From Albidovulum litorale (lineage in GTDB: Bacteria > Pseudomonadota > Alphaproteobacteria > Rhodobacterales > Rhodobacteraceae), in NCBI RefSeq assembly GCF_025751495.1, contig NZ_JAOWKZ010000004.1, positions 310,001 through 374,000 of the forward strand: 64,000 bases of DNA. The letters run 5' to 3'. The notes beneath the pieces were generated by a model. That model was given only the letters and a program-made list of their open reading frames with translations. It had not been told where the DNA came from and ran no database searches. Shown piece after piece: positions 1-64,000 of this stretch (its first letter is position 1; the number at the start of each line of letters is the position of its first letter). The translations under genes and the position numbers were made by a program.

Positions 1-1
1 C

Positions 2-304
2 GAGGAACATATCCCGGCTGATCGCCGCAAGATCGGCCGCACCGCATTGTTCCGGAGCGCGCCGGGCGTGAAGCTGAGGGATGATCACAGGTTCAACGTC
101 GAGGAGATGAACACCTATTCCTGCCCCTGGCATCACAACCTGACGGCCGCGATCGCGTCGTTCCGCACGGCGAAGGCGTTGAAAACCAATCCCGGGTCGA
201 TGTTCGATATCTGGACCTTCAACTGGCACAATTCGGCGAAGTTCGACTGGCATTCGCAGCAGTTGATGGATCTGGGGCTGATGGAGCCGGGGCAGTGGTT
301 CTGA
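2..304 (+). CDS. C-terminal end of an unidentified protein (5' end outside window)
   Basis: The reading frame is open from the left edge to a TGA at 302-304, so only the last 100 residues are present. A TTG at 47 could start translation, but the frame continues upstream without a stop, so this is more likely the tail of a longer protein. The segment is rich in aromatic residues and His (for example YSCPWHHNL and WTFNWHNSAKFDWHSQQ) and ends MEPGQWF. I do not recognise the family. There is no membrane segment in the visible part. It converges on irr, 45 bases away. Confidence 0.55.
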   Translation, partial: EEHIPADRRKIGRTALFRSAPGVKLRDDHRFNVEEMNTYSCPWHHNLTAAIASFRTAKALKTNPGSMFDIWTFNWHNSAKFDWHSQQLMDLGLMEPGQWF

Positions 305-349
305 AATCCACTGGTTCTTGTCTAATGTGGGTTTAAACGCTCCGCCGTG

Positions 350-775
350 TCACGACCGGCGCAGCCGGATCACCACATCGACCCGCGCAAGCTCTGCCCC
401 TTCTGGCAGTTGCGGCAACCGGGCGATTTCCAGATCCTCGACCGGGGCATCGACCAGCCGCCCTTCCTCTTCCCAGAAGAAATGCGGGTGGTCGTCGAGC
501 CTCGTGTCGAAATAGCTGCGCGACCCGTCGACCGAGATTTCGTGGATCAGCCCTGCCTCGCAGAAGGCCCTGAGCGTGTTGTAGACGGTTGCGAGCGACA
601 CCGGCTCACCGCTTTCACTGGCAGCGGCATGCAGGCTTTCCGCCGTGACATGCCGGTCCTTGCCGTCACCGACCAGAAGTGCTGCCAGCGACACCCGCTG
701 CCGCGTCGGCCTCAGCCCAGCCCGCGCCAGCCAGCGTGTTCCGCGTTTCACCGCCTGAGTCTCGATCCCGTCCAT
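350..775 (-). CDS. irr: Fur-family iron response regulator Irr
   Basis: Irr is the haem-responsive Fur-superfamily repressor/activator that controls iron and haem genes in Rhizobiales and Rhodobacterales. The 141-residue protein has the Fur winged-helix (LRPTRQRVSLAALL, then VSLATVYNTLRAFCEAGLIHE) and the C-terminal HPHFFWEEEGRLVDAP block typical of Irr; the Cys-rich zinc motifs of true Fur are absent. An ATG at 835 would lengthen it, but that codon lies upstream of a good -35/-10 pair (802-831), so the ATG at 775, with an AAGGG-type ribosome site just before it, is the likely start. Divergent from fabA, an arrangement I recall from other Rhodobacterales. Confidence 0.88.
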   Translation of the reverse strand: MDGIETQAVKRGTRWLARAGLRPTRQRVSLAALLVGDGKDRHVTAESLHAAASESGEPVSLATVYNTLRAFCEAGLIHEISVDGSRSYFDTRLDDHPHFFWEEEGRLVDAPVEDLEIARLPQLPEGAELARVDVVIRLRRS

Positions 776-801
776 TCGGCGCCCTTCGTATTGCAATAGG
801 A

Positions 802-831
802 TATATAGGCTGTACCGCCTGAACTTTTCAA
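802..831 (-). promoter_or_regulatory. Likely sigma-70 promoter of irr
   Basis: On the minus strand TTGAAA (826-831) is followed after 18 bases by TATATA (802-807) in an AT-rich pocket of a GC-rich genome. Transcription would begin roughly 20 bases before the ATG at 775. The spacing is one base above the optimum. The site decides between the two possible starts of irr. Confidence 0.6.
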
Positions 832-931
832 TCATAATTACCCCATGCGTCCGCGGGCCGGTGCCCTTGCCCTGCTGTTGTGACGGGTGGTAGAGGGGTC
901 ATAACAACAAGCGGTTTGGGGGACAGGTAGA

Positions 932-1441
932 ATGGCCGGATTTCCGACGAGTTTCGACAAGGAAGGGTTGCTGAAATGTGCCCGGGGTGAGCTTTTCGGC
1001 CCCGGCAATGCCCAGCTTCCCGCCCCTCCGATGCTAATGATGGACCGGATCACCGATATCTCGGAGGACCGCGGCGAGCATGGCAAGGGCCATGTCGTCG
1101 CCGAGTTCGACATCACCCCAGATCTCTGGTTCTTCGACTGCCATTTCCCGGGCAACCCGATCATGCCGGGCTGCCTCGGGCTCGACGGGCTCTGGCAGTT
1201 GACCGGCTTCAACCTTGGCTGGCGCGGCTGGCAGGGCCGAGGCTATGCACTGGGCGTGGGCGAGGTCAAGCTGACGGGCATGGTGAGGCCGGACCGGAAG
1301 ATGCTGACCTACTACGTTGATTTTACCAAGGCTGTGCAGACCCGCCGCCTGACAATGGGCGTCGCGGATGGACGGGTCGAGGCGGATGGCGAGACCATCT
1401 ATCTCGTCAAGGACATGAAGGTTGCGTTGAGCGAGGCCTAA
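932..1441 (+). CDS. fabA: 3-hydroxydecanoyl-ACP dehydratase/isomerase FabA
   Basis: FabA dehydrates 3-hydroxydecanoyl-ACP and isomerises trans-2 to cis-3-decenoyl-ACP, the branch point to unsaturated fatty acids in the cytoplasm. The protein is 169 residues, the normal family length. The hot-dog fold active site is visible as [20 protein letters not shown], with catalytic His71 and Asp85. The start is the ATG at 932, preceded by GGGGACAGG. It works with FabB, encoded 1.1 kb downstream; here the two are separated by an inverted methyltransferase gene. Confidence 0.95.
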
Positions 1442-1452
1442 TTTCCGTCGGA

Positions 1453-1475
1453 CGGGCGGAGGCGCTATCCGCCCG
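1453..1475. terminator. Hairpin between convergent fabA and methyltransferase gene
   Basis: CGGGCGGA (1453-1460) and TCCGCCCG (1468-1475) form a perfect 8-bp stem with a 7-base loop. It lies just after the fabA stop and overlaps the 3' end of the opposite gene, so it could end both transcripts. No T-tract follows on either strand, so intrinsic termination is not assured. Confidence 0.5.
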
Positions 1476-2424
1476 CCATCGCCGCGCGGACCCCGCGCAC
1501 CTGCCGCGCGATTTCACCGATATGGCGCCCGTCGGTGCCGCAACAGCCGCCCCAGACATGGATATGCGGGAAACGCCGGGCGAGATCGGCCATCTGACCG
1601 CCGAGCTCTTCGGGATCGCCATCTTCGAGATGACCGAGCTTGCAGAGCGACAGCGTATCCATCGCCACGGCGTTCGGCATGAAGCCGCCAAGCCGCCCGG
1701 TCCAGTCACCGGGTGTAAGCGCCGGTTCGAACTCTGACGGGTGGGTGCAGTTGATCATGTAATAGGCGGGCGCACTGCCGGTCGCCGCATCCACGCGCGT
1801 GATCGCCTCTTCCAGCGTTTCGCCGCCCGACAGCTTTCCGCCGAGCTTCACGAAGAACGAGATTACAACGGGCATGTCTGCCGCCTTCGCCGCGCGGCTG
1901 ATTCCGATTGCCTCATGGACACTTGACAGGGTGAGCGCACTGATCTGGTCCGCACCCGCTTTCTTGAACGTCAGAACCTGTTCGGAATGATAGTCCTCGG
2001 ATTCCGCTGCTTCCGGCGTCCGGCCGACATCATAGGCATCGCCGCGCGGCCCGATGACGCCGCCCACCGTCATCGGCGTTTCGGGGCTGCCATATTCACG
2101 GGCGAAATCCTTGTAGAACTCGATGCCTCGGATGTTGATCTCTTCCAACCCCTCGCGGGAATAGCCGATCAGTTCTCCCCAGTCGCGGCTCGCGCGGTAG
2201 TGAAGGCCCTCGTTGATCACGCCGAACCCGTTTTCAACCGCCGCTTCGACAAGCTTGCGATGATAGTCCGTCAGGCAGGCAAGGCCGCGCTTGTCGTCGA
2301 GCAATTCGAAGAGGCAGAAGTGCCGAAGTTTGAAGCCATCGACATATTGCAGCCAGGTCTCGATGCCGCCGCCACAGGTCATGTCCGTACCGTTCATTTG
2401 TGGAAGCGTTTGCCCGTTTGACAT
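1465..2424 (-). CDS. Homocysteine S-methyltransferase family protein
   Basis: This 319-residue protein is a single homocysteine S-methyltransferase domain (the BHMT/MmuM/MetH N-terminal family), which moves a methyl group from a donor such as S-methylmethionine or a betaine to homocysteine, giving methionine. The zinc-thiolate ligands are visible as INCTHP (Cys about 226) and GGCCGTD (Cys 294-295). No cobalamin or folate domain is attached, so it is not MetH. The donor cannot be told from sequence. It sits inverted between fabA and fabB with a 144-base upstream gap shared with the fabB promoter. A betaine donor would fit the methylamine cluster at 18-27 kb, but that is speculation. Confidence 0.85.
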   Translation of the reverse strand: MSNGQTLPQMNGTDMTCGGGIETWLQYVDGFKLRHFCLFELLDDKRGLACLTDYHRKLVEAAVENGFGVINEGLHYRASRDWGELIGYSREGLEEINIRGIEFYKDFAREYGSPETPMTVGGVIGPRGDAYDVGRTPEAAESEDYHSEQVLTFKKAGADQISALTLSSVHEAIGISRAAKAADMPVVISFFVKLGGKLSGGETLEEAITRVDAATGSAPAYYMINCTHPSEFEPALTPGDWTGRLGGFMPNAVAMDTLSLCKLGHLEDGDPEELGGQMADLARRFPHIHVWGGCCGTDGRHIGEIARQVRGVRAAMAGG

Positions 2425-2568
2425 CTGATTTCCCCCTGTCCCTGCACCAAAAATTAGCGAAACGGGCGGGATTTGTCACCTTGAGCGCCGCCAGCAACAT
2501 TACCTCTAACGGCTTGCCCCTTTCCCCCTCCTATCCTAGACAGGCAGAAACGGGATCAAGGAGGCCGC

Positions 2569-3798
2569 ATGCGCCGCGTCGTTATTACCGGGATCGGAAT
2601 CGTCTCTCCCATCGGCAACAATGCCGCCGAGGTCGAAGCCAGCTTGCGGGCCGGAAAGTCCGGCATCGTCTTCGCCCCGGAATATGCCGAACATGGCTTC
2701 CGCAGTCAGGTTCACGGCATGCCGCAGATCGTGCTGGAGGACCATATCGACAAGCGCAACCTGCGCTTCATGGGTCCGGGCGCGGCCTACAACTTCCTCG
2801 CCATGGAACAGGCCATTGCCGATAGCGGGCTGGAGCAGACTGACGTTTCCAACGAGCGCACGGGCCTTGTCATGGGGTCGGGCGGGCCGTCGACCTCGAA
2901 CTTCTTTCAGGCGCATCAGATCGTCATCGAAAAGGGCAGCCCGAAGCGCATGGGCCCCTTCATGGTCACGCGCTGCATGTCGTCCACGAACTCGGCCTGT
3001 CTGGCGACACCGTTCCAGATCAAGGGCGTGAACTATTCGATCACCTCGGCCTGCTCGACCTCGGCCCATTGCATCGGCAACGGCACCGAACTCATCCAGA
3101 TGGGCAAGCAGGACATCGTCTTTGCCGGCGGCGGCGAGGAGCTGGACTGGACGCTGTCGTGCCTCTTCGACGCGATGGGGGCGATGTCGTCGAAATACAA
3201 CGACGCGCCCGAAACCGCGTCCCGCGCCTTCGACGCGACCCGCGATGGCTTCGTCATCGGTGGTGGTGGCGGGGTTGTCGTGCTGGAAGAGCTGGAACAT
3301 GCCAAGGCGCGCGGCGCGAAGATCTATGCAGAAGTCACCGGCTATGGCGCGACCTCGGACGGGCACGACATGGTGGCGCCGTCCGGTGAGGGTGGCGAAC
3401 GCTCCATGCGGCTGGCCGTTGCGACCCTGCCGAAGGACCGCAGGATCGGTTACATCAACGCCCACGGCACTTCGACGCCCGCAGGCGACGTGACCGAGGT
3501 GAAGGCGATCCGCCGGGTCTTTGGCGAGGGGAGCGTGCCGCCGATTTCTTCGACGAAATCGCTGACCGGCCATTCTCTGGGTGCGACCGGCGTGCACGAG
3601 GCGATCTATTCGCTTCTGATGCTGAACGGCAATTTCATCACCGCCTCGGCCAACGTGACCCAGCTCGATCCCGAACTGAAGCCGGAAGAGATCTGCACCG
3701 AATACCGCGAGGGTGTGGAGCTTGATTCCGTCCTGTCGAACAGCTTCGGTTTCGGCGGCACCAATGCCACGCTCGTGATGAGCAAGTATCAGGGGTAA
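2569..3798 (+). CDS. fabB: 3-oxoacyl-ACP synthase I FabB
   Basis: FabB is the condensing enzyme that elongates cis-3-decenoyl-ACP made by FabA, so it commits chains to unsaturated fatty acids. The 409-residue thiolase-fold protein shows the KAS I triad: Cys162 in [10 protein letters not shown], His299 in [11 protein letters not shown] and His335 in [10 protein letters not shown]. The C-terminus carries [13 protein letters not shown]. The ATG at 2569 is preceded by AAGGAGG. fabI follows after 6 bases and is surely co-transcribed. Confidence 0.95.
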
Positions 3799-3804
3799 CT
3801 TCCC

Positions 3805-4593
3805 ATGGCAGATCTCATGAAGGGCAAGCGCGGCCTCGTGATGGGCGTCGCGAATGAACGCTCCATCGCCTGGGGCATTGCCTCGGCACTGGCCGCCGAA
3901 GGCGCGGAACTGGCCTTTTCCTATCAGGGAGAGGCCTTTGGCAAACGGGTGGAGCCGCTGGCTGCTTCCGTCGGATCGGATTTCCTCGTTGACGTCGACG
4001 TCACGGATGATGCGAGCCTTGAGGCCTGCTTCGGCAAGCTGAAGGACCGCTGGGGGACGATGGATTTCCTCGTCCATGCCATCGCCTATTCCGACAAGAA
4101 CGAGCTGACGGGAAGGTTTATCAATACGAGCCGCGCGAACTTCAAGCATTCGCTCGACATTTCCTGCTTTTCCTTCATCGACGTGGCCCGACGCGCATCC
4201 GACCTGATGCCCGAGGGCGGGTCGCTGATCACGCTGACCTATGGCGGGTCGAACCGGGTGACGCCTAACTACAACGTGATGGGCGTCGCCAAGGCGGCGC
4301 TTGAAAGCTCGGTGCGCTATCTCGCCAATGACCTTGGGCCCCAGAAGATCCGCGTCAACGCGGTGTCACCCGGTCCGATGAAGACACTCGCCGGGGCCGC
4401 GATCGGCGGCGCGCGGGCGACCTTCCGGCACACGGAGGAGAATGCGCCCCTACGTTCCAATGCCACGCTCGCATCGGTCGGTGGTACGGCGGTCTATCTG
4501 TGCTCGGACTACGGCGCCTTCACGACCGGAGAGATCATCCGCGTCGATGGCGGCTTCCACGTCCTCGGCATGCCGCAGCAGGAAAACCTCTGA
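3805..4593 (+). CDS. fabI: Enoyl-ACP reductase (NADH) FabI
   Basis: FabI is the short-chain-dehydrogenase-fold reductase that completes each elongation cycle by reducing trans-2-enoyl-ACP with NADH; it is the triclosan target in many bacteria. At 262 residues it has the family length. The N-terminal nucleotide site (GVANERSIAWGIA) and the catalytic Tyr156 and Lys163 in YNVMGVAKAALE with the FabI spacing Y-x6-K are present. The start is 6 bases after the fabB stop. A hairpin with a T-rich tail follows, so fabB-fabI ends here. Confidence 0.95.
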   Translation: MADLMKGKRGLVMGVANERSIAWGIASALAAEGAELAFSYQGEAFGKRVEPLAASVGSDFLVDVDVTDDASLEACFGKLKDRWGTMDFLVHAIAYSDKNELTGRFINTSRANFKHSLDISCFSFIDVARRASDLMPEGGSLITLTYGGSNRVTPNYNVMGVAKAALESSVRYLANDLGPQKIRVNAVSPGPMKTLAGAAIGGARATFRHTEENAPLRSNATLASVGGTAVYLCSDYGAFTTGEIIRVDGGFHVLGMPQQENL

Positions 4594-4611
4594 GCGCAAG
4601 CGACCAGCGAT

Positions 4612-4650
4612 GGTCCGGCGCATCTGCCGGTCCTTTTATTCGGTTTTTTG
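4612..4650 (+). terminator. Rho-independent terminator after fabBI
   Basis: GGTCCGGC (4612-4619) and GCCGGTCC (4626-4633) pair as an 8-bp stem with one T-T mismatch and a 6-base loop. TTTTATTCGGTTTTTT follows directly. This is a convincing intrinsic terminator 18 bases after the fabI stop. Confidence 0.75.
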
Positions 4651-4722
4651 ATGCCGCCTGTCGTCTAAGTCTCACACGGTGCCGCCGGGTGCGTACGGCC
4701 TGAAGGCATTGTCGGGGACGAC

Positions 4723-5658
4723 TTATCCCCGGACGGTTAGAGCATGGGCATTCGGGCCCGAGAACCAGTCGCGAAGCGCGTCGAGGAACGCCGTGACAAC
4801 ACGGCGCGGTCGGCCGTCGACATATCCGGCCATCAGTATCAGGCCCGGCGCTGCCGGGCTGAGCGGAACGGCGGTCAGTTCGTCGCCGCCATAGCTGACC
4901 GTCGTCCGGGGCCGCATGTTCAATACCGCCAGACCTACCCCCGCACCGACAAGGCTGCGGACCATTTCGGTCGTGCTGGCCGTTGCAACGATGCGCGGCG
5001 TGACATTCGCCGCCTCGAACAACCGTCGCGTATAGGCCCCGGCCAACGGTAGGTCGAGCAGGACAAGGTCCGCGCCTTCGAGATCTTTCAGGGATGCATG
5101 TTCGCGTAAGGTGAACGCGTGCCCTGCAGGGGCCAGCAGGTAGGGTGGAACCTCGATCAGCACTTCCGTCGCGATGCCCACGCGAACCTCGCCTCCTGCG
5201 AAAATGATGACGTCAAGCGTTCCGTCCAGTAGCCCGGCCTGCGCATTGTCATTGTCGCAGTCGCGGAAATGCGCCGTCAGGCCGGGATGAGCGGCCAGAA
5301 GCGGCTGTACGATCCCGGGCAGGAAGGCTGGTGCAACCGGGGCATAGTAACCGATGCGCAACTCACCCGTGAGCGCGGAACCTAGCGCGTGGCCCTCGGA
5401 CATAACCGCCTCATAGTCCTCCAAAAGCGCCCTGATGCGATCCGCCAGAAGCCGCCCGGCTGTGGTCGGCGTAACGCCGCGTGCACGGGTCCGGGTTACA
5501 AGGGTCGTGGCGAACTCTGCCTCCACCTTGTCGATGGCGGTCGCCACGGCCGAGGACGCGACATTCAGAGCGGCGGCCGCAGCCGCGATTGAGCCATGAT
5601 CCACCGCGGCCAGATAGGCGCGCATAAGACGGAGGGACAGGCGCAGATCGCCTTGCAT
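4723..5658 (-). CDS. LysR-family transcriptional regulator
   Basis: The 311-residue protein has an N-terminal winged helix-turn-helix (about residues 5-65: LMRAYLAAVDHGSIAAAAAALN) and a C-terminal LysR substrate-binding domain (ELRIGYYAPVAPAFLPG onward). It is transcribed away from the hydroxylase gene at 5755 across a 96-base gap with two palindromes, the usual layout for a LysR protein that controls its divergent neighbour. The inducer is unknown. The helix-turn-helix is alanine-rich and lacks the conventional Q-P-S-S core, but the overall architecture is clear. Confidence 0.85.
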   Translation of the reverse strand: MQGDLRLSLRLMRAYLAAVDHGSIAAAAAALNVASSAVATAIDKVEAEFATTLVTRTRARGVTPTTAGRLLADRIRALLEDYEAVMSEGHALGSALTGELRIGYYAPVAPAFLPGIVQPLLAAHPGLTAHFRDCDNDNAQAGLLDGTLDVIIFAGGEVRVGIATEVLIEVPPYLLAPAGHAFTLREHASLKDLEGADLVLLDLPLAGAYTRRLFEAANVTPRIVATASTTEMVRSLVGAGVGLAVLNMRPRTTVSYGGDELTAVPLSPAAPGLILMAGYVDGRPRRVVTAFLDALRDWFSGPNAHALTVRG

Positions 5659-5673
5659 GTTAGAACCTCTGAT

Positions 5674-5703
5674 TTTTAGTCTAAAATGACAGATTAAATC
5701 TGT
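5674..5703. promoter_or_regulatory. Two adjacent palindromes, likely LysR operator
   Basis: TTTTAG-T-CTAAAA (5674-5686) and ACAGATT-A-AATCTGT (5689-5703) are perfect inverted repeats separated by two bases, just upstream of the LysR start and 51 bases before the hydroxylase start. Such AT-rich dyads suit LysR-type T-N11-A recognition. Assignment to this regulator is inference from position. Confidence 0.55.
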
Positions 5704-5754
5704 TTTTCAAGAAAATGCAGTTGCGGCATCCTTCCCCGATCAGGAGGAACCGCC

Positions 5755-6750
5755 ATGACCAACCACAACGACACAACCGGCCCGGCGCTGAAAGGCTGGC
5801 ACCATATCCCAGAAGTACCGATCCAAGTGTCACCATTCTTTTCGTGGCCGCCTGATCCTGTGCGGATGGTTCACTGGCTGGCTGTACGCTGGCTCGCATT
5901 CGCCGAAAACGCGATTTTGGTCGGGATAGCTTTGGTTTCATGGGCGTGGTTCCAGCCCTCGCTGGAGGTAACCCAGACGCTCGCGCCCGGCTGGATAATA
6001 GGGATCTGGCTTCGAAACCTGATCCTTATCACTCTGGTCGCGGGCGGTCTGCACCTGTTCTTTTTTACCTTCCGCAAGCAGGGGGACCGGCTGAAATACG
6101 ACCCCCGCGACCTTGCGCGCGAAGGGCGGCAATTCACCCTTGGCGGGCAGGTGCGCGACAACATGTTCTGGACTCTGACGAGCGGCGTCGGGTTCTGGAC
6201 CGGCTATGAGGTCCTGATGTTCTGGGCGATGGGCAATGGCTGGGCGCCGGTCCTGACATGGGGGGCGCATCCGGTCTGGTTCGTGGCCCTGTTCCTGCTG
6301 ACGCCAGTCTGGATTTCGCTCCATTTCTATTGGGTGCATCGGGCGCTGCACTGGGGGCCGCTTTACCGGCTGGCCCATGCGCTCCATCATCGCAATGTCA
6401 ATGTCGGCCCGTGGTCGGGCTTGTCGATGCATCCTGTGGAGCATCTGATCTTTTTCTCAAGTGTGTTGATTCATTTCATCGTCCCGGCCCATCCACTGCA
6501 CATCCTCTTTCACATGCAGCATCAGTCTCTGACCGCAGCGACGTCCCATACCGGGTTCGAGAACCTTTTGGTGAAGGACCGCAAACGACTTGCTCTCGGC
6601 ACCTTCCATCACCAGATGCATCACCGCTATTTCGAGGTGAATTACGGCAATCTGGAAATGCCCTGGGACAAGTGGTTCGGATCGTTCCACGACGGCACGG
6701 CAGAGGCGCATGAGCGGATGAAGGAACGTCGTAAGCGGATCGGGCGGTGA
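5755..6750 (+). CDS. Sterol desaturase / fatty acid hydroxylase family membrane protein
   Basis: This 331-residue integral membrane protein belongs to the di-iron fatty acid hydroxylase superfamily. The histidine clusters are HRALH, HALHH, HPVEH and HHQMHH, spread over roughly residues 195-295 and set between hydrophobic segments, as expected for a di-iron site facing the cytoplasm. Family members hydroxylate or desaturate lipids, sterols or carotenoids; the substrate here is unknown. The ATG at 5755 follows CAGGAGG. It is divergent from a LysR regulator and abuts the opposite-strand exporter gene tail to tail with no gap. Confidence 0.85.
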   Translation: MTNHNDTTGPALKGWHHIPEVPIQVSPFFSWPPDPVRMVHWLAVRWLAFAENAILVGIALVSWAWFQPSLEVTQTLAPGWIIGIWLRNLILITLVAGGLHLFFFTFRKQGDRLKYDPRDLAREGRQFTLGGQVRDNMFWTLTSGVGFWTGYEVLMFWAMGNGWAPVLTWGAHPVWFVALFLLTPVWISLHFYWVHRALHWGPLYRLAHALHHRNVNVGPWSGLSMHPVEHLIFFSSVLIHFIVPAHPLHILFHMQHQSLTAATSHTGFENLLVKDRKRLALGTFHHQMHHRYFEVNYGNLEMPWDKWFGSFHDGTAEAHERMKERRKRIGR

Positions 6751-7656
6751 TCACTTGAGAGAGTAGAGTTCGTCCGGTCGCAGCCCGAGTTCCAGCGCGA
6801 TCTTGACGCAGACGCCCAGCACCATGATCGCCAAAAGGATGCGCAACTGTTCGGCCTTGAGTTTCGCGCCGATTCCCGCGCCGATCTGGGCGCCGATGAC
6901 GCCGCCGACTAGCAGAAGCACGGCAAGGATCATGTCGACGCTGTAATTCGTCGTCGCATGCATCATCGCGGTGAAGCCTGAGACGAAGATGATCTGGAAA
7001 AGCGAGGTGCCGACAACGACCTTGGTCGGCATGTTGAGGATATAGATCATGGCGGGCACCATGATGAAGCCGCCGCCGACGCCCATGATCGCGGCAAGGA
7101 AGCCCACCAGCGCACCGACGGCCAGGGGCGGAATGACCGAGATGTAAAGCCCCGAGGTGCGGAACTTCATCTTGAAGGGCAAAGCCGTGACCCAGCCGCG
7201 CGGCCGCCGGGTGACGACCGGGCGCGAGGCGTCGCGCGCCCGCAGGATCGCCCGCAGGCTTTCGACGAACATCAGGGCGCCGATGCCGCCGAGGAAGATG
7301 ACGTAGAAGAGCCGGATAAGAAGCTCCACCTGACCCAAAGCCTTGAGGTAGTTGAAAACCACCATCCCGAGGCCGGATCCGATTATGCCGCCACCCAGAA
7401 GTATCCAGCCCATTCGGAAATCCACTGTCCGGCGGCGGATATGGGCGAGGATCGCCGAAACGGAAGAGGCGACGATCTGGTTGGCCGAGGTCGCCACGGC
7501 GACTGCTGGTGGTACGCCGATGAAGAAAAGAAGCGGCGTGATCAGGAACCCGCCGCCGACGCCGAACATGCCCGACATCACGCCAACACCTCCGCCGATC
7601 AGCAAGAGGAGGAAGACGTTGACCGATACTTCGGCGATGGGCAGGTAGAGATGCAT
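6751..7656 (-). CDS. TauE/SafE family sulfite/anion exporter-like permease
   Basis: The 301-residue polytopic protein has the two-repeat TauE/SafE layout with about eight membrane segments. Each half starts with a glycine-rich motif: GMFGVGGGFLITPLL near the N-terminus and AAIMGVGGGFIMVPAM in the middle. Family members export sulfite, sulfoacetate or other organic anions. Nothing here fixes the substrate. It lies downstream of hrpB on the same strand after a 116-base gap, so it may have its own promoter. Confidence 0.85.
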   Translation of the reverse strand: MHLYLPIAEVSVNVFLLLLIGGGVGVMSGMFGVGGGFLITPLLFFIGVPPAVAVATSANQIVASSVSAILAHIRRRTVDFRMGWILLGGGIIGSGLGMVVFNYLKALGQVELLIRLFYVIFLGGIGALMFVESLRAILRARDASRPVVTRRPRGWVTALPFKMKFRTSGLYISVIPPLAVGALVGFLAAIMGVGGGFIMVPAMIYILNMPTKVVVGTSLFQIIFVSGFTAMMHATTNYSVDMILAVLLLVGGVIGAQIGAGIGAKLKAEQLRILLAIMVLGVCVKIALELGLRPDELYSLK

Positions 7657-7772
7657 TGGGTTGCCGCGCTGGCCGGGTTATGCCGCAGCGTCATGCATCC
7701 CATTGCTGTCTGTGTCAAATGCAGCGCGCGCCTTTCATCGCGCCAGAGCTGTGGCGCTGATAGGTCCAGAGT

Positions 7773-10229
7773 TCAGGGCCTGCTGCGCGGCTTGGCCCTC
7801 AGCGTCGGTTCCGCCTCTGTCGGGTCCTCGGGCCATGGGTGCTTGGGATACTGCCCGCGCATGTCTTTCCTGACATCGGCATAGGAGGTGGCCCAGAAGC
7901 CGGCCAAGTCGAGCGTGGTCTGGACCGGGCGCTGCGCGGGCGAGAGGAGCGTAATGCGCAGGGGCAGGCGTTTCGGTCCGACCGTGGGATGTTCGGTCAC
8001 GCCGAACATCTCCTGCAACCGGATCGCGATACCGGGGTGGTCGCCCTCGTAATCGATGGGCACACGGCGGCCGAGCGGGGTTTCGAAATGCCCCGGCGCA
8101 AGGCGGTCGACAAGCTGAAGCTGGTCCCATGTCAATGCGTTCCGCAGCGGCTCGGTCAGGTCCAGATTGCGCAATTCGCCTTCGGTGCGTTTGCCCGCGA
8201 GATGGGGCAGAAGCCAGTCTCCGGCGCGTTCCAGAAGGGCCGTATCGCCGAAATCGGGCAGGTCGGCACCTTCGTGGCGCAAGAGTTCCACCCGCGCCCG
8301 GAAACGGCGGGCGGGTTCGGACCATGTGAGGCCGATCTGGCGCAGCCCGTCGAGTGCTGCGCGGGCCATAGCCTCGCGGTCTGCGTCCGGCCAGTGGCGG
8401 TCGTCGAGGATCAGCGCGCCCAGCCGTTCCTGACGCCGGGCCACCACGCGGCCTTCGCGCCGCGACCATTCGCAGACATCCTGCCAGCCGATCCGTTCGA
8501 CCAAGAGGCGGCGGAGCGAAGCCTCGCGGATGGCGATGCCCTGCCGGACCTTCGCCTCGCGCGGGTCACCGTCGAGGTCGGTGACGACGATCAACCGCTC
8601 CGCGCCCAAAGGGTCAGCATCGTTCGCGACCGCGCCCTTGCCGCCCGACAGCACATAGCGTGGCGCATCGCCCTTGCGGCGCAGCCCGATCCGGTCGGGA
8701 TAGGCGAGCGCGGCCATCTCGGCGGGGCTGTAGGTTTCGGTCACGGGCTTGGTCAGGCGCGAGAGGCGTCGCGCCTCGGTGCGGATGCGTTCCACCGTGC
8801 CCCGGTCCACCCGGTGGGGATGGTCGGCCTCATAACCCTTGGGGTCGCGGATCGCGGCAAGACGCAGGGCCAGATCGGCGGGCGCGCCGCGCAGCGGATC
8901 GCGTTCGGCGAGAAGCGCAGCCAGTGACGCGGCCTCCGGTCCTGCCGTATGCAGCATATGGCCAAGGCGGGGATGCAGCGGCAGGGCGGCCAGCGCCTTG
9001 CCGTGATCGGTGATCCGGCCCGCCCCTTCGAGCGCGCCGAGATCGGTGAGAAGCGCCCGCGCTTCGGCCAAAGCCGGGCCGGGCGGTGGCGTCAGGAAGG
9101 CTAGGTCCGCCCCATCGGACCCCCAGAGCGCGAGTTCCAGTGCAAGGCCTGAGAGATCCGCTGCCTCGATCTCGGCAGGCGGGAAGGGGGCCATGCCGCC
9201 CTCTTCACCCTTCGTCCAGAGCCGGTAGCAGGTGCCCTCGGCCACACGGCCCGCACGGCCCCGCCGCTGCTCGGCCTCGGCCTTCGTCACCCGCTCGGTC
9301 ACAAGCCGTGACATGCCGGAAGACGGATCGAACCGCGCCCGGCGGGCACGGCCCGCATCCACCACGACCCGAATATCTTCGATCGTTAGCGAAGTTTCGG
9401 CGATGGAGGTGGCAAGCACCACCTTGCGCCCCTCGCGCATGGGCGCGATGGCGGCACGCTGGGCGGCGAAGTCCATCGCGCCAAAAAGGGGGCGGATGGC
9501 GCATCCGGCGGGCAGGCGGCGGGACAGGAGGCTTTCGACGCGCCGGATTTCGCCCTCGCCCGGCAGGAAGACGAGAATGCCGCCGTCGGTCTCTTCGGCC
9601 GCCTGAGTGACGAGCCCCGCGACAGCCGCCTCGAACCGCATTGACTTGTCAACCGGGCGCGCCAGCCAGTGGGTTTCCACGGCAAAGGCCCGGCCTGCGG
9701 AGGTGATGACGGGCGCATCGTCCAGCATCGCCGCGACCGGGGCGGCATCGAGCGTCGCCGACATTGCGAGGATCAGGAGGTCGGGGCGCAAAGCCTGCCG
9801 CACCTCCCATGCCAGCGCGAGCCCCAGATCGGCGTTCAGCGAGCGTTCGTGGAACTCATCGAAGATCACCGCGCCGATGCCGGTCAGTTCGGGGTCGGAC
9901 TGGATCATCCTTGTCAGGATGCCTTCGGTCACGACCTCGATCCGCGTGACCGTCGACACTTTCGCCTCGCCCCGGATGCGGTAGCCGACCGTCTGGCCGA
10001 CGCTTTCGCCCAAAGTCTCGGCCATGCGTTCGGCGGCGGCGCGGGCTGCCAGGCGGCGGGGTTCCAGCATGACGATGCGGCCATCGGTCAACCCGGCTTC
10101 CAGCATGGCCAGAGGAACCCGCGTCGTCTTGCCCGCGCCCGGGGGCGCCCGCAAGACGGCCCGGCCCGCGCGGCGAAGCGCGTCGGTCAGCGCGGGCAGC
10201 GCTTCGTCTATCGGCAAACGATCCTTCAC
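7773..10229 (-). CDS. hrpB: ATP-dependent DEAH-type helicase HrpB
   Basis: HrpB is a DEAH-box RNA helicase of unsettled cellular role. The 818-residue protein shows Walker A (RAPPGAGKTTRVP), a DEFH Walker B (VIFDEFHERSLNADLG), motif III SAT (AMSATLDAAP) and motif VI (EQRRGRAGRVAEG), followed by the HrpB-specific C-terminal domain. The frame stays open about 800 bases further upstream, but that part is antisense-frame shadow of the DUF3108 gene. The GTG at 10229 (VKDRLPIDEALPAL) gives the usual family length. It starts 8 bases after the DUF3108 gene ends, so the two are probably co-transcribed. Confidence 0.9.
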   Translation of the reverse strand: MKDRLPIDEALPALTDALRRAGRAVLRAPPGAGKTTRVPLAMLEAGLTDGRIVMLEPRRLAARAAAERMAETLGESVGQTVGYRIRGEAKVSTVTRIEVVTEGILTRMIQSDPELTGIGAVIFDEFHERSLNADLGLALAWEVRQALRPDLLILAMSATLDAAPVAAMLDDAPVITSAGRAFAVETHWLARPVDKSMRFEAAVAGLVTQAAEETDGGILVFLPGEGEIRRVESLLSRRLPAGCAIRPLFGAMDFAAQRAAIAPMREGRKVVLATSIAETSLTIEDIRVVVDAGRARRARFDPSSGMSRLVTERVTKAEAEQRRGRAGRVAEGTCYRLWTKGEEGGMAPFPPAEIEAADLSGLALELALWGSDGADLAFLTPPPGPALAEARALLTDLGALEGAGRITDHGKALAALPLHPRLGHMLHTAGPEAASLAALLAERDPLRGAPADLALRLAAIRDPKGYEADHPHRVDRGTVERIRTEARRLSRLTKPVTETYSPAEMAALAYPDRIGLRRKGDAPRYVLSGGKGAVANDADPLGAERLIVVTDLDGDPREAKVRQGIAIREASLRRLLVERIGWQDVCEWSRREGRVVARRQERLGALILDDRHWPDADREAMARAALDGLRQIGLTWSEPARRFRARVELLRHEGADLPDFGDTALLERAGDWLLPHLAGKRTEGELRNLDLTEPLRNALTWDQLQLVDRLAPGHFETPLGRRVPIDYEGDHPGIAIRLQEMFGVTEHPTVGPKRLPLRITLLSPAQRPVQTTLDLAGFWATSYADVRKDMRGQYPKHPWPEDPTEAEPTLRAKPRSRP

Positions 10230-10237
10230 ACCGGCGC

Positions 10238-10966
10238 TTATCGCCGTTTCAGACGGCCTTTGCCATAGAGCGTGTCCATCGAAATCTCGGTGACTCGCAG
10301 CATGCCGTTCCCGAGAGGCTCCAGATGCATCATGAAGGGAAAGCGGCTTTTCTCCGCCATCTCGCGGGCCGAGAACCCCTCCAGCCGGCGATATTCGCCG
10401 GGGCAGGAGACGCCGGAGCCATCGGGCTTCGGATCGCCCAGCACGACCTGACTGCGGCGCTTGCCGTCGAACATGAAAACGGCGAGCTTGCAGGCCTCGC
10501 CCTCGGGCACGTCGCGCAAAGCCGCGTAAAGCGCGGTCAGCGGGTCGAGGGTGCCGCCTTGCGTGGCGGGGTCGACACCGCCCTCCTTTTCCGTCCGGGG
10601 TGGGTTGTATTTCTTCACCTGCGGCACGCCGGCAATGTATTCCATCACCGATTGCGATTGGCGGCTTCCGGTATCGGCGTCCTCCTCGTACCGGGACGGG
10701 GTGAAGCGGCCATCCGAGACACGACCCGCCGATCGGGCATCGTAGCGCACCTTCTTGACCAGGGCGACGAGGCCGCCGGATTTCAGGACGCCGGACGCGG
10801 CATAGCTGGTGCCCTGAATGGAGCCGGAAACCGACAGCGTACCGGCATAGATGCCTTTCAGCGTCAGGTCGAAGATCGCGCTGTCGGTCTGATCGGCGCG
10901 CAAAGGCGCCTGCGTCAATGCAAGGATCAGCGCCGTTGCGCCAAGGGTACGGATTGCAATCGTCAT
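10238..10966 (-). CDS. Secreted DUF3108 domain protein
   Basis: The 242-residue product begins with a clear signal peptide (MTIAIRTLGATALILALTQA, cleavage after LRA), so it should act in the periplasm. The rest matches the pattern of DUF3108 proteins: a beta-rich domain with F-D-L-T-L-x-G-I-Y-A-G and KKVRYDARSAG. The function of the family is not known. The ATG at 10966 was chosen over the upstream one at 11047 because it places the signal peptide at the N-terminus and has GGGCAGAG before it. Lies directly upstream of hrpB. Confidence 0.75.
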   Translation of the reverse strand: MTIAIRTLGATALILALTQAPLRADQTDSAIFDLTLKGIYAGTLSVSGSIQGTSYAASGVLKSGGLVALVKKVRYDARSAGRVSDGRFTPSRYEEDADTGSRQSQSVMEYIAGVPQVKKYNPPRTEKEGGVDPATQGGTLDPLTALYAALRDVPEGEACKLAVFMFDGKRRSQVVLGDPKPDGSGVSCPGEYRRLEGFSAREMAEKSRFPFMMHLEPLGNGMLRVTEISMDTLYGKGRLKRR

Positions 10967-11082
10967 CACTCTGCCCGTTGTCTTTTTCTCGCCGTGGCTC
11001 TGGACATCGGCGCATCCGAACAGGCAAGAAAACCCCGGTGAGGTCAACTCACAACCCCGTTCCGTCAGCGAAAGGCCGCCAT

Positions 11083-12075
11083 TTGCGTAACATCGAGTTG
11101 AATGAGCTTGCCGCGAAGGTGGAAGCAGGCGACCGGCGGGCGCTGGCGCGGGCGATCACGCTGGTGGAAAGCCGGCGCGAAGATCACCGGGCCGATGCGG
11201 CAGCACTTCTGGACACGCTCGGAACCGCGCGTCAGGCGCTTCGGATCGGGCTGTCGGGAACGCCCGGCGTCGGCAAGTCGAGCTTCATCGAGGCGTTCGG
11301 GACGATGCTGACCGGGCAGGGTCTGAAGGTGGCCGTGCTGGCGGTCGATCCCTCTTCCGCGCGGTCGGGGGGCTCGATCCTTGGCGACAAGACACGGATG
11401 GAACGGCTCTCGCGAAACCCCAACGCTTTCATCCGCCCCTCGCCCAGCCAGACCCATCTCGGCGGTGTGGCGCGGCGCACGCGCGAGGCGGTCGCGCTTT
11501 GTGAGGCGGCGGGCTTTGACGTGGTGCTGATCGAGACGGTGGGGGTGGGCCAGTCCGAAACGGTCGTGGCCGAGATGTCGGACCTTTTCATCCTGCTGCT
11601 CGCGCCCGCCGGGGGCGATGAATTGCAGGGCGTGAAGCGCGGCATCATGGAGATGGCCGACCTGATCCTCGTGAACAAGGCTGACGGTGCGCTGAAGGAC
11701 ACGGCGACGCGGACCTGCGCCGACTATGCCGGCGCGCTCCGGCTGCTGCGCAAGCGGGCGCAGGACCCCGAGGGGTTCCCGAAGGCACTCTGTGTTTCGG
11801 CGGCGGAGGAGACGGGTCTGGATAAAGCTTGGGCGGAGATGCAGGAACTGGCCGGTTGGCGCCGGGCGAACGGGCATTTCGCGGCACGCCGGGCGGAACA
11901 GGCGCGGCACTGGTTCGAGGAAGAGGTTCGCCAGGGCCTGCTCGCCCGGCTGACCTCCGATCCCGCGACGCGGGCGCGGATGCAGGATCTGGGCCGCGCG
12001 GTGGCCGAAGGCAAAGCCGCGCCGGTGCAGGCGGCTGCGGAGATGCTGCGCGGTCTGCAGAATGCCCGCGAATAG
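11083..12075 (+). CDS. meaB: Methylmalonyl-CoA mutase-associated GTPase MeaB (ArgK/YgfD)
   Basis: MeaB is a G3E P-loop GTPase that gates cofactor loading and protects adenosylcobalamin-dependent methylmalonyl-CoA mutase. The Walker A is GTPGVGKSSFIE, the switch region VDPSSARSGGSILGDKTRM, the Walker B VVLIETVGVGQSE, and the base motif NKAD. Starting at the TTG 11083 gives 330 residues, the family length, with AAAGG upstream; a GTG at 11038 is an alternative. No mutase gene is in the window, so its partner is encoded elsewhere. In Rhodobacterales the mutase serves the ethylmalonyl-CoA and propionate routes. Confidence 0.9.
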   Translation: MRNIELNELAAKVEAGDRRALARAITLVESRREDHRADAAALLDTLGTARQALRIGLSGTPGVGKSSFIEAFGTMLTGQGLKVAVLAVDPSSARSGGSILGDKTRMERLSRNPNAFIRPSPSQTHLGGVARRTREAVALCEAAGFDVVLIETVGVGQSETVVAEMSDLFILLLAPAGGDELQGVKRGIMEMADLILVNKADGALKDTATRTCADYAGALRLLRKRAQDPEGFPKALCVSAAEETGLDKAWAEMQELAGWRRANGHFAARRAEQARHWFEEEVRQGLLARLTSDPATRARMQDLGRAVAEGKAAPVQAAAEMLRGLQNARE

Positions 12076-12083
12076 GCGCTTGC

Positions 12084-12105
12084 AAGGTGGGTTTAAGCCC
12101 ACCTT
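12084..12105. terminator. Hairpin between convergent meaB and DprE2-like gene
   Basis: AAGGTGGG (12084-12091) and CCCACCTT (12098-12105) make a perfect 8-bp stem with a TTTAAG loop, 8 bases after the meaB stop. No T-tract follows on either strand. The sequence resembles short GGTGGG/CCCACC dyads that recur in Rhodobacterales genomes; only a partial match (GTGGGTTTAAA near 327) is seen elsewhere in this window. Confidence 0.55.
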
Positions 12106-12124
12106 ACCTGTAAAAGCTCACGCT

Positions 12125-12862
12125 TCAGATCTTCATCTTCTTGAAGATCGGCTCCGGGATATGGCGGATGATCAGCATGATGTAACGCCAGAAGAACGGC
12201 GTGTAGATCGTGTTCTTCCGCTTCCGCACGGCCGTCAGGATGTCCTTCGCTACCGCCTCGGGTGTGGCGACGAGGAACATGCCCGGCAGGCCCCAGGTCA
12301 TCGCTGTATCGACGAAGCCGGGTTTGACGGTCACGACATGTCCGCCCGCCCGCGTCAGTCGGTTCCTAAGGCCCGAAAGATAGGTGGCGAAGCCTGCCTT
12401 GGCCGAGCCATAGACATAGTTGCCAAGCCGCCCCCGGTCACCGGCGACCGACGCGACCCCGACAACGGTGCCGCCGCCGCGCGCCTCCATCAGGGGGGCC
12501 AGCATCTGCAGGAACCGCACAGGGCCGGTATGGCTGTCGGCAATGACGCCGTCGATCAGCGACGGGTCCTCGTCGATCGCGGATTGTTCGGGCATGGAGC
12601 CGACGAACACGGCGGCGTTCAGCTCGCCCTCTTCCTTCTCCATTCGTTCGATGAGGTCGGCAAAGCCACCGGGCTTGCGCGCGTCGAACATGACGGGTTC
12701 GGCAAGACGCGCGCCGCGCAGGCGGCAATCGATCGCCATCACCATCAGATCGTCGATGTCCCGCCCTGCCAGCAGGACGGCCGCGCCTTCGGCGGCGACG
12801 GCGCGGGCAAAGGCGCGGGCCATTGAAGAGGTCGCGCCGAGAATGATCCATGTCGAGTTCAT
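12125..12862 (-). CDS. Short-chain dehydrogenase, DprE2-like (polyprenyl-phospho-ketopentose reductase)
   Basis: A classical 245-residue SDR: N-terminal nucleotide site GATSSMARAFARAVA and catalytic Y-x3-K in YVYGSAKAGF, followed by a C-terminal hydrophobic stretch (IYTPFFWRYIMLIIRHIPEP) that suggests membrane association. That tail and the 4-base ATGA overlap with a DprE1-like oxidase match the DprE1-DprE2 epimerase pair. In mycobacteria the pair converts decaprenylphosphoryl ribose to arabinose, DprE2 reducing the 2-keto intermediate. The substrate in this organism is inferred only. Last gene of a three-gene operon. Confidence 0.75.
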   Translation of the reverse strand: MNSTWIILGATSSMARAFARAVAAEGAAVLLAGRDIDDLMVMAIDCRLRGARLAEPVMFDARKPGGFADLIERMEKEEGELNAAVFVGSMPEQSAIDEDPSLIDGVIADSHTGPVRFLQMLAPLMEARGGGTVVGVASVAGDRGRLGNYVYGSAKAGFATYLSGLRNRLTRAGGHVVTVKPGFVDTAMTWGLPGMFLVATPEAVAKDILTAVRKRKNTIYTPFFWRYIMLIIRHIPEPIFKKMKI

Positions 12863-14172
12863 TGGGCGCTCCTCAGGGACAGTCGGCGGGTCAGGTCCGT
12901 GGCAAGACGCGCCTCGGGGTCCAGCTTTGCGACCTCGGCCTGCCAGTCCGGCAGGTCGGGATACATCGCACCCAGATCGGTGCCCTCGGCAAGGCTGTCC
13001 TTGGCGAAATAGATGCGTCCCCCCGCAGCGGCAGTGCGGCCCTCGAGCCGCTTGGCGAGGTCACGCGCCGCGGCGCGGTTGGGAAAGTCTACGGCGAGCG
13101 TATAGCCCTCCATCGGAAAGCTCAGATAGCCTGCACGGCCCGGTCCCATGCGTTTCAGCACCGCAAGCGGCGAGGCGAGGCCGGAGCCTGCGATTTCCTC
13201 CAGCATTTCCCGCAAAGCCGGGGCTGCGCCCAAGGGCACGACGCATTGGAACTGGTGAAAGCCCGCTTTGCCGTAAAGCTTGTTCCAGTCGTGGATCTTG
13301 TCGAGCGGGAAGAAGAAATCCGAGATCGGCCGTACGACGGTGCGCCCGGTTTCCGGGACGCGGCGGTAATAGGCCGAGTTGAAGGCCTTTACGATCGGCG
13401 CGGACAGCGCGAAATGCGGCGCGTTGAACGGGACCTTGCGGTATTTGCCGCGCTGGGTGATCAGACCCGAACCCGTCTCACCCTCCTCAAGGATGCCGCG
13501 CCCGAGGTTCGCGCCGGTCGCCGTGGCGTCGATCCAGCCGACTGTGTAGGTGGCATCGGATGCATCGAGGCGCACGAGGAACTCGTCCCAGTCGGCGATG
13601 CGCCGCTCGGTCACGACCATGACGTCGCCTTTGGCCGCAAGGAGTTTCAGCCGTGCCGAGACGATCACCCCGGTCTGGCCCAGCCCGCCCGCCGTGGCGC
13701 GGAAGAGGTCCGGCGTTTTTTCGGGTGAAACCTCGACCGGGCCGGTGCCGGTCAGAAGTGTCAGTGAAACGACGTGTTCGCAGAAGGACCCGGCCTTGTG
13801 GTGGTTCTTGCCGTGCACGTCCTGTGCGATGCAGCCGCCAACCGTGGCAAAACCCGTGCCCGGCATAACGGCTGGCAACCAGCCCCGGGGAGCGAAGGCC
13901 GCAGCGATCTCGCCGATCCGGGCCCCGGCCTCGACATCGAGAATGCCGGTTGTCGTGTCGAAGGAAAGCATCCGGTCGAGCCGGGTCATGTCGATCACCC
14001 GCCCGCCATCGTTCAGCGCCGCATCGCCATAGCTGCGGCGCATGCCGATGGCCGGGACCAGCCCGTCCTTCAGGATAGCCTCAAGCGCCGTGCGCCGTTC
14101 GGGACGTGCAATGTCTCCGCTCGCCGTCAGGGCCCGGCCCCAGCCGGTGTAATCAGTCGTTTTCCAGCGCAT
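12859..14172 (-). CDS. FAD-linked oxidase, DprE1-like (polyprenyl-phospho-pentose 2'-oxidase)
   Basis: The 437-residue protein has an N-terminal PCMH/VAO-type FAD domain (GMRRSYGDAALNDGG, then PGTGFATVGGCIAQDVHGKN) and a C-terminal substrate domain ending in MYPDLPDWQAEVAKLDPEAR-type sequence, the hallmark end of the DprE1/arabinono-lactone oxidase group. DprE1 oxidises C2 of a polyprenyl-phosphoryl ribose. The order oxidase then SDR, overlapping by 4 bases, supports this over a free-sugar lactone oxidase. A phosphoribosyl-polyprenyl synthase (UbiA-like), needed to make the substrate, is not in the window. Confidence 0.78.
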   Translation of the reverse strand: MRWKTTDYTGWGRALTASGDIARPERRTALEAILKDGLVPAIGMRRSYGDAALNDGGRVIDMTRLDRMLSFDTTTGILDVEAGARIGEIAAAFAPRGWLPAVMPGTGFATVGGCIAQDVHGKNHHKAGSFCEHVVSLTLLTGTGPVEVSPEKTPDLFRATAGGLGQTGVIVSARLKLLAAKGDVMVVTERRIADWDEFLVRLDASDATYTVGWIDATATGANLGRGILEEGETGSGLITQRGKYRKVPFNAPHFALSAPIVKAFNSAYYRRVPETGRTVVRPISDFFFPLDKIHDWNKLYGKAGFHQFQCVVPLGAAPALREMLEEIAGSGLASPLAVLKRMGPGRAGYLSFPMEGYTLAVDFPNRAAARDLAKRLEGRTAAAGGRIYFAKDSLAEGTDLGAMYPDLPDWQAEVAKLDPEARLATDLTRRLSLRSAQ

Positions 14173-15166
14173 GGCTCTCTCTCAGGGAAATCCGTTCGGC
14201 GAAGGGGAAGATGACCATGCCGAGGATCAGGGCAAACCACAAGGTGGTGACGCGGATGATGGCGGTGGCCGGGACGGATACTTCCATCGCCACGCCGTCG
14301 AGCGCCAGAAGCGCGATCATCGCGGCTTCGGCCCCGCCGACGCCACCCGGCGCGCCGGTCAGCCCGCCTGCGAGCGTGGCGAAGACAAAGATCGCGACAG
14401 CCTTCATCAGGCCGATATCGGTGCCCATCCAGCCCAGAAGCAAGTGAAAGGCATAGCCCTCGGCGGCCCAGCCCAACATGCCAAGCGCGAGGGCGGGGAT
14501 CATCGTCGAAGGGCCGGTGAAGCGCGCGAGCGACCTTGCGGCGCGGCGGGTCTTGCCGAAAAGCCGGGGCAGGCGGCCAGTCAGGCGGTAGGCGAGCCCG
14601 ACAATCCCGGCAAGAAGCCTTGGCCGAGTCGCAACGAAGGCCGCCGTCAGGGCAAGGATCGTGACGGGTACCGCGCCCGCGACGCCGGTCGCCGCGAGCG
14701 AAATGGAGAGGCCGAGGATCAGCGCCATTGCCGCGAGGTCCGAGGCGCGGTCCATCAGCGCAAGCGGCGCGGTGCGTTCGAAACTCCACCCGGTCTCGCG
14801 CTTCAGCCAGCGCATGCGGACGAGTTCGCCCACCCGTCCGGGCGTCACCACCATGGCGAAGCCGCCAAGGAAGTGTCGCATGTCCTGCGCAAGGGTGGTG
14901 ACGAGGCCCAGGCGCCGCGCGAAGAGGTGCCAGCGCAACCCGCGAAACCCGTAGTTCACTAGAGACAGGGCCAGCAGAACCGCGCCTTGCCAAAGCGCGA
15001 GACGCGCGATCTGGGCGCGGGTTTCTTCCCATCCGGTGGCGGCGGCCAGTCCGATCAGCCCCGCGGCGAACAACACGACAAGACCCGCCATGATCAGGCG
15101 GTCCCGCAGACGCCGTTCGGGTCTGCGGAGCGTATCTTTCGGAGAAGGCAGATCGGCGCTCATCAT
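14153..15166 (-). CDS. Flippase-like / LPG-synthase transmembrane family protein
   Basis: A 337-residue polytopic membrane protein of the lysylphosphatidylglycerol-synthase transmembrane (YbhN/AglD-like) family, with about eight hydrophobic segments starting at IMAGLVVLFAAGLIGL and the family motif PGRVGELVRM around residue 125. Proteins of this family are found with lipid-linked sugar enzymes and are suspected lipid or sugar-lipid translocases. The gene overlaps the DprE1-like gene by 20 bases, so the three are one operon. Start chosen at the ATG 15166 (MMSADLPSP); a TTG at 15220 would lie in the hairpin region. Confidence 0.78.
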   Translation of the reverse strand: MMSADLPSPKDTLRRPERRLRDRLIMAGLVVLFAAGLIGLAAATGWEETRAQIARLALWQGAVLLALSLVNYGFRGLRWHLFARRLGLVTTLAQDMRHFLGGFAMVVTPGRVGELVRMRWLKRETGWSFERTAPLALMDRASDLAAMALILGLSISLAATGVAGAVPVTILALTAAFVATRPRLLAGIVGLAYRLTGRLPRLFGKTRRAARSLARFTGPSTMIPALALGMLGWAAEGYAFHLLLGWMGTDIGLMKAVAIFVFATLAGGLTGAPGGVGGAEAAMIALLALDGVAMEVSVPATAIIRVTTLWFALILGMVIFPFAERISLRESHALEND

Positions 15167-15222
15167 TGCACCGGTGGCTAGCAACGGATTAGGGCAGCAA
15201 TATGGATTTGTTTCGGTCAAGT

Positions 15223-15272
15223 TGACAATATCGCGACCGGGGATCGCTGTCCCGGCCGCGATGAAATTGTCA
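15223..15272 (-). terminator. Long bipartite hairpin spanning the scoB stop codon
   Basis: Three nested pairs line up: TGACAAT/ATTGTCA (7 bp), ATCGCG/CGCGAT (6 bp) and CCGGG/CCCGG (5 bp) around a 9-base loop, with a 3-base bulge and one mismatch. The stem base includes the scoB TGA (15270-15272). No T-run follows, so it may stabilise the mRNA end or terminate with Rho. It also separates scoB from the flippase operon read in the same direction. Confidence 0.6.
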
Positions 15273-15893
15273 GACGATCGTTGCTTCGGTCGCTGCCCGC
15301 AACTCGGCCTCGGTCACGCCATCGGCCACTTCAACGATCTTAAGCCCGCCCGGAACCACGTCCAACACGCCGAGATTGGTGATGATCCGGTCCACCACGC
15401 CCTTGCCGGTCAGGGGCAGGGTGCATTCCTTCAGCACCTTCGATTCGCCGTGCTTCGACGTGTGGTCCATCACCACGATGACCTTGCCGACCCCGGCCAC
15501 GAGGTCCATCGCGCCGCCCATGCCCTTGACCAGCTTGCCAGGAATCATCCAGTTCGCCAGGTCGCCGTTCTCGGCCACTTCCATCGCGCCGAGGATCGCT
15601 GCCGCGATCTTGCCGCCGCGGATCATCGCGAAGCTTTGCGAACTGTCGAAATATGATGTGCGGGAAAGCTCGGTGATCGTCTGCTTGCCGGCATTGATCA
15701 GGTCGGGGTCTTCCTCGCCCTCGTAGGGGAAGGGGCCCATACCCAGCATGCCGTTTTCCGATTGCAGCGTGATGTCCTTGTCGCCGACATAGTTGGCAAC
15801 AAGCGTCGGGATGCCGATCCCGAGATTGACATACATGCCGTCTTCCAGTTCCTGCGCGGCGCGCGCCGCCATCTGATTGCGGTCCCAGGGCAT
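15270..15893 (-). CDS. scoB: 3-oxoacid CoA-transferase subunit B
   Basis: The beta subunit (207 residues) of succinyl-CoA:3-ketoacid CoA-transferase, which activates acetoacetate with succinyl-CoA in ketone-body and polyhydroxybutyrate use. The catalytic glutamate lies in SENGMLGMGP, and GAMDLVAGVGKVIVVMDHT is typical of the subunit. It follows scoA after only 3 bases. The start at MPWDRNQMAARAAQEL matches the family N-terminus. Confidence 0.92.
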   Translation of the reverse strand: MPWDRNQMAARAAQELEDGMYVNLGIGIPTLVANYVGDKDITLQSENGMLGMGPFPYEGEEDPDLINAGKQTITELSRTSYFDSSQSFAMIRGGKIAAAILGAMEVAENGDLANWMIPGKLVKGMGGAMDLVAGVGKVIVVMDHTSKHGESKVLKECTLPLTGKGVVDRIITNLGVLDVVPGGLKIVEVADGVTEAELRAATEATIV

Positions 15894-15896
15894 GAT

Positions 15897-16607
15897 TCAG
15901 GCCTCCTCACGCTTGCGGGTGGTGCGGTTTTCGATGCGCTTTTCCTGTGTGCCCTGAATGATCCGGTGCACGTAGATGCCAGGCAGGTGGATCTTGTCGG
16001 GGTCGAGGCTACCGCGCGGGACGATCTCTTCTACCTCAGCGACGCAGACCTTGCCGCAGGTGGCCGCAGGCGGGTTGAAGTTGCGGGCGGTCTTGCGGAA
16101 GACGAGGTTGCCGGTGTCATCGGCTTTCCATGCCTTGACGATGGAGAGGTCGGCCACGATCCCCCGTTCGAGGATGTAGGTCTGGCCGTCGAAGTCCTTA
16201 TGCTCTTTACCCTCGGCGATCACCGTACCGACGCCGGTCTTGGTGTAGAAACCGGGAATGCCCGCGCCGCCTGCGCGCATGCGTTCGGCGAGTGTGCCTT
16301 GCGGGTTGAATTCCAGCTCCAGCTCACCCGACAGGTACTGGCGCATGAATTCGGCGTTCTCGCCGACATAGGACGAGATCATTTTTTTGATCTGCCGGGT
16401 CTCCAGCAACTGGCCGAGGCCGAAGCCGTCAACACCTGCATTGTTCGAGGCGACCGTGATATTCTTGGTGCCCGCGTCGCGGATGGCCGCGATCAGAAGT
16501 TCGGGAATGCCGCAGAGGCCAAAGCCCCCCGCCGCGATCAACATGCCGTCGAAAAGCAGCCCGTCGAGGGCCTCTTTCGCGCTTCCATAGACTTTCTTCA
16601 CCGGCAT
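15897..16607 (-). CDS. scoA: 3-oxoacid CoA-transferase subunit A
   Basis: The alpha subunit (236 residues) carries the CoA-binding fold, seen in [13 protein letters not shown] and [14 protein letters not shown] near the N-terminus and [17 protein letters not shown] in the middle. It forms a heteromer with ScoB. The ATG at 16607 follows a purine-rich GGAAGGAGG. It is divergent from a PAS-LuxR regulator, and the 138-base gap holds two palindromes, so regulation of scoAB by that protein is likely. Confidence 0.92.
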
Positions 16608-16689
16608 CCTCCTTCCGATGTTCTGGGTACGGGCAACCGTGCCGCGAGGCGCGGGCGCCGTTGGTCGGCACGACCGTGACGGATTGCAC

Positions 16690-16731
16690 TACGGACTGCC
16701 ATCCGTAAGAATACGTAGAGAGATACGTATT
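16690..16731. promoter_or_regulatory. Tandem palindromes between scoA and PAS-LuxR gene
   Basis: Two dyads lie three bases apart: TACGG-N8-CCGTA (16690-16707) and the perfect AATACGTA-N6-TACGTATT (16710-16731). All four half-sites share a TACG core. The second ends 14 bases before the regulator ATG. The arrangement suggests binding of one or two dimers of a LuxR-type protein controlling both directions; this is inference. Confidence 0.6.
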
Positions 16732-16745
16732 TTGAGGGGGGTGTC

Positions 16746-17339
16746 ATGCCCGCATCCGCCATGACCCGCGACTACGAACGGCTTGCCTTCCTGCACGCGC
16801 CGGATGCGACGCTGATCCTCAAGGACCGGGTGATCCTGCGCGCGAGCCTGCGCGTTCTCGAGGTTTTCGGCTGGACCCCTGCCGAGTTGGAGGGGCAGTC
16901 GATCCGCCTGCTTTATCCTGGCCAGAGCGATTATGAGGTCATAGGAGAGAGAGCGCGGCGGGCATTGATGGAACAGCCCGTCTATCAGGACGAACGTTTC
17001 ATGCGCCGCAAGGACGGGCAGGTCGTCTGGATGGAGGGCTGCGGCGCGGCGCTAGACCGGGCCGACCCGCAACGGCTGGCGATCTGGACCTATCGCCCCA
17101 CCGACCGCAAGGCGGCGCAGTTCGGGCCGTTGACAGCGGCCGAAAAACGCGTGGCGCGGTATCTGGTCAACGGCTTCACCAGCAAGGAGATCGCGCTGGC
17201 GCTGAATTGTTCGCACAGGACAGTCGAGGTGCACCGCGCCAATATGATCCGCAAGATGCAAGTCCGTAACAGTTTCGAGCTGGTCCGCAAACTTCTGATG
17301 ACACCTGACCCCGATACCGCAGCCGGGCAGGGAGGCTAG
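16746..17339 (+). CDS. PAS domain and LuxR-type HTH transcriptional regulator
   Basis: A 197-residue regulator. The N-terminal half (about 10-115) is a PAS sensor fold (LEVFGWTPAELEGQSIRLLYP, then MRRKDGQVVWMEG). The C-terminal half (about 125-185) is a LuxR/FixJ helix-turn-helix (LTAAEKRVARYLVNGFTSKE, then HRTVEVHRANMIRKM). There is no receiver domain, so it probably senses a ligand or redox state directly. It is divergent from scoAB, whose palindromic gap marks it as the probable regulator of ketone-body or acetoacetate use. The start is the ATG at 16746 after GAGGGGGG. Confidence 0.85.
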   Translation: MPASAMTRDYERLAFLHAPDATLILKDRVILRASLRVLEVFGWTPAELEGQSIRLLYPGQSDYEVIGERARRALMEQPVYQDERFMRRKDGQVVWMEGCGAALDRADPQRLAIWTYRPTDRKAAQFGPLTAAEKRVARYLVNGFTSKEIALALNCSHRTVEVHRANMIRKMQVRNSFELVRKLLMTPDPDTAAGQGG

Positions 17340-17437
17340 ACGCTGCCCGCTAAGTCGGCAAAGTCACACGAATTCGTCGAACGGGAAGTGCGGGACAGGG
17401 CGCGCGACCGAACTGACGGCGCCCCGTTTGGTCCGTT

Positions 17438-18091
17438 TTATTCCGGCACTTTCGTATAGCGCAGATAGGGCAGGACGGCGTTGAACTCGCCGAACTTTTC
17501 CTTCGCCGCCTTGTCGTCATTGGACAGCGGAATGATCACGTCGCCCCCGGGAACCCAGTCGGCAGGTGTCGCCACGCCCTTGCCATTCGCCGTCTGAAGC
17601 GCGTCGAGCGCGCGCAGCACCTCGGCGAAGTTGCGGCCCACATTCATTGGATAGGTCATCGACAGCTTCAGCTTCTTGTCCGGCCCGATGATGAAGACCG
17701 ACCGCACGGTCTGGCTGTCATTGGCGGTGGCGTTTTCCGGCAGGTAAGCCTCGTGCGGCAGCATGTCGAAGGCTTTCGAGACATGCAGCCCGTCATCGGC
17801 GATGATCGGGAAGCCGGGATGGGCGCCGCCCGCGACATGGATGTCGTTCTTCCAGCGCTTGTGCTCCTCGATCCCGTCGACTGAAATGCCGATCACCTTG
17901 GTATTGCGCTTCCTCCACTCCTCGGCCAGCCGTGCGACGGCGCCGAACTCGGTGGTGCAGACCGGGGTGAAATCCTTCGGGTGGGAAAAGAGGATGGCCC
18001 AGCTGTCGCCAATCCAGTCATGGAACTGGATGACGCCCTGATCGGTCTGGGCGGTAAAGTTGGGAACGGTGTCGTTGATGCGCAACCCCAT
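17438..18091 (-). CDS. 1-Cys peroxiredoxin (Prx6 type)
   Basis: A 217-residue AhpC/TSA-fold peroxidase with the peroxidatic Cys45 in FTPVCTTEFG. No other cysteine occurs in the protein, so it is a true 1-Cys Prx6-type enzyme that needs an external reductant. The long C-terminal domain (TPADWVPGGDVIIPLS) is typical. It reduces peroxides in the cytoplasm. It stands alone, divergent from the aldehyde dehydrogenase gene across an AT-rich gap; I see no OxyR-like site with confidence. Confidence 0.9.
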   Translation of the reverse strand: MGLRINDTVPNFTAQTDQGVIQFHDWIGDSWAILFSHPKDFTPVCTTEFGAVARLAEEWRKRNTKVIGISVDGIEEHKRWKNDIHVAGGAHPGFPIIADDGLHVSKAFDMLPHEAYLPENATANDSQTVRSVFIIGPDKKLKLSMTYPMNVGRNFAEVLRALDALQTANGKGVATPADWVPGGDVIIPLSNDDKAAKEKFGEFNAVLPYLRYTKVPE

Positions 18092-18194
18092 CGGATGCTC
18101 CTTTCCTGTTCATCATTCTTGGTGTTGAACCAAACATAAGCCCGCAGCGATGCGATTGCACCATGATTGGTCAAGCCGCGACAAAAAGCCGGGA

Positions 18195-18222
18195 TTGACG
18201 GCAAAAACAATTTGATCAAATT
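18195..18222 (+). promoter_or_regulatory. Promoter with overlapping 14-bp perfect palindrome
   Basis: AATTTGATCAAATT (18209-18222) is a perfect palindrome. TTGACG (18195-18200) lies upstream at about -35 distance, so the palindrome covers the -10 region (AATTAT) of a promoter for the aldehyde dehydrogenase gene at 18288. An operator blocking this promoter is the simplest reading. It is not an FNR box, which needs four bases between TTGAT and ATCAA. Confidence 0.55.
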
Positions 18223-18287
18223 ATGCGCAACCCTTGCGGTGAGGATTCGCTGCTGTAGTGTCCCGCCGCCAACAGACGAGGTTTGCC

Positions 18288-19739
18288 ATGATCGAGAAAC
18301 GCGAGTTCTACATCAACGGGCGCTGGACCGCGCCGATTGCCCCGCGCGATTGCCCGGTCATCGACCCCTCGACGGAGGAGCCCTGTGCGGTGATCACGCT
18401 CGGTTCGGCGGCTGATGCCGACGCCGCCGTAGCCGCCGCCAAGGCCGCGTTCCCGGCTTGGGCCGCAACACCCCCGGCCGAACGCCGCGCGGTCGTGGTG
18501 CGCATCCTTGAGCAATATGAAAAGCGCAAGGATGAACTGGCCGAGGCGATTTCCTGTGAGATGGGCGCCCCCATCGACATGGCGAAGGGCAGTCAGGCGC
18601 CCTGCCTGCCCTGGCATCTGAACAATTTCCTCAAGGCCTTTGATGAAATCGAATGGGTCAAACCCCTCGGCCCCCATGCCCCGAATGACCGGATTTCGCT
18701 TGAGCCGATCGGCGTCGTCGGCCTGATCACGCCGTGGAACTGGCCGATGAACCAGATCGCGCTGAAGGCCATTCCGGCGCTTTTGGCCGGCTGCACCTGC
18801 GTACTGAAACCGTCCGAGGAATCGCCCCTGAACGCGATGATCTTCGCTGAGTTCTGCCATGATGCGGGCGTGCCGCCAGGCGTCTTCAACCTGGTGAACG
18901 GTGACGGCATGGGCGTAGGCGCGCGGCTGTCGGAACATCCGGATGTGGAGATGATTTCCTTCACCGGCTCGACCCGTGCAGGCAAGGCGATTTCCAAGGC
19001 CGCTGCCGAGACGCTGAAGCGCGTGACGCTGGAACTCGGTGGCAAGGGCGCCAATGTCATCTTCGCCGATGCCGATGAAAAGGCGGTCAAACGCGGCGTT
19101 ATCCACATGATGCAGAATTCGGGTCAAAGCTGTAACGCGCCGTCGCGCATGCTGGTCGAACGCTCGGTCTATGACCGCGTGGTCGATGAGGCGGCCGAGG
19201 TCGCGAAATCGGTCACGGTCGGCCCGGCCTCGGAACCCGGCCGCCATATCGGCCCGGTGGTGAACAAGCGCCAGTGGGAGCAGATTCAGGGCTATATCCA
19301 GAAGGGCATCGACGAAGGCGCACGACTGGTCGCGGGCGGGCTCGGCCTGCCCGAGGGCATGAACAAGGGCTACTATGTCCGCCCCACCGTCTTTGCCGAT
19401 GTGAAGCCGGGCATGACGATCGAGCGCGAAGAGATCTTCGGCCCGGTCCTGTCGATCATCCCCTTCGAGGACGAGGCGGATGCTGTCAGGATCGCCAATG
19501 ACACGCCCTATGGCCTGACGAACTATGTCCAGACCCAGGACGGCGCCAAACGCAACCGCATGGCGCTGGCTCTGAAATCCGGCATGGTGGAGATGAACGG
19601 CCAGAGCCGCGGGGCAGGCTCGCCGTTCGGCGGGGTCAAGGCCTCCGGCCGCGCCCGCGAGGGCGGACATTGGGGCCTCGAGGAATTCCTGGAGGTCAAG
19701 GCGATCTCCGGCTGGGCCAGCGACATCGCGGCCGAATAG
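18288..19739 (+). CDS. NAD(P)-dependent aldehyde dehydrogenase
   Basis: A 483-residue ALDH-superfamily enzyme with catalytic Glu249 (LELGGKGAN) and Cys282 (NSGQSCNAPSR), cofactor motif TPWNWPMNQ and FTGSTRAGKAI. It oxidises an aldehyde to the acid. The downstream methylated-amine genes suggest an aminoaldehyde such as betaine aldehyde, but the sequence alone does not fix this. The ATG at 18288 follows ACGAGG; an upstream GTG at 18258 is less likely. A large hairpin lies 12 bases after the stop, so it may be a separate unit from the methyltransferase gene. Confidence 0.88.
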   Translation: MIEKREFYINGRWTAPIAPRDCPVIDPSTEEPCAVITLGSAADADAAVAAAKAAFPAWAATPPAERRAVVVRILEQYEKRKDELAEAISCEMGAPIDMAKGSQAPCLPWHLNNFLKAFDEIEWVKPLGPHAPNDRISLEPIGVVGLITPWNWPMNQIALKAIPALLAGCTCVLKPSEESPLNAMIFAEFCHDAGVPPGVFNLVNGDGMGVGARLSEHPDVEMISFTGSTRAGKAISKAAAETLKRVTLELGGKGANVIFADADEKAVKRGVIHMMQNSGQSCNAPSRMLVERSVYDRVVDEAAEVAKSVTVGPASEPGRHIGPVVNKRQWEQIQGYIQKGIDEGARLVAGGLGLPEGMNKGYYVRPTVFADVKPGMTIEREEIFGPVLSIIPFEDEADAVRIANDTPYGLTNYVQTQDGAKRNRMALALKSGMVEMNGQSRGAGSPFGGVKASGRAREGGHWGLEEFLEVKAISGWASDIAAE

Positions 19740-19751
19740 GCTGACCAGCCC

Positions 19752-19783
19752 GGTCCGGTCGGGGCATCGAGCCCCTCCGGACC
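19752..19783 (+). terminator. Strong hairpin after aldehyde dehydrogenase gene
   Basis: GGTCCGG (19752-19758) pairs with CCGGACC (19777-19783), and inside it GGGGC (19761-19765) pairs with GCCCC (19771-19775) around ATCGA. There is no T-tract. It probably limits read-through to the methyltransferase gene or stabilises the upstream mRNA. Confidence 0.55.
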
Positions 19784-19926
19784 GCGCCAGCTGACGCCGG
19801 CGGGCCACCAGAGGCCTGCCGGTTCAAAACGACATTTCACCCCGGTCGAATGTCGCCATGGCTACTTTCCCCGACGGTCGCGCTGCCCCTAGAATTGAGA
19901 GGGACGCGCTTTTTTGGGAGAGAAGC

Positions 19927-21474
19927 ATGACGGGTCAGGACGCAACCGCACGGGTCAGGCATGGCGGGCGCGAAGCGCGGCGGCGCGAAAGGTCGCATAA
20001 GGCGACGGGTTTGGGGCGGCCCTATATCACCCGCAACATCCCGACCTACGACATCATGTCGGAAGAGAACCTTGTGAAGATCGAGGCGGCCGCCGACCGC
20101 ATCCTGGCCGAAACCGGCATCGAGTTTCGCGACGACGATACCTCGATCGAACTCTGGAAGCGTGCTGGCGCCAAGGTCGATGGCCTGTTGGTGAAATTCG
20201 AGCCCGGCATGCTGCGCGAGATCCTGAAATCCGCGCCCGCCGAATTCACCCAACACGCCCGCAATCCCGAGAACACGGTTCAGATCGGCGGCAGGAATGT
20301 CGTCTTTTCCCCGTCTTACGGCTGCCCCTTCGTGATGGACCTCGACCGTGGCCGCCGCTTCGGCACGATCCAGGATTTCGAGAATTTCGTGAAGCTGGCG
20401 CAGTCGTCCCCGTGGTTCCACCATTCCGGCGGCACGATCTGCGAACCGACGGATATCCCGGTCAACAAGCGTCACCTCGACATGGTCTATTCCCATCTTC
20501 GCTATTCCGACCGACCGTTTTCCGGCTCGGTCACCGCCGAAGAGCGCAGCGAGGATTCCATCGACATGGCGCGCATCGTGTTCGGCAATGACTTCGTTGA
20601 CCAGAACTGCGTCATCCTCGGCAACGTTAACGTCAACTCGCCGCTCGTATGGGACGGCACCATGACCAAGTCATTGCGCGCCTATGCCCGCGCCAATCAG
20701 GCCGCGATCGTCGTGCCCTTCATCCTCGGCGGGGCGATGGGTCCGGTTACCACCGCTGGTGCCATTGCCCAGTCGCTGGCCGAGACGATGGCGGGCTGCG
20801 CGCTCACCCAGCTTGAGCGCAAGGGCGCCCCGGTGATCTTCGGCAACTTCCTTTCATCGATGAACCTCCGCTCCGGCTCACCCACCTTCGGTACGCCGGA
20901 ACCGGCGATCGGCTCGATGGTGATCGGTCAGCTTTGCCGGCGGCTGAACCTGCCCTTGCGCTGTTCGGGCAACTTCACGACATCGAAACTGCCTGACGCG
21001 CAGGCGATGACCGAGGGCGTGATGTCGATGCTCGCCGCGGTGCATTGCGGTGCAAACTTCCTGATGCATTCGGCGGGCTTCCTCGACGGCCTGCTGTCGA
21101 TGTCCTACGAGAAGTTTATGCTCGATGCGGATCTTTGCGGCGCGCTGCATACCTATCTCGACGGGGTGAAGATCGACGACAACGAATTGGCCGTCGACGC
21201 CTTTGCCGAGGTTGGCCCCGGCAACCACTTCTTCGGTTGTTCGCATACGATGGCGAACTACGAGACCGCGTTCTGGGACAGCGAGACAGCCGATAACGAG
21301 CCCTTTGAGAAATGGGAAGCGGCGGGCAGCGACGATGCGGCGACGCGGGCCAACCGGCTGTGGAAGCAGCGCTTGCGCGAATATGAAGCGCCGCATCTCG
21401 ATGAAGGCATCGACGAGGCGCTGAAAGAGTTCATGGCGAAGAAGAAGGCCTCGATGCCAGACGCCTGGTACTGA
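19927..21474 (+). CDS. Trimethylamine methyltransferase (MttB) superfamily protein, non-pyrrolysine
   Basis: The 515-residue protein belongs to the MttB superfamily, whose members move a methyl group from a quaternary or tertiary amine to a corrinoid protein. Recognisable blocks are SEENLVKIEAAADRILAETG, FSPSYGCPFVMDLDRG and SGMGFLDGLL-like HSAGFLDGLLSMSYEK. The frame has no internal TAG, so it lacks the pyrrolysine of true trimethylamine enzymes and resembles the glycine-betaine or proline-betaine MtgB/MtpB type. The ATG at 19927, after GGGAGAGAAGC, was preferred over 19858. No corrinoid protein or its activase is encoded nearby. It opens a tight run with two demethylating flavoproteins. Confidence 0.85.
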   Translation: MTGQDATARVRHGGREARRRERSHKATGLGRPYITRNIPTYDIMSEENLVKIEAAADRILAETGIEFRDDDTSIELWKRAGAKVDGLLVKFEPGMLREILKSAPAEFTQHARNPENTVQIGGRNVVFSPSYGCPFVMDLDRGRRFGTIQDFENFVKLAQSSPWFHHSGGTICEPTDIPVNKRHLDMVYSHLRYSDRPFSGSVTAEERSEDSIDMARIVFGNDFVDQNCVILGNVNVNSPLVWDGTMTKSLRAYARANQAAIVVPFILGGAMGPVTTAGAIAQSLAETMAGCALTQLERKGAPVIFGNFLSSMNLRSGSPTFGTPEPAIGSMVIGQLCRRLNLPLRCSGNFTTSKLPDAQAMTEGVMSMLAAVHCGANFLMHSAGFLDGLLSMSYEKFMLDADLCGALHTYLDGVKIDDNELAVDAFAEVGPGNHFFGCSHTMANYETAFWDSETADNEPFEKWEAAGSDDAATRANRLWKQRLREYEAPHLDEGIDEALKEFMAKKKASMPDAWY

Positions 21475-21505
21475 GACCAAAACCTAACGAACCAAGAGAC
21501 TATTC

Positions 21506-23923
21506 ATGGAATCTCACGCACGTGTTGTCATCATCGGCGGCGGCGTTGTCGGCTGCTCGATCCTGTTCCACCTCGCCAAGTTCGGATGGAAGGATGTCAT
21601 CCTTCTGGAACGCGACGAGCTGACGTCCGGCTCGAGCTGGCACGCTGCCGGCCAGATCCACACGATCTCGTCCGACCCGAACATCAGCCGGCTCCAGGGC
21701 TACACGATCAATCTCTACAAGGAGATCGAGGAGACCTCGGGCCAGTCGGTGGGGATGCACAACACTGGCGGCTTTTACCTCGCCTCGAACGAGGTCTGGT
21801 ACGACTATCTGAAGCGCGAGCGGTCAAAGGCCCGCTACATGGGCCTTGACCAGGAGTTTATCTCCGTCGAGGAGGCCGCGCGGCGCCACCCGCTGATCGA
21901 CCCCAAGCACTACATCGCCGCGCTCTGGGATCCGCTCGACGGCGATGTCGATCCGTCCGGCGTTTGCTACGCCTATGCGAAATCGGCGCGTGTCCACGGG
22001 GGGAAATACTACACCCACACGCCGGTGATCGAGACGCGCCAGCGCAAGGACGGCAGCTGGGACGTCGTGACCGAGAAGGGCACAATCAACACCGAGCATG
22101 TCGTCAACGCGGCCGGCCTCTGGGCGCGCGAGGCGGGTCGGATGGCGGGCATCCACCTGCCGGTGCAGCCGATGGAGCACCATTATCTCGTCACCGAGGA
22201 GATCCCCGAAATTGCCGAGCGGATGAAGGCGGGTGAGCGGTTGCCCGCGGGCATCGACTACGAGGCCAACATCTATTTCCGTCAGGAGAGGAATGGGATG
22301 CTCCTTGGCACGTACGAGCCGAAATCGACGCCCTGGAAGGTGGGCGGTACACCGATGGATTTCGGGCACGAACTTCTGCCCCCCGATCTCGATCGAATCG
22401 CCGACCGGCTGGAACTCGCGTTCGACCGCATCCCGGCGCTCGGGCGGGCCGGGATCAAGAACGTCGTCAACGGTCCCTTTACCTTCGGTCCGGATGGCAA
22501 CCCGATGATCGGCCCGGTGCCGGGGCTGACCAATTACTGGGCGGCGGTCGGCGTCATGGCGGGCTTCTGCCAGGGCGGCGGCGTCGGCAAGTGTCTGGCC
22601 GAATGGATGATCGAGGGCGAGCCCGAGATCGACGTCTGGGCCATGGATATTGCCCGTTTCGGCGATTTCGCGACGCCCGACTGGGGCACGGTGAAGTCGT
22701 CGGAGAACTACGAGCGCCGCTTCGTGATGACCTTCCCGAACGAGACCCTGCCGAAGGGCCGTCGCCAGAAGACCACCGCGCTTTACGACCGGCTGGTCGG
22801 GCGCGGTGCGGTCATGGGCACGTCCTTTGGGCTCGAACACGCGCTCTGGTTCGCGAACGGTCCCGATGACGCGCACGAGGCGCCGACCTTCGACCGCAAC
22901 CGCAGCCACGCCTATGTCGCGGCCGAGGTGAAGGCGGTACGCGAGGCGGTCGGCATGATCGAGATCGCCAACTTCGGCAAGCACGAGATCAAGGGGCCGG
23001 GCGCGCGCGCCTTCCTTGACCGGATGCTTGCGGGCAAGCTGCCGAAGCCCGGCCGGGTGGCGCTGTCGCCCGTGCTCACCCACAACGGAAAGCTTTACGG
23101 CGACCTGACCGTCACCTGCCTTGCAGAGGATCACTTCCTCCTGCTCGGCTCGGGAGCGGCGCAGGAGATGCACCGCCGCTGGTTCACCCGTCACCTGCCG
23201 GGGGAGGGCGTCGCTTACGCCAACATCACCGACAGCCTGCACGGTGTCGCCATCGCCGGGCCGAATGCCCGGAAGCTTCTCGAGCGTGTCACCCGCGACG
23301 ACGTTTCCGCGAACGCGCTGAAATTCCGCGACGTGTGCAAGACCTTCGTCGGCGGTGTGCCGGCGATCCTGATGCGCCTCTCGTTCTCGGGCGAGCTCGG
23401 CTACGAAATCTATGTCGCGCCGCAGTATCAGCTTAAGCTCTGGGAAGAGCTTGAAGCGGCAGGTACCGATCTCGGGCTGAAGCCCTACGGCGCGCGGGCG
23501 CTGATGAGCCTGCGGCTTGAGAAAGGCTGGGGGGTCTGGACGATGGACTTCCGCCCCGACTACACCGCTGCGGAAAGCGGGCTCGACGCCTTCATCGACT
23601 GGAAGAAGGACTTCATCGGCAAGGCGGCGGCCGAGGCCGAGGCGAAGAGCGGGCCGAAGGCGAAGCTCGTCACTATGGTCATCGAGACTGACCGTGACGT
23701 GGTCGGCGACGAGGCTATCCTGCAAGACGGCGCCTGCATCGGTCATGTGACCTCGGGCGGCTACGCCCACCATGCTGGCAAGTCCGTGGCGCTTGGCTAT
23801 GTGCCGCCCGCGGCGGCCGACGACGGAACCGCGCTGCAGGTCGAGATCAACGGCACCTTCTGTGCCGCGAAGGTCGTGGCCGAGCCGCTCTACGACGCAG
23901 CCGGCGAGCGTATGAGGAGCTGA
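21506..23923 (+). CDS. Dimethylglycine/sarcosine dehydrogenase-like FAD and GcvT fusion protein
   Basis: An 805-residue two-part enzyme. The N-terminal half is a DAO-type FAD oxidoreductase (VVIIGGGVVGCSIL dinucleotide site) with SGSSWHAAGQ, in which His46 corresponds to the covalent FAD attachment site of dimethylglycine dehydrogenase. The C-terminal half (about 430-800) is a GcvT aminomethyltransferase domain (LSFSGELGYEIYVAP, GARALMSLRLEKGWG) that captures the one-carbon unit on tetrahydrofolate. It should oxidatively remove an N-methyl group from a di- or monomethylated amino acid. It begins 31 bases after the MttB gene; the next gene follows after 2 bases. Confidence 0.88.
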   Translation: MESHARVVIIGGGVVGCSILFHLAKFGWKDVILLERDELTSGSSWHAAGQIHTISSDPNISRLQGYTINLYKEIEETSGQSVGMHNTGGFYLASNEVWYDYLKRERSKARYMGLDQEFISVEEAARRHPLIDPKHYIAALWDPLDGDVDPSGVCYAYAKSARVHGGKYYTHTPVIETRQRKDGSWDVVTEKGTINTEHVVNAAGLWAREAGRMAGIHLPVQPMEHHYLVTEEIPEIAERMKAGERLPAGIDYEANIYFRQERNGMLLGTYEPKSTPWKVGGTPMDFGHELLPPDLDRIADRLELAFDRIPALGRAGIKNVVNGPFTFGPDGNPMIGPVPGLTNYWAAVGVMAGFCQGGGVGKCLAEWMIEGEPEIDVWAMDIARFGDFATPDWGTVKSSENYERRFVMTFPNETLPKGRRQKTTALYDRLVGRGAVMGTSFGLEHALWFANGPDDAHEAPTFDRNRSHAYVAAEVKAVREAVGMIEIANFGKHEIKGPGARAFLDRMLAGKLPKPGRVALSPVLTHNGKLYGDLTVTCLAEDHFLLLGSGAAQEMHRRWFTRHLPGEGVAYANITDSLHGVAIAGPNARKLLERVTRDDVSANALKFRDVCKTFVGGVPAILMRLSFSGELGYEIYVAPQYQLKLWEELEAAGTDLGLKPYGARALMSLRLEKGWGVWTMDFRPDYTAAESGLDAFIDWKKDFIGKAAAEAEAKSGPKAKLVTMVIETDRDVVGDEAILQDGACIGHVTSGGYAHHAGKSVALGYVPPAAADDGTALQVEINGTFCAAKVVAEPLYDAAGERMRS

Positions 23924-23925
23924 GC

Positions 23926-25905
23926 ATGACCACCGCCCACCCCCGCCTCATGTCCCCGATCGAGCTTCGGGGACATACGCTTCGCAACCGTATCGTTTTC
24001 GGCGCCCATACAGCGAACATGTCGGTCGAGGGCCTGCCCGGCGAGCGGTTCGGCGCCTATCTCCTCGAACGCGCGCTCGGCGGCGCGGCGATGATCGTGG
24101 CCGAACCGATGCCGGTCCATCGAACCGGCGTCCTCACCCGAGGCAACTTCCGCCATGGCACGGATGACGTCATCCCGCATTTCCGCAAGATCACCGAACC
24201 GGTGAAAGAGGCGGGGGCGGTGCTGCTTCAGCAGCTTTACCACATCGGCTCGCACGGTGATTCCGACCTGAGCTTTTCACCCCATTGGGGGCCGTCGGGC
24301 GGGCCGAGTTATCACGACTCGGACGGCTCGCACGCGATGACCGAGGCCGAGATCGAGGAGCTGATAGAGGCCCACATCGCCGCTGCCGTGCGCTGCCAGA
24401 AAGGCGGCTTTCAGGGGGTGGAGGTCTGGGGGGCGTACCATTCCCTCTTGGACCAGTTCTGGACCCCATGGTCGAACAAGCGCAATGACAAGTGGGGCGG
24501 CAGCCTTGAGAACCGCACCCGCATGTCGCGAACGATCATCGAGGGCATCCGCAAGGCCTGCGGCGAGGATTTCATCATCGGCCTCGCGATCAGCACTTCC
24601 GATGCCTACGACGTGACGCTTCAGGGCGAGGCCCTGGCCGAGGTCGTGGCATTGCACGACGCCACCGGCCATATCGACTATGTCACCTGCGGCCATGGCG
24701 GCTATTTGGATTTCCAGCGCCTCATGCCGACCTTCCTCTACGCCGAAAAGCTGACGGCCCCTTTTACCGAAGAGCTGAAGAAAGTCGTCAAACACGCAAA
24801 GGTCACGTCCGAGGCGCATATCCGCACACCGGAAAATGCCGAGGCGGTGATCGCCTCGGGTCAGGCTGACCTCGTTTCCATCGTCCGCGGCCAGATCGCC
24901 GACCCGCATCTGGCGAAGAAAACGGCCGAGGGAAGGGCCGAGGATGTGCGGGGCTGCATCTCCTGCAACCAGATGTGCTGGGGGCGTCGCAGCCGCGACT
25001 ACTGGATTTCGTGCCTGATCAACCCCTCGGCGGGGCGCGAATTCGAATGGGGCGGCGACCGCTTCACACCTGCCGAAAAACCTCGCCGCGTGGTCGTCGT
25101 CGGTGCCGGTCCCGCCGGGTTGGAAGCCGCGCGGGTGGCGGCGGAACGCGGCCACCGCGTCGATATATTTGAGGCGCAGCCCCGCATCGGCGGCCAGTTC
25201 CGGCTGGCGGGCGAACAGCCGCGCCGCGCCCAGATTCTCGACCTGATGGACTGGTATGAACGCCAGTTCGAAAAGCTTCAAGTGCGGCTGCATCTGAACA
25301 GCTATGTGGACGCAGACGATATCCGCGCGCTGGAACCGGACGCCGTGGTGCTGGCGACCGGCTCGCTGCCGGACGAGGATGGGTTTCAGCGCTGGATGCC
25401 CGCAGCCGACCGGCTGCCCGGCATCGATCGGGGCAATGTCTGGTCGCCCGAGGAGGTCATGCGCCGAGAGGCGAAACTCGGGGATCACGTCATCCTCTAT
25501 GACGAAGGGGGTCACTGGCGCGGGCTCGGCACCGCCTGGGCCATGGCCGAGCGCAGCCACAAGGTCACGATCGTCACACCGGAACCCTTCATCGGCAAGG
25601 AACTGGCGCGGACCTCGTCCGACATCCCGCTGCGGCCACGCCTCGCGGGCCTCGGCGTGTCCTTCCTGACCGAACACCTTATCTCCGAATGGCATGGGCA
25701 GGCGGCGACGGTCCGTAATATGCTGACCGGCACTGACATCCGGCTGGAGGCCTCGGCCCTCGTCATGTCCACGACGAACCGCGCCTTCGATCCGCTCTCG
25801 GCCGAGCTCGGCGGCATTGAGACCCACCTCATCGGAGATGCCTCAGCCCCCCGGCAAGCGCCCTATGCCTTCCACGAGGGAAGAAAGATAGCCTTGAACC
25901 TGTGA
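23926..25905 (+). CDS. TMADH/DgcA-like FMN, 4Fe-4S and FAD/NAD oxidoreductase
   Basis: A 659-residue protein with the old-yellow-enzyme plus dinucleotide layout of trimethylamine dehydrogenase, dimethylglycine demethylase DgcA and stachydrine demethylase. Residues 1-330 form the FMN barrel (VEVWGAYHSLLDQFWTPWSN). The 4Fe-4S motif C-x2-C-x3-C-x11-C is near residues 344-363 (CISCNQMC). A Rossmann site follows at about 385 (VVVVGAGPAGLEAARVAAER). It probably demethylates a tertiary amine. It starts 2 bases after the preceding stop, so translation is coupled. Which methylated amine it uses is not determined by sequence. Confidence 0.85.
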   Translation: MTTAHPRLMSPIELRGHTLRNRIVFGAHTANMSVEGLPGERFGAYLLERALGGAAMIVAEPMPVHRTGVLTRGNFRHGTDDVIPHFRKITEPVKEAGAVLLQQLYHIGSHGDSDLSFSPHWGPSGGPSYHDSDGSHAMTEAEIEELIEAHIAAAVRCQKGGFQGVEVWGAYHSLLDQFWTPWSNKRNDKWGGSLENRTRMSRTIIEGIRKACGEDFIIGLAISTSDAYDVTLQGEALAEVVALHDATGHIDYVTCGHGGYLDFQRLMPTFLYAEKLTAPFTEELKKVVKHAKVTSEAHIRTPENAEAVIASGQADLVSIVRGQIADPHLAKKTAEGRAEDVRGCISCNQMCWGRRSRDYWISCLINPSAGREFEWGGDRFTPAEKPRRVVVVGAGPAGLEAARVAAERGHRVDIFEAQPRIGGQFRLAGEQPRRAQILDLMDWYERQFEKLQVRLHLNSYVDADDIRALEPDAVVLATGSLPDEDGFQRWMPAADRLPGIDRGNVWSPEEVMRREAKLGDHVILYDEGGHWRGLGTAWAMAERSHKVTIVTPEPFIGKELARTSSDIPLRPRLAGLGVSFLTEHLISEWHGQAATVRNMLTGTDIRLEASALVMSTTNRAFDPLSAELGGIETHLIGDASAPRQAPYAFHEGRKIALNL

Positions 25906-25951
25906 TGGACGCATACTTTGCCCGTTCGATGAACACCGGGGGGGGAAGGGT

Positions 25952-27298
25952 ATGGTCGCAGGGATCGATCCGGCACGGCTGAACGCCGTGTTCGAGAGAG
26001 AGTATCGGGAATTCGTTGCCAGAACGCCGAAGTCGGCAGCACTGATCGCAAGGGCGCGCGACGTGATGCCTGATGGCGTGCCGATGGCCTGGATGGCGGG
26101 TCTCTTCGCGCATCCGCCGATCTGCGCGGTCGGGGGCGAAGGCAGCGCCTTCGAGGATGCCGACGGCAACCGTTACATCGACTTCAACCTCGCCGATCTG
26201 AGCAACACCATCGGTTACGGACCGACCGCCGTCAGCCGTCTTACCGCGGAAACGGCGGCGCGGGGCGTGCAGTATCTGATGCCGTCAGAGGATGCGATTG
26301 CGGTTGCGGAGGAGCTGAAACGCCGGACGGGTTTCCGGTTCTGGCAGTACACGCTCAGCGCCTCGCAGGCGAATACCGAGATCATCCGTATCGCCCGCGC
26401 CATGACGGGGCGGCAGAAGGTGGTGGTGTTTCAGGGCAAGTATCACGGCCATCTCGACACCACGCTGGCCGAGGATGGCCCGCCGGACGCTCTGGGACTG
26501 GCGCCAGCCTCGGTGCGCGACACCGTCGTGATCCCGTTTAACGACCCCGATGCCCTGCGCGCCGCACTTGCGGGCGGGGACGTCGCGCTGGTGATGACCG
26601 AACCCGCGCTGACCAATTGCACGCTGGTCATCGCCGAGCCGGGTTTTCTGACCGACGCGCATGCTTTGTCCCGTGCGGCGGGCACGCTCTTTGCGTTCGA
26701 TGAGACCCATACCTGGCAGTTCGCCTATGGCGGCCTCGCGCCGGGCGATGGCTTGACCGCGGATTTCCTGTGCCTTGGCAAGGGCCTTGGCACCGGTGTG
26801 GCCTTCGCCTGCTACGGCATGACGGCTGAGATCGGCGCGTTCGTCGAAGACCAGCTTGAATCCATTTCGCGTGACCGCAACGGGTTGGCCATCGGCGGAA
26901 CGCTCTTTGGCAACGCACTCAGCGTATCGGCGACCCGTGCCGGTCTGGACGAGATCCTAACCGAAGAGGGATATGCCCGCCTTGCTCGGCTCGGAACCCG
27001 CCTTGCCGACGGGCTCGACGGTCTGATCGCCCGGCACGGACTGCCCTGGCGTTCATTCCGACTCGGGCCGCGGGCGGGGTTCTGTCTTACGCCGGAAGCG
27101 CCACGGAACTATACCGAGGCGAAACCCTCGCTTGACCGGTCATTCAGCGCCGCACGGCGGCTGTTCATGGCCAATCGCGGAATATGGGAGGCGATCATCT
27201 CGGCCGCGCCGCAGGTTGGTTTCGCGCATGAAGCGGCCGATATCGACCGCTATGTCGAGGTCGCGGGCGCGTTCCTTGATGATGTGACCGGGGCCTGA
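25952..27298 (+). CDS. Class III aminotransferase, glutamate-1-semialdehyde aminomutase-like
   Basis: A 448-residue PLP enzyme of fold type I. The PLP lysine is Lys277 in LCLGKGLGTGVAF, with the acidic ring-nitrogen partner in LFAFDETHTWQF. The N-terminal half has the GSAM-like YIDFNLADLSNTIGYG. It is unlikely to be HemL for haem, because the DETHTW motif and sequence differ from the HemL DEV block and the genomic setting is catabolic. It starts 46 bases after the demethylase gene and probably ends the amine operon, perhaps transaminating the demethylated product. Substrate unknown. Confidence 0.75.
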   Translation: MVAGIDPARLNAVFEREYREFVARTPKSAALIARARDVMPDGVPMAWMAGLFAHPPICAVGGEGSAFEDADGNRYIDFNLADLSNTIGYGPTAVSRLTAETAARGVQYLMPSEDAIAVAEELKRRTGFRFWQYTLSASQANTEIIRIARAMTGRQKVVVFQGKYHGHLDTTLAEDGPPDALGLAPASVRDTVVIPFNDPDALRAALAGGDVALVMTEPALTNCTLVIAEPGFLTDAHALSRAAGTLFAFDETHTWQFAYGGLAPGDGLTADFLCLGKGLGTGVAFACYGMTAEIGAFVEDQLESISRDRNGLAIGGTLFGNALSVSATRAGLDEILTEEGYARLARLGTRLADGLDGLIARHGLPWRSFRLGPRAGFCLTPEAPRNYTEAKPSLDRSFSAARRLFMANRGIWEAIISAAPQVGFAHEAADIDRYVEVAGAFLDDVTGA

Positions 27299-27307
27299 CC
27301 GGGCAAT

Positions 27308-28210
27308 TCAGAGATTGAAGACACGGCTTGGGTGCAGTTCACCGGACTTGTAGACGCCGACCGCGACGGCGCGGCCCTGATGGCTGGCCCAGGCCTCGTC
27401 GCCCCAGTCCACGTCAGAGGCGAAGACCATGCCCGGATTGCCGTTTTTCAGCCGCGCCGCGCCTTCGGGCGTCGCCTTCAGTTCCGGCAGGTCGACCAGC
27501 CCGACCTCCAAGGGCAGAAGAAGCGCATCGAGCGCGTCGGTCTTGGCCAGTTCGTCGATCTTCTCGATGCTCACCCCGTCAACGGCTTCGAACGGTCCTG
27601 ACCATTCGCGCCGCAACCAGATCACATGGCCGTGGCAGCCCAGAGCCGCGCCCAGATCACGGGCGATGGAACGGACATAACCGCCCTTGCCGCAGACCAT
27701 TTCCAGTTCGACCGTATCAGCATCGGGCCGCGCGATCATCTCAAGGCTTTCGACCCAGAGGGGGCGGGCGGCCAGTTCCATCTCCTCGCCCGCGCGGGCA
27801 AGAGCATAGGCGCGTTCGCCGTCCACCTTCACGGCGGAAAACTGCGGCGGCACCTGCATGATCTCGGCCCGGAACGGTTCCAGCGCTGCGCGGAGCTGGT
27901 CATCCGTGGGGCGCTTGTCCGATGTTGCGATCACCTCGCCTTCGGCATCGTCGGTATTGGTGGCTACGCCCAGCCGCACGGCGAAGCGGTAGCATTTCAG
28001 CGCGTCGGTGATGTAGGGCACGGTCTTCGTCGCCTCGCCGAGCGCCACGGCCAGCACGCCCGTCGCCTCGGGGTCGAGCGTTCCGGCATGGCCCGCCTTC
28101 TTCGCGTCGAGCGCCCAGCGCACCTTGTTCACGACCGAGGTCGAGGTCATGCCCGCAGGCTTGTCCACCACCAGCCAGCCGGAAATGTCGCGACCTTTCT
28201 TGCGTGCCAT
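27308..28210 (-). CDS. truB: tRNA pseudouridine(55) synthase TruB
   Basis: TruB makes pseudouridine 55 in the T-loop of most tRNAs. The 300-residue protein has the catalytic Asp46 in [13 protein letters not shown], the KPAGMTST motif near the N-terminus and [12 protein letters not shown] in the PUA-proximal part. It converges on the aminotransferase gene with a 9-base gap. It lies downstream of rbfA on the same strand, the common translation-factor neighbourhood, with one periplasmic-protein gene between them. Confidence 0.95.
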
Positions 28211-28262
28211 GTCTCATTCCTTCCCGAAGAAGGACGCCAGCTACCGAATGCGGCGGGCGGCG

Positions 28263-29003
28263 TCAACGCCCGGGAACGACAAGCCCCACCATCGGCCCCA
28301 TCGGAAAGCCGATATCGTCGCGCCCAATCTCGGGTGCGTAAAGGCGCGAGACCTTGCCGTCAAAGTAAAGCGCATTCGGCAGGCCCAGCCCGTCACGGAA
28401 GAGGCGGGCGAATTCGTGGAACGTGACCGGCGCATCCGAGATGGCAAAGACCGCCCTTTGCCCGTCAGTGCTGATGCCTACGCCGTTGCGGATATAGCGC
28501 GAGTCGGAATCGGGCAGAAAGCGCGGATGGAGGGCATCGTCGATGACCAGCATCGGGCCCGACTGGGTAGCATAGGCGCAATCAGGCGGTGCGATGGCGA
28601 AGGCGCGCGATTCCTCCACGGCAAAGCCATCCTCGCCGATACAGAACACCCCGTTCGGCAACAGCCCGAAATTCCCCGGCCCCTCGCGCGTGACGATCGT
28701 TGCGACCTCGCGCCCGTTTTCGACAAAAAGCCCGACCGGGGCCCGGTCGGGATGATACATGCCGGCATTCATGGCAAAGACCAGCCGTTCGCCCCCGGCC
28801 TCCACCTGATCGCGCAGCCGGTCGAAGGTCCCCATCGGGCGGCCGTCGGTCCCGGTCAGGAAGAGTTGTAGACCTTCGCCCGCCGCGACTTCGCAGATCG
28901 CATAGGACTGGCCGTCATGGTCCGTCATCCGGCAGGTATCCGCCTGCGCGGCACCTGCCAGAGCCAGAAGCGCAAGCCCGGCCTTAGCCCAGATCCTGAT
29001 CAT
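28263..29003 (-). CDS. Secreted phosphodiester glycosidase family protein (DUF2233)
   Basis: A 246-residue protein with a signal peptide (MIRIWAKAGLALLALAGAAQA) and a NAGPA/DUF2233 domain: FAMNAGMYHPDRAPVGLFVE, NFGLLPNGVFCI and ATQSGPMLVIDD are characteristic blocks. Relatives cleave sugar-phosphodiester bonds; the periplasmic target here is unknown. Its start overlaps the 3' end of rbfA by 20 bases, so it is co-transcribed and probably translationally coupled. The ATG at 29003 has GAGG close upstream; 29012 is an alternative. Confidence 0.82.
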   Translation of the reverse strand: MIRIWAKAGLALLALAGAAQADTCRMTDHDGQSYAICEVAAGEGLQLFLTGTDGRPMGTFDRLRDQVEAGGERLVFAMNAGMYHPDRAPVGLFVENGREVATIVTREGPGNFGLLPNGVFCIGEDGFAVEESRAFAIAPPDCAYATQSGPMLVIDDALHPRFLPDSDSRYIRNGVGISTDGQRAVFAISDAPVTFHEFARLFRDGLGLPNALYFDGKVSRLYAPEIGRDDIGFPMGPMVGLVVPGR

Positions 29004-29412
29004 CGTCCTCATCGTCGCGCTTTGCGATATCGCGCTGCACCCGCTCATCCGACAGAAGCCGACGGGTTTCGTCCATCCGGTCGAAGGTTTCGTCCAGCAT
29101 GAACCGCAGTTCCGGCGCGAATTTGAGTTTCATCGCCTTGCCGACATGGTGGCGCAGCTCGCCCTTGGAGCGGTTGAGCGCAACCATCGCCTCATCGGCA
29201 TCCTTGCCGCCCAAGGGCAGGACATAGACCGTGGCCACCCTGAGATCGGCGGACACACGTACTTCGCCCACGGTGATCGACATGGCGCGCAACGTATGGT
29301 TATGCACCTCGCCCCGCTGCAGGATCTCCGAAAGAGTCCGGCGGATCAGTTCGCCGACGCGAAGCTGACGCTGGGAGGGGCCTGAGCCGGATGAGAAGCG
29401 GTTCGCTGCCAT
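28984..29412 (-). CDS. rbfA: 30S ribosome-binding factor RbfA
   Basis: RbfA is a KH-domain protein that helps mature the 5' end of 16S rRNA and the 30S subunit, notably in the cold. The 142-residue protein shows RVGELIRRTLSEILQRGEVH, ITVGEVRVSADLRVATVYV and PELRFMLDETFDRMDE, with an acidic C-terminal tail (DDEDDDQDLG). Divergent from dapB across 98 bases. Upstream gene of rbfA - DUF2233 - truB. Confidence 0.95.
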   Translation of the reverse strand: MAANRFSSGSGPSQRQLRVGELIRRTLSEILQRGEVHNHTLRAMSITVGEVRVSADLRVATVYVLPLGGKDADEAMVALNRSKGELRHHVGKAMKLKFAPELRFMLDETFDRMDETRRLLSDERVQRDIAKRDDEDDDQDLG

Positions 29413-29510
29413 GACGCCGGTTTAATCCAGCCGTGAGACGGCTGCAACGGGCCTTTGCCAAGGTGTTCTGCAAAGGCTAAAGGAGATCGGACCAAGGCAG
29501 GGAGGCGCGC

Positions 29511-30329
29511 ATGACCGACAACCAAGACCTACCCGGTATCGTCGTGACCGGCGTGTCCGGCCGGATGGGGCAGATGCTGGTGAAGACGATCCGCGACTCT
29601 GAACGGGCGCGGCTCGTCGGTGCGGTGGAACGGACGGGCCATGACTGGATCGGCCGCGATCTGGGTCAGGCGATGGGCGGGGCCGCGACGGGCGTCATCG
29701 TCACCGACGACCCGCTGGAGGCCTTTGCGAAGGCGCAGGCGGTGATCGACTTTACCGCCCCTGCGGCCACGGTCGAGTTCGCGGCGCTGGCCGCGCAGGC
29801 CAGGGCGGTCCATGTGATTGGGACGACCGGCATGGAAGAGACGCATCTGGCTAAGGTCAAAGCTGCCGCCCGCCACGCGGTCATTGTGCGCGCGGGCAAT
29901 ATGAGCCTCGGGGTCAACTTGCTGACCCAGCTGACGAAAAAGGTGGCCGCCGCGCTTGACGCCGATTGGGATATCGAGATCGTCGAGGCACATCACCGTC
30001 ACAAGGTCGATGCGCCGTCCGGCACCGCGCTGATGCTCGGCGAGGCGGCGGCAGAGGGCCGGAGGCTGAATTTTCCCGATATCCGCGACGCCGCCCGCGA
30101 GGGCATCACCGGTGCGCGCCAGCGTGGCCATATCGGCTTTTCGGCGATAAGGGGCGGTGATGTCGTCGGCGAGCATGACGTGATCTTCGCGGCTGACGGT
30201 GAACGCATCGTGCTGCGCCACCTTGCCACCGATCGGTCGATCTTCGCGCGCGGTGCGCTCAAGGCCGCGCTCTGGGGGCAGGACAAGAAGCCGGGCGAAT
30301 ACGATATGCTGGACGTTCTGGGGCTGTGA
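29511..30329 (+). CDS. dapB: 4-hydroxy-tetrahydrodipicolinate reductase DapB
   Basis: DapB reduces hydroxytetrahydrodipicolinate with NAD(P)H in lysine and diaminopimelate synthesis. The 272-residue protein has the Rossmann motif [10 protein letters not shown] near residue 12, FTAPAAT, the catalytic [14 protein letters not shown] block and [14 protein letters not shown]. The start ATG at 29511 follows GGGAGG. A short DUF1674 gene on the opposite strand ends 41 bases after the dapB stop. Confidence 0.95.
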
Positions 30330-30369
30330 CGTTCGTTACCGGTTAAGGATCGCGCTGGCGGGAACACCG

Positions 30370-30549
30370 TCAGAAATCGACCGCGATCCCCTTCTTTTCC
30401 CAATCTCCATAGCGGACCGGTTCCGGCCCGTCGCGACCACCGAGTTCGGGTGGCAGGTCGGGAGCGTCGGCCTTGCGACGACGCTCCTCGGCCTCGGCCA
30501 GCGCGCGTCTCGCTGCTGCGGGAAGGTCGTTCTCGCTATCTGTCGCCAT
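30370..30549 (-). CDS. DUF1674 protein, probable succinate dehydrogenase assembly factor 4 (SdhAF4)
   Basis: Reading the minus strand from ATG 30549 gives a 59-residue protein that ends GPEPVRYGDWEKKGIAVDF then TGA at 30370. The C-terminal R-Y-G-D-W-E-K-K-G-x-x-x-D-F block is the signature of DUF1674, the family of eukaryotic Sdh8/SDHAF4, which binds flavinylated SdhA during complex II assembly. The N-terminal half is charged and probably disordered (ALAEAEERRRKADAP). It is divergent from rsmB, as I recall for many Rhodobacterales. Easily missed because of its size. Confidence 0.85.
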   Translation of the reverse strand: MATDSENDLPAAARRALAEAEERRRKADAPDLPPELGGRDGPEPVRYGDWEKKGIAVDF

Positions 30550-30617
30550 GGGCCTTCCTTGTCACGGTTGCCTTCGTGATATAGGCCCGCCGCACAGGGG
30601 CGGCAACCGGAGAGAGC

Positions 30618-31901
30618 ATGGCGGCGGATCAGACAGCGCGGAGCGGGGCGGTGCGGCTCGTGCTCGGGGTGCTGGAGGAACGGGTGGCGCTTGGCGATCA
30701 GGTCGCGGCGGGTGCGCTCGCGGGCCTTGCCCCGCCCGACCGGGCCCGGGCGCAGCGGCTGGCGCTAGTCACCCTGCGCAATCTTGCCCGGGCTGACCGG
30801 CTTTTGAAACCATTCCTCCGCAAATCCCCACCGCCTACCGTTCGTGCCATCCTGCGTCTTGCCGTGACCGAGATCATGGCCGAAGGCGCCGCCGCCCACG
30901 GGGTGGTCAGCGAGGCGGTCGGGTTGACCCGGTCCTCGGGCCGGAAGGCGGAGGGCTTTGCCGCCATGGTCAATGCCGTTCTGCGCCGCGTGGCCGAAAC
31001 CGATCCTGCCGCCTGGGCGGCGCTGCCGCCGCAGGAATTGCCCGGATGGCTCAGGGGGCGGCTGATGTCGGCCTGGGGCAAGAAGGCCGTGATGGCGATG
31101 GAGGTGGCGCATGGTCAGGGCGCACCGATTGATCTGACGACGAAGAACGGCGATGCGGCGGGGCTTGCCGCCCGGCTTGGTGGCGAAGTGCTGCCCACCG
31201 GGTCCGTCCGGCTGACCGGCTCGCCGCAGGTCTCTGACCTGCCGGGTTATGCTGAAGGTGACTGGTGGGTGCAGGATGCCGCTGCTGCGCTGGCCGCGAA
31301 GATTCTCGCCCCCCGGGCAGGTGAGCGCATCCTCGACCTTTGCGCAGCACCCGGCGGCAAGACGCTGCAACTTGCCGCCGCTGGCGCACAGGTCACCGCG
31401 CTCGACCTCTCGGCGCAGAGGATGGAACGGCTGGGCGAGAACCTCGCCCGTTGCCGGCTGGCCGCCGATACCGTTGTCGCCGACGCGCTGACATGGGAGA
31501 CCCCGGAGCGCTACGACGCGATCCTGCTCGACGCACCCTGTTCGGCCACCGGCACGATCCGTCGCCATCCCGACCTGCCGCATATCCGTGATGCGTCGGG
31601 GCTGAAGGACATCACCCTGCTGCAAGCGGCCCTGATCGACAGGGCGCTGGTGTTGCTGAAACCCGGCGGGCGGCTGGTCTTCGCGACCTGTTCGCTTTTG
31701 CCGGATGAGGGTGAACGGCAGGTATCGGCCGCCCTTTCGCGCCACCCCGGACTTGCCAGCGACCGTGCGGCCCTTGACCTTCCCGGTCTGGCACCGCATT
31801 GGATCACCGAGGAAAACGGGCTCAGGCTGCGTCCCGATTACTGGCCGGAACGGGGCGGCATGGACGGTTTCTTCATCGCCTGCCTCCGGCCCGGCCATTA
31901 G
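30618..31901 (+). CDS. rsmB: 16S rRNA m5C methyltransferase RsmB/Sun family
   Basis: The 427-residue protein has an N-terminal NusB-like RNA-binding domain (about 10-140) and a C-terminal SAM-dependent RNA m5C methyltransferase domain. The SAM site is LDLCAAPGGKTLQLAA; the two cysteines of the family are in DAPCSATGTIRRHPD and FATCSLLPDEGE, the second forming the covalent RNA adduct. Together these indicate methylation of C967 in 16S rRNA. The start ATG 30618 follows GGAGAG. Confidence 0.92.
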   Translation: MAADQTARSGAVRLVLGVLEERVALGDQVAAGALAGLAPPDRARAQRLALVTLRNLARADRLLKPFLRKSPPPTVRAILRLAVTEIMAEGAAAHGVVSEAVGLTRSSGRKAEGFAAMVNAVLRRVAETDPAAWAALPPQELPGWLRGRLMSAWGKKAVMAMEVAHGQGAPIDLTTKNGDAAGLAARLGGEVLPTGSVRLTGSPQVSDLPGYAEGDWWVQDAAAALAAKILAPRAGERILDLCAAPGGKTLQLAAAGAQVTALDLSAQRMERLGENLARCRLAADTVVADALTWETPERYDAILLDAPCSATGTIRRHPDLPHIRDASGLKDITLLQAALIDRALVLLKPGGRLVFATCSLLPDEGERQVSAALSRHPGLASDRAALDLPGLAPHWITEENGLRLRPDYWPERGGMDGFFIACLRPGH

Positions 31902-31993
31902 CCGGTGACAGCGGCAGGGCACGCCGGTAAATTCGGCGACGGGCAGATTCCCGGGGTGGGGTTCCCCCCGAAGGCAAAACGAGGGAAGCAGGC

Positions 31994-33727
31994 GTGACAC
32001 GGTCCGGAAGCGGGGTCGGCGGCTTTGCCGGTGCGATGCACCGGCTGCATGCGCGTCTGAGCGGGCTTGCCCGGCCCGCGACCGGTTTCGTCAGCCAGCC
32101 GGACCCCAAGAGCATCGGGTCCTTCGCCCGGGGGCGCCAGCTCAGCGCCGGAAATTTCCTTTTTGCGGGCTTCCTGGTCGAGGCAAAAAGCCGGTCGATC
32201 TGGGATGTGCCGGTGCCCGATCGGCGCTTTGAGGACGAGATTCACGGCTGCGCATGGCTCGATGATCTGGCGGCCGTCGCCGATGCTTTGGCAAGTGCGA
32301 ATGCGCGGACATGGATCTTCGAGTGGATCGAGCGCTATGGACGGGGCAAGGGGCCGGGCTGGACTCCCGATCTGACCGGGCGGCGGATCATCCGCTGGAT
32401 CAACCATGCGCTGCTTGTTCTGAACGGTCAGGACCGGGCGGCATCGGATGCCTATTTCCGCTGCCTTGGCCGCCAGACCATTTTCCTGTCGCGCCGCTGG
32501 AAGGCCGCAGCACCTGGCCTGCCCCGGTTCGAGGCGCTGACCGGGCTCGTCTATGCCGGTCTTTCGCTGACCGGGATGGAGCGCCATGTCACCTCGGCCT
32601 CGGCCGCCCTTGGCCGGGAATGCGAGCGTGAGATTGATGCCGAAGGCGGCATCCCGACCCGGAACCCCGAGGAACTGCTGGAGGTCTTCACGCTTCTGAC
32701 CTGGGCCGCGACGGCTTTGGCAGAGGCGGGCCGCACGCCTGCGAAGCCGCATCTGGCGGCGATCGAACGGATCGCGCCGACGCTCAGGGCCTTGCGCCAT
32801 GCCGATGGCGGTCTGGCGCGGTTTCAGGGCGGCGGGCGTGGGCTGGAGGGCCGCCTTGATCAGGCCCTGGCCAATGCCGGTGGCCGGGCGCTGACCGCGC
32901 ATGGGCTGGCCATGGGCTATGCCCGCCTCGCCTCTGGCCGGACCACGGTGATCGTCGATGCCGCCCCTCCGCCGAAGGGCCGGGCCTCGGTCAATGCGCA
33001 TGCCTCCACCCTTGCGATGGAGCTGACCTCGGGCCGCCGCCCGGTTGTCGTCAACTGCGGTTCTGGTCTGAGTTTCGGACCCGAATGGCGCCGGGCCGGG
33101 CGTGCCACGCCGTCGCATTCGACGCTCGCCATTCAGGGTTTTTCGTCCTCCCGCCTTGCCGCCGAAGGCGCGCGGAGCGAGTTTTCCGATGTGCCGGAAC
33201 AGGTCTGGGCGCGGCCCGAATCCGATGCCTTCGGCCGTCGTCTTACGGCCGGGCACAATGGCTATGTGCCGACCCATGGGCTGAGCCACATCCGCCAGTT
33301 GTTCCTGTCGACCGATGGCCGGACGCTGACCGGCGAGGATGCGCTGGGCGCGATGACCGTGGCCGACCGGCGCCGCTACGAGACGATCATGGAGCGCACC
33401 AAGCATCAGGGCGTGCCGTTCGATCTGCGGTTTCACCTGCATCCCGATGTCGATGCCGCGCTCGACCTCGGCGGGACGGCGGTGTCGATGGCGCTGAAAT
33501 CCGGCGAGATCTGGATTTTCCGCCATGACGGCACGGCGGAACTCACGCTGGAACCTTCGGTCTATCTCGAAACCGGGCGGCTGAAGCCGCGCGCGACGAA
33601 ACAGATCGTGCTTTCGGCCCATGTCCTCGATTATGCGCTGCAACTGGGCTGGACCTTGGCCAAGGCACAGGATACCCCACAGGCCATCCGCGACACCGAG
33701 CGCGATGAAGATGTGACCGCCGAATAA
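31994..33727 (+). CDS. Heparinase II/III family protein
   Basis: A 577-residue protein with an alpha-helical toroid N-terminal half and a heparinase II/III-like beta-sandwich C-terminal half (THGLSHIRQLFLSTDGRTLTG, RFHLHPDVDAALDLGG). There is no signal peptide at the GTG start 31994, unlike secreted polysaccharide lyases, so a cytoplasmic or unusual export role is possible. The same gene commonly lies between rsmB and purH in this order, which argues for a conserved cell-envelope function rather than scavenging. Ends 12 bases before purH. Confidence 0.82.
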   Translation: MTRSGSGVGGFAGAMHRLHARLSGLARPATGFVSQPDPKSIGSFARGRQLSAGNFLFAGFLVEAKSRSIWDVPVPDRRFEDEIHGCAWLDDLAAVADALASANARTWIFEWIERYGRGKGPGWTPDLTGRRIIRWINHALLVLNGQDRAASDAYFRCLGRQTIFLSRRWKAAAPGLPRFEALTGLVYAGLSLTGMERHVTSASAALGRECEREIDAEGGIPTRNPEELLEVFTLLTWAATALAEAGRTPAKPHLAAIERIAPTLRALRHADGGLARFQGGGRGLEGRLDQALANAGGRALTAHGLAMGYARLASGRTTVIVDAAPPPKGRASVNAHASTLAMELTSGRRPVVVNCGSGLSFGPEWRRAGRATPSHSTLAIQGFSSSRLAAEGARSEFSDVPEQVWARPESDAFGRRLTAGHNGYVPTHGLSHIRQLFLSTDGRTLTGEDALGAMTVADRRRYETIMERTKHQGVPFDLRFHLHPDVDAALDLGGTAVSMALKSGEIWIFRHDGTAELTLEPSVYLETGRLKPRATKQIVLSAHVLDYALQLGWTLAKAQDTPQAIRDTERDEDVTAE

Positions 33728-33739
33728 AGGACGCTGCCC

Positions 33740-35341
33740 TTGACCGAAAACGCCGCCCAACTGGCCCCGATCGCCCGTGCCCTGATCTCTGTTTCCGACA
33801 AGACCGGGCTTCTGGATTTCGCTAAGGGGCTGGCCGAGAGGGGGGTGGAGCTTCTGTCCACCGGCGGGACCTCGGCGATGCTGCGTGAGGCAGGGCTGAC
33901 GGTCCGCGATGTTGCCGATGTGACGGGTTTTCCCGAGATGATGGATGGTCGCGTGAAGACGCTGCACCCCAAGGTCCATGGCGGCTTGCTGGCGCTGCGC
34001 GACAATGCGGGTCACGTCGCGGCGATGCAGGAGCACGGGATCGAGCCGATCGATCTTCTGGTCGTCAATCTCTACCCGTTTGAGGCGACGGTGGCGAAGG
34101 GTGCGGACTACGACACCTGCGTCGAAAACATCGACATCGGCGGCCCGGCGATGATCCGGGCTGCGGCCAAGAACCACGCCCATGTGGCCGTGGTCGTGGA
34201 CCCCGAGGACTATGGCAAGGTCCTGGGTGACATGGACCAGCATGGCGGCAAGACGTGCCCGAAGTTTCGCCGCAAGCTCGCACAACGGGCCTATGCGCGC
34301 ACTGCGGCCTATGACGCGGCCGTGTCGAACTGGCTGGCCGGTGCCATCGGCGATGCGGCACCGCGCCGCCGCGCCTTTGCCGGGACTTTGGCCCAGACCC
34401 TGCGCTATGGCGAGAACCCGCATCAGTCGGCCGCGTTCTACACCGACGGCTCGGTTCGCCCGGGCGTTTCGACAGCGGTCCAGCATCAGGGCAAGGAACT
34501 GAGCTACAACAATATCAACGATACCGACGCGGCCTTTGAACTGGTGGCTGAATTCGACCCGGCCGAGGGCCCGGCTTGCGCGATTATCAAGCACGCCAAT
34601 CCCTGCGGCGTGGCGCGCGGCGCGACGCTTCTGGAGGCTTACAAGGCCGCCTATGACTGCGACCGCACCTCGGCCTTTGGCGGTATCGTGGCGCTGAACC
34701 GGGTTCTGGATGCGGCGACGGCGGAAGAAATCTGCCGGATTTTCACTGAAGTCGTGATCGCGCCGGGTGCCGACGATGCGGCCATGAGTATTTTTGCCAA
34801 GAAGAAGAACCTGCGGCTTCTGACGACGGTCGGCGTGCCCGACCCGAAAGCCCCGGGCCTCGCCTTCCGGCAGGTTTCTGGCGGCTTCCTCGTGCAGGAC
34901 CGTGACAACGGCTTCGTTGTGCCCGCCGACCTGAAGGTGGTGACCAAGCGCGCCCCAAGCGCTGCGGAGCTTGCCGACCTTCTCTTCGCCTGGAAAGTCG
35001 CCAAGCATGTCAAGTCGAATGCCATTGTCTATGTGAAGGACGGTGCGACCATGGGCATCGGCGCCGGGCAGATGAGCCGGGTGGATTCAACCCGCATCGC
35101 GGCGCGCAAATCGGCCGACATGGCCGAGGCGCTTGGGCTGGCCGAACCGACCGTGAAGGGTTCCGTCGTCGCCTCAGATGCCTTCTTCCCCTTCCCCGAT
35201 GGCCTCTTGACCGCAGCCGAGGCCGGTGCAACAGCGGTGATCCAGCCCGGCGGCTCCATGCGCGATGACGAGGTTATCGCGGCGGCGGATGAAGCAGGTC
35301 TTGCCATGGTCTTCACCGGCCAACGGCATTTCCGGCACTGA
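33740..35341 (+). CDS. purH: Bifunctional AICAR transformylase / IMP cyclohydrolase PurH
   Basis: PurH carries out the last two steps of IMP synthesis. The 533-residue protein has an N-terminal MGS-like cyclohydrolase domain ([37 protein letters not shown]) and a C-terminal AICARFT domain ([36 protein letters not shown]). The start is a TTG at 33740, with AAAGGA nine bases upstream; the first residues [20 protein letters not shown] fit the family. lspA follows after 8 bases. Confidence 0.95.
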
Positions 35342-35349
35342 GGACGCAG

Positions 35350-35820
35350 ATGCGGCTCGTGATCTATGTGATGGCGGCGACACTGGTCCTCGATCAGGCG
35401 TCGAAATTCTTTGTCGTCCATATGCTTGACCTCTGGTCGCGCAACGAGATTGCCGTTCTGCCCGGCTGGTTCACCCTGCGGATGGCCTGGAATCAGGGGA
35501 TCAATTTCGGCCTTCTGTCGAATTCGAACGAGATCACGCGCTGGGGCCTCATCCTGATGGCCATCGCCATATCGGCCTGGGTCTGGCTCTGGGTCCGTCG
35601 CGAACCGCATCGGCCTGTGATCAAGGTCGCGGCCGGCCTTCTGATCGGCGGCGCGCTGGGCAATGTCGTCGACCGGATCGCCTATGGCGCGGTGGCCGAT
35701 TTCCTGAACATGTCGGTGCCGGGGCTTTACAACCCGTATTCGTTCAACGTGGCCGATATCGCGATCTTTGCCGGTGCGATCGGTCTCGTGCTGTTCACCG
35801 GGCGGGAGAAGACCCCGTGA
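35350..35820 (+). CDS. lspA: Lipoprotein signal peptidase LspA
   Basis: LspA is the inner-membrane aspartyl peptidase that removes signal peptides of prolipoproteins after diacylglyceryl transfer. The 156-residue, four-helix protein shows the conserved [10 protein letters not shown] block and [19 protein letters not shown], which holds both catalytic aspartates. It lies between purH (8-base gap) and a lipoprotein gene, a plausible client. Confidence 0.93.
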
Positions 35821-35872
35821 CGTGCGCGATGACATGCGCTAAACGAAGGCAAGGCAGGTGAGGGAGAAACCC

Positions 35873-36421
35873 ATGGCGGCAAGACTTGGCATGCGCAGCA
35901 TCGCGATCATGGGCGCGGTTCTGGTGCTGTCCGCCTGTGGCGGCAAGGAGAAAGACCCCAAGCTGCTGAATATCCGCTCGGCCAGCCGGGCGCCGGACGA
36001 ATTCACTGTCCTGCCCACTAAGCCGCTGCAACTGCCCGAGGATCTGGCGAGCCTGCCCGAGCCCACGCCCGGCGGCACCAACATCACCGACCCGACGCCC
36101 GAGGCCGATGCGGTCGCGGCCCTTGGCGGCAATCCGGCGGCACTTGCCCAGACCGGCATCTCGGCGGGCAATGGCGGGCTTGTGTCCTACGCCTCCCGTT
36201 TCGGCGCGTCTTCGGATATCCGTCAGGTTCTGGCCGCCGAAGACCTTGAATACCGCCGCAAGAACGACGGACGGCTTCTGGAACGCGCCTTCAACGTCAA
36301 TGTCTACTTCCGCGCCTATGCGCCGATGTCGCTTGACCAGTATGCCGAACTGGAACGCTGGCGGCGGATTGGCGTCCGCACAGTCGGTGCGCCGCCGGAA
36401 GAGACGCTGGAAGACAACTGA
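35873..36421 (+). CDS. DUF3035 lipoprotein
   Basis: A 182-residue lipoprotein. Starting at ATG 35873 (AGGGAGA upstream) the N-terminus is a signal peptide with lipobox LSAC (VLVLSACGGKEKDP), so it is lipidated at Cys24 or so. The mature part contains the DUF3035 pattern RAPDEFTVLPTKPLQLPEDL. Its function is not known. It follows lspA and precedes the M16 pair, all on the same strand. Confidence 0.8.
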   Translation: MAARLGMRSIAIMGAVLVLSACGGKEKDPKLLNIRSASRAPDEFTVLPTKPLQLPEDLASLPEPTPGGTNITDPTPEADAVAALGGNPAALAQTGISAGNGGLVSYASRFGASSDIRQVLAAEDLEYRRKNDGRLLERAFNVNVYFRAYAPMSLDQYAELERWRRIGVRTVGAPPEETLEDN

Positions 36422-36496
36422 CATCACCTCTCTGTCACCGGCCTTGACGCCGACGCTTGCTCGGTTACCTCTCTTGTTGGACCGAGGGAGTTAGAC

Positions 36497-37837
36497 ATGT
36501 TCCACATCCTGCGCCCGGCGATACTCGCCGTGCTTACCGCCCTTCCCGCCATGGCCGAGGAGGTGACGACCTTCACCCTGCCCAATAACCTGGAGGTGGT
36601 TGTAATTGAGGATCATCGCGCGCCGGTCGTTGTGCAGATGGTCTGGTACCGCGCCGGGGCGGCGGATGAAAAACCGGGTGTCTCGGGCATTGCGCATTAC
36701 CTTGAACACCTGATGTTCAAGGGCACCGACACGCTCGCGCCGGGTGAGTTTTCAAGAACCGTCGAGGACAATGGCGGGTCGGACAACGCCTTCACCTCGT
36801 GGGATTACACGGGCTATTTCCAGCGCATCGCCGCAGACCGGCTGGAACTGGTGATGCGGATGGAAGCCGACCGCATGCGCAACCTTAAACTGACCGAGGA
36901 TGACTGGCAGACCGAGCGGGAGGTTGTCATCGAGGAACGCAACCAGCGCATAGATAGCGATCCCGGCGCGATCTTTGGCGAACAGCGCCGCGCGGCGCAG
37001 TATCTCAACCATCCCTACGGAACGCCCATCATCGGCTGGCGGCAAGAGATGGAGCAACTGACCCGGCAGGACGCGCTCGACTGGTATCAGCGCTACTATG
37101 CGCCAAATAACGCGATTCTGGTCGTGGCGGGCGATGTGACCCCGGAACAGGTGCGGCAACTGGCAGAAACCTATTACGGGCCGCTGGAGCCAAGCGAGGG
37201 GATCGCGGTGCGCAAGCGCCCGCAGGAACCGCCGCAACTGGCTGAACGACGCCTGACCTATTCCGATCCGCGCGTGTCGCAGCCCTATGTGACGCGCAGC
37301 TACCTTGCCCCTGAACGCGATCCGGGCGACCAGACCAAGGCCGCGGCCCTGACGATCCTCGCCGATCTTCTGGGCGGCGATGGCCAGACCTCGGTCCTTG
37401 CGCGGAAACTGCAATTCGACCGCAAGCTCGCCATCTATACCTCGGCGCATTATGACGGCACGTCCTATGACGATACGACCTTCAACCTTGTCGTTGTGCC
37501 TGCCGAGGGCGTCAGCCTTGATGAGGCCGAAAACGCGATGGACGAGGTTCTGGCGGAGTTTATTGAAACCGGCGTAGACCCGGCCGCCTTTGCGCGGGTC
37601 AAGACCCGCATCCATGCCGCGATGATCTATGCCCAGGACGATGTCGGCGGTCTTGCGCGCCGCTATGGCGAGGCGCTGACGACCGGGCTGACGGTCGCCG
37701 ATGTGCAGGCCTGGCCCGAGGTGCTGGATTCGGTGACCGAGGCGGATGTTATTGCCGCCGCGACCGAGGTTTTTGACCGCCGCCGCGCGGTGACCGGCTG
37801 GACCATGCGGGCCGGCGAGGAAGAGGTGATGCAATGA
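36497..37837 (+). CDS. M16 family zinc metallopeptidase, catalytic subunit
   Basis: A 446-residue secreted peptidase of the pitrilysin/insulinase family. A signal peptide (MFHILRPAILAVLTALPAMA) precedes the inverted zinc motif HxxEH at His67, Glu70, His71 (HYLEHLMFKG); the distal glutamate lies in TEREVVIEERNQR. The first M16 domain is about residues 25-180, the second about 185-420. The stop overlaps the start of the next gene by 4 bases, so the two subunits are made together. Likely periplasmic. Confidence 0.9.
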   Translation: MFHILRPAILAVLTALPAMAEEVTTFTLPNNLEVVVIEDHRAPVVVQMVWYRAGAADEKPGVSGIAHYLEHLMFKGTDTLAPGEFSRTVEDNGGSDNAFTSWDYTGYFQRIAADRLELVMRMEADRMRNLKLTEDDWQTEREVVIEERNQRIDSDPGAIFGEQRRAAQYLNHPYGTPIIGWRQEMEQLTRQDALDWYQRYYAPNNAILVVAGDVTPEQVRQLAETYYGPLEPSEGIAVRKRPQEPPQLAERRLTYSDPRVSQPYVTRSYLAPERDPGDQTKAAALTILADLLGGDGQTSVLARKLQFDRKLAIYTSAHYDGTSYDDTTFNLVVVPAEGVSLDEAENAMDEVLAEFIETGVDPAAFARVKTRIHAAMIYAQDDVGGLARRYGEALTTGLTVADVQAWPEVLDSVTEADVIAAATEVFDRRRAVTGWTMRAGEEEVMQ

Positions 37838-39144
37838 TCCGGGTTCTGTTCGCCGCCTGTCTGGCCCTTGTCACAGCACTGCCCGCAAGTGCCGTCGAGA
37901 TACGCGAGGTGACCTCGCCCGGTGGGATCAAGGCCTGGTTGGTGGAGGAGCATTCGATTCCCTTCACCGCGCTGGAGCTTCGCTTCAAGGGTGGCACCAG
38001 CCTCGATCAGCCCGGCAAGCGCGGGGCCACGGTCCTGATGATGGGCCTGTTGGAAGAGGGCGCGGGCGACCTCGACAGCCAGGGATTCGCCGAGGCGCGC
38101 GACGCGCTGGCGGCGCAGTTCAGTTTCGACGCGCATGATGACGCGGTTTCGATCTCGGCCCGGATGCTGAGCGAGAACCGGGGCGAGGCGGTGGCATTGC
38201 TGAAAACGGCGCTGACGGAACCGCGTTTCGACGATGACGCGGTCGCGCGGGTCAAGGCGCAGGTTGTGTCCATCATCCAGTCGGATGAGAAGGACCCCAA
38301 TACCATTGCCGCGCGCAGTTTTGATGGGCTGGCCTTTGGCGATCACCCCTATGGCACGTCGCGCAACGGCACGATTGACAGCATGGCGGCGCTGACCCGT
38401 GACGACCTGATTGCTGCTCACGCCGGGGTTCTGGCGCGCGACCGGGTCTATGTCTCGGCCGTCGGGGACATCACCGAGGCGGAACTCGGCGCGCTTCTGG
38501 ATGATCTTCTGGGCGGATTGCCGGAAACCGGAGCGCCGATGCCGGCGCGGGCGGAACTGGGCCTGACGGGTGGCGTCACGGTGATCGACTTTGCCTCTCC
38601 GCAATCGGTTGTGACTTTCGGTCATGGCGGGATCAAGCGTGACGACCCGGACTTTTTCACCGCCTATGTCCTTAACCAGATCCTCGGCGCCGGTGGCTTC
38701 GGTTCGCGCCTGATGGACGAGGTGCGCGAGAAGCGCGGGCTGACCTATGGCATCTACACCTATCTTGCGCCGATGGACCTGGCCGAGACCTGGCAGGGCG
38801 GCTTTTCCTCGGCCAATGAAAAGGTCGCCGAGGCGATTGAGGTGGTGCGTGCCGAATGGGCGCGGATGGTGGCAGATGGCGTCACCGAGGCTGAACTGGA
38901 GGCCGCGAAGACCTATCTGACCGGCTCATATCCCCTTCGCTTCGACGGCAATGGCCCGATTGCCGATATTCTTGTCGGCATGCAGATCGAGGAATTGCCA
39001 ACGAGCTATGTCAACGACCGCAACGCCTATATCGAGGCGGTGACGCTGGACGATATCCGCCGTGTGGCGGTCCGTCTTTTGAAGCCCGAGGACCTGCGGT
39101 TCGTGGTCGTGGGGCGGCCTGTCGGGCTGGAAGCGTCGAACTGA
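37834..39144 (+). CDS. M16 family peptidase, non-catalytic partner subunit
   Basis: A 436-residue secreted M16 homologue (signal peptide MIRVLFAACLALVTALPASA). The position of HxxEH is occupied by GATVLMMGLLEEGAGDLDS, so zinc binding is lost. It keeps the R-Y substrate motif, GSRLMDEVREKRGLTYG. This is the split active/inactive heterodimer pattern known from YmxG-like and mitochondrial processing peptidase-like pairs. Overlaps the catalytic gene by ATGA. Confidence 0.9.
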   Translation: MIRVLFAACLALVTALPASAVEIREVTSPGGIKAWLVEEHSIPFTALELRFKGGTSLDQPGKRGATVLMMGLLEEGAGDLDSQGFAEARDALAAQFSFDAHDDAVSISARMLSENRGEAVALLKTALTEPRFDDDAVARVKAQVVSIIQSDEKDPNTIAARSFDGLAFGDHPYGTSRNGTIDSMAALTRDDLIAAHAGVLARDRVYVSAVGDITEAELGALLDDLLGGLPETGAPMPARAELGLTGGVTVIDFASPQSVVTFGHGGIKRDDPDFFTAYVLNQILGAGGFGSRLMDEVREKRGLTYGIYTYLAPMDLAETWQGGFSSANEKVAEAIEVVRAEWARMVADGVTEAELEAAKTYLTGSYPLRFDGNGPIADILVGMQIEELPTSYVNDRNAYIEAVTLDDIRRVAVRLLKPEDLRFVVVGRPVGLEASN

Positions 39145-39180
39145 TCCGAAACATCGAGGGCCTGTAAGAGATAGCGGCCG

Positions 39181-39196
39181 CCGGGGAAAGCCCCGG
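39181..39196. terminator. Hairpin between convergent M16 and arylsulfotransferase-like genes
   Basis: CCGGGG-AAAG-CCCCGG is a perfect 6-bp stem with a 4-base loop, 36 bases after the M16 stop and 11 before the end of the opposite gene. It may serve as a bidirectional terminator. GC-rich flanks allow alternative pairings. Confidence 0.4.
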
Positions 39197-39207
39197 GGGC
39201 GCCCCGT

Positions 39208-40557
39208 TCAGCACCCGGCGGCTTGCAGGGCTTTCAGTGCGGCGTCGCCTTGCGCCTTCGGGATATAGCGCGACCAGTTCATGATCCACAACTTGCCATT
39301 GTCGGAGCGGTTCACGAAGACCCAGTCCAGCGAACCGTCTTCGCCGAACTTGATAAGGCGCGCGCGCGATGTTTCCTCGATCATGCGCCCCGCCCCCGGG
39401 ATCAGATCCGTCAGGCTCTGATTGAAGGAGCGGATATCCATGGACTGCATCTGTTCGCGAAAGAAGCTCTCTGCCTCCCGGCCGGGCAGTTCGAAGCGCA
39501 CAAGTTCATTCGTTCCCAGGACGATCGGCGCGCCCCGTTCCGCCGTCTTGCGGCGATTGTCATACATGGAGATTACGTCCGGCGCGAGCATGTCCACGTC
39601 ATGTTGGTGCATAATGCGGTCCTGCGAATGCCAGATCACCTTATCGGTCGACGGTCTGAACAGCAGCGCCATATTCAGATGCCCGATGCTAAGCAGGACA
39701 TCGCCACGCTTCGCTATCTCCCCGTCGAAGGTCACGGGCTCTATGTCGTTTAGGTGGAGAGGGTCCAGCACCGCGTTGTCATAGTCGTAGGCCCGATTCT
39801 CCAGGCCGGCGTCGACCAGCATCTCGAGCACAGATTTGGCGTAGAGGATCTCTCCGTCGGGATTCAGCTGGACGATGTGGTCATCGAAGGTATTGGGCCC
39901 CCAGCCGTAGCCCTTGACGGGTGTAGGGGCGGTCCCTGGTGTCCAGATCGTGCCGTCTGGCGACATCTCGGTGCTGTGGTGGAAGGCAAATTCAGCGTTG
40001 ACCCAGTAAGGGGTGCCGCAGGCATTGACGCGGTAGAGCGCGCCGTAGTGGTTGTTGAGAATGATCGAGCCATCTGCCATCAGCACCGGGTGCTGAGTCC
40101 TGAGCGAACTGGAATCCCCCTCCAACGGGGGCTTGGAGAAGCCGTTGCCGCCCTCGAAGGCGAAGGTCTGCGGGTCGTCGAAGGTCCAGCGGTGCAGCGG
40201 CGCGCCCTCTCCTTCCCGGTAGAGTTCCACAACGCTCCAGCCGATGTCGCCATTGTACCGGCTCACGAGCACGTACTGCGGGTTGGCGGGCGTGCGCGCG
40301 AAGGTGAACCCGAAGGGTTCGTCGAATTCGGCTTTCACCTCGTGCTGATCCAGCAACAATTCGCCCGAAAGTATCTGCTTCACCGTTGTGGGGACCTTGG
40401 CAATGGTCACGGCCGCCGCCGCGACAGGGCCAAAGCGCTGTCCGCCTGAGGCCCTGTGAAATACCATCCAGCCAAAGGCCCAGGAGAGCAGAAGCATCAG
40501 GATGATGACGGCAATCAGCCAGCGGAGTTCGATCTTCCTGGACAAAAACCGTTCCAT
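39208..40557 (-). CDS. Membrane-anchored arylsulfotransferase (ASST)-like protein
   Basis: A 449-residue protein with one N-terminal membrane anchor (WLIAVIILMLLLSWAFGWMV, about 14-33) and a large extracytoplasmic beta-propeller-like domain. Blocks such as NDIEPVTFDG, GDVLLSIGHLNMALLF and MHQHDVDMLAPDVISMYDN match the arylsulfotransferase family, where a histidine carries the sulfuryl group. Whether this member is catalytic is uncertain, since distant ASST-like proteins often lack the transfer function. It stands next to the decayed integration region, in codon use not obviously different from neighbours. Confidence 0.72.
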   Translation of the reverse strand: MERFLSRKIELRWLIAVIILMLLLSWAFGWMVFHRASGGQRFGPVAAAAVTIAKVPTTVKQILSGELLLDQHEVKAEFDEPFGFTFARTPANPQYVLVSRYNGDIGWSVVELYREGEGAPLHRWTFDDPQTFAFEGGNGFSKPPLEGDSSSLRTQHPVLMADGSIILNNHYGALYRVNACGTPYWVNAEFAFHHSTEMSPDGTIWTPGTAPTPVKGYGWGPNTFDDHIVQLNPDGEILYAKSVLEMLVDAGLENRAYDYDNAVLDPLHLNDIEPVTFDGEIAKRGDVLLSIGHLNMALLFRPSTDKVIWHSQDRIMHQHDVDMLAPDVISMYDNRRKTAERGAPIVLGTNELVRFELPGREAESFFREQMQSMDIRSFNQSLTDLIPGAGRMIEETSRARLIKFGEDGSLDWVFVNRSDNGKLWIMNWSRYIPKAQGDAALKALQAAGC

Positions 40558-40750
40558 TATTACATCCCGAAATCTCGTTGCTCCGCTTTTCCGTCCTTAT
40601 GGAGATAAAGTGAAACCATTGTGATAGAAAGTCCTTTGGAGCAGGTCCAGCGGGAAAGGAGGCCTTCCTCCCGCTTCGGGGTGCCGATGATCGTAAGCGC
40701 TACGCCGCCCCCTATCCGGCGAGCCGTCGTTTTCCAGACGCTTGGCGAAG

Positions 40751-40894
40751 CGTCGTGCTTTGCTGCGGGCCCGCAGATTCCTCCAAGAGAAAGCGATCGC
40801 GATCAAAAACGACATTCGTGGTCTTCTTCGCAACTTCGGTCTCAAGGTCGGTGTTGTATCTCCGGCGAGCTTTCCGAACGCCCCCAGGTGCTGA
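40751..40894 (+). pseudogene. IS110-family transposase fragment
   Basis: The plus-strand frame from 40751 reads RALLRARRFLQEKA, then NDIRGLLRNFGLKVGVV and stops at 40892-40894. The R-G-L-L-R-N-F-G-L-K-V-G string is diagnostic of the middle of IS110-type (DEDD) transposases. Only about 47 residues of a roughly 340-residue protein remain. A frame-shifted continuation (VLTVSGLGQVLDPVR) just after could be the LMTVPGVG region of the same gene, with less certainty. Confidence 0.65.
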
Positions 40895-41048
40895 CGGTGT
40901 CTGGCCTTGGTCAAGTTCTTGATCCCGTCCGACTGATCAAGCCAGCGATGGGTCGTTGCTTTGATCGAGGTTCCGGTTAGGGGGGCGCCTCTTTCAGGGT
41001 ATCTCCCCGGCTTGCTGGTCGGATTAAGCGTGGCTCTAGGAGGTTCTT

Positions 41049-41261
41049 TCAGATTTCCTCACGTGCATCGTCGCGCCGTCTTAGGGCTTACTTGAGGCAC
41101 TTCGTCCCAAAGCCGCGGACCACTTCCTTCTCACCTGCCGCCTTCTGCAATTCGGTCGGCACGGAGTATCTCACGGCGTAACTTGAGCCGCGCTTGAAGA
41201 TGAATCTAGGGAGGCTGACGGGGGCTAAGCGAGTCGCTTTTTGTAACGATTTTGAAGCCAT
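41049..41261 (-). pseudogene. Truncated tyrosine-recombinase (integrase) with nonsense codon
   Basis: From ATG 41261 the minus strand encodes 57 residues including RFIFKRGSSYAVRYSVP and GEKEVVRGFGTKCLK, then TAA (41088-41090), and in the same frame ALRRRDDAREEI before a TGA at 41049-41051. This is the N-terminal domain of phage-type integrases of the kind that start with a K-R-G-x-x-Y-x-V-R-Y-x-V-P strand followed by S-L-G-T-x-D-x-x-E-A-x-R-R. The catalytic domain is missing. The start is 59 bases from the 3' end of tRNA-Leu, the normal place for an island integrase. Confidence 0.7.
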
Positions 41262-41319
41262 CTAAGGGCACTTTCCGCTGTTACTGCGGTCCGCTAACCC
41301 TTCGATTTCATTAGATGAC

Positions 41320-41404
41320 TGGTGCCCAGGAGAGGACTCGAACCTCCACGCCTTGCGGCACACGGACCTGAACCGTGCGCGTCTACCAATTCCGCCACCT
41401 GGGC
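41320..41404 (-). tRNA. tRNA-Leu (anticodon CAG)
   Basis: The minus strand folds as a complete class II tRNA: acceptor GCCCAGG (41404-41398) with CCTGGGC, discriminator A, and encoded CCA at 41322-41320. The D-arm has GGTAGACGC. The anticodon stem CACGG/CCGTG encloses TTCAGGT, giving anticodon CAG. The long variable arm and the GGTTCGAGTCC T-arm confirm Leu. Total length is 85 bases. Its 3' end faces the integration scar. Confidence 0.95.
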
Positions 41405-41551
41405 AGGTGTCGTGGGGCGCGATGTACAGAGGGCGCGGGGGACTGTCAACGGGGTCTTCGTCAAATCCGCGCTGCGATCATTCGCGCCTTGTTTGCCGGG
41501 GGCTCAGGCGCTAATCAGGGGCCAAAGCGAGAGATTGCCGGAGGCCCTGAA

Positions 41552-42538
41552 ATGTCCAAGCTGGTCACGATTTACGGCGGTTCGGGATTCGTCGGGCGCT
41601 ACATCGCCCGGCGCATGGCGAAAGAGGGCTGGCGCGTCCGCGTGGCCTGCCGCCGTCCGAACGAGGCCCTGTTCGTCAAGCCCTATGGCGCCGTTGGTCA
41701 GGTCGAGCCGGTCTTCTGCAATATCCGTGACGACGCGTCCGTTGCCGCCGCGATGGCGGGGGCCGATGCTGTGGTGAACTGCGTTGGCACCTTCGACAAG
41801 AGCGGGCGCAATAATTTCGACGCCGTGCAGGTCGAAGGCGCGGGCCGGATTGCCCGGATCGCCGCCAAGACCGGCGTCGCGACCATGGTTCATATCTCGG
41901 CCATCGGTGCCGATGCGCTGAGCGACTGCGATTATTCCCGCACCAAGGCCGAGGGCGAGGCGGCGGTCAAGGCTGCCTTCCCCGGCGCGCTGATCCTGCG
42001 GCCTTCGGTGATTTTCGGACCCGAGGACGGGTTCTTCAACCGCTTCGCCGGGATGAGCCGTTTCGGTCCGGTCCTGCCGGTTGTGGGTGCTGCGACGAAG
42101 TTCCAGCCGGTCTATGTCGACGATGTGGCTGCGGCAGCGGTGAAGGGCATCCTAGGTCAAGCCTCGGGCACCTACGAGCTTGGCGGACCGGATGTCGCGA
42201 GCTTCCGCGAGCTGATGGAGGAGATGCTGACGGTGATCCATCGCCGCCGGCTGATCGTGAACATGCCGTTCTGGATGGCCCGCATCATGGCGGCGGTGCT
42301 GGATTTCGGGTCTCTGATTACCGGCGGACTGATCACCAACAAGATCCTGACCCGCGATCAGGTTAAGTCGCTGCGCGTCGACAATGTCGTGGCCAAGGGC
42401 GCCAAGGGACTTGCCGATCTGGGGATCGAGGCCACGCCGACCGACGCGGTCGTGCCCGATTATCTCTGGCGGTTCCGTCCCTCGGGTCAGTACGACGCGA
42501 TCAAGGCTTCGGCCCGGAACCTGCGGCACAGCGACTGA
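41552..42538 (+). CDS. Complex I NDUFA9-like NAD(P)-binding protein (atypical SDR)
   Basis: A 328-residue extended/atypical SDR with the N-terminal site [18 protein letters not shown]. The sequence matches bacterial homologues of the NADH dehydrogenase accessory subunit NDUFA9 ([51 protein letters not shown]). The usual SDR Y-x3-K is replaced by Y-S-R-T-K, as in relatives. It may assist complex I or act in quinone or lipid metabolism; this is not settled. ATG 41552 follows GGAGG. uppP starts 51 bases downstream. Confidence 0.85.
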
Positions 42539-42589
42539 TCGCGCCCCTGAGGGGCTTTGATGGCCTTCGCAGCATAAGAAAGCCCCGCC

Positions 42590-43393
42590 ATGAGTGACCC
42601 TACGCTGAGCGCCCTGATCCTCGGGATTCTGGAGGGGCTGACTGAGTTCATCCCGGTTTCCTCCACCGGGCATATCCTGCTGGCGGGCCATTTCATCGGC
42701 TTTGAAAGTGCCGGAAAAACCTTCGAGGTTGTCATCCAGCTTGGCGCGGTTCTGGCGGTGCTGGGGGTCTATGCGGCGAAGATCGGCCGGACGGTGGCGG
42801 GTTTGCCCACCGACCCCCATGCGCGGCGCTTTGCGGGGTCCATTCTGCTGGCCTTCCTGCCTGCCGTCGTGGTCGGCGTTCTGGCCCATGACGTGATCAA
42901 GGAAGTGCTTTTTGAAAGCCCGCGCCTGATCGCTACCATGCTGATCCTCGGCGGTATTGTTCTTCTGGTTGTCGACCGGCTGCCGCTGGTGCCGCGCCAT
43001 CACGATTCGGAACGGTTCCCGCTGCGGATGGCGCTCGGGATTGGGGTGATCCAGTGTCTGGCGATGATCCCCGGCGTGTCGCGGTCGGGTGCCACAATTG
43101 TCGGTGCGCTGGCCTTCGGGGCTGACAAGAGATCGGCTGCCGAGTTCTCGTTCTTCCTGTCGATGCCGACCATGGCGGGGGCATTTGCCTATGACCTCTA
43201 CAAGAACCGCGATGTTCTCGACATGAGTGCCATGGGCGAAATTGCCATAGGTTTTGCCGCTGCTTTCGTCGCGGCCATCCTCGTTGTCCGCTGGCTGCTC
43301 GGCTATGTCAGCCGCCATGGCTACGCGCTCTTTGGCTGGTGGCGAATCATCGTCGGATCGGTGGTTCTGGCGGCCCTGAGCATGGGGTATTGA
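42590..43393 (+). CDS. uppP: Undecaprenyl-diphosphatase UppP (BacA)
   Basis: UppP recycles undecaprenyl pyrophosphate to the monophosphate carrier used for peptidoglycan and other envelope glycans. The 267-residue membrane protein shows the two active-site motifs [14 protein letters not shown] (about 15-28) and [11 protein letters not shown] (about 160-170). Its product also feeds lipid-linked sugar routes such as the DprE-like one at 12-15 kb, assuming that route uses the same carrier. Confidence 0.93.
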
Positions 43394-43407
43394 CATATAG
43401 GTATCTC

Positions 43408-43489
43408 ATACTGACCTAATTTCGGTCAAAAATGCTGCTATAACTGTCCTGCGGTCGAAAAATCCTTGAATTAGGTCAGTATATCTGAC
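43408..43489 (+). promoter_or_regulatory. gltD upstream region with long inverted repeat and palindrome
   Basis: ATACTGACCTAATT (43408-43421) recurs as its exact reverse complement AATTAGGTCAGTAT (43469-43482), centre to centre 61 bases. The second copy overlaps a palindrome GTCAG-TATAT-CTGAC (43475-43489). Between the copies lies an extended -10-like TGCTATAAC (43436-43444). Two protein sites on opposite sides of a promoter, with possible looping, is the simplest reading; an RNA stem in the leader is the alternative. The binding protein is unknown. No sigma-54 -24/-12 element is seen. Confidence 0.55.
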
Positions 43490-43555
43490 TTTTATTCCGG
43501 ACGGGGCGGGAGTAGCAATGCGCACCCTGCTGATTTCCGCCGGAAAGGACCCGTC

Positions 43556-44992
43556 ATGGCACAGAATCGTATGCTGCAATTCGTGACCGTCCCGAAGGCG
43601 ATGCCGGACAAGCGTGACGCCAATGTGCGGGCGCAGGATTTCCACGAGATTTACCGCGAGTTCGCCGACGCCAAGGCCGCCGAACAGGCGGGCCGGTGCA
43701 GCCAGTGCGGCGTGCCCTACTGCCAGACCCATTGCCCGCTTCACAACAACATCCCCGACTGGCTGCGCCTGACCGCCGAGGGCCGCTTGCAGGAGGCTTA
43801 TGAGCTGAGCCAGGCCACCAATACCTTCCCCGAGATCTGCGGCCGCATCTGCCCGCAGGACCGGCTGTGCGAAGGCAATTGCGTGATCGAGCAGTCGGGC
43901 CACGGCACCGTCACTATCGGCGCGATCGAGAAGTACATCACCGACACCGCCTGGGACATGGGCTGGGTCAAGCCGGTGAAACCGCGCGAGGAGCGGGCCG
44001 AAAGCGTCGCGATCATCGGCGCCGGGCCGGGCGGCCTTGCCGCCGCCGACGCGCTGCGCCGTCAGGGCGTGCAGGTCACGGTCTATGACCGTTACGACCG
44101 CGCGGGCGGCCTGCTGACCTACGGCATCCCCGGCTTCAAGCTGGAAAAGGACGTGGTGATGAACCGGATCGCCCAGCTGGAGCAGGGCGGCGTGCAGTTC
44201 CAGCTGAACTGCAATGTGGGCGAGGACATCGCCTTTGACGCCATCCGCGGCAAGCATGATGCGGTGATCATCGCCACCGGCGTCTATAAAAGCCGCGATC
44301 TGGGCGGGCCGAATGCCGAGGCCGAGGGCATCGTGCGCGCCATCGACTACCTGACCGCCTCGAACCGCAAGTCCTTCGGCGACGAGGTGCCGGAGTTTGA
44401 CTCTGGTGAGCTGGATGCCAAGGGCAAGCGCGTCGTTGTCATCGGCGGCGGCGATACCGCGATGGACTGTGTGCGCACCGCGATCCGGCAGGGCGCGCAA
44501 TCCGTGAAATGCCTTTATCGCCGCGACCGGGCCAACATGCCGGGATCGCAGCGCGAGGTCGCGAATGCCGAGGAAGAGGGCGTCGAATTCGTCTGGCTGA
44601 CCGCGCCCAAGGGCTTTACCGCAGGCGACGCGGTCGAGGGGGTGCTGGTCGAGCGCATGCGCCTTGGCGCGCCCGATGCGACGGGCCGTCAGGCGCCGGA
44701 GGTGATCGAGGGCGCGGATTATATCGAAGAGGCCGATCTGGTGATCAAGGCGTTGGGCTTTGAACCCGAGGACCTGCCGCAGCTTTGGGGCACCGAGGGA
44801 CTGGAAGTGACCCGCTGGGGTACGATCAAGGCCAATTTCGGCACCCATGCGACCAGCCTGCCGGGCGTCTATGCGGTGGGCGATATCGTGCGGGGCGCGA
44901 GCCTTGTCGTCTGGGCGATCCGCGACGGGCGCGAGGCGGCGGAGAGCGTGCTGGGATATCTGAACGAGGTACAGGCCGTGGCGGCGGAGTAA
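43556..44992 (+). CDS. gltD: Glutamate synthase small (beta) subunit GltD
   Basis: GltD transfers electrons from NADPH to the large subunit for making two glutamates from glutamine and 2-oxoglutarate. The 478-residue protein has N-terminal Fe-S cysteines (GRCSQCGVPYCQTHCPLHNN, then CGRICPQDRLCEGNC), an FAD site (VAIIGAGPGGLAAADAL) and an NADPH site (VVVIGGGDTAMDC). It lies upstream of gltB with two genes between them, an inverted order relative to the enteric gltBD operon. Confidence 0.95.
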   Translation: MAQNRMLQFVTVPKAMPDKRDANVRAQDFHEIYREFADAKAAEQAGRCSQCGVPYCQTHCPLHNNIPDWLRLTAEGRLQEAYELSQATNTFPEICGRICPQDRLCEGNCVIEQSGHGTVTIGAIEKYITDTAWDMGWVKPVKPREERAESVAIIGAGPGGLAAADALRRQGVQVTVYDRYDRAGGLLTYGIPGFKLEKDVVMNRIAQLEQGGVQFQLNCNVGEDIAFDAIRGKHDAVIIATGVYKSRDLGGPNAEAEGIVRAIDYLTASNRKSFGDEVPEFDSGELDAKGKRVVVIGGGDTAMDCVRTAIRQGAQSVKCLYRRDRANMPGSQREVANAEEEGVEFVWLTAPKGFTAGDAVEGVLVERMRLGAPDATGRQAPEVIEGADYIEEADLVIKALGFEPEDLPQLWGTEGLEVTRWGTIKANFGTHATSLPGVYAVGDIVRGASLVVWAIRDGREAAESVLGYLNEVQAVAAE

Positions 44993-45116
44993 GCGGCCTG
45001 TCGGCGGGACGTCGGCAACCTGTCGGCAAAACGTATGGCAACCGGTGCGGTAACGGCGTGGCAAGCACTATGAATGGGTCAGGGGACCTGACCCGGAGAA
45101 TGAAGGAAGTCTGAAC

Positions 45117-45833
45117 GTGGCACATCCCGGCGGAATCCTCGGCCTTGGCGCTCTGGCGCTCATCTTCACACTGCCCGCGCATGCCGGCGGCAAGTTCGCT
45201 GCACCGGCAGGCTGCGAAGTCTATGCGACGGTGCAGATGCGCGAATGTCAGGTCTCGCAGCACTACCGCTGCGCACATGACGCGCCCGGCGATCAGTGGG
45301 CGACCTATCTTGATGGCGAGGGGCCCTATTATTCCAGCCGCATCGATGCCGAGACGCGCTGGCTGGAGAGCTATGATCTTTATAGTGGCGAGACCGACCG
45401 GCTCATGTCCGAGGTCGATCCGGCCTCCTTCACCACGCTGATCACGACGGGCCGTGACGATTACGATTTCACCACCGAAAGCAATTCCGGCAACGTGGTG
45501 CGCTATTCTGGCCATGACCGGCTGACGGGCGAAAAGGTGGTGATCGACGGGGTCACGCTGGAACGCACCAAGTTCGACCTGACCGCGCGGAACGCGGCGG
45601 GCGAGGTGCTGTGGACCCGCAAGGGCCAGCAGTTGATCCACCGCGACTGGCGCATCTTCTTCGCCGACCGGGAGACGTTCGAGAATACCGCCGGCGAAAG
45701 CAGCGAGTCGGTCAGCACGCCGGTGGTTTTCGCATTGCCGGGTGAGAAGGGCTTTCTGTCCGCCGATCCGCAATATGACTGCAACATGACGATGACTGAA
45801 GCGGTCCTGCCCGGTGAAGGGATCAGGCCATGA
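45117..45833 (+). CDS. Secreted protein of unknown function in the glt cluster
   Basis: A 238-residue protein starting at GTG 45117. A signal peptide (ILGLGALALIFTLPAHA) predicts export to the periplasm. The mature part is rich in Asp, Glu and Tyr, with cysteines spaced as CEVYATVQMREC and a further pair (YRCAHD, QYDCNM) that may form disulfides. I do not recognise the family. It overlaps the next gene by 4 bases and sits between gltD and gltB, so it is expressed with glutamate synthase, though a periplasmic role there is not obvious. Confidence 0.75.
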   Translation: MAHPGGILGLGALALIFTLPAHAGGKFAAPAGCEVYATVQMRECQVSQHYRCAHDAPGDQWATYLDGEGPYYSSRIDAETRWLESYDLYSGETDRLMSEVDPASFTTLITTGRDDYDFTTESNSGNVVRYSGHDRLTGEKVVIDGVTLERTKFDLTARNAAGEVLWTRKGQQLIHRDWRIFFADRETFENTAGESSESVSTPVVFALPGEKGFLSADPQYDCNMTMTEAVLPGEGIRP

Positions 45834-46264
45834 CCGGGGCATTGAATGGCCAGTGCATGTGCGGCGCGGTGACGGTCACGATGGTGCCCGCCAAGCCCGA
45901 GATCCATGCCTGCCATTGTTCGATGTGCCGCCGCTGGACCGGCAGCGCCTTTCTTGAGATCGACGCTGCGCCCGGCACGCTGAAGGCCGACGGGCCGGTG
46001 GGGTCTTTCAAGTCGTCGGACTGGGCGGAGCGGGCAAGCTGCGGCACGTGTGGATCGCCGCTCTGGTACCGGCTGACCGATCCGAAGGTGGATTTCCATG
46101 CGGTGTCGGCGGGGCTCTTTGAGGATACGGGCTTTGCGCTCACCAAGGAAATCTACATCGACCGCAAGCCTTCGGGCTTTGCCTATGCGGGCGATCATCT
46201 GCGGATGACGGAACAGGAATTTCTCGCCTCGATCGGGGTGAATGCAGAAGGAGACAACCAATGA
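45830..46264 (+). CDS. GFA/CENP-V family zinc protein
   Basis: A 144-residue protein of the family named after glutathione-dependent formaldehyde-activating enzyme. The zinc ligands are visible as GQCMCGAVTV near the N-terminus, HACHCSMCRRWTG and CGTCGSPLWYR. The family name is historical and most members have no proven enzyme activity. It overlaps the genes on both sides by 4 bases (ATGA), so it is tightly coupled to gltB. Confidence 0.88.
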   Translation: MTGALNGQCMCGAVTVTMVPAKPEIHACHCSMCRRWTGSAFLEIDAAPGTLKADGPVGSFKSSDWAERASCGTCGSPLWYRLTDPKVDFHAVSAGLFEDTGFALTKEIYIDRKPSGFAYAGDHLRMTEQEFLASIGVNAEGDNQ

Positions 46265-49200
46265 CGCGGTTTGGGTCGGACTGGGTGGCGGCTGAGGAAG
46301 CCAAGCGTCAGTGGATGGATGAGAACTCGCTTTACCGCGAGACGGATGAGCATTCGTCCTGCGGCGTGGGTCTGGTCGTGTCGATCAACGGCAAGGCCAG
46401 CCGCAAGGTTGTGGAAAACGGCATTGATGCGCTGAAAGCCGTCTGGCACCGGGGCGCCGTCGATGCCGATGGCAAAACCGGAGACGGCGCGGGCATTCAT
46501 GTGCAAATCCCGGTCAAGTTCTTCTACGATCAGGTCCGCCGCACGGGTCACGAGCCGGATTTCGGCAAGCTGATCGCGGTGGGCCAGATCTTCCTGCCGC
46601 GCACCGATTTCGGGGCGCAGGAGCGGTGCCGGACCATCGTGGAGACGGAAGTGCTGCGCATGGGCCATTACATCTATGGCTGGCGCCATGTGCCGGTGAA
46701 CACCGAGGTTCTGGGCGAGAAGGCCAATGCGACGCGGCCCGAGATCGAGCAGATCCTGATCCGCTGTGAAAAAGACATCAGCCGCGAGCAGTTCGAGCGT
46801 GAGCTTTACATCATCCGCCGCCGGATCGAGAAGGCGGCCCTGGCCGCGCAGATCGGTGGGCTTTACCTTTGCTCGCTTTCCTGTCGGTCGATCATCTACA
46901 AGGGCATGATGCTGGCCGAGCAGGTGGCCGATTTCTATCCCGACCTGATGGACGAACGGTTCGAGAGCGCCTTTGCCATCTATCACCAGCGCTATTCCAC
47001 GAACACCTTCCCGCAATGGGCGCTGGCGCAGCCCTTCCGCATGTTGGCCCATAACGGCGAGATCAACACGCTGAAGGGCAACGTCAACTGGATGAAGAGC
47101 CATGAGATCCGCATGGCCTCTTCCGCCTTCGGCGAGGCGGCCGAGGATATCAAGCCGATCATTCCGGGCGGCAGCTCGGATTCCGGGGCGCTGGACGCGG
47201 TCTTTGAGGTTCTGGTGCGCGCGGGCCGTTCCGCGCCGATGGCCAAGACGATGCTGGTGCCCGAGGCGTGGTCGAAATCCACCATCGAACTGCCGAAGCC
47301 CTGGGTCGACATGTATTCCTATTGCAACGCGGTGATGGAGCCCTGGGACGGGCCCGCTGCGCTTGCCATGACCGATGGCCGCTGGGTCTGCGGCGGGCTG
47401 GACCGGAACGGGCTGCGCCCGATGCGCTACGTGCTGACGGGCGACGGGCTGCTGATCGCGGGGTCCGAGGCGGGTATGGTGCCGGTCGATGAGATGATGG
47501 TGCGCGAGAAGGGCGCGCTCGGCCCCGGCCAGATGATCGCGGTCGATATGGAAGAGGGCAAGCTCTACCATGACCGGGCGATCAAGGACCGGCTGGCGGG
47601 CTCGCAGCCCTTCGGCGACTGGATCAACAAGGTCGTGGACCTCAATGCGCTGATGCGCGATGTGCCGGAAAAGCATGTCTTCGAGGGCGCCGATCTGCGC
47701 AAGCGCCAGATCGCGGCGGGTTATTCGCTGGAAGAGATCGAGCAGGTTCTGGCGCCGATGGCCGAGGATGGCAAGGAAATGGTCGCCTCCATGGGGGACG
47801 ATACGCCTGCCGCGGTTCTGTCGAAGCAGTACCGGCCGCTGTCGCACTTCTTCCGCCAGAACTTCAGCCAGGTCACGAACCCGCCCATCGACTCGCTTCG
47901 CGAGGCGCGGGTGATGAGCCTCAAGACCCGGTTCGGGAACCTCAAGAACGTGCTGGACGAGGATTCAAGCCAGACCGAAATCCTCGTGCTGGAAAGCCCG
48001 TTCATCGCCAATGCCGAGTTCGACGAGATGGTGCGCCAGTTCGGTGACAACGTCGCGGTGATCGACTGCACCTTCCCGGCCGGTCATGAACAGGACGTGT
48101 TGCGGCAGGGGCTGGAGCGGATCCGGGCCGAAGCCGAGGATGCGGTGCGCTCGGGGGCGGGCCATATCGTGCTGACCGACCAGCATCAGGGCGAAGGCAA
48201 GGTGGCAATGCCGATGATCCTTGCGACGAGCGCCGTGCATAGCTGGTTGACGCGCAAGGGGTTGCGCACCTTCTGCTCGCTCAATGTGCGGGCGGCGGAA
48301 TGCATCGACCCGCATTATTTCGCGGTGCTGATCGGTTGTGGGGCGACCACGGTCAACGCCTACCTCGCGCAGGACACCATCGCCGACCGCATCCGGCGCG
48401 GGCTGATCGAGGGGTCGCTGATCGACGCGATGCGTCGCTACCGCGATGCCATCGACGCGGGCCTGCTGAAGATCATGTCGAAAATGGGGATTTCGGTGAT
48501 CTCCTCCTATCGCGGCGGTCTGAACTTTGAGGCCGTGGGGCTCTCGCGCGCGATGGTCGCCGAGTACTTCCCGGGCATGCACAGCCGCATTTCGGGCATC
48601 GGTACCTCGGGCATCCAGCACAAGATGGCGGAGGTCCATGCCAAGGGCTGGAAGGGCGGCACCGACGTTCTGCCCATCGGCGGTTTCTACAAGGCGCGGC
48701 GCACGGGCGAAAAGCACGCCTGGGAAGCGCAGACGATGCATCTTCTGCAATCGGCCTGCGACCGCGCGTCCTATGACCTCTGGAAGCAGTATTCGGCGAC
48801 GATGCGGGCGAACCCGCCGATCCATCTGCGCGACCTTCTGGACATCAAGCCTTTGGGCCGTCCGGTGCCGATTGAAGAGGTGGAAAGCATCACCTCGATC
48901 CGCAAGCGCTTCGTGACGCCGGGCATGTCATTGGGGGCACTCAGCCCCGAGGCGCACAAGACGCTGAACGTGGCGATGAACCGGATCGGCGCGAAATCCG
49001 ACAGCGGCGAGGGCGGCGAGGACCCGGCGCATTTCCTGCCGGAACCGAACGGCGACAACCCGTCGGCCAAGATCAAGCAGGTGGCCTCGGGTCGCTTCGG
49101 CGTGACGGCGGAGTACCTCAACGCCTGCGAGGAGCTGGAGATCAAGGTCGCGCAGGGCGCCAAGCCCGGCGAGGGCGGGCAGTTGCCCGGCATGAAGGTG

Positions 49201-50799
49201 ACTAAGCTGATCGCGCGGCTCAGGCATTCGACGCCCGGCGTGACGCTGATTTCGCCGCCGCCGCATCACGATATCTATTCGATCGAGGATCTGGCGCAGC
49301 TGATCTACGATCTCAAACAGATCAACCCGCGCGCCAAGGTGACGGTGAAACTGGTGGCGTCCTCGGGCGTCGGCACGATTGCGGCGGGCGTGGCCAAGGC
49401 CAAGGCCGATGTGATCCTGATTTCGGGCCATAATGGCGGCACGGGGGCGTCCCCGGCGACCAGCATCAAATATGCCGGCCTGCCGTGGGAGATGGGCCTG
49501 ACCGAGGCGCATCAGGTTCTGGCGATGAACAAGCTGCGCGAGCGGATCACGCTGAGGACCGATGGCGGTTTGCGGACCGGCCGGGACATCGTCATCGCGG
49601 CGATGATGGGGGCCGAGGAATATGGCATCGGCACTGCCGCCCTGATCGCGATGGGCTGCATCATGGTGCGTCAGTGCCAGTCGAACACCTGCCCGGTCGG
49701 CGTCTGCACCCAGAACGAGGAGCTTCGCAAGAAGTTCACCGGATCGGCCGACAAGGTGGTGAACCTCATCACCTTCTACGCGCAGGAAGTGCGGGAAATC
49801 CTTGCCCAGATCGGTGCGCGGTCGCTCGATGAGGTGATCGGGCGGGCTGATCTGCTCAGCCAAGTCAGCCGGGGGTCGGCGCATCTCGATGACCTCGACC
49901 TCAATCCCCTGCTGATCACCGTCGATGGTGCGGACAAGATCGTCTATGACCGGTCGAAGCCGCGCAACGTGGTGCCCGATACGCTGGATGCAGAGATCAT
50001 CCGCGATGGCGCGCGGTTCTTCGAGGAAGGCGAGAAGATGCAGCTTTCCTATGCGGTACGGAATACGCACCGCACCATCGGCACGCGGGCCTCTTCGCTG
50101 ATCGTGAAGAATTTCGGGATGCGCAACGCGCTGCAACCCGATCACCTGACGGTCAAGCTGACAGGAAGTGCCGGTCAGTCGCTGGGCGCTTTCGCGGCAC
50201 CGGGGATCAAGCTGGAAGTGTCGGGCGACGCCAACGACTATGTCGGCAAGGGCCTTTCCGGCGGTCTGATCGTCGTGCGCCCGCCGATGGTGTCGCCGCT
50301 GGAGGCGTCGGAGAATACGATCATCGGCAATACCGTGCTTTACGGCGCGACCGACGGCTATCTCTTTGCCGCAGGCCGCGCGGGCGAACGCTTTGCCGTC
50401 AGGAACTCGGGCGCGAAGGTGGTGATCGAGGGCTGCGGCTCGAACGGCTGCGAATACATGACGGGCGGCGTCGCCGTCATCCTCGGCCGGATCGGTGCGA
50501 ACTTCGGCGCGGGCATGACCGGCGGCATGGCCTATGTCTATGACCCCGATGGCACGGCCGAGGAGATGATGAACCTCGAAACCCTTGTCACCTGTGCGGT
50601 CACCCATCCGCACTGGGAGGCCGAGCTAAAGGGGCTGATCGAACGGCACGCGGCAGAGACCGCCAGCCGCAAGGCGGCGGGCATCCTGCAGCATTGGGCC
50701 AGTGAACGGGCGAATTTCATTCAAGTGTGCCCGAAGGAAATGCTGCCACATATCGCGTATCCGCTGAGCACCGATGCCGAGGCGGTTCCGGCGGAATAG
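46261..50799 (+). CDS. gltB: Glutamate synthase large (alpha) subunit GltB
   Basis: GltB is the 1512-residue core of NADPH-glutamate synthase. The N-terminal Ntn-hydrolase glutaminase becomes active when a 33-residue propeptide is removed, exposing Cys34 (HSSCGVGLVV). The central and FMN-binding synthase domains follow (STPGVTLISPPPHHDIYSIE, SGHNGGTGASPATS). The 3Fe-4S site is C-x5-C-x4-C in CIMVRQCQSNTCPVGVC, and the C-terminal GltB-type beta-helix has GCGSNGCEYMTGG. Overlaps the GFA gene by 4 bases. Confidence 0.96.
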   Translation: MTRFGSDWVAAEEAKRQWMDENSLYRETDEHSSCGVGLVVSINGKASRKVVENGIDALKAVWHRGAVDADGKTGDGAGIHVQIPVKFFYDQVRRTGHEPDFGKLIAVGQIFLPRTDFGAQERCRTIVETEVLRMGHYIYGWRHVPVNTEVLGEKANATRPEIEQILIRCEKDISREQFERELYIIRRRIEKAALAAQIGGLYLCSLSCRSIIYKGMMLAEQVADFYPDLMDERFESAFAIYHQRYSTNTFPQWALAQPFRMLAHNGEINTLKGNVNWMKSHEIRMASSAFGEAAEDIKPIIPGGSSDSGALDAVFEVLVRAGRSAPMAKTMLVPEAWSKSTIELPKPWVDMYSYCNAVMEPWDGPAALAMTDGRWVCGGLDRNGLRPMRYVLTGDGLLIAGSEAGMVPVDEMMVREKGALGPGQMIAVDMEEGKLYHDRAIKDRLAGSQPFGDWINKVVDLNALMRDVPEKHVFEGADLRKRQIAAGYSLEEIEQVLAPMAEDGKEMVASMGDDTPAAVLSKQYRPLSHFFRQNFSQVTNPPIDSLREARVMSLKTRFGNLKNVLDEDSSQTEILVLESPFIANAEFDEMVRQFGDNVAVIDCTFPAGHEQDVLRQGLERIRAEAEDAVRSGAGHIVLTDQHQGEGKVAMPMILATSAVHSWLTRKGLRTFCSLNVRAAECIDPHYFAVLIGCGATTVNAYLAQDTIADRIRRGLIEGSLIDAMRRYRDAIDAGLLKIMSKMGISVISSYRGGLNFEAVGLSRAMVAEYFPGMHSRISGIGTSGIQHKMAEVHAKGWKGGTDVLPIGGFYKARRTGEKHAWEAQTMHLLQSACDRASYDLWKQYSATMRANPPIHLRDLLDIKPLGRPVPIEEVESITSIRKRFVTPGMSLGALSPEAHKTLNVAMNRIGAKSDSGEGGEDPAHFLPEPNGDNPSAKIKQVASGRFGVTAEYLNACEELEIKVAQGAKPGEGGQLPGMKVTKLIARLRHSTPGVTLISPPPHHDIYSIEDLAQLIYDLKQINPRAKVTVKLVASSGVGTIAAGVAKAKADVILISGHNGGTGASPATSIKYAGLPWEMGLTEAHQVLAMNKLRERITLRTDGGLRTGRDIVIAAMMGAEEYGIGTAALIAMGCIMVRQCQSNTCPVGVCTQNEELRKKFTGSADKVVNLITFYAQEVREILAQIGARSLDEVIGRADLLSQVSRGSAHLDDLDLNPLLITVDGADKIVYDRSKPRNVVPDTLDAEIIRDGARFFEEGEKMQLSYAVRNTHRTIGTRASSLIVKNFGMRNALQPDHLTVKLTGSAGQSLGAFAAPGIKLEVSGDANDYVGKGLSGGLIVVRPPMVSPLEASENTIIGNTVLYGATDGYLFAAGRAGERFAVRNSGAKVVIEGCGSNGCEYMTGGVAVILGRIGANFGAGMTGGMAYVYDPDGTAEEMMNLETLVTCAVTHPHWEAELKGLIERHAAETASRKAAGILQHWASERANFIQVCPKEMLPHIAYPLSTDAEAVPAE

Positions 50800-50996
50800 G
50801 GCCGAGCGTCATGATAATCGGGACCGGGCATCGGGCCCGGCCCCGTGCCTTTCAGCAGGACCGACCCCGGACGCGGACAACAACGCTCCTGCCCGAAAGT
50901 GGGGCTTTGGCAACACTTTCATGTCTTTCCTTCCGGATATTCCGTTGAGCGCCCTGTACGCTTATCCTCATCGTAGCGACGGTCATGTTCTGAACG

Positions 50997-51950
50997 GTGG
51001 GAAGGGTGGCCACATTCACTTTGACGGCGCAGGATGTGAATGGCGATCCGCTCCAGTCGGGCGGAAACGTCAATATCGTCACCAATGCCTGGACCTCGCT
51101 GACCTTTACCGATGTTGATGGTTTGCTCGGCACGCCGCAGCCGGGCGAGTTTGTCTCGCTTGACGGTGGCACGACGCAGCTGACCTACGAGTTCCTAGGG
51201 TTCGGAAACGTCCGAGGCGATCCCACGCAATTGGCGGGTTTCATCCGCGTCGATCTCGGTGACGGCACCTATCTGACCTATGCCATCGACATGAATGCCG
51301 ATGGGGACGACACGCCGAACCTTCAGAATGGCAATACCACGCTGAAGGTCAGCGATCTTGTGGTGAGCCCGCCGGCACCCTGGCCGGTGCCGCCCTGCTT
51401 CACGCCGGGCACGCTGATCGCGACGCCCGACGGCCCCCGGAAGATAGAGGAGATCGGTGTCGGCGATCTTGTCACGACCATGGATCACGGGGCCCAGCCG
51501 GTGCGGTGGGCCGGGCGGCGGCGGGTAAGCGGCATGGACCGCTTCGCGCCGGTGCGGATCGCGGAAGGGGTGCTTGGCAACCGCCGCGCGCTGCTTGTCT
51601 CGCCGCAGCACCGGATGCTGGTCAGTGGCTGGCTGGCCGAGCTTGTCACCGGCGAGGGCGAGGTGCTGGCGGCGGCCGTGCATCTCGTTGACATGCCGGG
51701 CATCGACCGTCTGCCGATGGCAGAGGTCGACTATCTGCACCTGATGTTCGACAGGCACGAGATCGTTTTCGCAGAGGGCGCGCCCAGCGAAAGTTTCCAT
51801 CCCGGCGACGTGATCCTGGAGAGCGACCGGGCGCTCAGGGAGGAGATCCTGGCGATCTTCCCCGAGCTCGCGACCACTGCAGCGCGGCGCCGTTTGCGCA
51901 CGGCGCGTCCGGTGGTGAAGGCGCGCGAGGCGCGGCTTCTGGTGGCCTGA
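50997..51950 (+). CDS. Hint-domain protein, copy 1
   Basis: A protein of about 317 residues. The N-terminal 130 residues are low in Cys and Lys and rich in Gly, Asp and Thr (beta-type). From Cys134 the Hint (Hedgehog/intein) fold begins: CFTPGTLIATPDG, block B SPQHRMLVSGW and the family tail YLHLMFDRHEIVFAEGAPSE. Hint domains self-cleave or form esters from the N-terminal Cys. The true start is uncertain: GTG 50997, 51006 or 51036, with a stop at 50991. The C-terminus RLRTARPVVKAREARLLVA is shared in pattern with copy 2. No signal peptide. Confidence 0.78.
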   Translation: MGRVATFTLTAQDVNGDPLQSGGNVNIVTNAWTSLTFTDVDGLLGTPQPGEFVSLDGGTTQLTYEFLGFGNVRGDPTQLAGFIRVDLGDGTYLTYAIDMNADGDDTPNLQNGNTTLKVSDLVVSPPAPWPVPPCFTPGTLIATPDGPRKIEEIGVGDLVTTMDHGAQPVRWAGRRRVSGMDRFAPVRIAEGVLGNRRALLVSPQHRMLVSGWLAELVTGEGEVLAAAVHLVDMPGIDRLPMAEVDYLHLMFDRHEIVFAEGAPSESFHPGDVILESDRALREEILAIFPELATTAARRRLRTARPVVKAREARLLVA

Positions 51951-52176
51951 GCTGACGGAACTGTCCTGACCTGAGGGCTGGCCCATGTCCATGGGTCCGG
52001 CCGAGTGTCAAAGTCTCAAACGCGCGGGCCGGGCGGTCTGCCCGTCCGGATGTGTTTCGACGGTCCACAAACTGTCCGATCCCGGCCACATTAACGGCGC
52101 ATTAACAAACCATACCGGATTCGTTCACTATGCACGTCTCCAAACCGGCCGAGAGCGGCCATGCCGACCAACGACA

Positions 52177-53094
52177 ATGCCTACCAACTACACCGACCAG
52201 TTCTATTCGTTCGACCCCGCCAACCCGCCACCCGTAGGGACTGCAGTGTCATTCAGCCAAATGACGCTGACGGATTCGAACGATGACGGCGACCTGGACC
52301 GTTTCAACGGGGACAGCGTCGATGGCGTGGATATCCTGCGTTCCTATCCGGGCGATACGGTTACGATCAACGTACCGGGTGTGGGTAACGTCACCTATAC
52401 CGGCACCACCTTCTACATGCAGGATGGAAGCAGGATATTCACGCCGACCGACGGACAGGTCCTGCAGGACGGGACCTTTGTCTCGTCCACCTGGGTCACC
52501 GTTCAGGGACCGCTGCTGGTCGGCGATCTCGGCCCGCCCTGTTTCACACCCGGAACGCTGATCCGGGTGCCGGATGGTGCCGTGCCTGTCGAAACCCTGA
52601 AGGTTGGAGACAAGGTCGAGACTTTGGATCACGGGCCGCAGACCTTGCGCTGGATCGGGCAGACGGAAGTGGACGGGTCCGGCGAACTGGCCCCGGTGGC
52701 CATCGCGGCAGGGGCGCTCGGCAATGAGCACGATCTTCTGGTCTCGTCCGAGCACCGGATGCTGATCACGGGCTGGGAGGCGGAACTGCATTTCGCCGAG
52801 GAAGAAGTTCTGGTGGCGGCCAAGCATCTGGTCGGGCTGGAGGGTATTACCTATCGTCCCATGACCCGGGTCAAGTATCTGCACCTGCTCTTCGACCGGC
52901 ACGAGATCGTTTTCGCCGAGGGCGCGCCGAGCGAGAGCCTTTACCCCTCAAGCTGGATGATCGCCGGGGATCGCGCCCTACGGGCCGAGATCGAAGCGGT
53001 GTTCCCGGATCTCATGGACAGGCTCGATGGCCCGCCGGTTCCGGCGGCGCGGCGCGTGGTCAGCCGACGTGAGGCGTTTCTGATCGCAGCCTGA
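52177..53094 (+). CDS. Hint-domain protein, copy 2
   Basis: A 305-residue paralogue of the preceding gene. Starting at ATG 52177 the first 120 residues form an acidic, Gly/Thr-rich segment (NDDGDLDRFNGDSVDGVDIL) that could bind calcium. The Hint domain starts at Cys122 (CFTPGTLIRVPDG) with block B SSEHRMLITGW and tail YLHLLFDRHEIVFAEGAPSE. The N-terminal domains of the two copies are not obviously alike, whereas the Hint parts are. The frame is open further upstream to 51985, but an AT-rich promoter-like region (52090-52135) favours the later start. Confidence 0.78.
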   Translation: MPTNYTDQFYSFDPANPPPVGTAVSFSQMTLTDSNDDGDLDRFNGDSVDGVDILRSYPGDTVTINVPGVGNVTYTGTTFYMQDGSRIFTPTDGQVLQDGTFVSSTWVTVQGPLLVGDLGPPCFTPGTLIRVPDGAVPVETLKVGDKVETLDHGPQTLRWIGQTEVDGSGELAPVAIAAGALGNEHDLLVSSEHRMLITGWEAELHFAEEEVLVAAKHLVGLEGITYRPMTRVKYLHLLFDRHEIVFAEGAPSESLYPSSWMIAGDRALRAEIEAVFPDLMDRLDGPPVPAARRVVSRREAFLIAA

Positions 53095-53134
53095 GGCTTG
53101 ACCCGGAGGGGCGGGGCGTGGTTCATCTCGGCCA

Positions 53135-53869
53135 ATGGCCACGAGCAGAAAAACAGCGTCGAAATCGAAAAAGAAGCCTGCCGCGAAACGCTCCGGCTGG
53201 ACGCTGAGGGATGCCCTGCGGCTGGCGCGGCGGGCGGTCCTGGGCGTGGTCGCGGCCTTTCTTGTGCTTGTTGTCCTCTTCACCGTCCTCCCGCCGGTCC
53301 TGACGCCCTACATGATCGCCGAAAGCTGGCGGCAGGGCGGGATCGACCGCGACTGGGTGGCGCTAGAGGATATGTCGCCGCATCTGGCGCGGTCGGTCGT
53401 GGCGGCGGAGGACGCGAATTTCTGCCTGCACTGGGGGTTCGACATGAAGGCGATCCGCGCGGCGCTGGACGAAGGCGCGGGGCGCGGGGCCTCCACCATC
53501 AGCCAGCAGGTGGTCAAGAACGTGTTCCTCTGGCAGGGGCGAAGCTGGCCGCGGAAGGCGATGGAGGCGGTGATGACGCCGGTCGTTGAGCTTGTCTGGT
53601 CCAAACGGCGCATCGTCGAGGTCTATCTGAACGTGGCCGAGACCGGGAAGGGCGCCTTTGGGGCCGAGGCCGCCGCGCAGCGCTATTTCGGCATATCTGC
53701 GAAGGATCTGAGCGCGACACAGGCCGCGCTGATCGCCGCTGCCCTGCCCGATCCGAAGGGCCGCAACCCGGCGCGGCCTTCGGGTTTCCTCAGGAAACGC
53801 GCCCGGTCCATTGCCGACGGGGCGGCGACGATCCGCGCCGATGGACGCGCCGACTGCTTCGAGGATTGA
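53135..53869 (+). CDS. mtgA: Monofunctional peptidoglycan transglycosylase MtgA
   Basis: MtgA polymerises lipid II glycan strands at the inner membrane. The 244-residue GT51 protein has a basic cytoplasmic N-terminus (SRKTASKSKKKPAAKR), one membrane segment (VLGVVAAFLVLVVLFTVLPPV) and the transglycosylase motifs EDANFCLHWGFDMKAI, GASTISQQVVKNVFLW and KRRIVEVYLNVAETGKGAFG. The catalytic glutamate is in the first. There is no transpeptidase domain. The ribosome site is weak. Confidence 0.93.
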   Translation: MATSRKTASKSKKKPAAKRSGWTLRDALRLARRAVLGVVAAFLVLVVLFTVLPPVLTPYMIAESWRQGGIDRDWVALEDMSPHLARSVVAAEDANFCLHWGFDMKAIRAALDEGAGRGASTISQQVVKNVFLWQGRSWPRKAMEAVMTPVVELVWSKRRIVEVYLNVAETGKGAFGAEAAAQRYFGISAKDLSATQAALIAAALPDPKGRNPARPSGFLRKRARSIADGAATIRADGRADCFED

Positions 53870-53922
53870 ACCGGGGGGCCGCCATCGCTATCACGGATAT
53901 CAGTCCCGCGCGAGCCTTACCC

Positions 53923-54588
53923 ATGACCCGTCTTTATCACGTTCCCCTGTCGCCCTTCTGCCGCAAGGTCCGCCTGACGCTGGCCGAGAAGAAGGTCGAG
54001 GTGGAGCTGGTCGAGGAACGTTACTGGGAGCAGGACCCGGAGTTCCTGCGCCGCAATCCGGCGGCGAAAATCCCGGTGATCCGGCTCAATGGCAAGACCA
54101 TGTCGGAAAGCCAGGCGATCTGCGAATATCTGGAGGACACGATCCCCGAGCCGCGGCTGATGCCCAAGGACGCCGAGGGCCGGTATGAGGTGCGCCGCCT
54201 GTGTTCCTGGTTCGATGACAAGTTTCATGACGAGGTGACGTCGAAACTGGTCTACGAGCGCGTGAACAAGAAGGTGATGAAGCAGGGCTATCCGGATTCG
54301 AAGAACGTGAAGTCCGGCGCGACGCGGATCAAGTATCACCTCGATTACATGCACTGGCTTCTGGATCAGCGCCGCTGGCTGGCCGGAAACGAGATGACGC
54401 TGGCCGATTTCGCCGCCGCCGCGCATCTGTCGAGCCTTGATTACATCTCGGACGTGGACTGGAACCGCAGCCAGAACGTCAAGGACTGGTACGCCAAGAT
54501 CAAGTCGCGGCCCTCGTTCCGGTCGATCCTCGCCGATCAGGTGCCGGGCTTCCCGCCGCCCGCGCATTATGCCGATCTGGATTTCTGA
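53923..54588 (+). CDS. Glutathione S-transferase family protein
   Basis: A 221-residue GST with an N-terminal thioredoxin-like domain (RLYHVPLSPFCRKVRLTLAEK, NPAAKIPVI, SESQAICEYLED) and an all-helical C-terminal domain (LAGNEMTLADFAAAAHLSSLDYI). The S-P-F-C-R motif places the active-site residue at Ser/Cys, as in omega- or beta-like bacterial GSTs. ATG 53923 is the first start that gives a proper thioredoxin fold. It sits 53 bases after mtgA. Substrate unknown. Confidence 0.87.
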   Translation: MTRLYHVPLSPFCRKVRLTLAEKKVEVELVEERYWEQDPEFLRRNPAAKIPVIRLNGKTMSESQAICEYLEDTIPEPRLMPKDAEGRYEVRRLCSWFDDKFHDEVTSKLVYERVNKKVMKQGYPDSKNVKSGATRIKYHLDYMHWLLDQRRWLAGNEMTLADFAAAAHLSSLDYISDVDWNRSQNVKDWYAKIKSRPSFRSILADQVPGFPPPAHYADLDF

Positions 54589-54597
54589 CCGCCAAAG

Positions 54598-54635
54598 CCG
54601 GGGGCGCTGCCCCCGGACCCCCGGAGTATTTCCGG
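54598..54635 (+). repeat. GC-rich dyad element between GST and queG genes
   Basis: CCGGGGGC-GCT-GCCCCCGG (54598-54616) is an 8-bp hairpin with a 3-base loop, followed by a second dyad CCGGA-GTATT-TCCGG (54621-54635). From memory, the whole pattern (GGGGGC..GCCCCCGGACCCCCGGAGTATTT) is one that recurs between genes in Rhodobacterales. It may terminate GST transcription. Only this copy is complete in the window; 39181-39200 is a loose relative. Confidence 0.5.
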
Positions 54636-54660
54636 ACAGAAAGTGGGAAGGTCTGTTTTC

Positions 54661-55713
54661 ATGTCCGATCTGAAAGCGCGTTTGGTCGAGCGGGCGCTGG
54701 CGGAGGGGTTTTCAGCCGTGGGTCTCTGTGCGCCGGATGCGATCCCGGAGGCGGCGGGCCGGTTGGCGGATTTCGTCGCGGCGGGGCGGCACGGGCAGAT
54801 GAGCTGGATGGCGGAGCGGATGGGCTGGCGCGGCGATCCGGCCGCGCTCTGGCCCGAGGCGCGCACGGTGATCATGCTGGCCGAGGCCTATACGCCGGAG
54901 GGTGATCCGCTGGCGGTGCTGGAGGAGCCCGGTGTGGCCGCCGTGTCGTGCTACGCGCAGGGCCGCGATTACCACGATCTGGTCAAGAAGCGGCTGAAGC
55001 GGGTTGGCCGCTGGCTGATCGAGGCGGCGGCGCGGGAGGGCGTGGCAGCGGAGATCAAGGTGTTCGTCGATACCGCGCCGGTGATGGAAAAGCCGCTCGG
55101 TCAGGCGGCGGGGCTGGGTTGGCAGGGCAAGCATACCAATCTGGTGGGGCGCGAGCTGGGAAGCTGGTTCTTTCTCGGGGCGATCTTCACCACGCTCGAT
55201 CTGCCGAAGGACGCGGCCGAGGTCGATCATTGCGGATCGTGCCGGGCCTGTCTGGATGTCTGCCCGACAAAGGCCTTCCCCGCGCCTTATCAGCTGGATG
55301 CGCGGCGCTGCATTTCCTATCTGACGATCGAGCATAAGGGGCCGGTGGAGGAGGAATTGCGGGGGCTGATGGGCAACCGCATCTATGGCTGCGACGATTG
55401 TCTGGCGGTCTGTCCGTGGAACAAGTTCGCGGTTGAGGCCCACGAGGCGGGTTATGCGGCGCGGGTTGGCGCGCCTGATCTGGCGGAACTGGCGGGGCTG
55501 GACGATGCGGGTTTCAGGGCGCGGTTTTCCGGCAGTCCGATCAAGCGGATCGGGCGCGACCGGTTCGTGCGTAACGTGCTTTATGCAATCGGAAATTCCG
55601 GCCTGCCGCAGCTCGGGCCGGTTGCAGCGCGTCTGGTCGCCGACGCCGATCCGGCGGTGGCCGATGCCGCTGCTTGGGCATTGTCCCGATTGATGGAATC
55701 CCGCCCAGGTTGA
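54661..55713 (+). CDS. queG: Epoxyqueuosine reductase QueG
   Basis: QueG reduces epoxyqueuosine to queuosine in tRNA using cobalamin and two 4Fe-4S clusters. The 350-residue protein has the DUF1730 N-terminal domain, the cluster motifs [16 protein letters not shown] and [14 protein letters not shown], and a HEAT-like C-terminal tail. The ATG at 54661 follows GGAAGG. With MeaB and the MttB homologue it is one of three cobalamin-linked proteins in the window, though they are not in one operon. Confidence 0.93.
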
Positions 55714-55811
55714 TTAAATCAGCAGCAATAAGGGGTGGAAATTGCGCCGATTCGGCCCCATCTTGAATGTACTCTCGCCCCTGTGGCGCGGGAGACCGGA
55801 AGGAGGATGTC

Positions 55812-56006
55812 ATGAGCCGGCATATTGTCGACCGTCGTAAATCGCCCGAAGGTGGCCGCCTGAAGAACTTCGTCGAGGTCGAGAAGACCCATGGCGAGGA
55901 AGGCTCTCACCCGGCCGCGAAGGCCTTGCATGAGCGCCCCGTGGAACGGAACAACTCGGCAAAACTGCGCGAGTATTTCCGCATTGAGCGCGGGCACACC
56001 GCCTGA
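55812..56006 (+). CDS. Small basic protein of unknown function
   Basis: A 64-residue protein starting at ATG 55812 with an ideal AGGAGG site 5 bases upstream, which strongly supports translation. Composition is highly charged (Arg, Lys, Glu, His) with no Cys and no hydrophobic segment: RHIVDRRKSPEGGRLKNFVE, then HERPVERNNSAKLREYFRIE. I do not recognise a family. It ends 3 bases before the opposite-strand ankyrin gene. Confidence 0.65.
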   Translation: MSRHIVDRRKSPEGGRLKNFVEVEKTHGEEGSHPAAKALHERPVERNNSAKLREYFRIERGHTA

Positions 56007-56009
56007 CGG

Positions 56010-56678
56010 TCAGCGACCGGCGCGGATCAGCCGGGCGATTTCCCCGTATCCCCTCGCCTCGGCGAGCATGAGTGGCGTAGCGCCGTCGCGGTCGGCGATC
56101 GACGCATCGGCGCCCGCCGCGACGAGTGCGCGGACGACCTCCTGATGGTTCTTTCCACCGTCGCCGAGTACGACCGCCTCGATCAGGGCGGTCCAGCCCA
56201 GATTGTTGATGTGATCGAGCGGCGCGCCGGCGGCGATCAGGCGGCGCACGACCTCGGCATGGCCGAGATGGGCGGCGGCGATGAGCGCGGTGCCGTCCCA
56301 GCGGCTGGTCGTGAGGCCGGGATCGTTGCCAAGGTCGATGGCATGCGACATGAACTCGGGATCGTCAGCGACCGCGGCGATGGTGACGAGGTCATAAGCC
56401 TCGCCATCGAGCGCGTTCAAGTCGGCCCCCGCCTCGGAAAGGACGGTGAGTGCTGCTTCCTGCGAGGCGAAGGCGGCGATATGCGCGGGGGTGCGGCGGC
56501 GGCGATCGCGGGCGTTCACGTCGGCACCTTCGGCAATGAGGCGGCGGATCGTCTCGGTATCGCCGTTATGAGCGGCGCGGTGCAGGGGCGGAAAGGCGGC
56601 GATTTCGGCCGCATCCGGTACGGTTTGGGCAAGAGCGGGCGCGGCGATCAGGCAGAGCGAGAGAATGAGGTGCAGCAC
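56010..56678 (-). CDS. Secreted ankyrin-repeat protein
   Basis: A 222-residue protein starting at GTG 56678, with AAGGAG at ideal spacing. A signal peptide (VLHLILSLCLIAAPALAQ) is followed by about five to six ankyrin repeats, recognisable as PPLHRAAHNGDTETIRRLIAE, RTPAHIAAFASQEAALTVL, GTALIAAAHLGHAEVVRRL and GATPLMLAEARGYGEIARLI. Ankyrin stacks bind proteins; in the periplasm the partner is unknown. It is divergent from the sodium channel gene. Confidence 0.85.
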   Translation of the reverse strand: MLHLILSLCLIAAPALAQTVPDAAEIAAFPPLHRAAHNGDTETIRRLIAEGADVNARDRRRRTPAHIAAFASQEAALTVLSEAGADLNALDGEAYDLVTIAAVADDPEFMSHAIDLGNDPGLTTSRWDGTALIAAAHLGHAEVVRRLIAAGAPLDHINNLGWTALIEAVVLGDGGKNHQEVVRALVAAGADASIADRDGATPLMLAEARGYGEIARLIRAGR

Positions 56679-56760
56679 GGTGTTCTCCTTGATCTGAATG
56701 GCCTTGCCGGGGGCGGCCCCTGTTTCCATATGAAAGCGGAAAAGGACGAAGGGCGCCAGA

Positions 56761-57564
56761 ATGTCATTACGCGAAAGAGTTTCCGTTTTTCTCGAACGCC
56801 CCGAGGTGAGGTATGGGATCATCGGTGTGATCCTGTTCAACGCGGCCATCCTCGGGCTTGAGACTTCGGCGACGGCGATGGCGGCGGCTGGGCCGCTTCT
56901 TGTCGTTCTGGACAGTCTCTGCCTTGCGGTCTTCGTGGTGGAGTTGGCAGCGAAGCTCTATGCCCGCCGTCTGTCCTTCTTCCGTGACGGCTGGAACATT
57001 TTTGACTTTGCGATCGTGGCGGTGGCGCTGGTTCCGGCGGGTCAGGGATTCGCGGTCTTGCGGGTGCTGCGCATCCTGCGGGTGCTGAGAGTCATTTCCG
57101 TCACGCCACGGCTGCGGCGGGTGGTGGAGGGGTTCATCTCTGCCCTGCCGGGCATGGGGTCCGTCTTCCTGCTGATGGGGATCGTTTTCTACGCGGCTTC
57201 CGTCATGGCGACGAAGCTCTTTGGGGCAAGTTTTCCCGACTGGTTCGGCACGCTCGGCCGGTCGGGCTATTCGCTCTTTCAGATCATGACCCTGGAAAGC
57301 TGGTCGATGGGCATCGTTCGACCGGTCATGGATGTCTATCCGCTGGCCTGGACCTTCTTCGTGCCCTTCATCCTCGTCACGACCTTCGCGGTTATGAACC
57401 TTGTCGTCGGCCTTATCGTCAATTCGATGCAGGAAGCGCATGACGAAGAGGAAATCGCCCGGACCGACAGCTATCGGGATGAGGTTCTGGTACGGTTGGC
57501 GCAGATCGAGGCGAAACTCGATCAGGCGCAGGATAGCAGGGAGCGGATGGACAGGGTCGGCTGA
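56761..57564 (+). CDS. Bacterial voltage-gated sodium channel (BacNav/NaChBac family)
   Basis: A 267-residue single-domain channel: S1-S4 voltage sensor, S5-P-S6 pore and a C-terminal coiled-coil tail (VRLAQIEAKLDQAQDSRERM). The S4 segment RVLRILRVLRVISVTPRLRR (about 101-120) has arginines every third residue. The pore filter is TLESWSM (residues 177-183), the canonical sodium-selective sequence of NaChBac, NavMs and Roseobacter NavSp. It should form a homotetramer in the inner membrane. Family members serve motility, chemotaxis or pH homeostasis. Confidence 0.93.
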   Translation: MSLRERVSVFLERPEVRYGIIGVILFNAAILGLETSATAMAAAGPLLVVLDSLCLAVFVVELAAKLYARRLSFFRDGWNIFDFAIVAVALVPAGQGFAVLRVLRILRVLRVISVTPRLRRVVEGFISALPGMGSVFLLMGIVFYAASVMATKLFGASFPDWFGTLGRSGYSLFQIMTLESWSMGIVRPVMDVYPLAWTFFVPFILVTTFAVMNLVVGLIVNSMQEAHDEEEIARTDSYRDEVLVRLAQIEAKLDQAQDSRERMDRVG

Positions 57565-57570
57565 CCGCGC

Positions 57571-59505
57571 TCAGGCGCGTTTGCTTGCAACCGATGCGAC
57601 GCCAAGCACGTCGAGCACCTTGGCCTCGATATGGGCGGAATCCATACCGGCTGTGGCGTACATGTCCTCGGGTGATGCCTGGTCGATGAAGGTGTCGGGC
57701 AGGACCATGGAGCGGTATTTCAGGCCGCGGTCAAAGACGCCTTCCTCGGCCAGAAGCTGTGCGACATGGGAGCCGAAGCCACCGATGGCGCCTTCTTCGA
57801 TGGTGATCAACGCCTCGTGTTCCGCAGCCAACCGCAGGATCAGATCGCGGTCCAGCGGTTTGGCGAAGCGGGCATCGGCGACAGTGGGGGCGAGCCCGCG
57901 CTGGGCGAGGGCTTCACGGGCTTTCAGCACCTCGGCCAGCCTTGTGCCGAAGGAGAGGATCGCAACGCGGCCACCCTCGGCGATGATGCGGCCCTTGCCG
58001 ATCTCCAGGGGCGCGCCCCGTTCGGGCATGTCCACGCCCACGCCTTCGCCGCGCGGAAAGCGGAAGGCTGAGGGGCGGTCGTTAATGGCGGCGGCGGTGG
58101 CGACCATATGGACCAGCTCTGCCTCATCGGCGGCGGCCATGACGACCATGTCGGGCAGGTTCGATAGGAAGGCGATGTCGAAGGCCCCGGCATGGGTGGC
58201 ACCGTCGGCGCCGACGAGACCCGCGCGGTCGATGGCGAAACGCACCGGCAGGCGCTGGATCGCCACGTCGTGGACAATCTGATCGTAGCCGCGTTGCAGG
58301 AAGGTCGAATAGAGCGCGCAGAAGGGTTTCAGCCCCGCCGCCGCGAGCCCGGCCGAGAAGGTCACGGCATGCTGTTCGGCGATGCCGACATCAAAGCAGC
58401 GCTTCGGGAAACGCTCGGCAAAAAGGTTCAGCCCGGTGCCGTCGGGCATCGCGGCGGTGATGGCGACGATCTTGTCGTCCTTCTCGGCCTCCCGGATCAG
58501 CGACTGGGCGAAGACCTTGGTATAGGAGGGCGCGTTCGAGGGCGCCTTTTTCTGCTCGCCCGTCACCACGTCGAACTTGGCCGTTGCGTGGCCCTTGTCG
58601 GCGGCGCGTTCGGCGGGCGCATAGCCCTTGCCCTTCTTGGTCAGCACATGGATCAGCATCGGTCCGGTGGCGCGGTCATGGACCGTGCGCAGGACGGTCA
58701 GAAGCTGCTCCATGTCATGGCCGTCGATCGGACCGACATAGGAAAAGCCAAGCTCTTCGAACATCGTGCCGCCGACGGTCATGCCTTTCAGCATCTCTTT
58801 CGCTCGCCGCGCGCCTTCCTGGAAGGGCTCGGGCAGAAGGCTGATCGCGCCTTTCGCGGCGGCCTTAAATTCCTGATAGGGCGCGCCTGCATAAAGCCGC
58901 GAGAGATAGGCCGACATCGCGCCCACGGGCGGGGCGATCGACATCTCGTTATCGTTGAGGATGACGAAGAGCCGCTTTTTCAGATGGCCCGCATTGTTCA
59001 GCGCCTCATAGGCCATGCCCGCGCTCATCGCGCCATCGCCGATGACGGCGACCGCATCGCCCGGCTCACCGCCGAGGTCGCGGGCGGCGGCGAAGCCAAG
59101 CGCGGCGGAAATCGAGGTGGAACTGTGGGCCGCGCCGAACGGGTCGTACGGGCTTTCCGAGCGTTTGGTGAAGCCCGACAGCCCGTCCTTCATCCGCAAG
59201 GTGCGAATGCGGTCGCGCCGCCCGGTCAGGATCTTGTGCGGATAGCACTGATGCCCCACGTCCCAGATGATTTTGTCGCGCGGCGTATCGAAGATGGCGT
59301 GAAGTGCTACGGTGAGTTCCACCACGCCGAGCCCCGCGCCGAGATGCCCGCCGGTCACCGAGACAGCGCTGATCGTCTCGGCCCTAAGCTCATCGGCAAC
59401 CTGACGCAACTCGCGATCCGACAGGCCCTTGAGATCGGCCGGAACCTTCACGCGGTCCAGTAGCGGTGTAATCGGTCTGTCAGTCACGGACGGGTCCTGA
59501 GGCAT
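57571..59505 (-). CDS. dxs: 1-deoxy-D-xylulose-5-phosphate synthase Dxs
   Basis: Dxs condenses pyruvate and glyceraldehyde 3-phosphate with thiamin diphosphate, the first step of the MEP isoprenoid pathway. The 644-residue protein has the TPP motif ([20 protein letters not shown]), the GHL block ([19 protein letters not shown]), a pyrimidine domain ([15 protein letters not shown]) and a transketolase C-terminal domain. The stop is 7 bases past the sodium channel stop, tail to tail. In relatives it lies directly after ispA; here a separate gene intervenes. Confidence 0.95.
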
Positions 59506-59804
59506 ATTTTGGTTGGTTTAGTCGCAAACACGGCCGGGGACAATCGGGCGCGGACATATCGGGGCCGGGAAGCGGCTGGGTCGGATTGCGGTGATGCGTC
59601 GTCAAGATTGTGCGGAGTGCAGCGCGTTCCCCTATGAGGCATCCAAATCTTGCCCATAGCCAATCGAATTCAGGACACAATCATTTGCGATCCGACCTCA
59701 ATCCGATGGTCGGTAAATAGGCGCAGGGGTTTTCCCGTATGAGGCGCGGGATCATCGGTTGCCTGCGGCGTGGCAGATGCCGCTTCCCAGAACGGGATTG
59801 AAAG
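59506..59804. other. Intergenic region between divergent dxs and unknown secreted gene
   Basis: The 299 bases hold no convincing gene. Two near-identical motifs, CCCTATGAGGC (59630s) and CCCGTATGAGGC (59735s), are repeated about 105 bases apart, and the region is less GC-rich than its surroundings. Promoters for both genes must lie here; I cannot place them firmly. Confidence 0.4.
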
Positions 59805-60584
59805 ATGACGAATTATACTCCTGTCTCCCGTGTTCGCTGCCCGGGGCAGCGTTGCTTGCCAGTACTGTTGTTTAGCCTTGCCACGAGCCTTTCGATGTCG
59901 AGCGGCACATTTGCCGGCAGTGTGGTTGTGCCGTCCAACACTGACGCAGGCGGAGCCGGGATTGCCCAGCCCTTCGCGGTCAGCGATCAGACCGTCGATC
60001 TGCTCACCGGTCTGATCGGGATTGAGCGCGACATGATGCTGGGACAACTTTTCCTTCAGGACGGGCTTACAAGCACGGAAGGGTCGCATTTCACCCATCC
60101 GCGGCGTGACAATTTCCCGTTGATCAAGGACGGTCTGGCGAATGCCGGTGTGGCTGATCTCGAGCCGTTGCTGATCGCGCTGGAAGGGGCAAGCGGCCGC
60201 GAGGCGGTCAATGCGGCCTATATCGATGTGCTGTCTGCCGTTCAGCAGGCGAAGGTGATGTTGCAGCCCACGGCGCAGGATTTCCTCGCTGCCGTGAAAA
60301 ACACCGCCGCCGAAGCGGGTGAGATGCTCGATCCGTCCGGCACGACCGACGTGGTGTCGTTCCAGGAATGCTGGGGCCTTTTGATGGTTGCCCGCAATCA
60401 GCTGGACGAGCTGATCATGACGGGCGATCCGGCCTCGAAAAAGGCGGCTCAGGGTGTGGCGCTGGCATTCGACGATGTCGTTCTGTCGCTACCAGATCCC
60501 AATGCCAAGGCGCCGGTCGCGTTTGATCCGGCGATCGTCCAGGGCCTGGTATCGGCGCTGGAACAAGCCGCGACCGCAATCTGA
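59805..60584 (+). CDS. Exported protein of unknown function
   Basis: A 259-residue protein starting at ATG 59805. A long signal sequence (LPVLLFSLATSLSMSSGTFA, about 18-38) predicts export. The mature part is mostly helical with few cysteines: a DLLTGLIGIERDMMLGQLFL segment followed by VNAAYIDVLSAVQQAKVML. I do not recognise a family. It stands alone with its own terminator, on the opposite strand to ispA and dxs. Codon use and GC are like its neighbours, so recent transfer is not evident. Confidence 0.72.
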   Translation: MTNYTPVSRVRCPGQRCLPVLLFSLATSLSMSSGTFAGSVVVPSNTDAGGAGIAQPFAVSDQTVDLLTGLIGIERDMMLGQLFLQDGLTSTEGSHFTHPRRDNFPLIKDGLANAGVADLEPLLIALEGASGREAVNAAYIDVLSAVQQAKVMLQPTAQDFLAAVKNTAAEAGEMLDPSGTTDVVSFQECWGLLMVARNQLDELIMTGDPASKKAAQGVALAFDDVVLSLPDPNAKAPVAFDPAIVQGLVSALEQAATAI

Positions 60585-60611
60585 GTCCGGTTCGGAACGC
60601 GCAATCATAAA

Positions 60612-60655
60612 CGACACAGGTTGCGGGAGCGTCTGCGCCTGTGTCGCCTTTTTAT
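60612..60655 (+). terminator. Rho-independent terminator after unknown exported gene
   Basis: CGACACAGG (60612-60620) pairs with CCTGTGTCG (60638-60646), a perfect 9-bp stem, followed by CCTTTTTAT. It lies 28 bases after the stop and insulates the gene from antisense ispA. Confidence 0.75.
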
Positions 60656-60703
60656 ATGGTGACGACAAAGCCGCTGTCTCCGGCAGCCGAAGCGCCTGCG
60701 GCC

Positions 60704-61564
60704 TCAGGCGTCACGGGCGATTACGAAACGCGCGGCCTCTTTCAGCAGGTCGGCCTTCATTCCGTAGGGCGCAAGCGCCGCCTCGGCCTCTGCCACCAGT
60801 TCGCGGGCACGGGTTTTAGCGCCCTTCAGGCCGAGGAGCGAGACGAAGGTGGCCTTGCCCGCCGCCGCATCCTTCCCGAGCTTCTTGCCCGCCTTCTTCG
60901 GATCGCCCTCCACATCAAGGATGTCGTCGGCGATCTGGAAGGCGAGGCCGAGGGCGCGGGCGTAATCCTCAAGCGGCCGGGTATCGGCCCCGGCGAGGAT
61001 CGCCCCCGCGGTCGCGGCGAAAGTGAAGAGCGCGCCGGTCTTGCCTGCCTGCAACCGGGTGATTTCATCCAGCGTCAGAGGGTCGGTGGCCGTCTCGGCC
61101 GCGATGTCGAGCGCCTGACCCAGCACCATTCCCTCGGCCCCCGAGGCTTTCGCGAGCGCCGTCACAAGGTCGATGCGGCGGGCTCCAAGCGACGGGTCGC
61201 AGCAAAGCTCAAAGGCCAGCGTCTGCAAGGCGTCACCCGCCAGCACGGCCGTCGCCTGATCCCATTTCACATGGACCGTGGGCTGGCCGCGGCGCAGGTC
61301 GTCGTCATCCATGCAAGGCAGGTCGTCATGCACCAGCGAATAGGCATGCAAAGCCTCGACCGCGGCGGCGGCGGCCATCGCCTCGCCCTCATGAATGCCG
61401 TGCAGGCGCGCGCTCTCAAGAACGAGGAAGGCGCGCAGGCGCTTGCCGCCCTGAAGCGCATAGCGCATCGCATGGATCACGGGCAGGTCGGGGTGAAAGG
61501 CGAGCGCGTGGTCGAGCGCCTCCTGCACCTTGCCCTGCACCCGTTTCAGGCGCTCTGGAAACAT
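60704..61564 (-). CDS. ispA: Farnesyl diphosphate synthase / polyprenyl synthetase IspA
   Basis: IspA joins C5 isoprenoid units to geranyl and farnesyl diphosphate. The 286-residue protein has the first aspartate-rich motif in LVHDDLPCMDDDDLRRG and the second in FQIADDILDVEGDP. Both bind magnesium-diphosphate. A short-chain IspA is indicated by length and by the neighbours xseB and dxs. It starts 3 bases after the xseB stop. Confidence 0.94.
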   Translation of the reverse strand: MFPERLKRVQGKVQEALDHALAFHPDLPVIHAMRYALQGGKRLRAFLVLESARLHGIHEGEAMAAAAAVEALHAYSLVHDDLPCMDDDDLRRGQPTVHVKWDQATAVLAGDALQTLAFELCCDPSLGARRIDLVTALAKASGAEGMVLGQALDIAAETATDPLTLDEITRLQAGKTGALFTFAATAGAILAGADTRPLEDYARALGLAFQIADDILDVEGDPKKAGKKLGKDAAAGKATFVSLLGLKGAKTRARELVAEAEAALAPYGMKADLLKEAARFVIARDA

Positions 61565-61567
61565 GGG

Positions 61568-61804
61568 TCAGAGGCCTTCGACCGGTGTCGTTCCTGTCGG
61601 CTGACCGTCGGGACCAAGCGTGATCTTGGCGACCTTCTCTTCGGCCTCTTTCAGCTTCTTCTCGCAATGGGCCTTCAGACGGGCGCCCTGTTCGTAAAGC
61701 GCGATGGATTTCTCCAGCTCCACATTGCCCGATTCGAGGTCGCGCACGACGCCTTCCAGCGCATTCATCGCCTCTTCAAAGCTCATCTTGGCAATGTCGC
61801 TCAT
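61568..61804 (-). CDS. xseB: Exodeoxyribonuclease VII small subunit XseB
   Basis: XseB (78 residues) is the regulatory small subunit of exonuclease VII, which degrades single-stranded DNA. The helical motif SFEEAMNALEGVVRDLESGN, then LEKSIALYEQGARLKAHCEK identifies it. Its ATG overlaps the deacetylase stop by 4 bases, so translation is coupled. It lies in the well-known xseB-ispA cluster. Confidence 0.95.
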   Translation of the reverse strand: MSDIAKMSFEEAMNALEGVVRDLESGNVELEKSIALYEQGARLKAHCEKKLKEAEEKVAKITLGPDGQPTGTTPVEGL

Positions 61805-62733
61805 CCGCCCCGCTCCATCAGCACCCGAACATGCGCCGCGACCGAGCGGCCCAGCGCCGCGAGATCATAGCCACCCTCCAGCGAGGATACCACCCGGCCT
61901 TCGCAGCAATCCTCGGCCAGATCGCAGATCGCATGGGTGATCCACGCGAAATCCGCCTCGGTCCAGTTCAGGCCCGCCAGCGGGTCGTCGCGATGGGCGT
62001 CGAAGCCCGCGCTCACAAGGATGAGGTCGGGCGCGAAATCCCGCACCTGTTCCAACGCCCCTTCCCATGCCAGGCGCATCTCATGCCCGCCGGAGCCGGA
62101 GGTCAGCGGCAGATTGACGATCTGGCCATGGGCGCCGGTCTCATCCGCCCGGCCAGTGCCCGGGTAAAGCGGCATCTGGTGGGAGGAGACAAACATCGCA
62201 CGGCGCTCGTCCCAGAGCAGGTCCTGTGTCCCATTGCCGTGGTGGACGTCGAAATCGAGCACCGCGACGCGTCCAAGGCCACGCGCATCGAGCGCGTATT
62301 TCGCGGCGATGGCGACGGTGCCGAACAGGCAGAACCCCATCGCGCGTTCGCGTTCCGCATGATGCCCCGGTGGTCGCATTGCGATGAAGGCATTCGCAGC
62401 CTCGCCCGCGATCACCGCCTCCACCGCTGCCTCCGCCGCCCCGATGGCGCGCAGGGCGGCCTCCCAGGATCCCGGCGCCATGAAGGTATCGCCGTCGAGC
62501 TGGGACCAGCCCTTTTCTGGCCGGGCGCTGCGAACCAGATCGAGATAGGCAGCCGAATGGCAGCGCAGAACCTCCTCCGCATCGGCCGTCGGCGCAGTCC
62601 TTCGATCAAGTGCCCCAAACTCCTCACCCCGCAGGGCGGCATAGATCGCCTCAAGCCGTGCCACCTGTTCGGGATGGCCGGGCGGCGTGACATGGGCAAG
62701 CCCGGATTCATGCGTCAGGAAAATCGTGCTCAC
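61801..62733 (-). CDS. Histone deacetylase-family (acetylpolyamine amidohydrolase-like) protein
   Basis: A 310-residue class II HDAC-fold hydrolase with zinc and charge-relay motifs: RPPGHHAERE, DFDVHHGNGTQDLLWD and SAGFDAHRDDPL. Such bacterial enzymes deacetylate polyamines or proteins. The GTG at 62733 (VSTIFLTHESGLAHV) gives the standard N-terminus and family length; the frame stays open upstream as an antisense shadow of petR. Overlaps xseB by 4 bases. Confidence 0.9.
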   Translation of the reverse strand: MSTIFLTHESGLAHVTPPGHPEQVARLEAIYAALRGEEFGALDRRTAPTADAEEVLRCHSAAYLDLVRSARPEKGWSQLDGDTFMAPGSWEAALRAIGAAEAAVEAVIAGEAANAFIAMRPPGHHAERERAMGFCLFGTVAIAAKYALDARGLGRVAVLDFDVHHGNGTQDLLWDERRAMFVSSHQMPLYPGTGRADETGAHGQIVNLPLTSGSGGHEMRLAWEGALEQVRDFAPDLILVSAGFDAHRDDPLAGLNWTEADFAWITHAICDLAEDCCEGRVVSSLEGGYDLAALGRSVAAHVRVLMERGG

Positions 62734-62794
62734 CGTGTCCGCCTTTTGTCTTGCAAAAAACACTTTCGCCGAAGGTATGACCGGCCCCGACGGG

Positions 62795-63511
62795 TCATTC
62801 GGGGGCCAGCATGTAACCCGCGCCGCGCACGGTCTGAAGATAGCGGGGCTGCTTCGGGTCGATCTCGAACTTGCGGCGAAGCCGCGTGATCTGGACATCG
62901 ACCGCACGTTCCTGTGCCTGCCCGTTTCCGCCCCGGCCCGTCGCGCGGCCCAGATCCTCCACCAGTTGCGTGCGGCTGACCGGCTCGCCCGGTTTCGCCG
63001 CAAAGATACGCATCAGCGCGGCTTCCGTGGCGGTCAGCCGGACGAGACTGTCGCCGCGCCACATCTCGCCCCGATCGACATCGTAGCGGACGGGGCCGAG
63101 GTTCAGGACTTTCGGTGTCTTGGGTTCGACGACGACCGGCGTGCGGCGAAGGATCGCGTTGATGCGGAGCAGCAACTCTTTCGGCTCGAAGGGTTTGGCC
63201 AGATAGTCGTCGGCCCCCGCCTCCAGCCCCGCGATGCGGTCGGCGGTTTCGCCCTTGGCGGTCAGAAGCAGGATCGGCGTTTTCATCGTCTCGCGCAGGG
63301 ATCGCGTCAGGCTGACCCCGTCCTCGCCCGGCATCATCACATCCATGACGATGAGGTCGAAATCGAGCCCGCCGAGCAGCCGCCGCGCATGGGCCGCGTC
63401 GCGGGCGGCGGTAACGAAAAATCCGCTGCGGATCAGGAATTTCTGCAATAGCCCCCGGATGCGTTCGTCATCGTCGACGATCAACAGATGGATATCGGCC
63501 TGCGCATTCAT
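62795..63511 (-). CDS. petR: OmpR-family response regulator, PetR type
   Basis: A 238-residue regulator with a receiver domain (DDDER, phosphoacceptor Asp57 in IVMDVMMPGEDG, LTAKGE, KPFEPKEL) and a winged-helix output domain (TATEAALMRIFAAKPG, QRAVDVQITRLRRKFE-type QERAVDVQITRLRRKFEIDP). It overlaps a MarR-family gene by 4 bases, the petP-petR arrangement described upstream of the petABC (cytochrome bc1) genes in Rhodobacter capsulatus. No sensor kinase lies next to it. petABC is not in the window; it lies elsewhere or was separated. Confidence 0.82.
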   Translation of the reverse strand: MNAQADIHLLIVDDDERIRGLLQKFLIRSGFFVTAARDAAHARRLLGGLDFDLIVMDVMMPGEDGVSLTRSLRETMKTPILLLTAKGETADRIAGLEAGADDYLAKPFEPKELLLRINAILRRTPVVVEPKTPKVLNLGPVRYDVDRGEMWRGDSLVRLTATEAALMRIFAAKPGEPVSRTQLVEDLGRATGRGGNGQAQERAVDVQITRLRRKFEIDPKQPRYLQTVRGAGYMLAPE

Positions 63512-64000
63512 GAACTTGTATCCCTGATTGACTGGTAATGCCGGCGGATCTCGGGGTCCATCATCGCCTCGAGCACCTGCCGGAACCCCGCCACCGCGGC
63601 AGGCCCCGCGGCGCGGTAGGCCGAGCGCATCCTTGCGCGCTGGGCGTCGCTGAGTTCGCGTTCCAGTTCCGCGCCCTTCTGGGTCAGGAAGAGGTTCCTT
63701 TCCCGCTTGTCCTTGCGACCGACGCGGGCCTCGACCAGACCGTCCTCTACCAGCGTCCGCAGGACCCGGTTCAGCGACTGCTTGGTCACGCCGAGCATGG
63801 TCAGAAGCGTGTTGACCGTCAGCCCCGGCTGGCGGTTGATGAAATGGATCGCCCGGTGATGGGCGCGGCCATATTCGTAGTTTTCGAGAATGCGGTCAGG
63901 ATCGGCGGTGAAGGCACGATAGGCAAAGAACATCGCCTCAATGCCCTTCCTGAGCTGTTCATCTGTCAGGAACAGCAGGCTCTCGCCGCCCTGCGTCCCC
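63508..64000 (-). CDS. petP: MarR-family transcriptional regulator, PetP type (5' end outside window)
   Basis: The frame runs open to the right edge of the window; the visible 163 residues begin GTQGGESLLFLTDEQLRKG. The MarR winged helix is INRQPGLTVNTLLTMLGVTK and LNRVLRTLVEDGLVEARVGRKDKRERNLFLT. PetP acts with PetR in Rhodobacter. An internal ATG at 63933 exists, but the conserved upstream residues show that the gene starts beyond 64000. It overlaps petR by 4 bases (ATGA). Confidence 0.85.
   Translation of the reverse strand, partial: GTQGGESLLFLTDEQLRKGIEAMFFAYRAFTADPDRILENYEYGRAHHRAIHFINRQPGLTVNTLLTMLGVTKQSLNRVLRTLVEDGLVEARVGRKDKRERNLFLTQKGAELERELSDAQRARMRSAYRAAGPAAVAGFRQVLEAMMDPEIRRHYQSIRDTSS

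Follow-up and report, generated by a model that had tools for sequence, protein, structure and literature searches.

A candidate aerobic B12-dependent betaine demethylation cluster of Albidovulum litorale and its corrinoid partner genes elsewhere in the genome

A five-gene cluster in the stretch of Albidovulum litorale DNA analysed here (64,000 nucleotides, hereafter the window) is read, with a probability of roughly two in three, as an aerobic demethylation module that depends on B12 and acts on glycine betaine or on a carboxylated betaine closely similar to it. Together with partner genes elsewhere in the genome it is of the MtgBCDE kind published for Ruegeria pomeroyi in 2025, and is no new kind of system. 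A preliminary description of this DNA had proposed that methyl groups are removed one after another from a quaternary amine, with an MttB-type corrinoid methyltransferase acting first; this view is supported by the presence of the partner genes and by the co-occurrence of MttB with the corrinoid protein MtgC and the activase RamA (195 genomes).

In the proposed route the MttB protein (MtgB) would move one methyl group of the betaine to the Co(I) of a single MtgC, which is encoded on another contig and would be common to a split methionine synthase. MtgD would hand the methyl group to tetrahydrofolate, with RamA and a DUF1638 protein keeping the cobalt reduced. The DMGDH/GcvT fusion would oxidise the resulting tertiary amine, which for glycine betaine as substrate would be dimethylglycine, the carbon passing to folate, and the OYE-type flavoprotein may remove, or help to remove, a further methyl group. 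The aldehyde dehydrogenase may make the betaine from its aldehyde. We infer the substrate, the electron acceptors and the use of this MtgC by the window MttB.

Genes of the cluster

The five genes are all on the plus strand, with gaps of 118, 31, 2 and 46 bases between successive genes (Table 1). The domains and coordinates bear out the gene list first given (ALDH, MttB, DMGDH/GcvT, flavoprotein and aminotransferase) and its gaps of 31 and 2 bases. A search for riboswitches and other RNA control elements in the window and in three loci of the same genome gave only one tRNA at gathering thresholds.

Table 1. Genes of the cluster and the upstream regulator gene, by position in the window
Feature	Position	Strand	Characteristics
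PAS-LuxR-type regulator, upstream	16746..17339	+	GerE + PAS domains
Aldehyde dehydrogenase (ALDH)	18258..19739	+	493 aa from GTG; PF00171, 514 bits
MttB superfamily, non-pyrrolysine, MtgB-like	19858..21474	+	538 aa; PF06253, 767 bits, profile 1-500/500
DMGDH/sarcosine-dehydrogenase-type flavoprotein + GcvT folate domain	21506..23923	+	805 aa; DAO + FAO_M + GCV_T + GCV_T_C in order
OYE-type FMN/[4Fe-4S]/NAD(P) flavoprotein	23926..25905	+	659 aa; PF00724 (Oxidored_FMN) + Rossmann-type domains
Class III aminotransferase	25952..27298	+	448 aa; PF00202

The MttB frame lacks an amber codon, as first described, no stop being found ahead of the TGA at 21472, and F373 aligns to the pyrrolysine position (334) of trimethylamine methyltransferase. 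The pyrrolysine enzyme (MttB proper) is thereby excluded; the score with TIGR02369 (269 bits) is below the cut-off of 525. A second ATG at 19927, directly after GGGAGAGAAGC, would give a protein of 515 aa and may be a likelier start than 19858.

The DMGDH fusion scores 577 bits with the mammalian-type dimethylglycine dehydrogenase chain 5l46 versus 316 with dimethylglycine oxidase 1pj5. With 5l46 it shares the domains and the WHAAG motif, 793 of its 805 residues being aligned; unlike 5l46, it belongs to an MttB-linked subfamily whose identity with the DMGDH type common in the bacterial family is about 50-54%.

The OYE-type protein has the FMN barrel, the four-Cys motif and the Rossmann-type domains of the TMADH/DgcA/2,4-dienoyl-CoA reductase group, and to that extent the "TMADH-like" part of the earlier label holds; its score with TMADH (188 bits) is under those with 2,4-dienoyl-CoA reductase (DCR; 238) and NCR (282), which we take to be 2-naphthoyl-CoA reductase. 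An iron-sulfur cluster is predicted from the motif C-x2-C-x3-C-x11-C, present in 13/13 sequences of the OYE group (the window, 10 of group 28, and loci L123 and L124). At TMADH residues 169, 172, 174 and 30 the window protein has W, Y, S and T, the TMADH chain aligned being a variant with Ala at 30, and the 12 other sequences have the same or near letters at positions 30, 169 and 172. Since TMADH scores lowest and Cys30, Tyr169 and His172 (presumably the flavin-linking residue and the two catalytic ones, respectively) are replaced by T, W and Y, identity with TMADH was dropped. A possible amine demethylase or reductase with a divergent active site is suggested; the motif AYHSLLDQFW resembles AYGHLLDGFW of group 9.

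The nearest solved chain to the aldehyde dehydrogenase is 3i44 (657 bits), and its score with the betaine-aldehyde dehydrogenase model (382 bits) is below the cut-off of 668.6. For the aminotransferase the nearest is 5ykr (240 bits).

Substrate residues and paralogues of the MttB protein

The window MttB scores 620 bits with chain 4yyc, 393 with 2qne, 392 with 9yce, deposited as a glycine betaine methyltransferase, and 112 with trimethylamine methyltransferase; judged by these alignments, the characterised enzyme closest to it is a glycine betaine methyltransferase. With the MtgB of D. hafniense (2qne, 9yce) it has in common about 42% identity over nearly the whole length, the lack of pyrrolysine and four betaine residues. 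The D. hafniense enzyme is from an anaerobe and has F353, whereas the window protein has L at this further aromatic position (F/Y) and its partner genes are not adjacent. Y154, N258, R368 and H404 of the window MttB correspond to Y94, N199, R309 and H345 of DhMtgB, given in the available part of PMC6855144 as glycine betaine contacts predicted by docking. When the protein was checked for loss of substrate-binding residues, 4/4 of these were found retained, and among the orthologues (best 80 of 477) Y is kept in 79 and N, R and H in 80 each. Homarine catabolism, considered at first, was set aside, as among the papers listed none names a homarine operon in its title or in the opening of its abstract, and the conserved betaine residues suggest a different substrate.

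The genome has seven PF06253 (MttB) genes versus one MtgC gene. One paralogue, C8a, is nearer to 4yyc (731 bits) and has all four betaine residues as well, so a different betaine may be the substrate of the window copy. It is a tentative, minority reading that C8a is the glycine betaine enzyme and that the window MttB takes proline betaine, beta-alanine betaine, gamma-butyrobetaine or another carboxylated betaine via the same MtgC. Consistent with it are the occurrence in one genome of two paralogues alike in all four of these residues and the separation of the window and C8a clades by position 353 (L or G versus F). The chain 4yyc, which we take to be a Sinorhizobium (S.) meliloti protein, groups with C8a, and S. 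meliloti apparently has a copy of each type, the window-type orthologue (77.6%) being on pSymB. In one acetogen, according to the accessible text of PMC12155760, the known MttB-type enzymes take different substrates and use a common corrinoid protein. Against this stand the neighbours of orthologues, among them a ProX-type transporter and regulators of the choline-sulfate type, which point to glycine betaine or choline, and the finding, in the part of PMC12478193 available, that two R. pomeroyi MttB-type proteins rise together on N-osmolytes, so that duplicates for one substrate are plausible. Signs of betaine use are present near a window-type MttB of Rhodobacter sp. CZR27, in the form of genes for a ProX-type glycine betaine transporter, GbcA/GbcB-like proteins and a LysR protein like the choline-sulfate regulator; the GbcAB-like genes cut both ways, because such genes would already demethylate glycine betaine.

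Linkage of DMGDH with MttB and gene neighbourhoods

Window-type DMGDH genes have MttB in their flanks (about 8.5 kb fetched) at 13 of the 18 places listed, versus 1 of 18 for the common type (p 8e-5), the 18 control loci being hand-picked at intervals down the list, not random, and searched with a more permissive cut-off (1e-20) than was used for the 18 test loci (1e-30). Y/N/R/H are kept in 12 of the 13 MttBs beside them, and MttB is absent from the flanks at 5/18 of the places listed. As a further betaine sign, a GbdR-like regulator group is found at four of these 18 listed places (one member scanned); in the A. litorale genome a gene of GbdR type is likewise present close to the common-type DMGDH (L137). 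The DMGDH copy numbers are lower bounds, and more window-type genes may exist, because at most five candidates per genome were scored.

At L123 and L124, DMGDH and an OYE protein of the window's group again stand together with MttB, here of a different clade. A broader reading, unlikely when its three parts are taken together, holds that aerobic Rhodobacteraceae possess a family of B12-dependent betaine modules (seven MttB here), all loading one MtgC shared with methionine synthesis; that MttB, the dedicated DMGDH subfamily and the OYE flavoprotein were assembled on more than one occasion, around different clades of MttB; and that the window copy would act, together with a new OYE-type demethylase, on a carboxylated betaine distinct from glycine betaine.

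Neighbour counts among relatives cover the 80 nearest only, because the best 80 of 477 relative-encoding stretches were kept. Among these best 80 of 477, ALDH lies upstream of MttB in 10/10 MttB-OYE relatives with at least 1.5 kb upstream, DMGDH is present in 1/12 relatives with the MttB-OYE pair, and the aminotransferase in 1/10 MttB-OYE loci with at least 1.5 kb downstream, namely L018. Conserved among near relatives (best 80 of 477) is thus only ALDH-MttB-OYE, and the single DMGDH does not bear out the one coherent cluster first described. The aminotransferase is probably a lineage-specific neighbour outside the core; the transamination proposed earlier as the end-step is unsupported by its one occurrence, and the enzyme is not included in the proposed pathway. 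The PAS-LuxR regulator was matched at L018 alone (best 80 of 477 loci), where the window DNA aligns on either side of the DMGDH gene and not across DMGDH itself. In 37 of 78 orthologue loci MttB follows pgm, after glycogen genes, this count being over 78 because the gene caller missed MttB in two of the best 80 of 477 (L034, L064).

These rare occurrences of DMGDH and the aminotransferase, with orthologous MttB mostly among other genes (78 loci, best 80 of 477), are what a chance mosaic would give, its neighbours added singly and forming no one pathway; the recurrence at L123 and L124 and the upstream ALDH in every judgeable MttB-OYE relative (best 80 of 477) make this improbable.

Corrinoid partner genes and their co-occurrence with MttB

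The proposed betaine module has no corrinoid protein in the window, where the B12-binding_2 domain was not found; the window is part of contig C9, and the genome has its sole match on C3. This one PF02607 protein, from an ORF of 250 aa, has PF02310 and PF02607 domains and a DIHDIG motif, and its gene is near those of MtgE and DUF1638. The genome also encodes one RACo/RamA-type activase and one MtgD-like pterin protein. The genome search suggested in the preliminary description, for an MtgC-type corrinoid protein and RamA, has thus found both, and its supposition that the corrinoid partner is encoded elsewhere is supported, MtgC, RamA, MtgD, MtgE and DUF1638 all being in the genome. NCBIfam matches of MtgC, GbdR, GbcA and GbcB were all below cut-offs.

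As far as the available part of PMC12478193 describes it, the MtgBCDE/split MetH system of R. pomeroyi and Phaeobacter inhibens has the same separate MtgC, MtgD, MtgE, RamA-type activase and DUF1638, and R. pomeroyi needs MtgC and MtgD both to grow on glycine betaine and to obtain methionine. Up to seven PF06253 genes are often found according to the same text, and several (seven) are present here; both systems are from Rhodobacterales, and a MetH-type cap domain was not found in this genome. Unlike the R. pomeroyi system, one MttB adjoins DMGDH and OYE genes, and metF2 beside mtgD is unconfirmed: the ORF beside mtgD (L100:6765-7688) had no Pfam match at 1e-5 and was not recognised as MetF, and the two PF02219 (MetF) matches in the genome are both away from mtgD.

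In 195 genomes of the family MttB was found in 181, RamA in 180 and MtgC in 180, with MttB copy numbers as lower bounds because at most seven candidates per genome were scored. All three occur in 179, none in 13, and three are discordant (Fisher p 2e-17, ignoring kinship). MtgC and RamA are absent from the same 15 genomes, of which 13 are without MttB and nine belong to one genus; MttB, MtgC and RamA are all present in G048, also of that genus. The 15 genomes give weak MtgC matches (1e-26 to 1e-30), presumed to be MetH domains. The discordant genomes are G156, with MtgC and RamA and no MttB, and G039 and G148, with MttB and neither MtgC nor RamA found. The unusual acceptor once considered for this MttB, one other than a corrinoid protein, would suit the window without a corrinoid gene and these last two of 195 genomes, and is the least probable reading of all, since its own genome has MtgC, RamA, MtgD and MtgE, 179 of the 181 MttB genomes have both MtgC and RamA, and the MttBs of G039 and G148 are of the C8a (73%) and C3a (63%) types, not the window type.

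The puzzling "corrinoid-less" cluster is placed in the system published in 2025. The MttB-linked DMGDH subfamily can mark the second step of demethylation and provides a shortlist of candidate genes for betaine turnover, and the co-occurrence supports the B12 dependence of MttB-type enzymes across a mostly aerobic family, beyond one model strain.

The cluster and its methyltransferase

Domain and spacing data bear out, gene by gene, the five genes and the order given in the preliminary description (see the table). The MttB protein spans the whole PF06253 profile (767 bits) and, as had been stated, its gene has no amber codon in frame, the pyrrolysine position aligning with F373. Its likely true start is at window position 19927, behind a purine-rich stretch, the listed ORF beginning 69 bases earlier. 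The closest solved protein is 4yyc (620 bits), named a putative trimethylamine methyltransferase by its depositors and which we take to be an S. meliloti protein; the next, from D. hafniense, has the deposited name glycine betaine methyltransferase (393/392 bits), with trimethylamine methyltransferase far behind (112 bits). Among the 80 top-ranking of 477 related stretches, the nearest named relative is Defluviimonas aestuarii (MttB 98%).

Genes of the cluster (window positions) and corrinoid-related genes elsewhere in the same genome
Feature	Location	Strand	Remarks
ALDH	18258-19739	+	118 bases to next gene
MttB	19858-21474	+	31 bases to next gene
DMGDH/GcvT fusion	21506-23923	+	2 bases to next gene
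OYE-type flavoprotein	23926-25905	+	46 bases to next gene
Class III aminotransferase	25952-27298	+	
B12 protein (MtgC)	L016:8809-9510		PF02310 + PF02607, motif DIHDIG
MtgE-type homocysteine methyltransferase	within about 2.5 kb of B12 protein		PRK07534, 611 bits (cut-off 338)
DUF1638 protein	within about 2.5 kb of B12 protein		
MtgD-like pterin-binding protein	L100:7716-8675, contig C3		

Corrinoid protein and activase

That the corrinoid partner is encoded elsewhere had been one of two options proposed, and the genome search suggested for it (4.05 Mb, 13 contigs, 99.99% complete) revealed one B12-binding_2 protein, of the MtgC type, and one RACo-type activase (RamA), both on contig C3, with the window on contig C9. 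The genome specifies seven PF06253 proteins (11 candidates scored). MetH was not found in it, since the sole cap-domain match sits in an ORF of only 250 amino acids. The layout of MtgC, MtgD, MtgE and DUF1638 resembles that published for R. pomeroyi and P. inhibens. According to PMC12478193, R. pomeroyi mutants in mtgC and mtgD can neither make methionine nor grow on glycine betaine, and PF06253 genes, often numbering up to seven, are suggested to serve other methylated substrates. While metF2 adjoins mtgD in R. pomeroyi, the ORF in that place here (L100:6765-7688) matches nothing in Pfam at 1e-5, both PF02219 genes lying away from mtgD.

Co-occurrence was surveyed in 195 genomes of the order, all labelled one family and at least 90% complete, MtgC being counted as present at E < 1e-100. 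PF06253 was detected in 181, RACo_C_ter in 180 and MtgC in 180. The best MtgC matches in the other 15 reach merely ~1e-26 to 1e-30 and are taken for putative MetH; these same 15 lack RamA as well, and 13 of them also lack MttB (Fisher p = 2e-17, ignoring kinship, nine of the 15 belonging to one genus). A tenth genome of that genus carries MttB, MtgC and RamA. Three genomes are discordant. In G039 and G148 MttB was found and neither MtgC nor RamA; the former has an intact gene (L140:8932-10461) 73% like paralogue C8a and consists of 40 contigs, so that a gap is possible, the latter one 63% like paralogue C3a, and neither gene is of the window type. In G156 MtgC and RamA were found and MttB was not, a pattern that would follow from an additional role of MtgC in methionine synthesis. 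We put at about 0.9 the probability that the window MttB is corrinoid-dependent through the shared MtgC.

The C3a MttB gene adjoins H-NOX and GGDEF genes (L011:6253-9613 for the group, contig C3), and its counterpart in G148 has both nearby, with one ORF between (L141:4992-10320). A figure legend in PMC8738867 already names MTTB as an H-NOX neighbour.

Probable substrate and demethylation steps

Docking on D. hafniense MtgB (PMC6855144) proposed that Y94, N199, R309 and H345 contact the betaine, F/Y353 being an additional aromatic. All four docking-predicted contacts are kept in the window MttB (Y154, N258, R368, H404), with Leu at the fifth position. Across 80 orthologue sequences, the window's own and 79 called from 78 of 80 loci, Tyr is kept in 79 and Asn, Arg and His in all 80. 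C8a is the sole one of the six paralogues with the full set; C3a and C8b lack Tyr, and C10, C3b and C7 lack Tyr, Arg and His. The discussion of a choline-demethylation paper (PMC12155760) regards a carboxylate as the likely binding handle in known members. An orthologue in Rhodobacter sp. CZR27 (80.5%) adjoins a LysR gene like the choline-sulfate regulator (252 bits, below the cut-off of 325), past which lie GbcA-like (486 bits, cut-off 670) and GbcB-like (385 bits, cut-off 500) genes and a ProX-type glycine betaine transporter. These neighbours cut both ways, because glycine betaine would already be demethylated by GbcAB. Salt upregulated an mttB gene (clade not given) along with fhs in Mesorhizobium alhagi, and a knockout of that mttB showed no phenotype under salt (PMC4302635). 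Glycine betaine is somewhat favoured as the main substrate.

With up to five candidates scored per genome, window-type DMGDH (70-75%) occurs at no fewer than 18 places, spread over 17 other genomes. The flanks fetched around it contain no MttB at five of the 18 and contain one at 13, against one of 18 places with the common-type DMGDH (50-54%) picked by hand down the listing (p = 8e-5); the link is not random. Eleven of the 13 linked MttBs are directly upstream, by less than 200 bases (tblastn ends). L123 and L124 have an OYE (71%) between the two genes. Twelve belong to a clade separate from the window's, with Tyr, Asn, Arg and His kept; that of L131 groups with C3a and C8b. A GbdR-like regulator group, of which the one member scanned scores 244 bits against a cut-off of 480, is present at 4/18 places and also near the common-type DMGDH of the genome that contains the window (L137). 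Threonine dehydrogenase (4/18) and glycine C-acetyltransferase (3/18), one member of each scanned, fit a pathway ending at glycine. The later steps in R. pomeroyi use folate-binding dimethylglycine and sarcosine dehydrogenases, as given in part of PMC4744692. DMGDH probably catalyzes the second step.

NCR and dienoyl-CoA reductase are closer to the OYE-type protein than TMADH is. In this protein's group a C-x2-C-x3-C-x11-C motif is conserved, as is an unusual W[GA]AYH[SG]LL[DE]QFW stretch in place of TMADH Tyr169 and His172, presumably catalytic; the protein of another OYE-family group (group 9) in Hyphomicrobiales-type loci reads AYGHLLDGFW there and lacks one of the four Cys. Such a motif we take to be DgcA-like. 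The chance that the OYE-type protein of the window is a demethylase is about even, and a role of ALDH in the pathway is a guess.

Local gene arrangement

Of 477 related stretches, the 80 best were used for neighbour counts, and 78 of these for the counts of pgm, LysR and group-9 genes. An OYE gene of at least 60% directly follows MttB in 12/80 loci, with ALDH upstream in all ten having 1.5 kb of upstream sequence. Just one of the 12, L019 from D. salinarum, has DMGDH between MttB and OYE (97% at the protein level); the DNA of L018, from D. aestuarii, aligns up to 21475 and again from 23916, and thus the DMGDH gene alone is missing there. The aminotransferase is present in one of ten such loci with 1.5 kb downstream (L018). 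These counts indicate a local core of ALDH-MttB-OYE, to which the aminotransferase was added locally; DMGDH either joined later or was lost repeatedly. In 37/78 loci a pgm gene precedes MttB, the other genes before pgm being, by their starts, presumably glycogen genes; a LysR gene is divergent from MttB in 16/78, and a group-9 gene lies at most 6.5 kb downstream in 20/78. A second cluster on C3 (L015:1474-15152) holds two DMGDH-type genes, an MttB paralogue, a GMC oxidoreductase, a hydantoinase-type gene and an ALDH 52% like the window's.

The question of the corrinoid partner thus has an answer of a published type, leaving substrate assignment as the remainder. This kind of system is already known, and the cluster is a further member with its own local gene arrangement.
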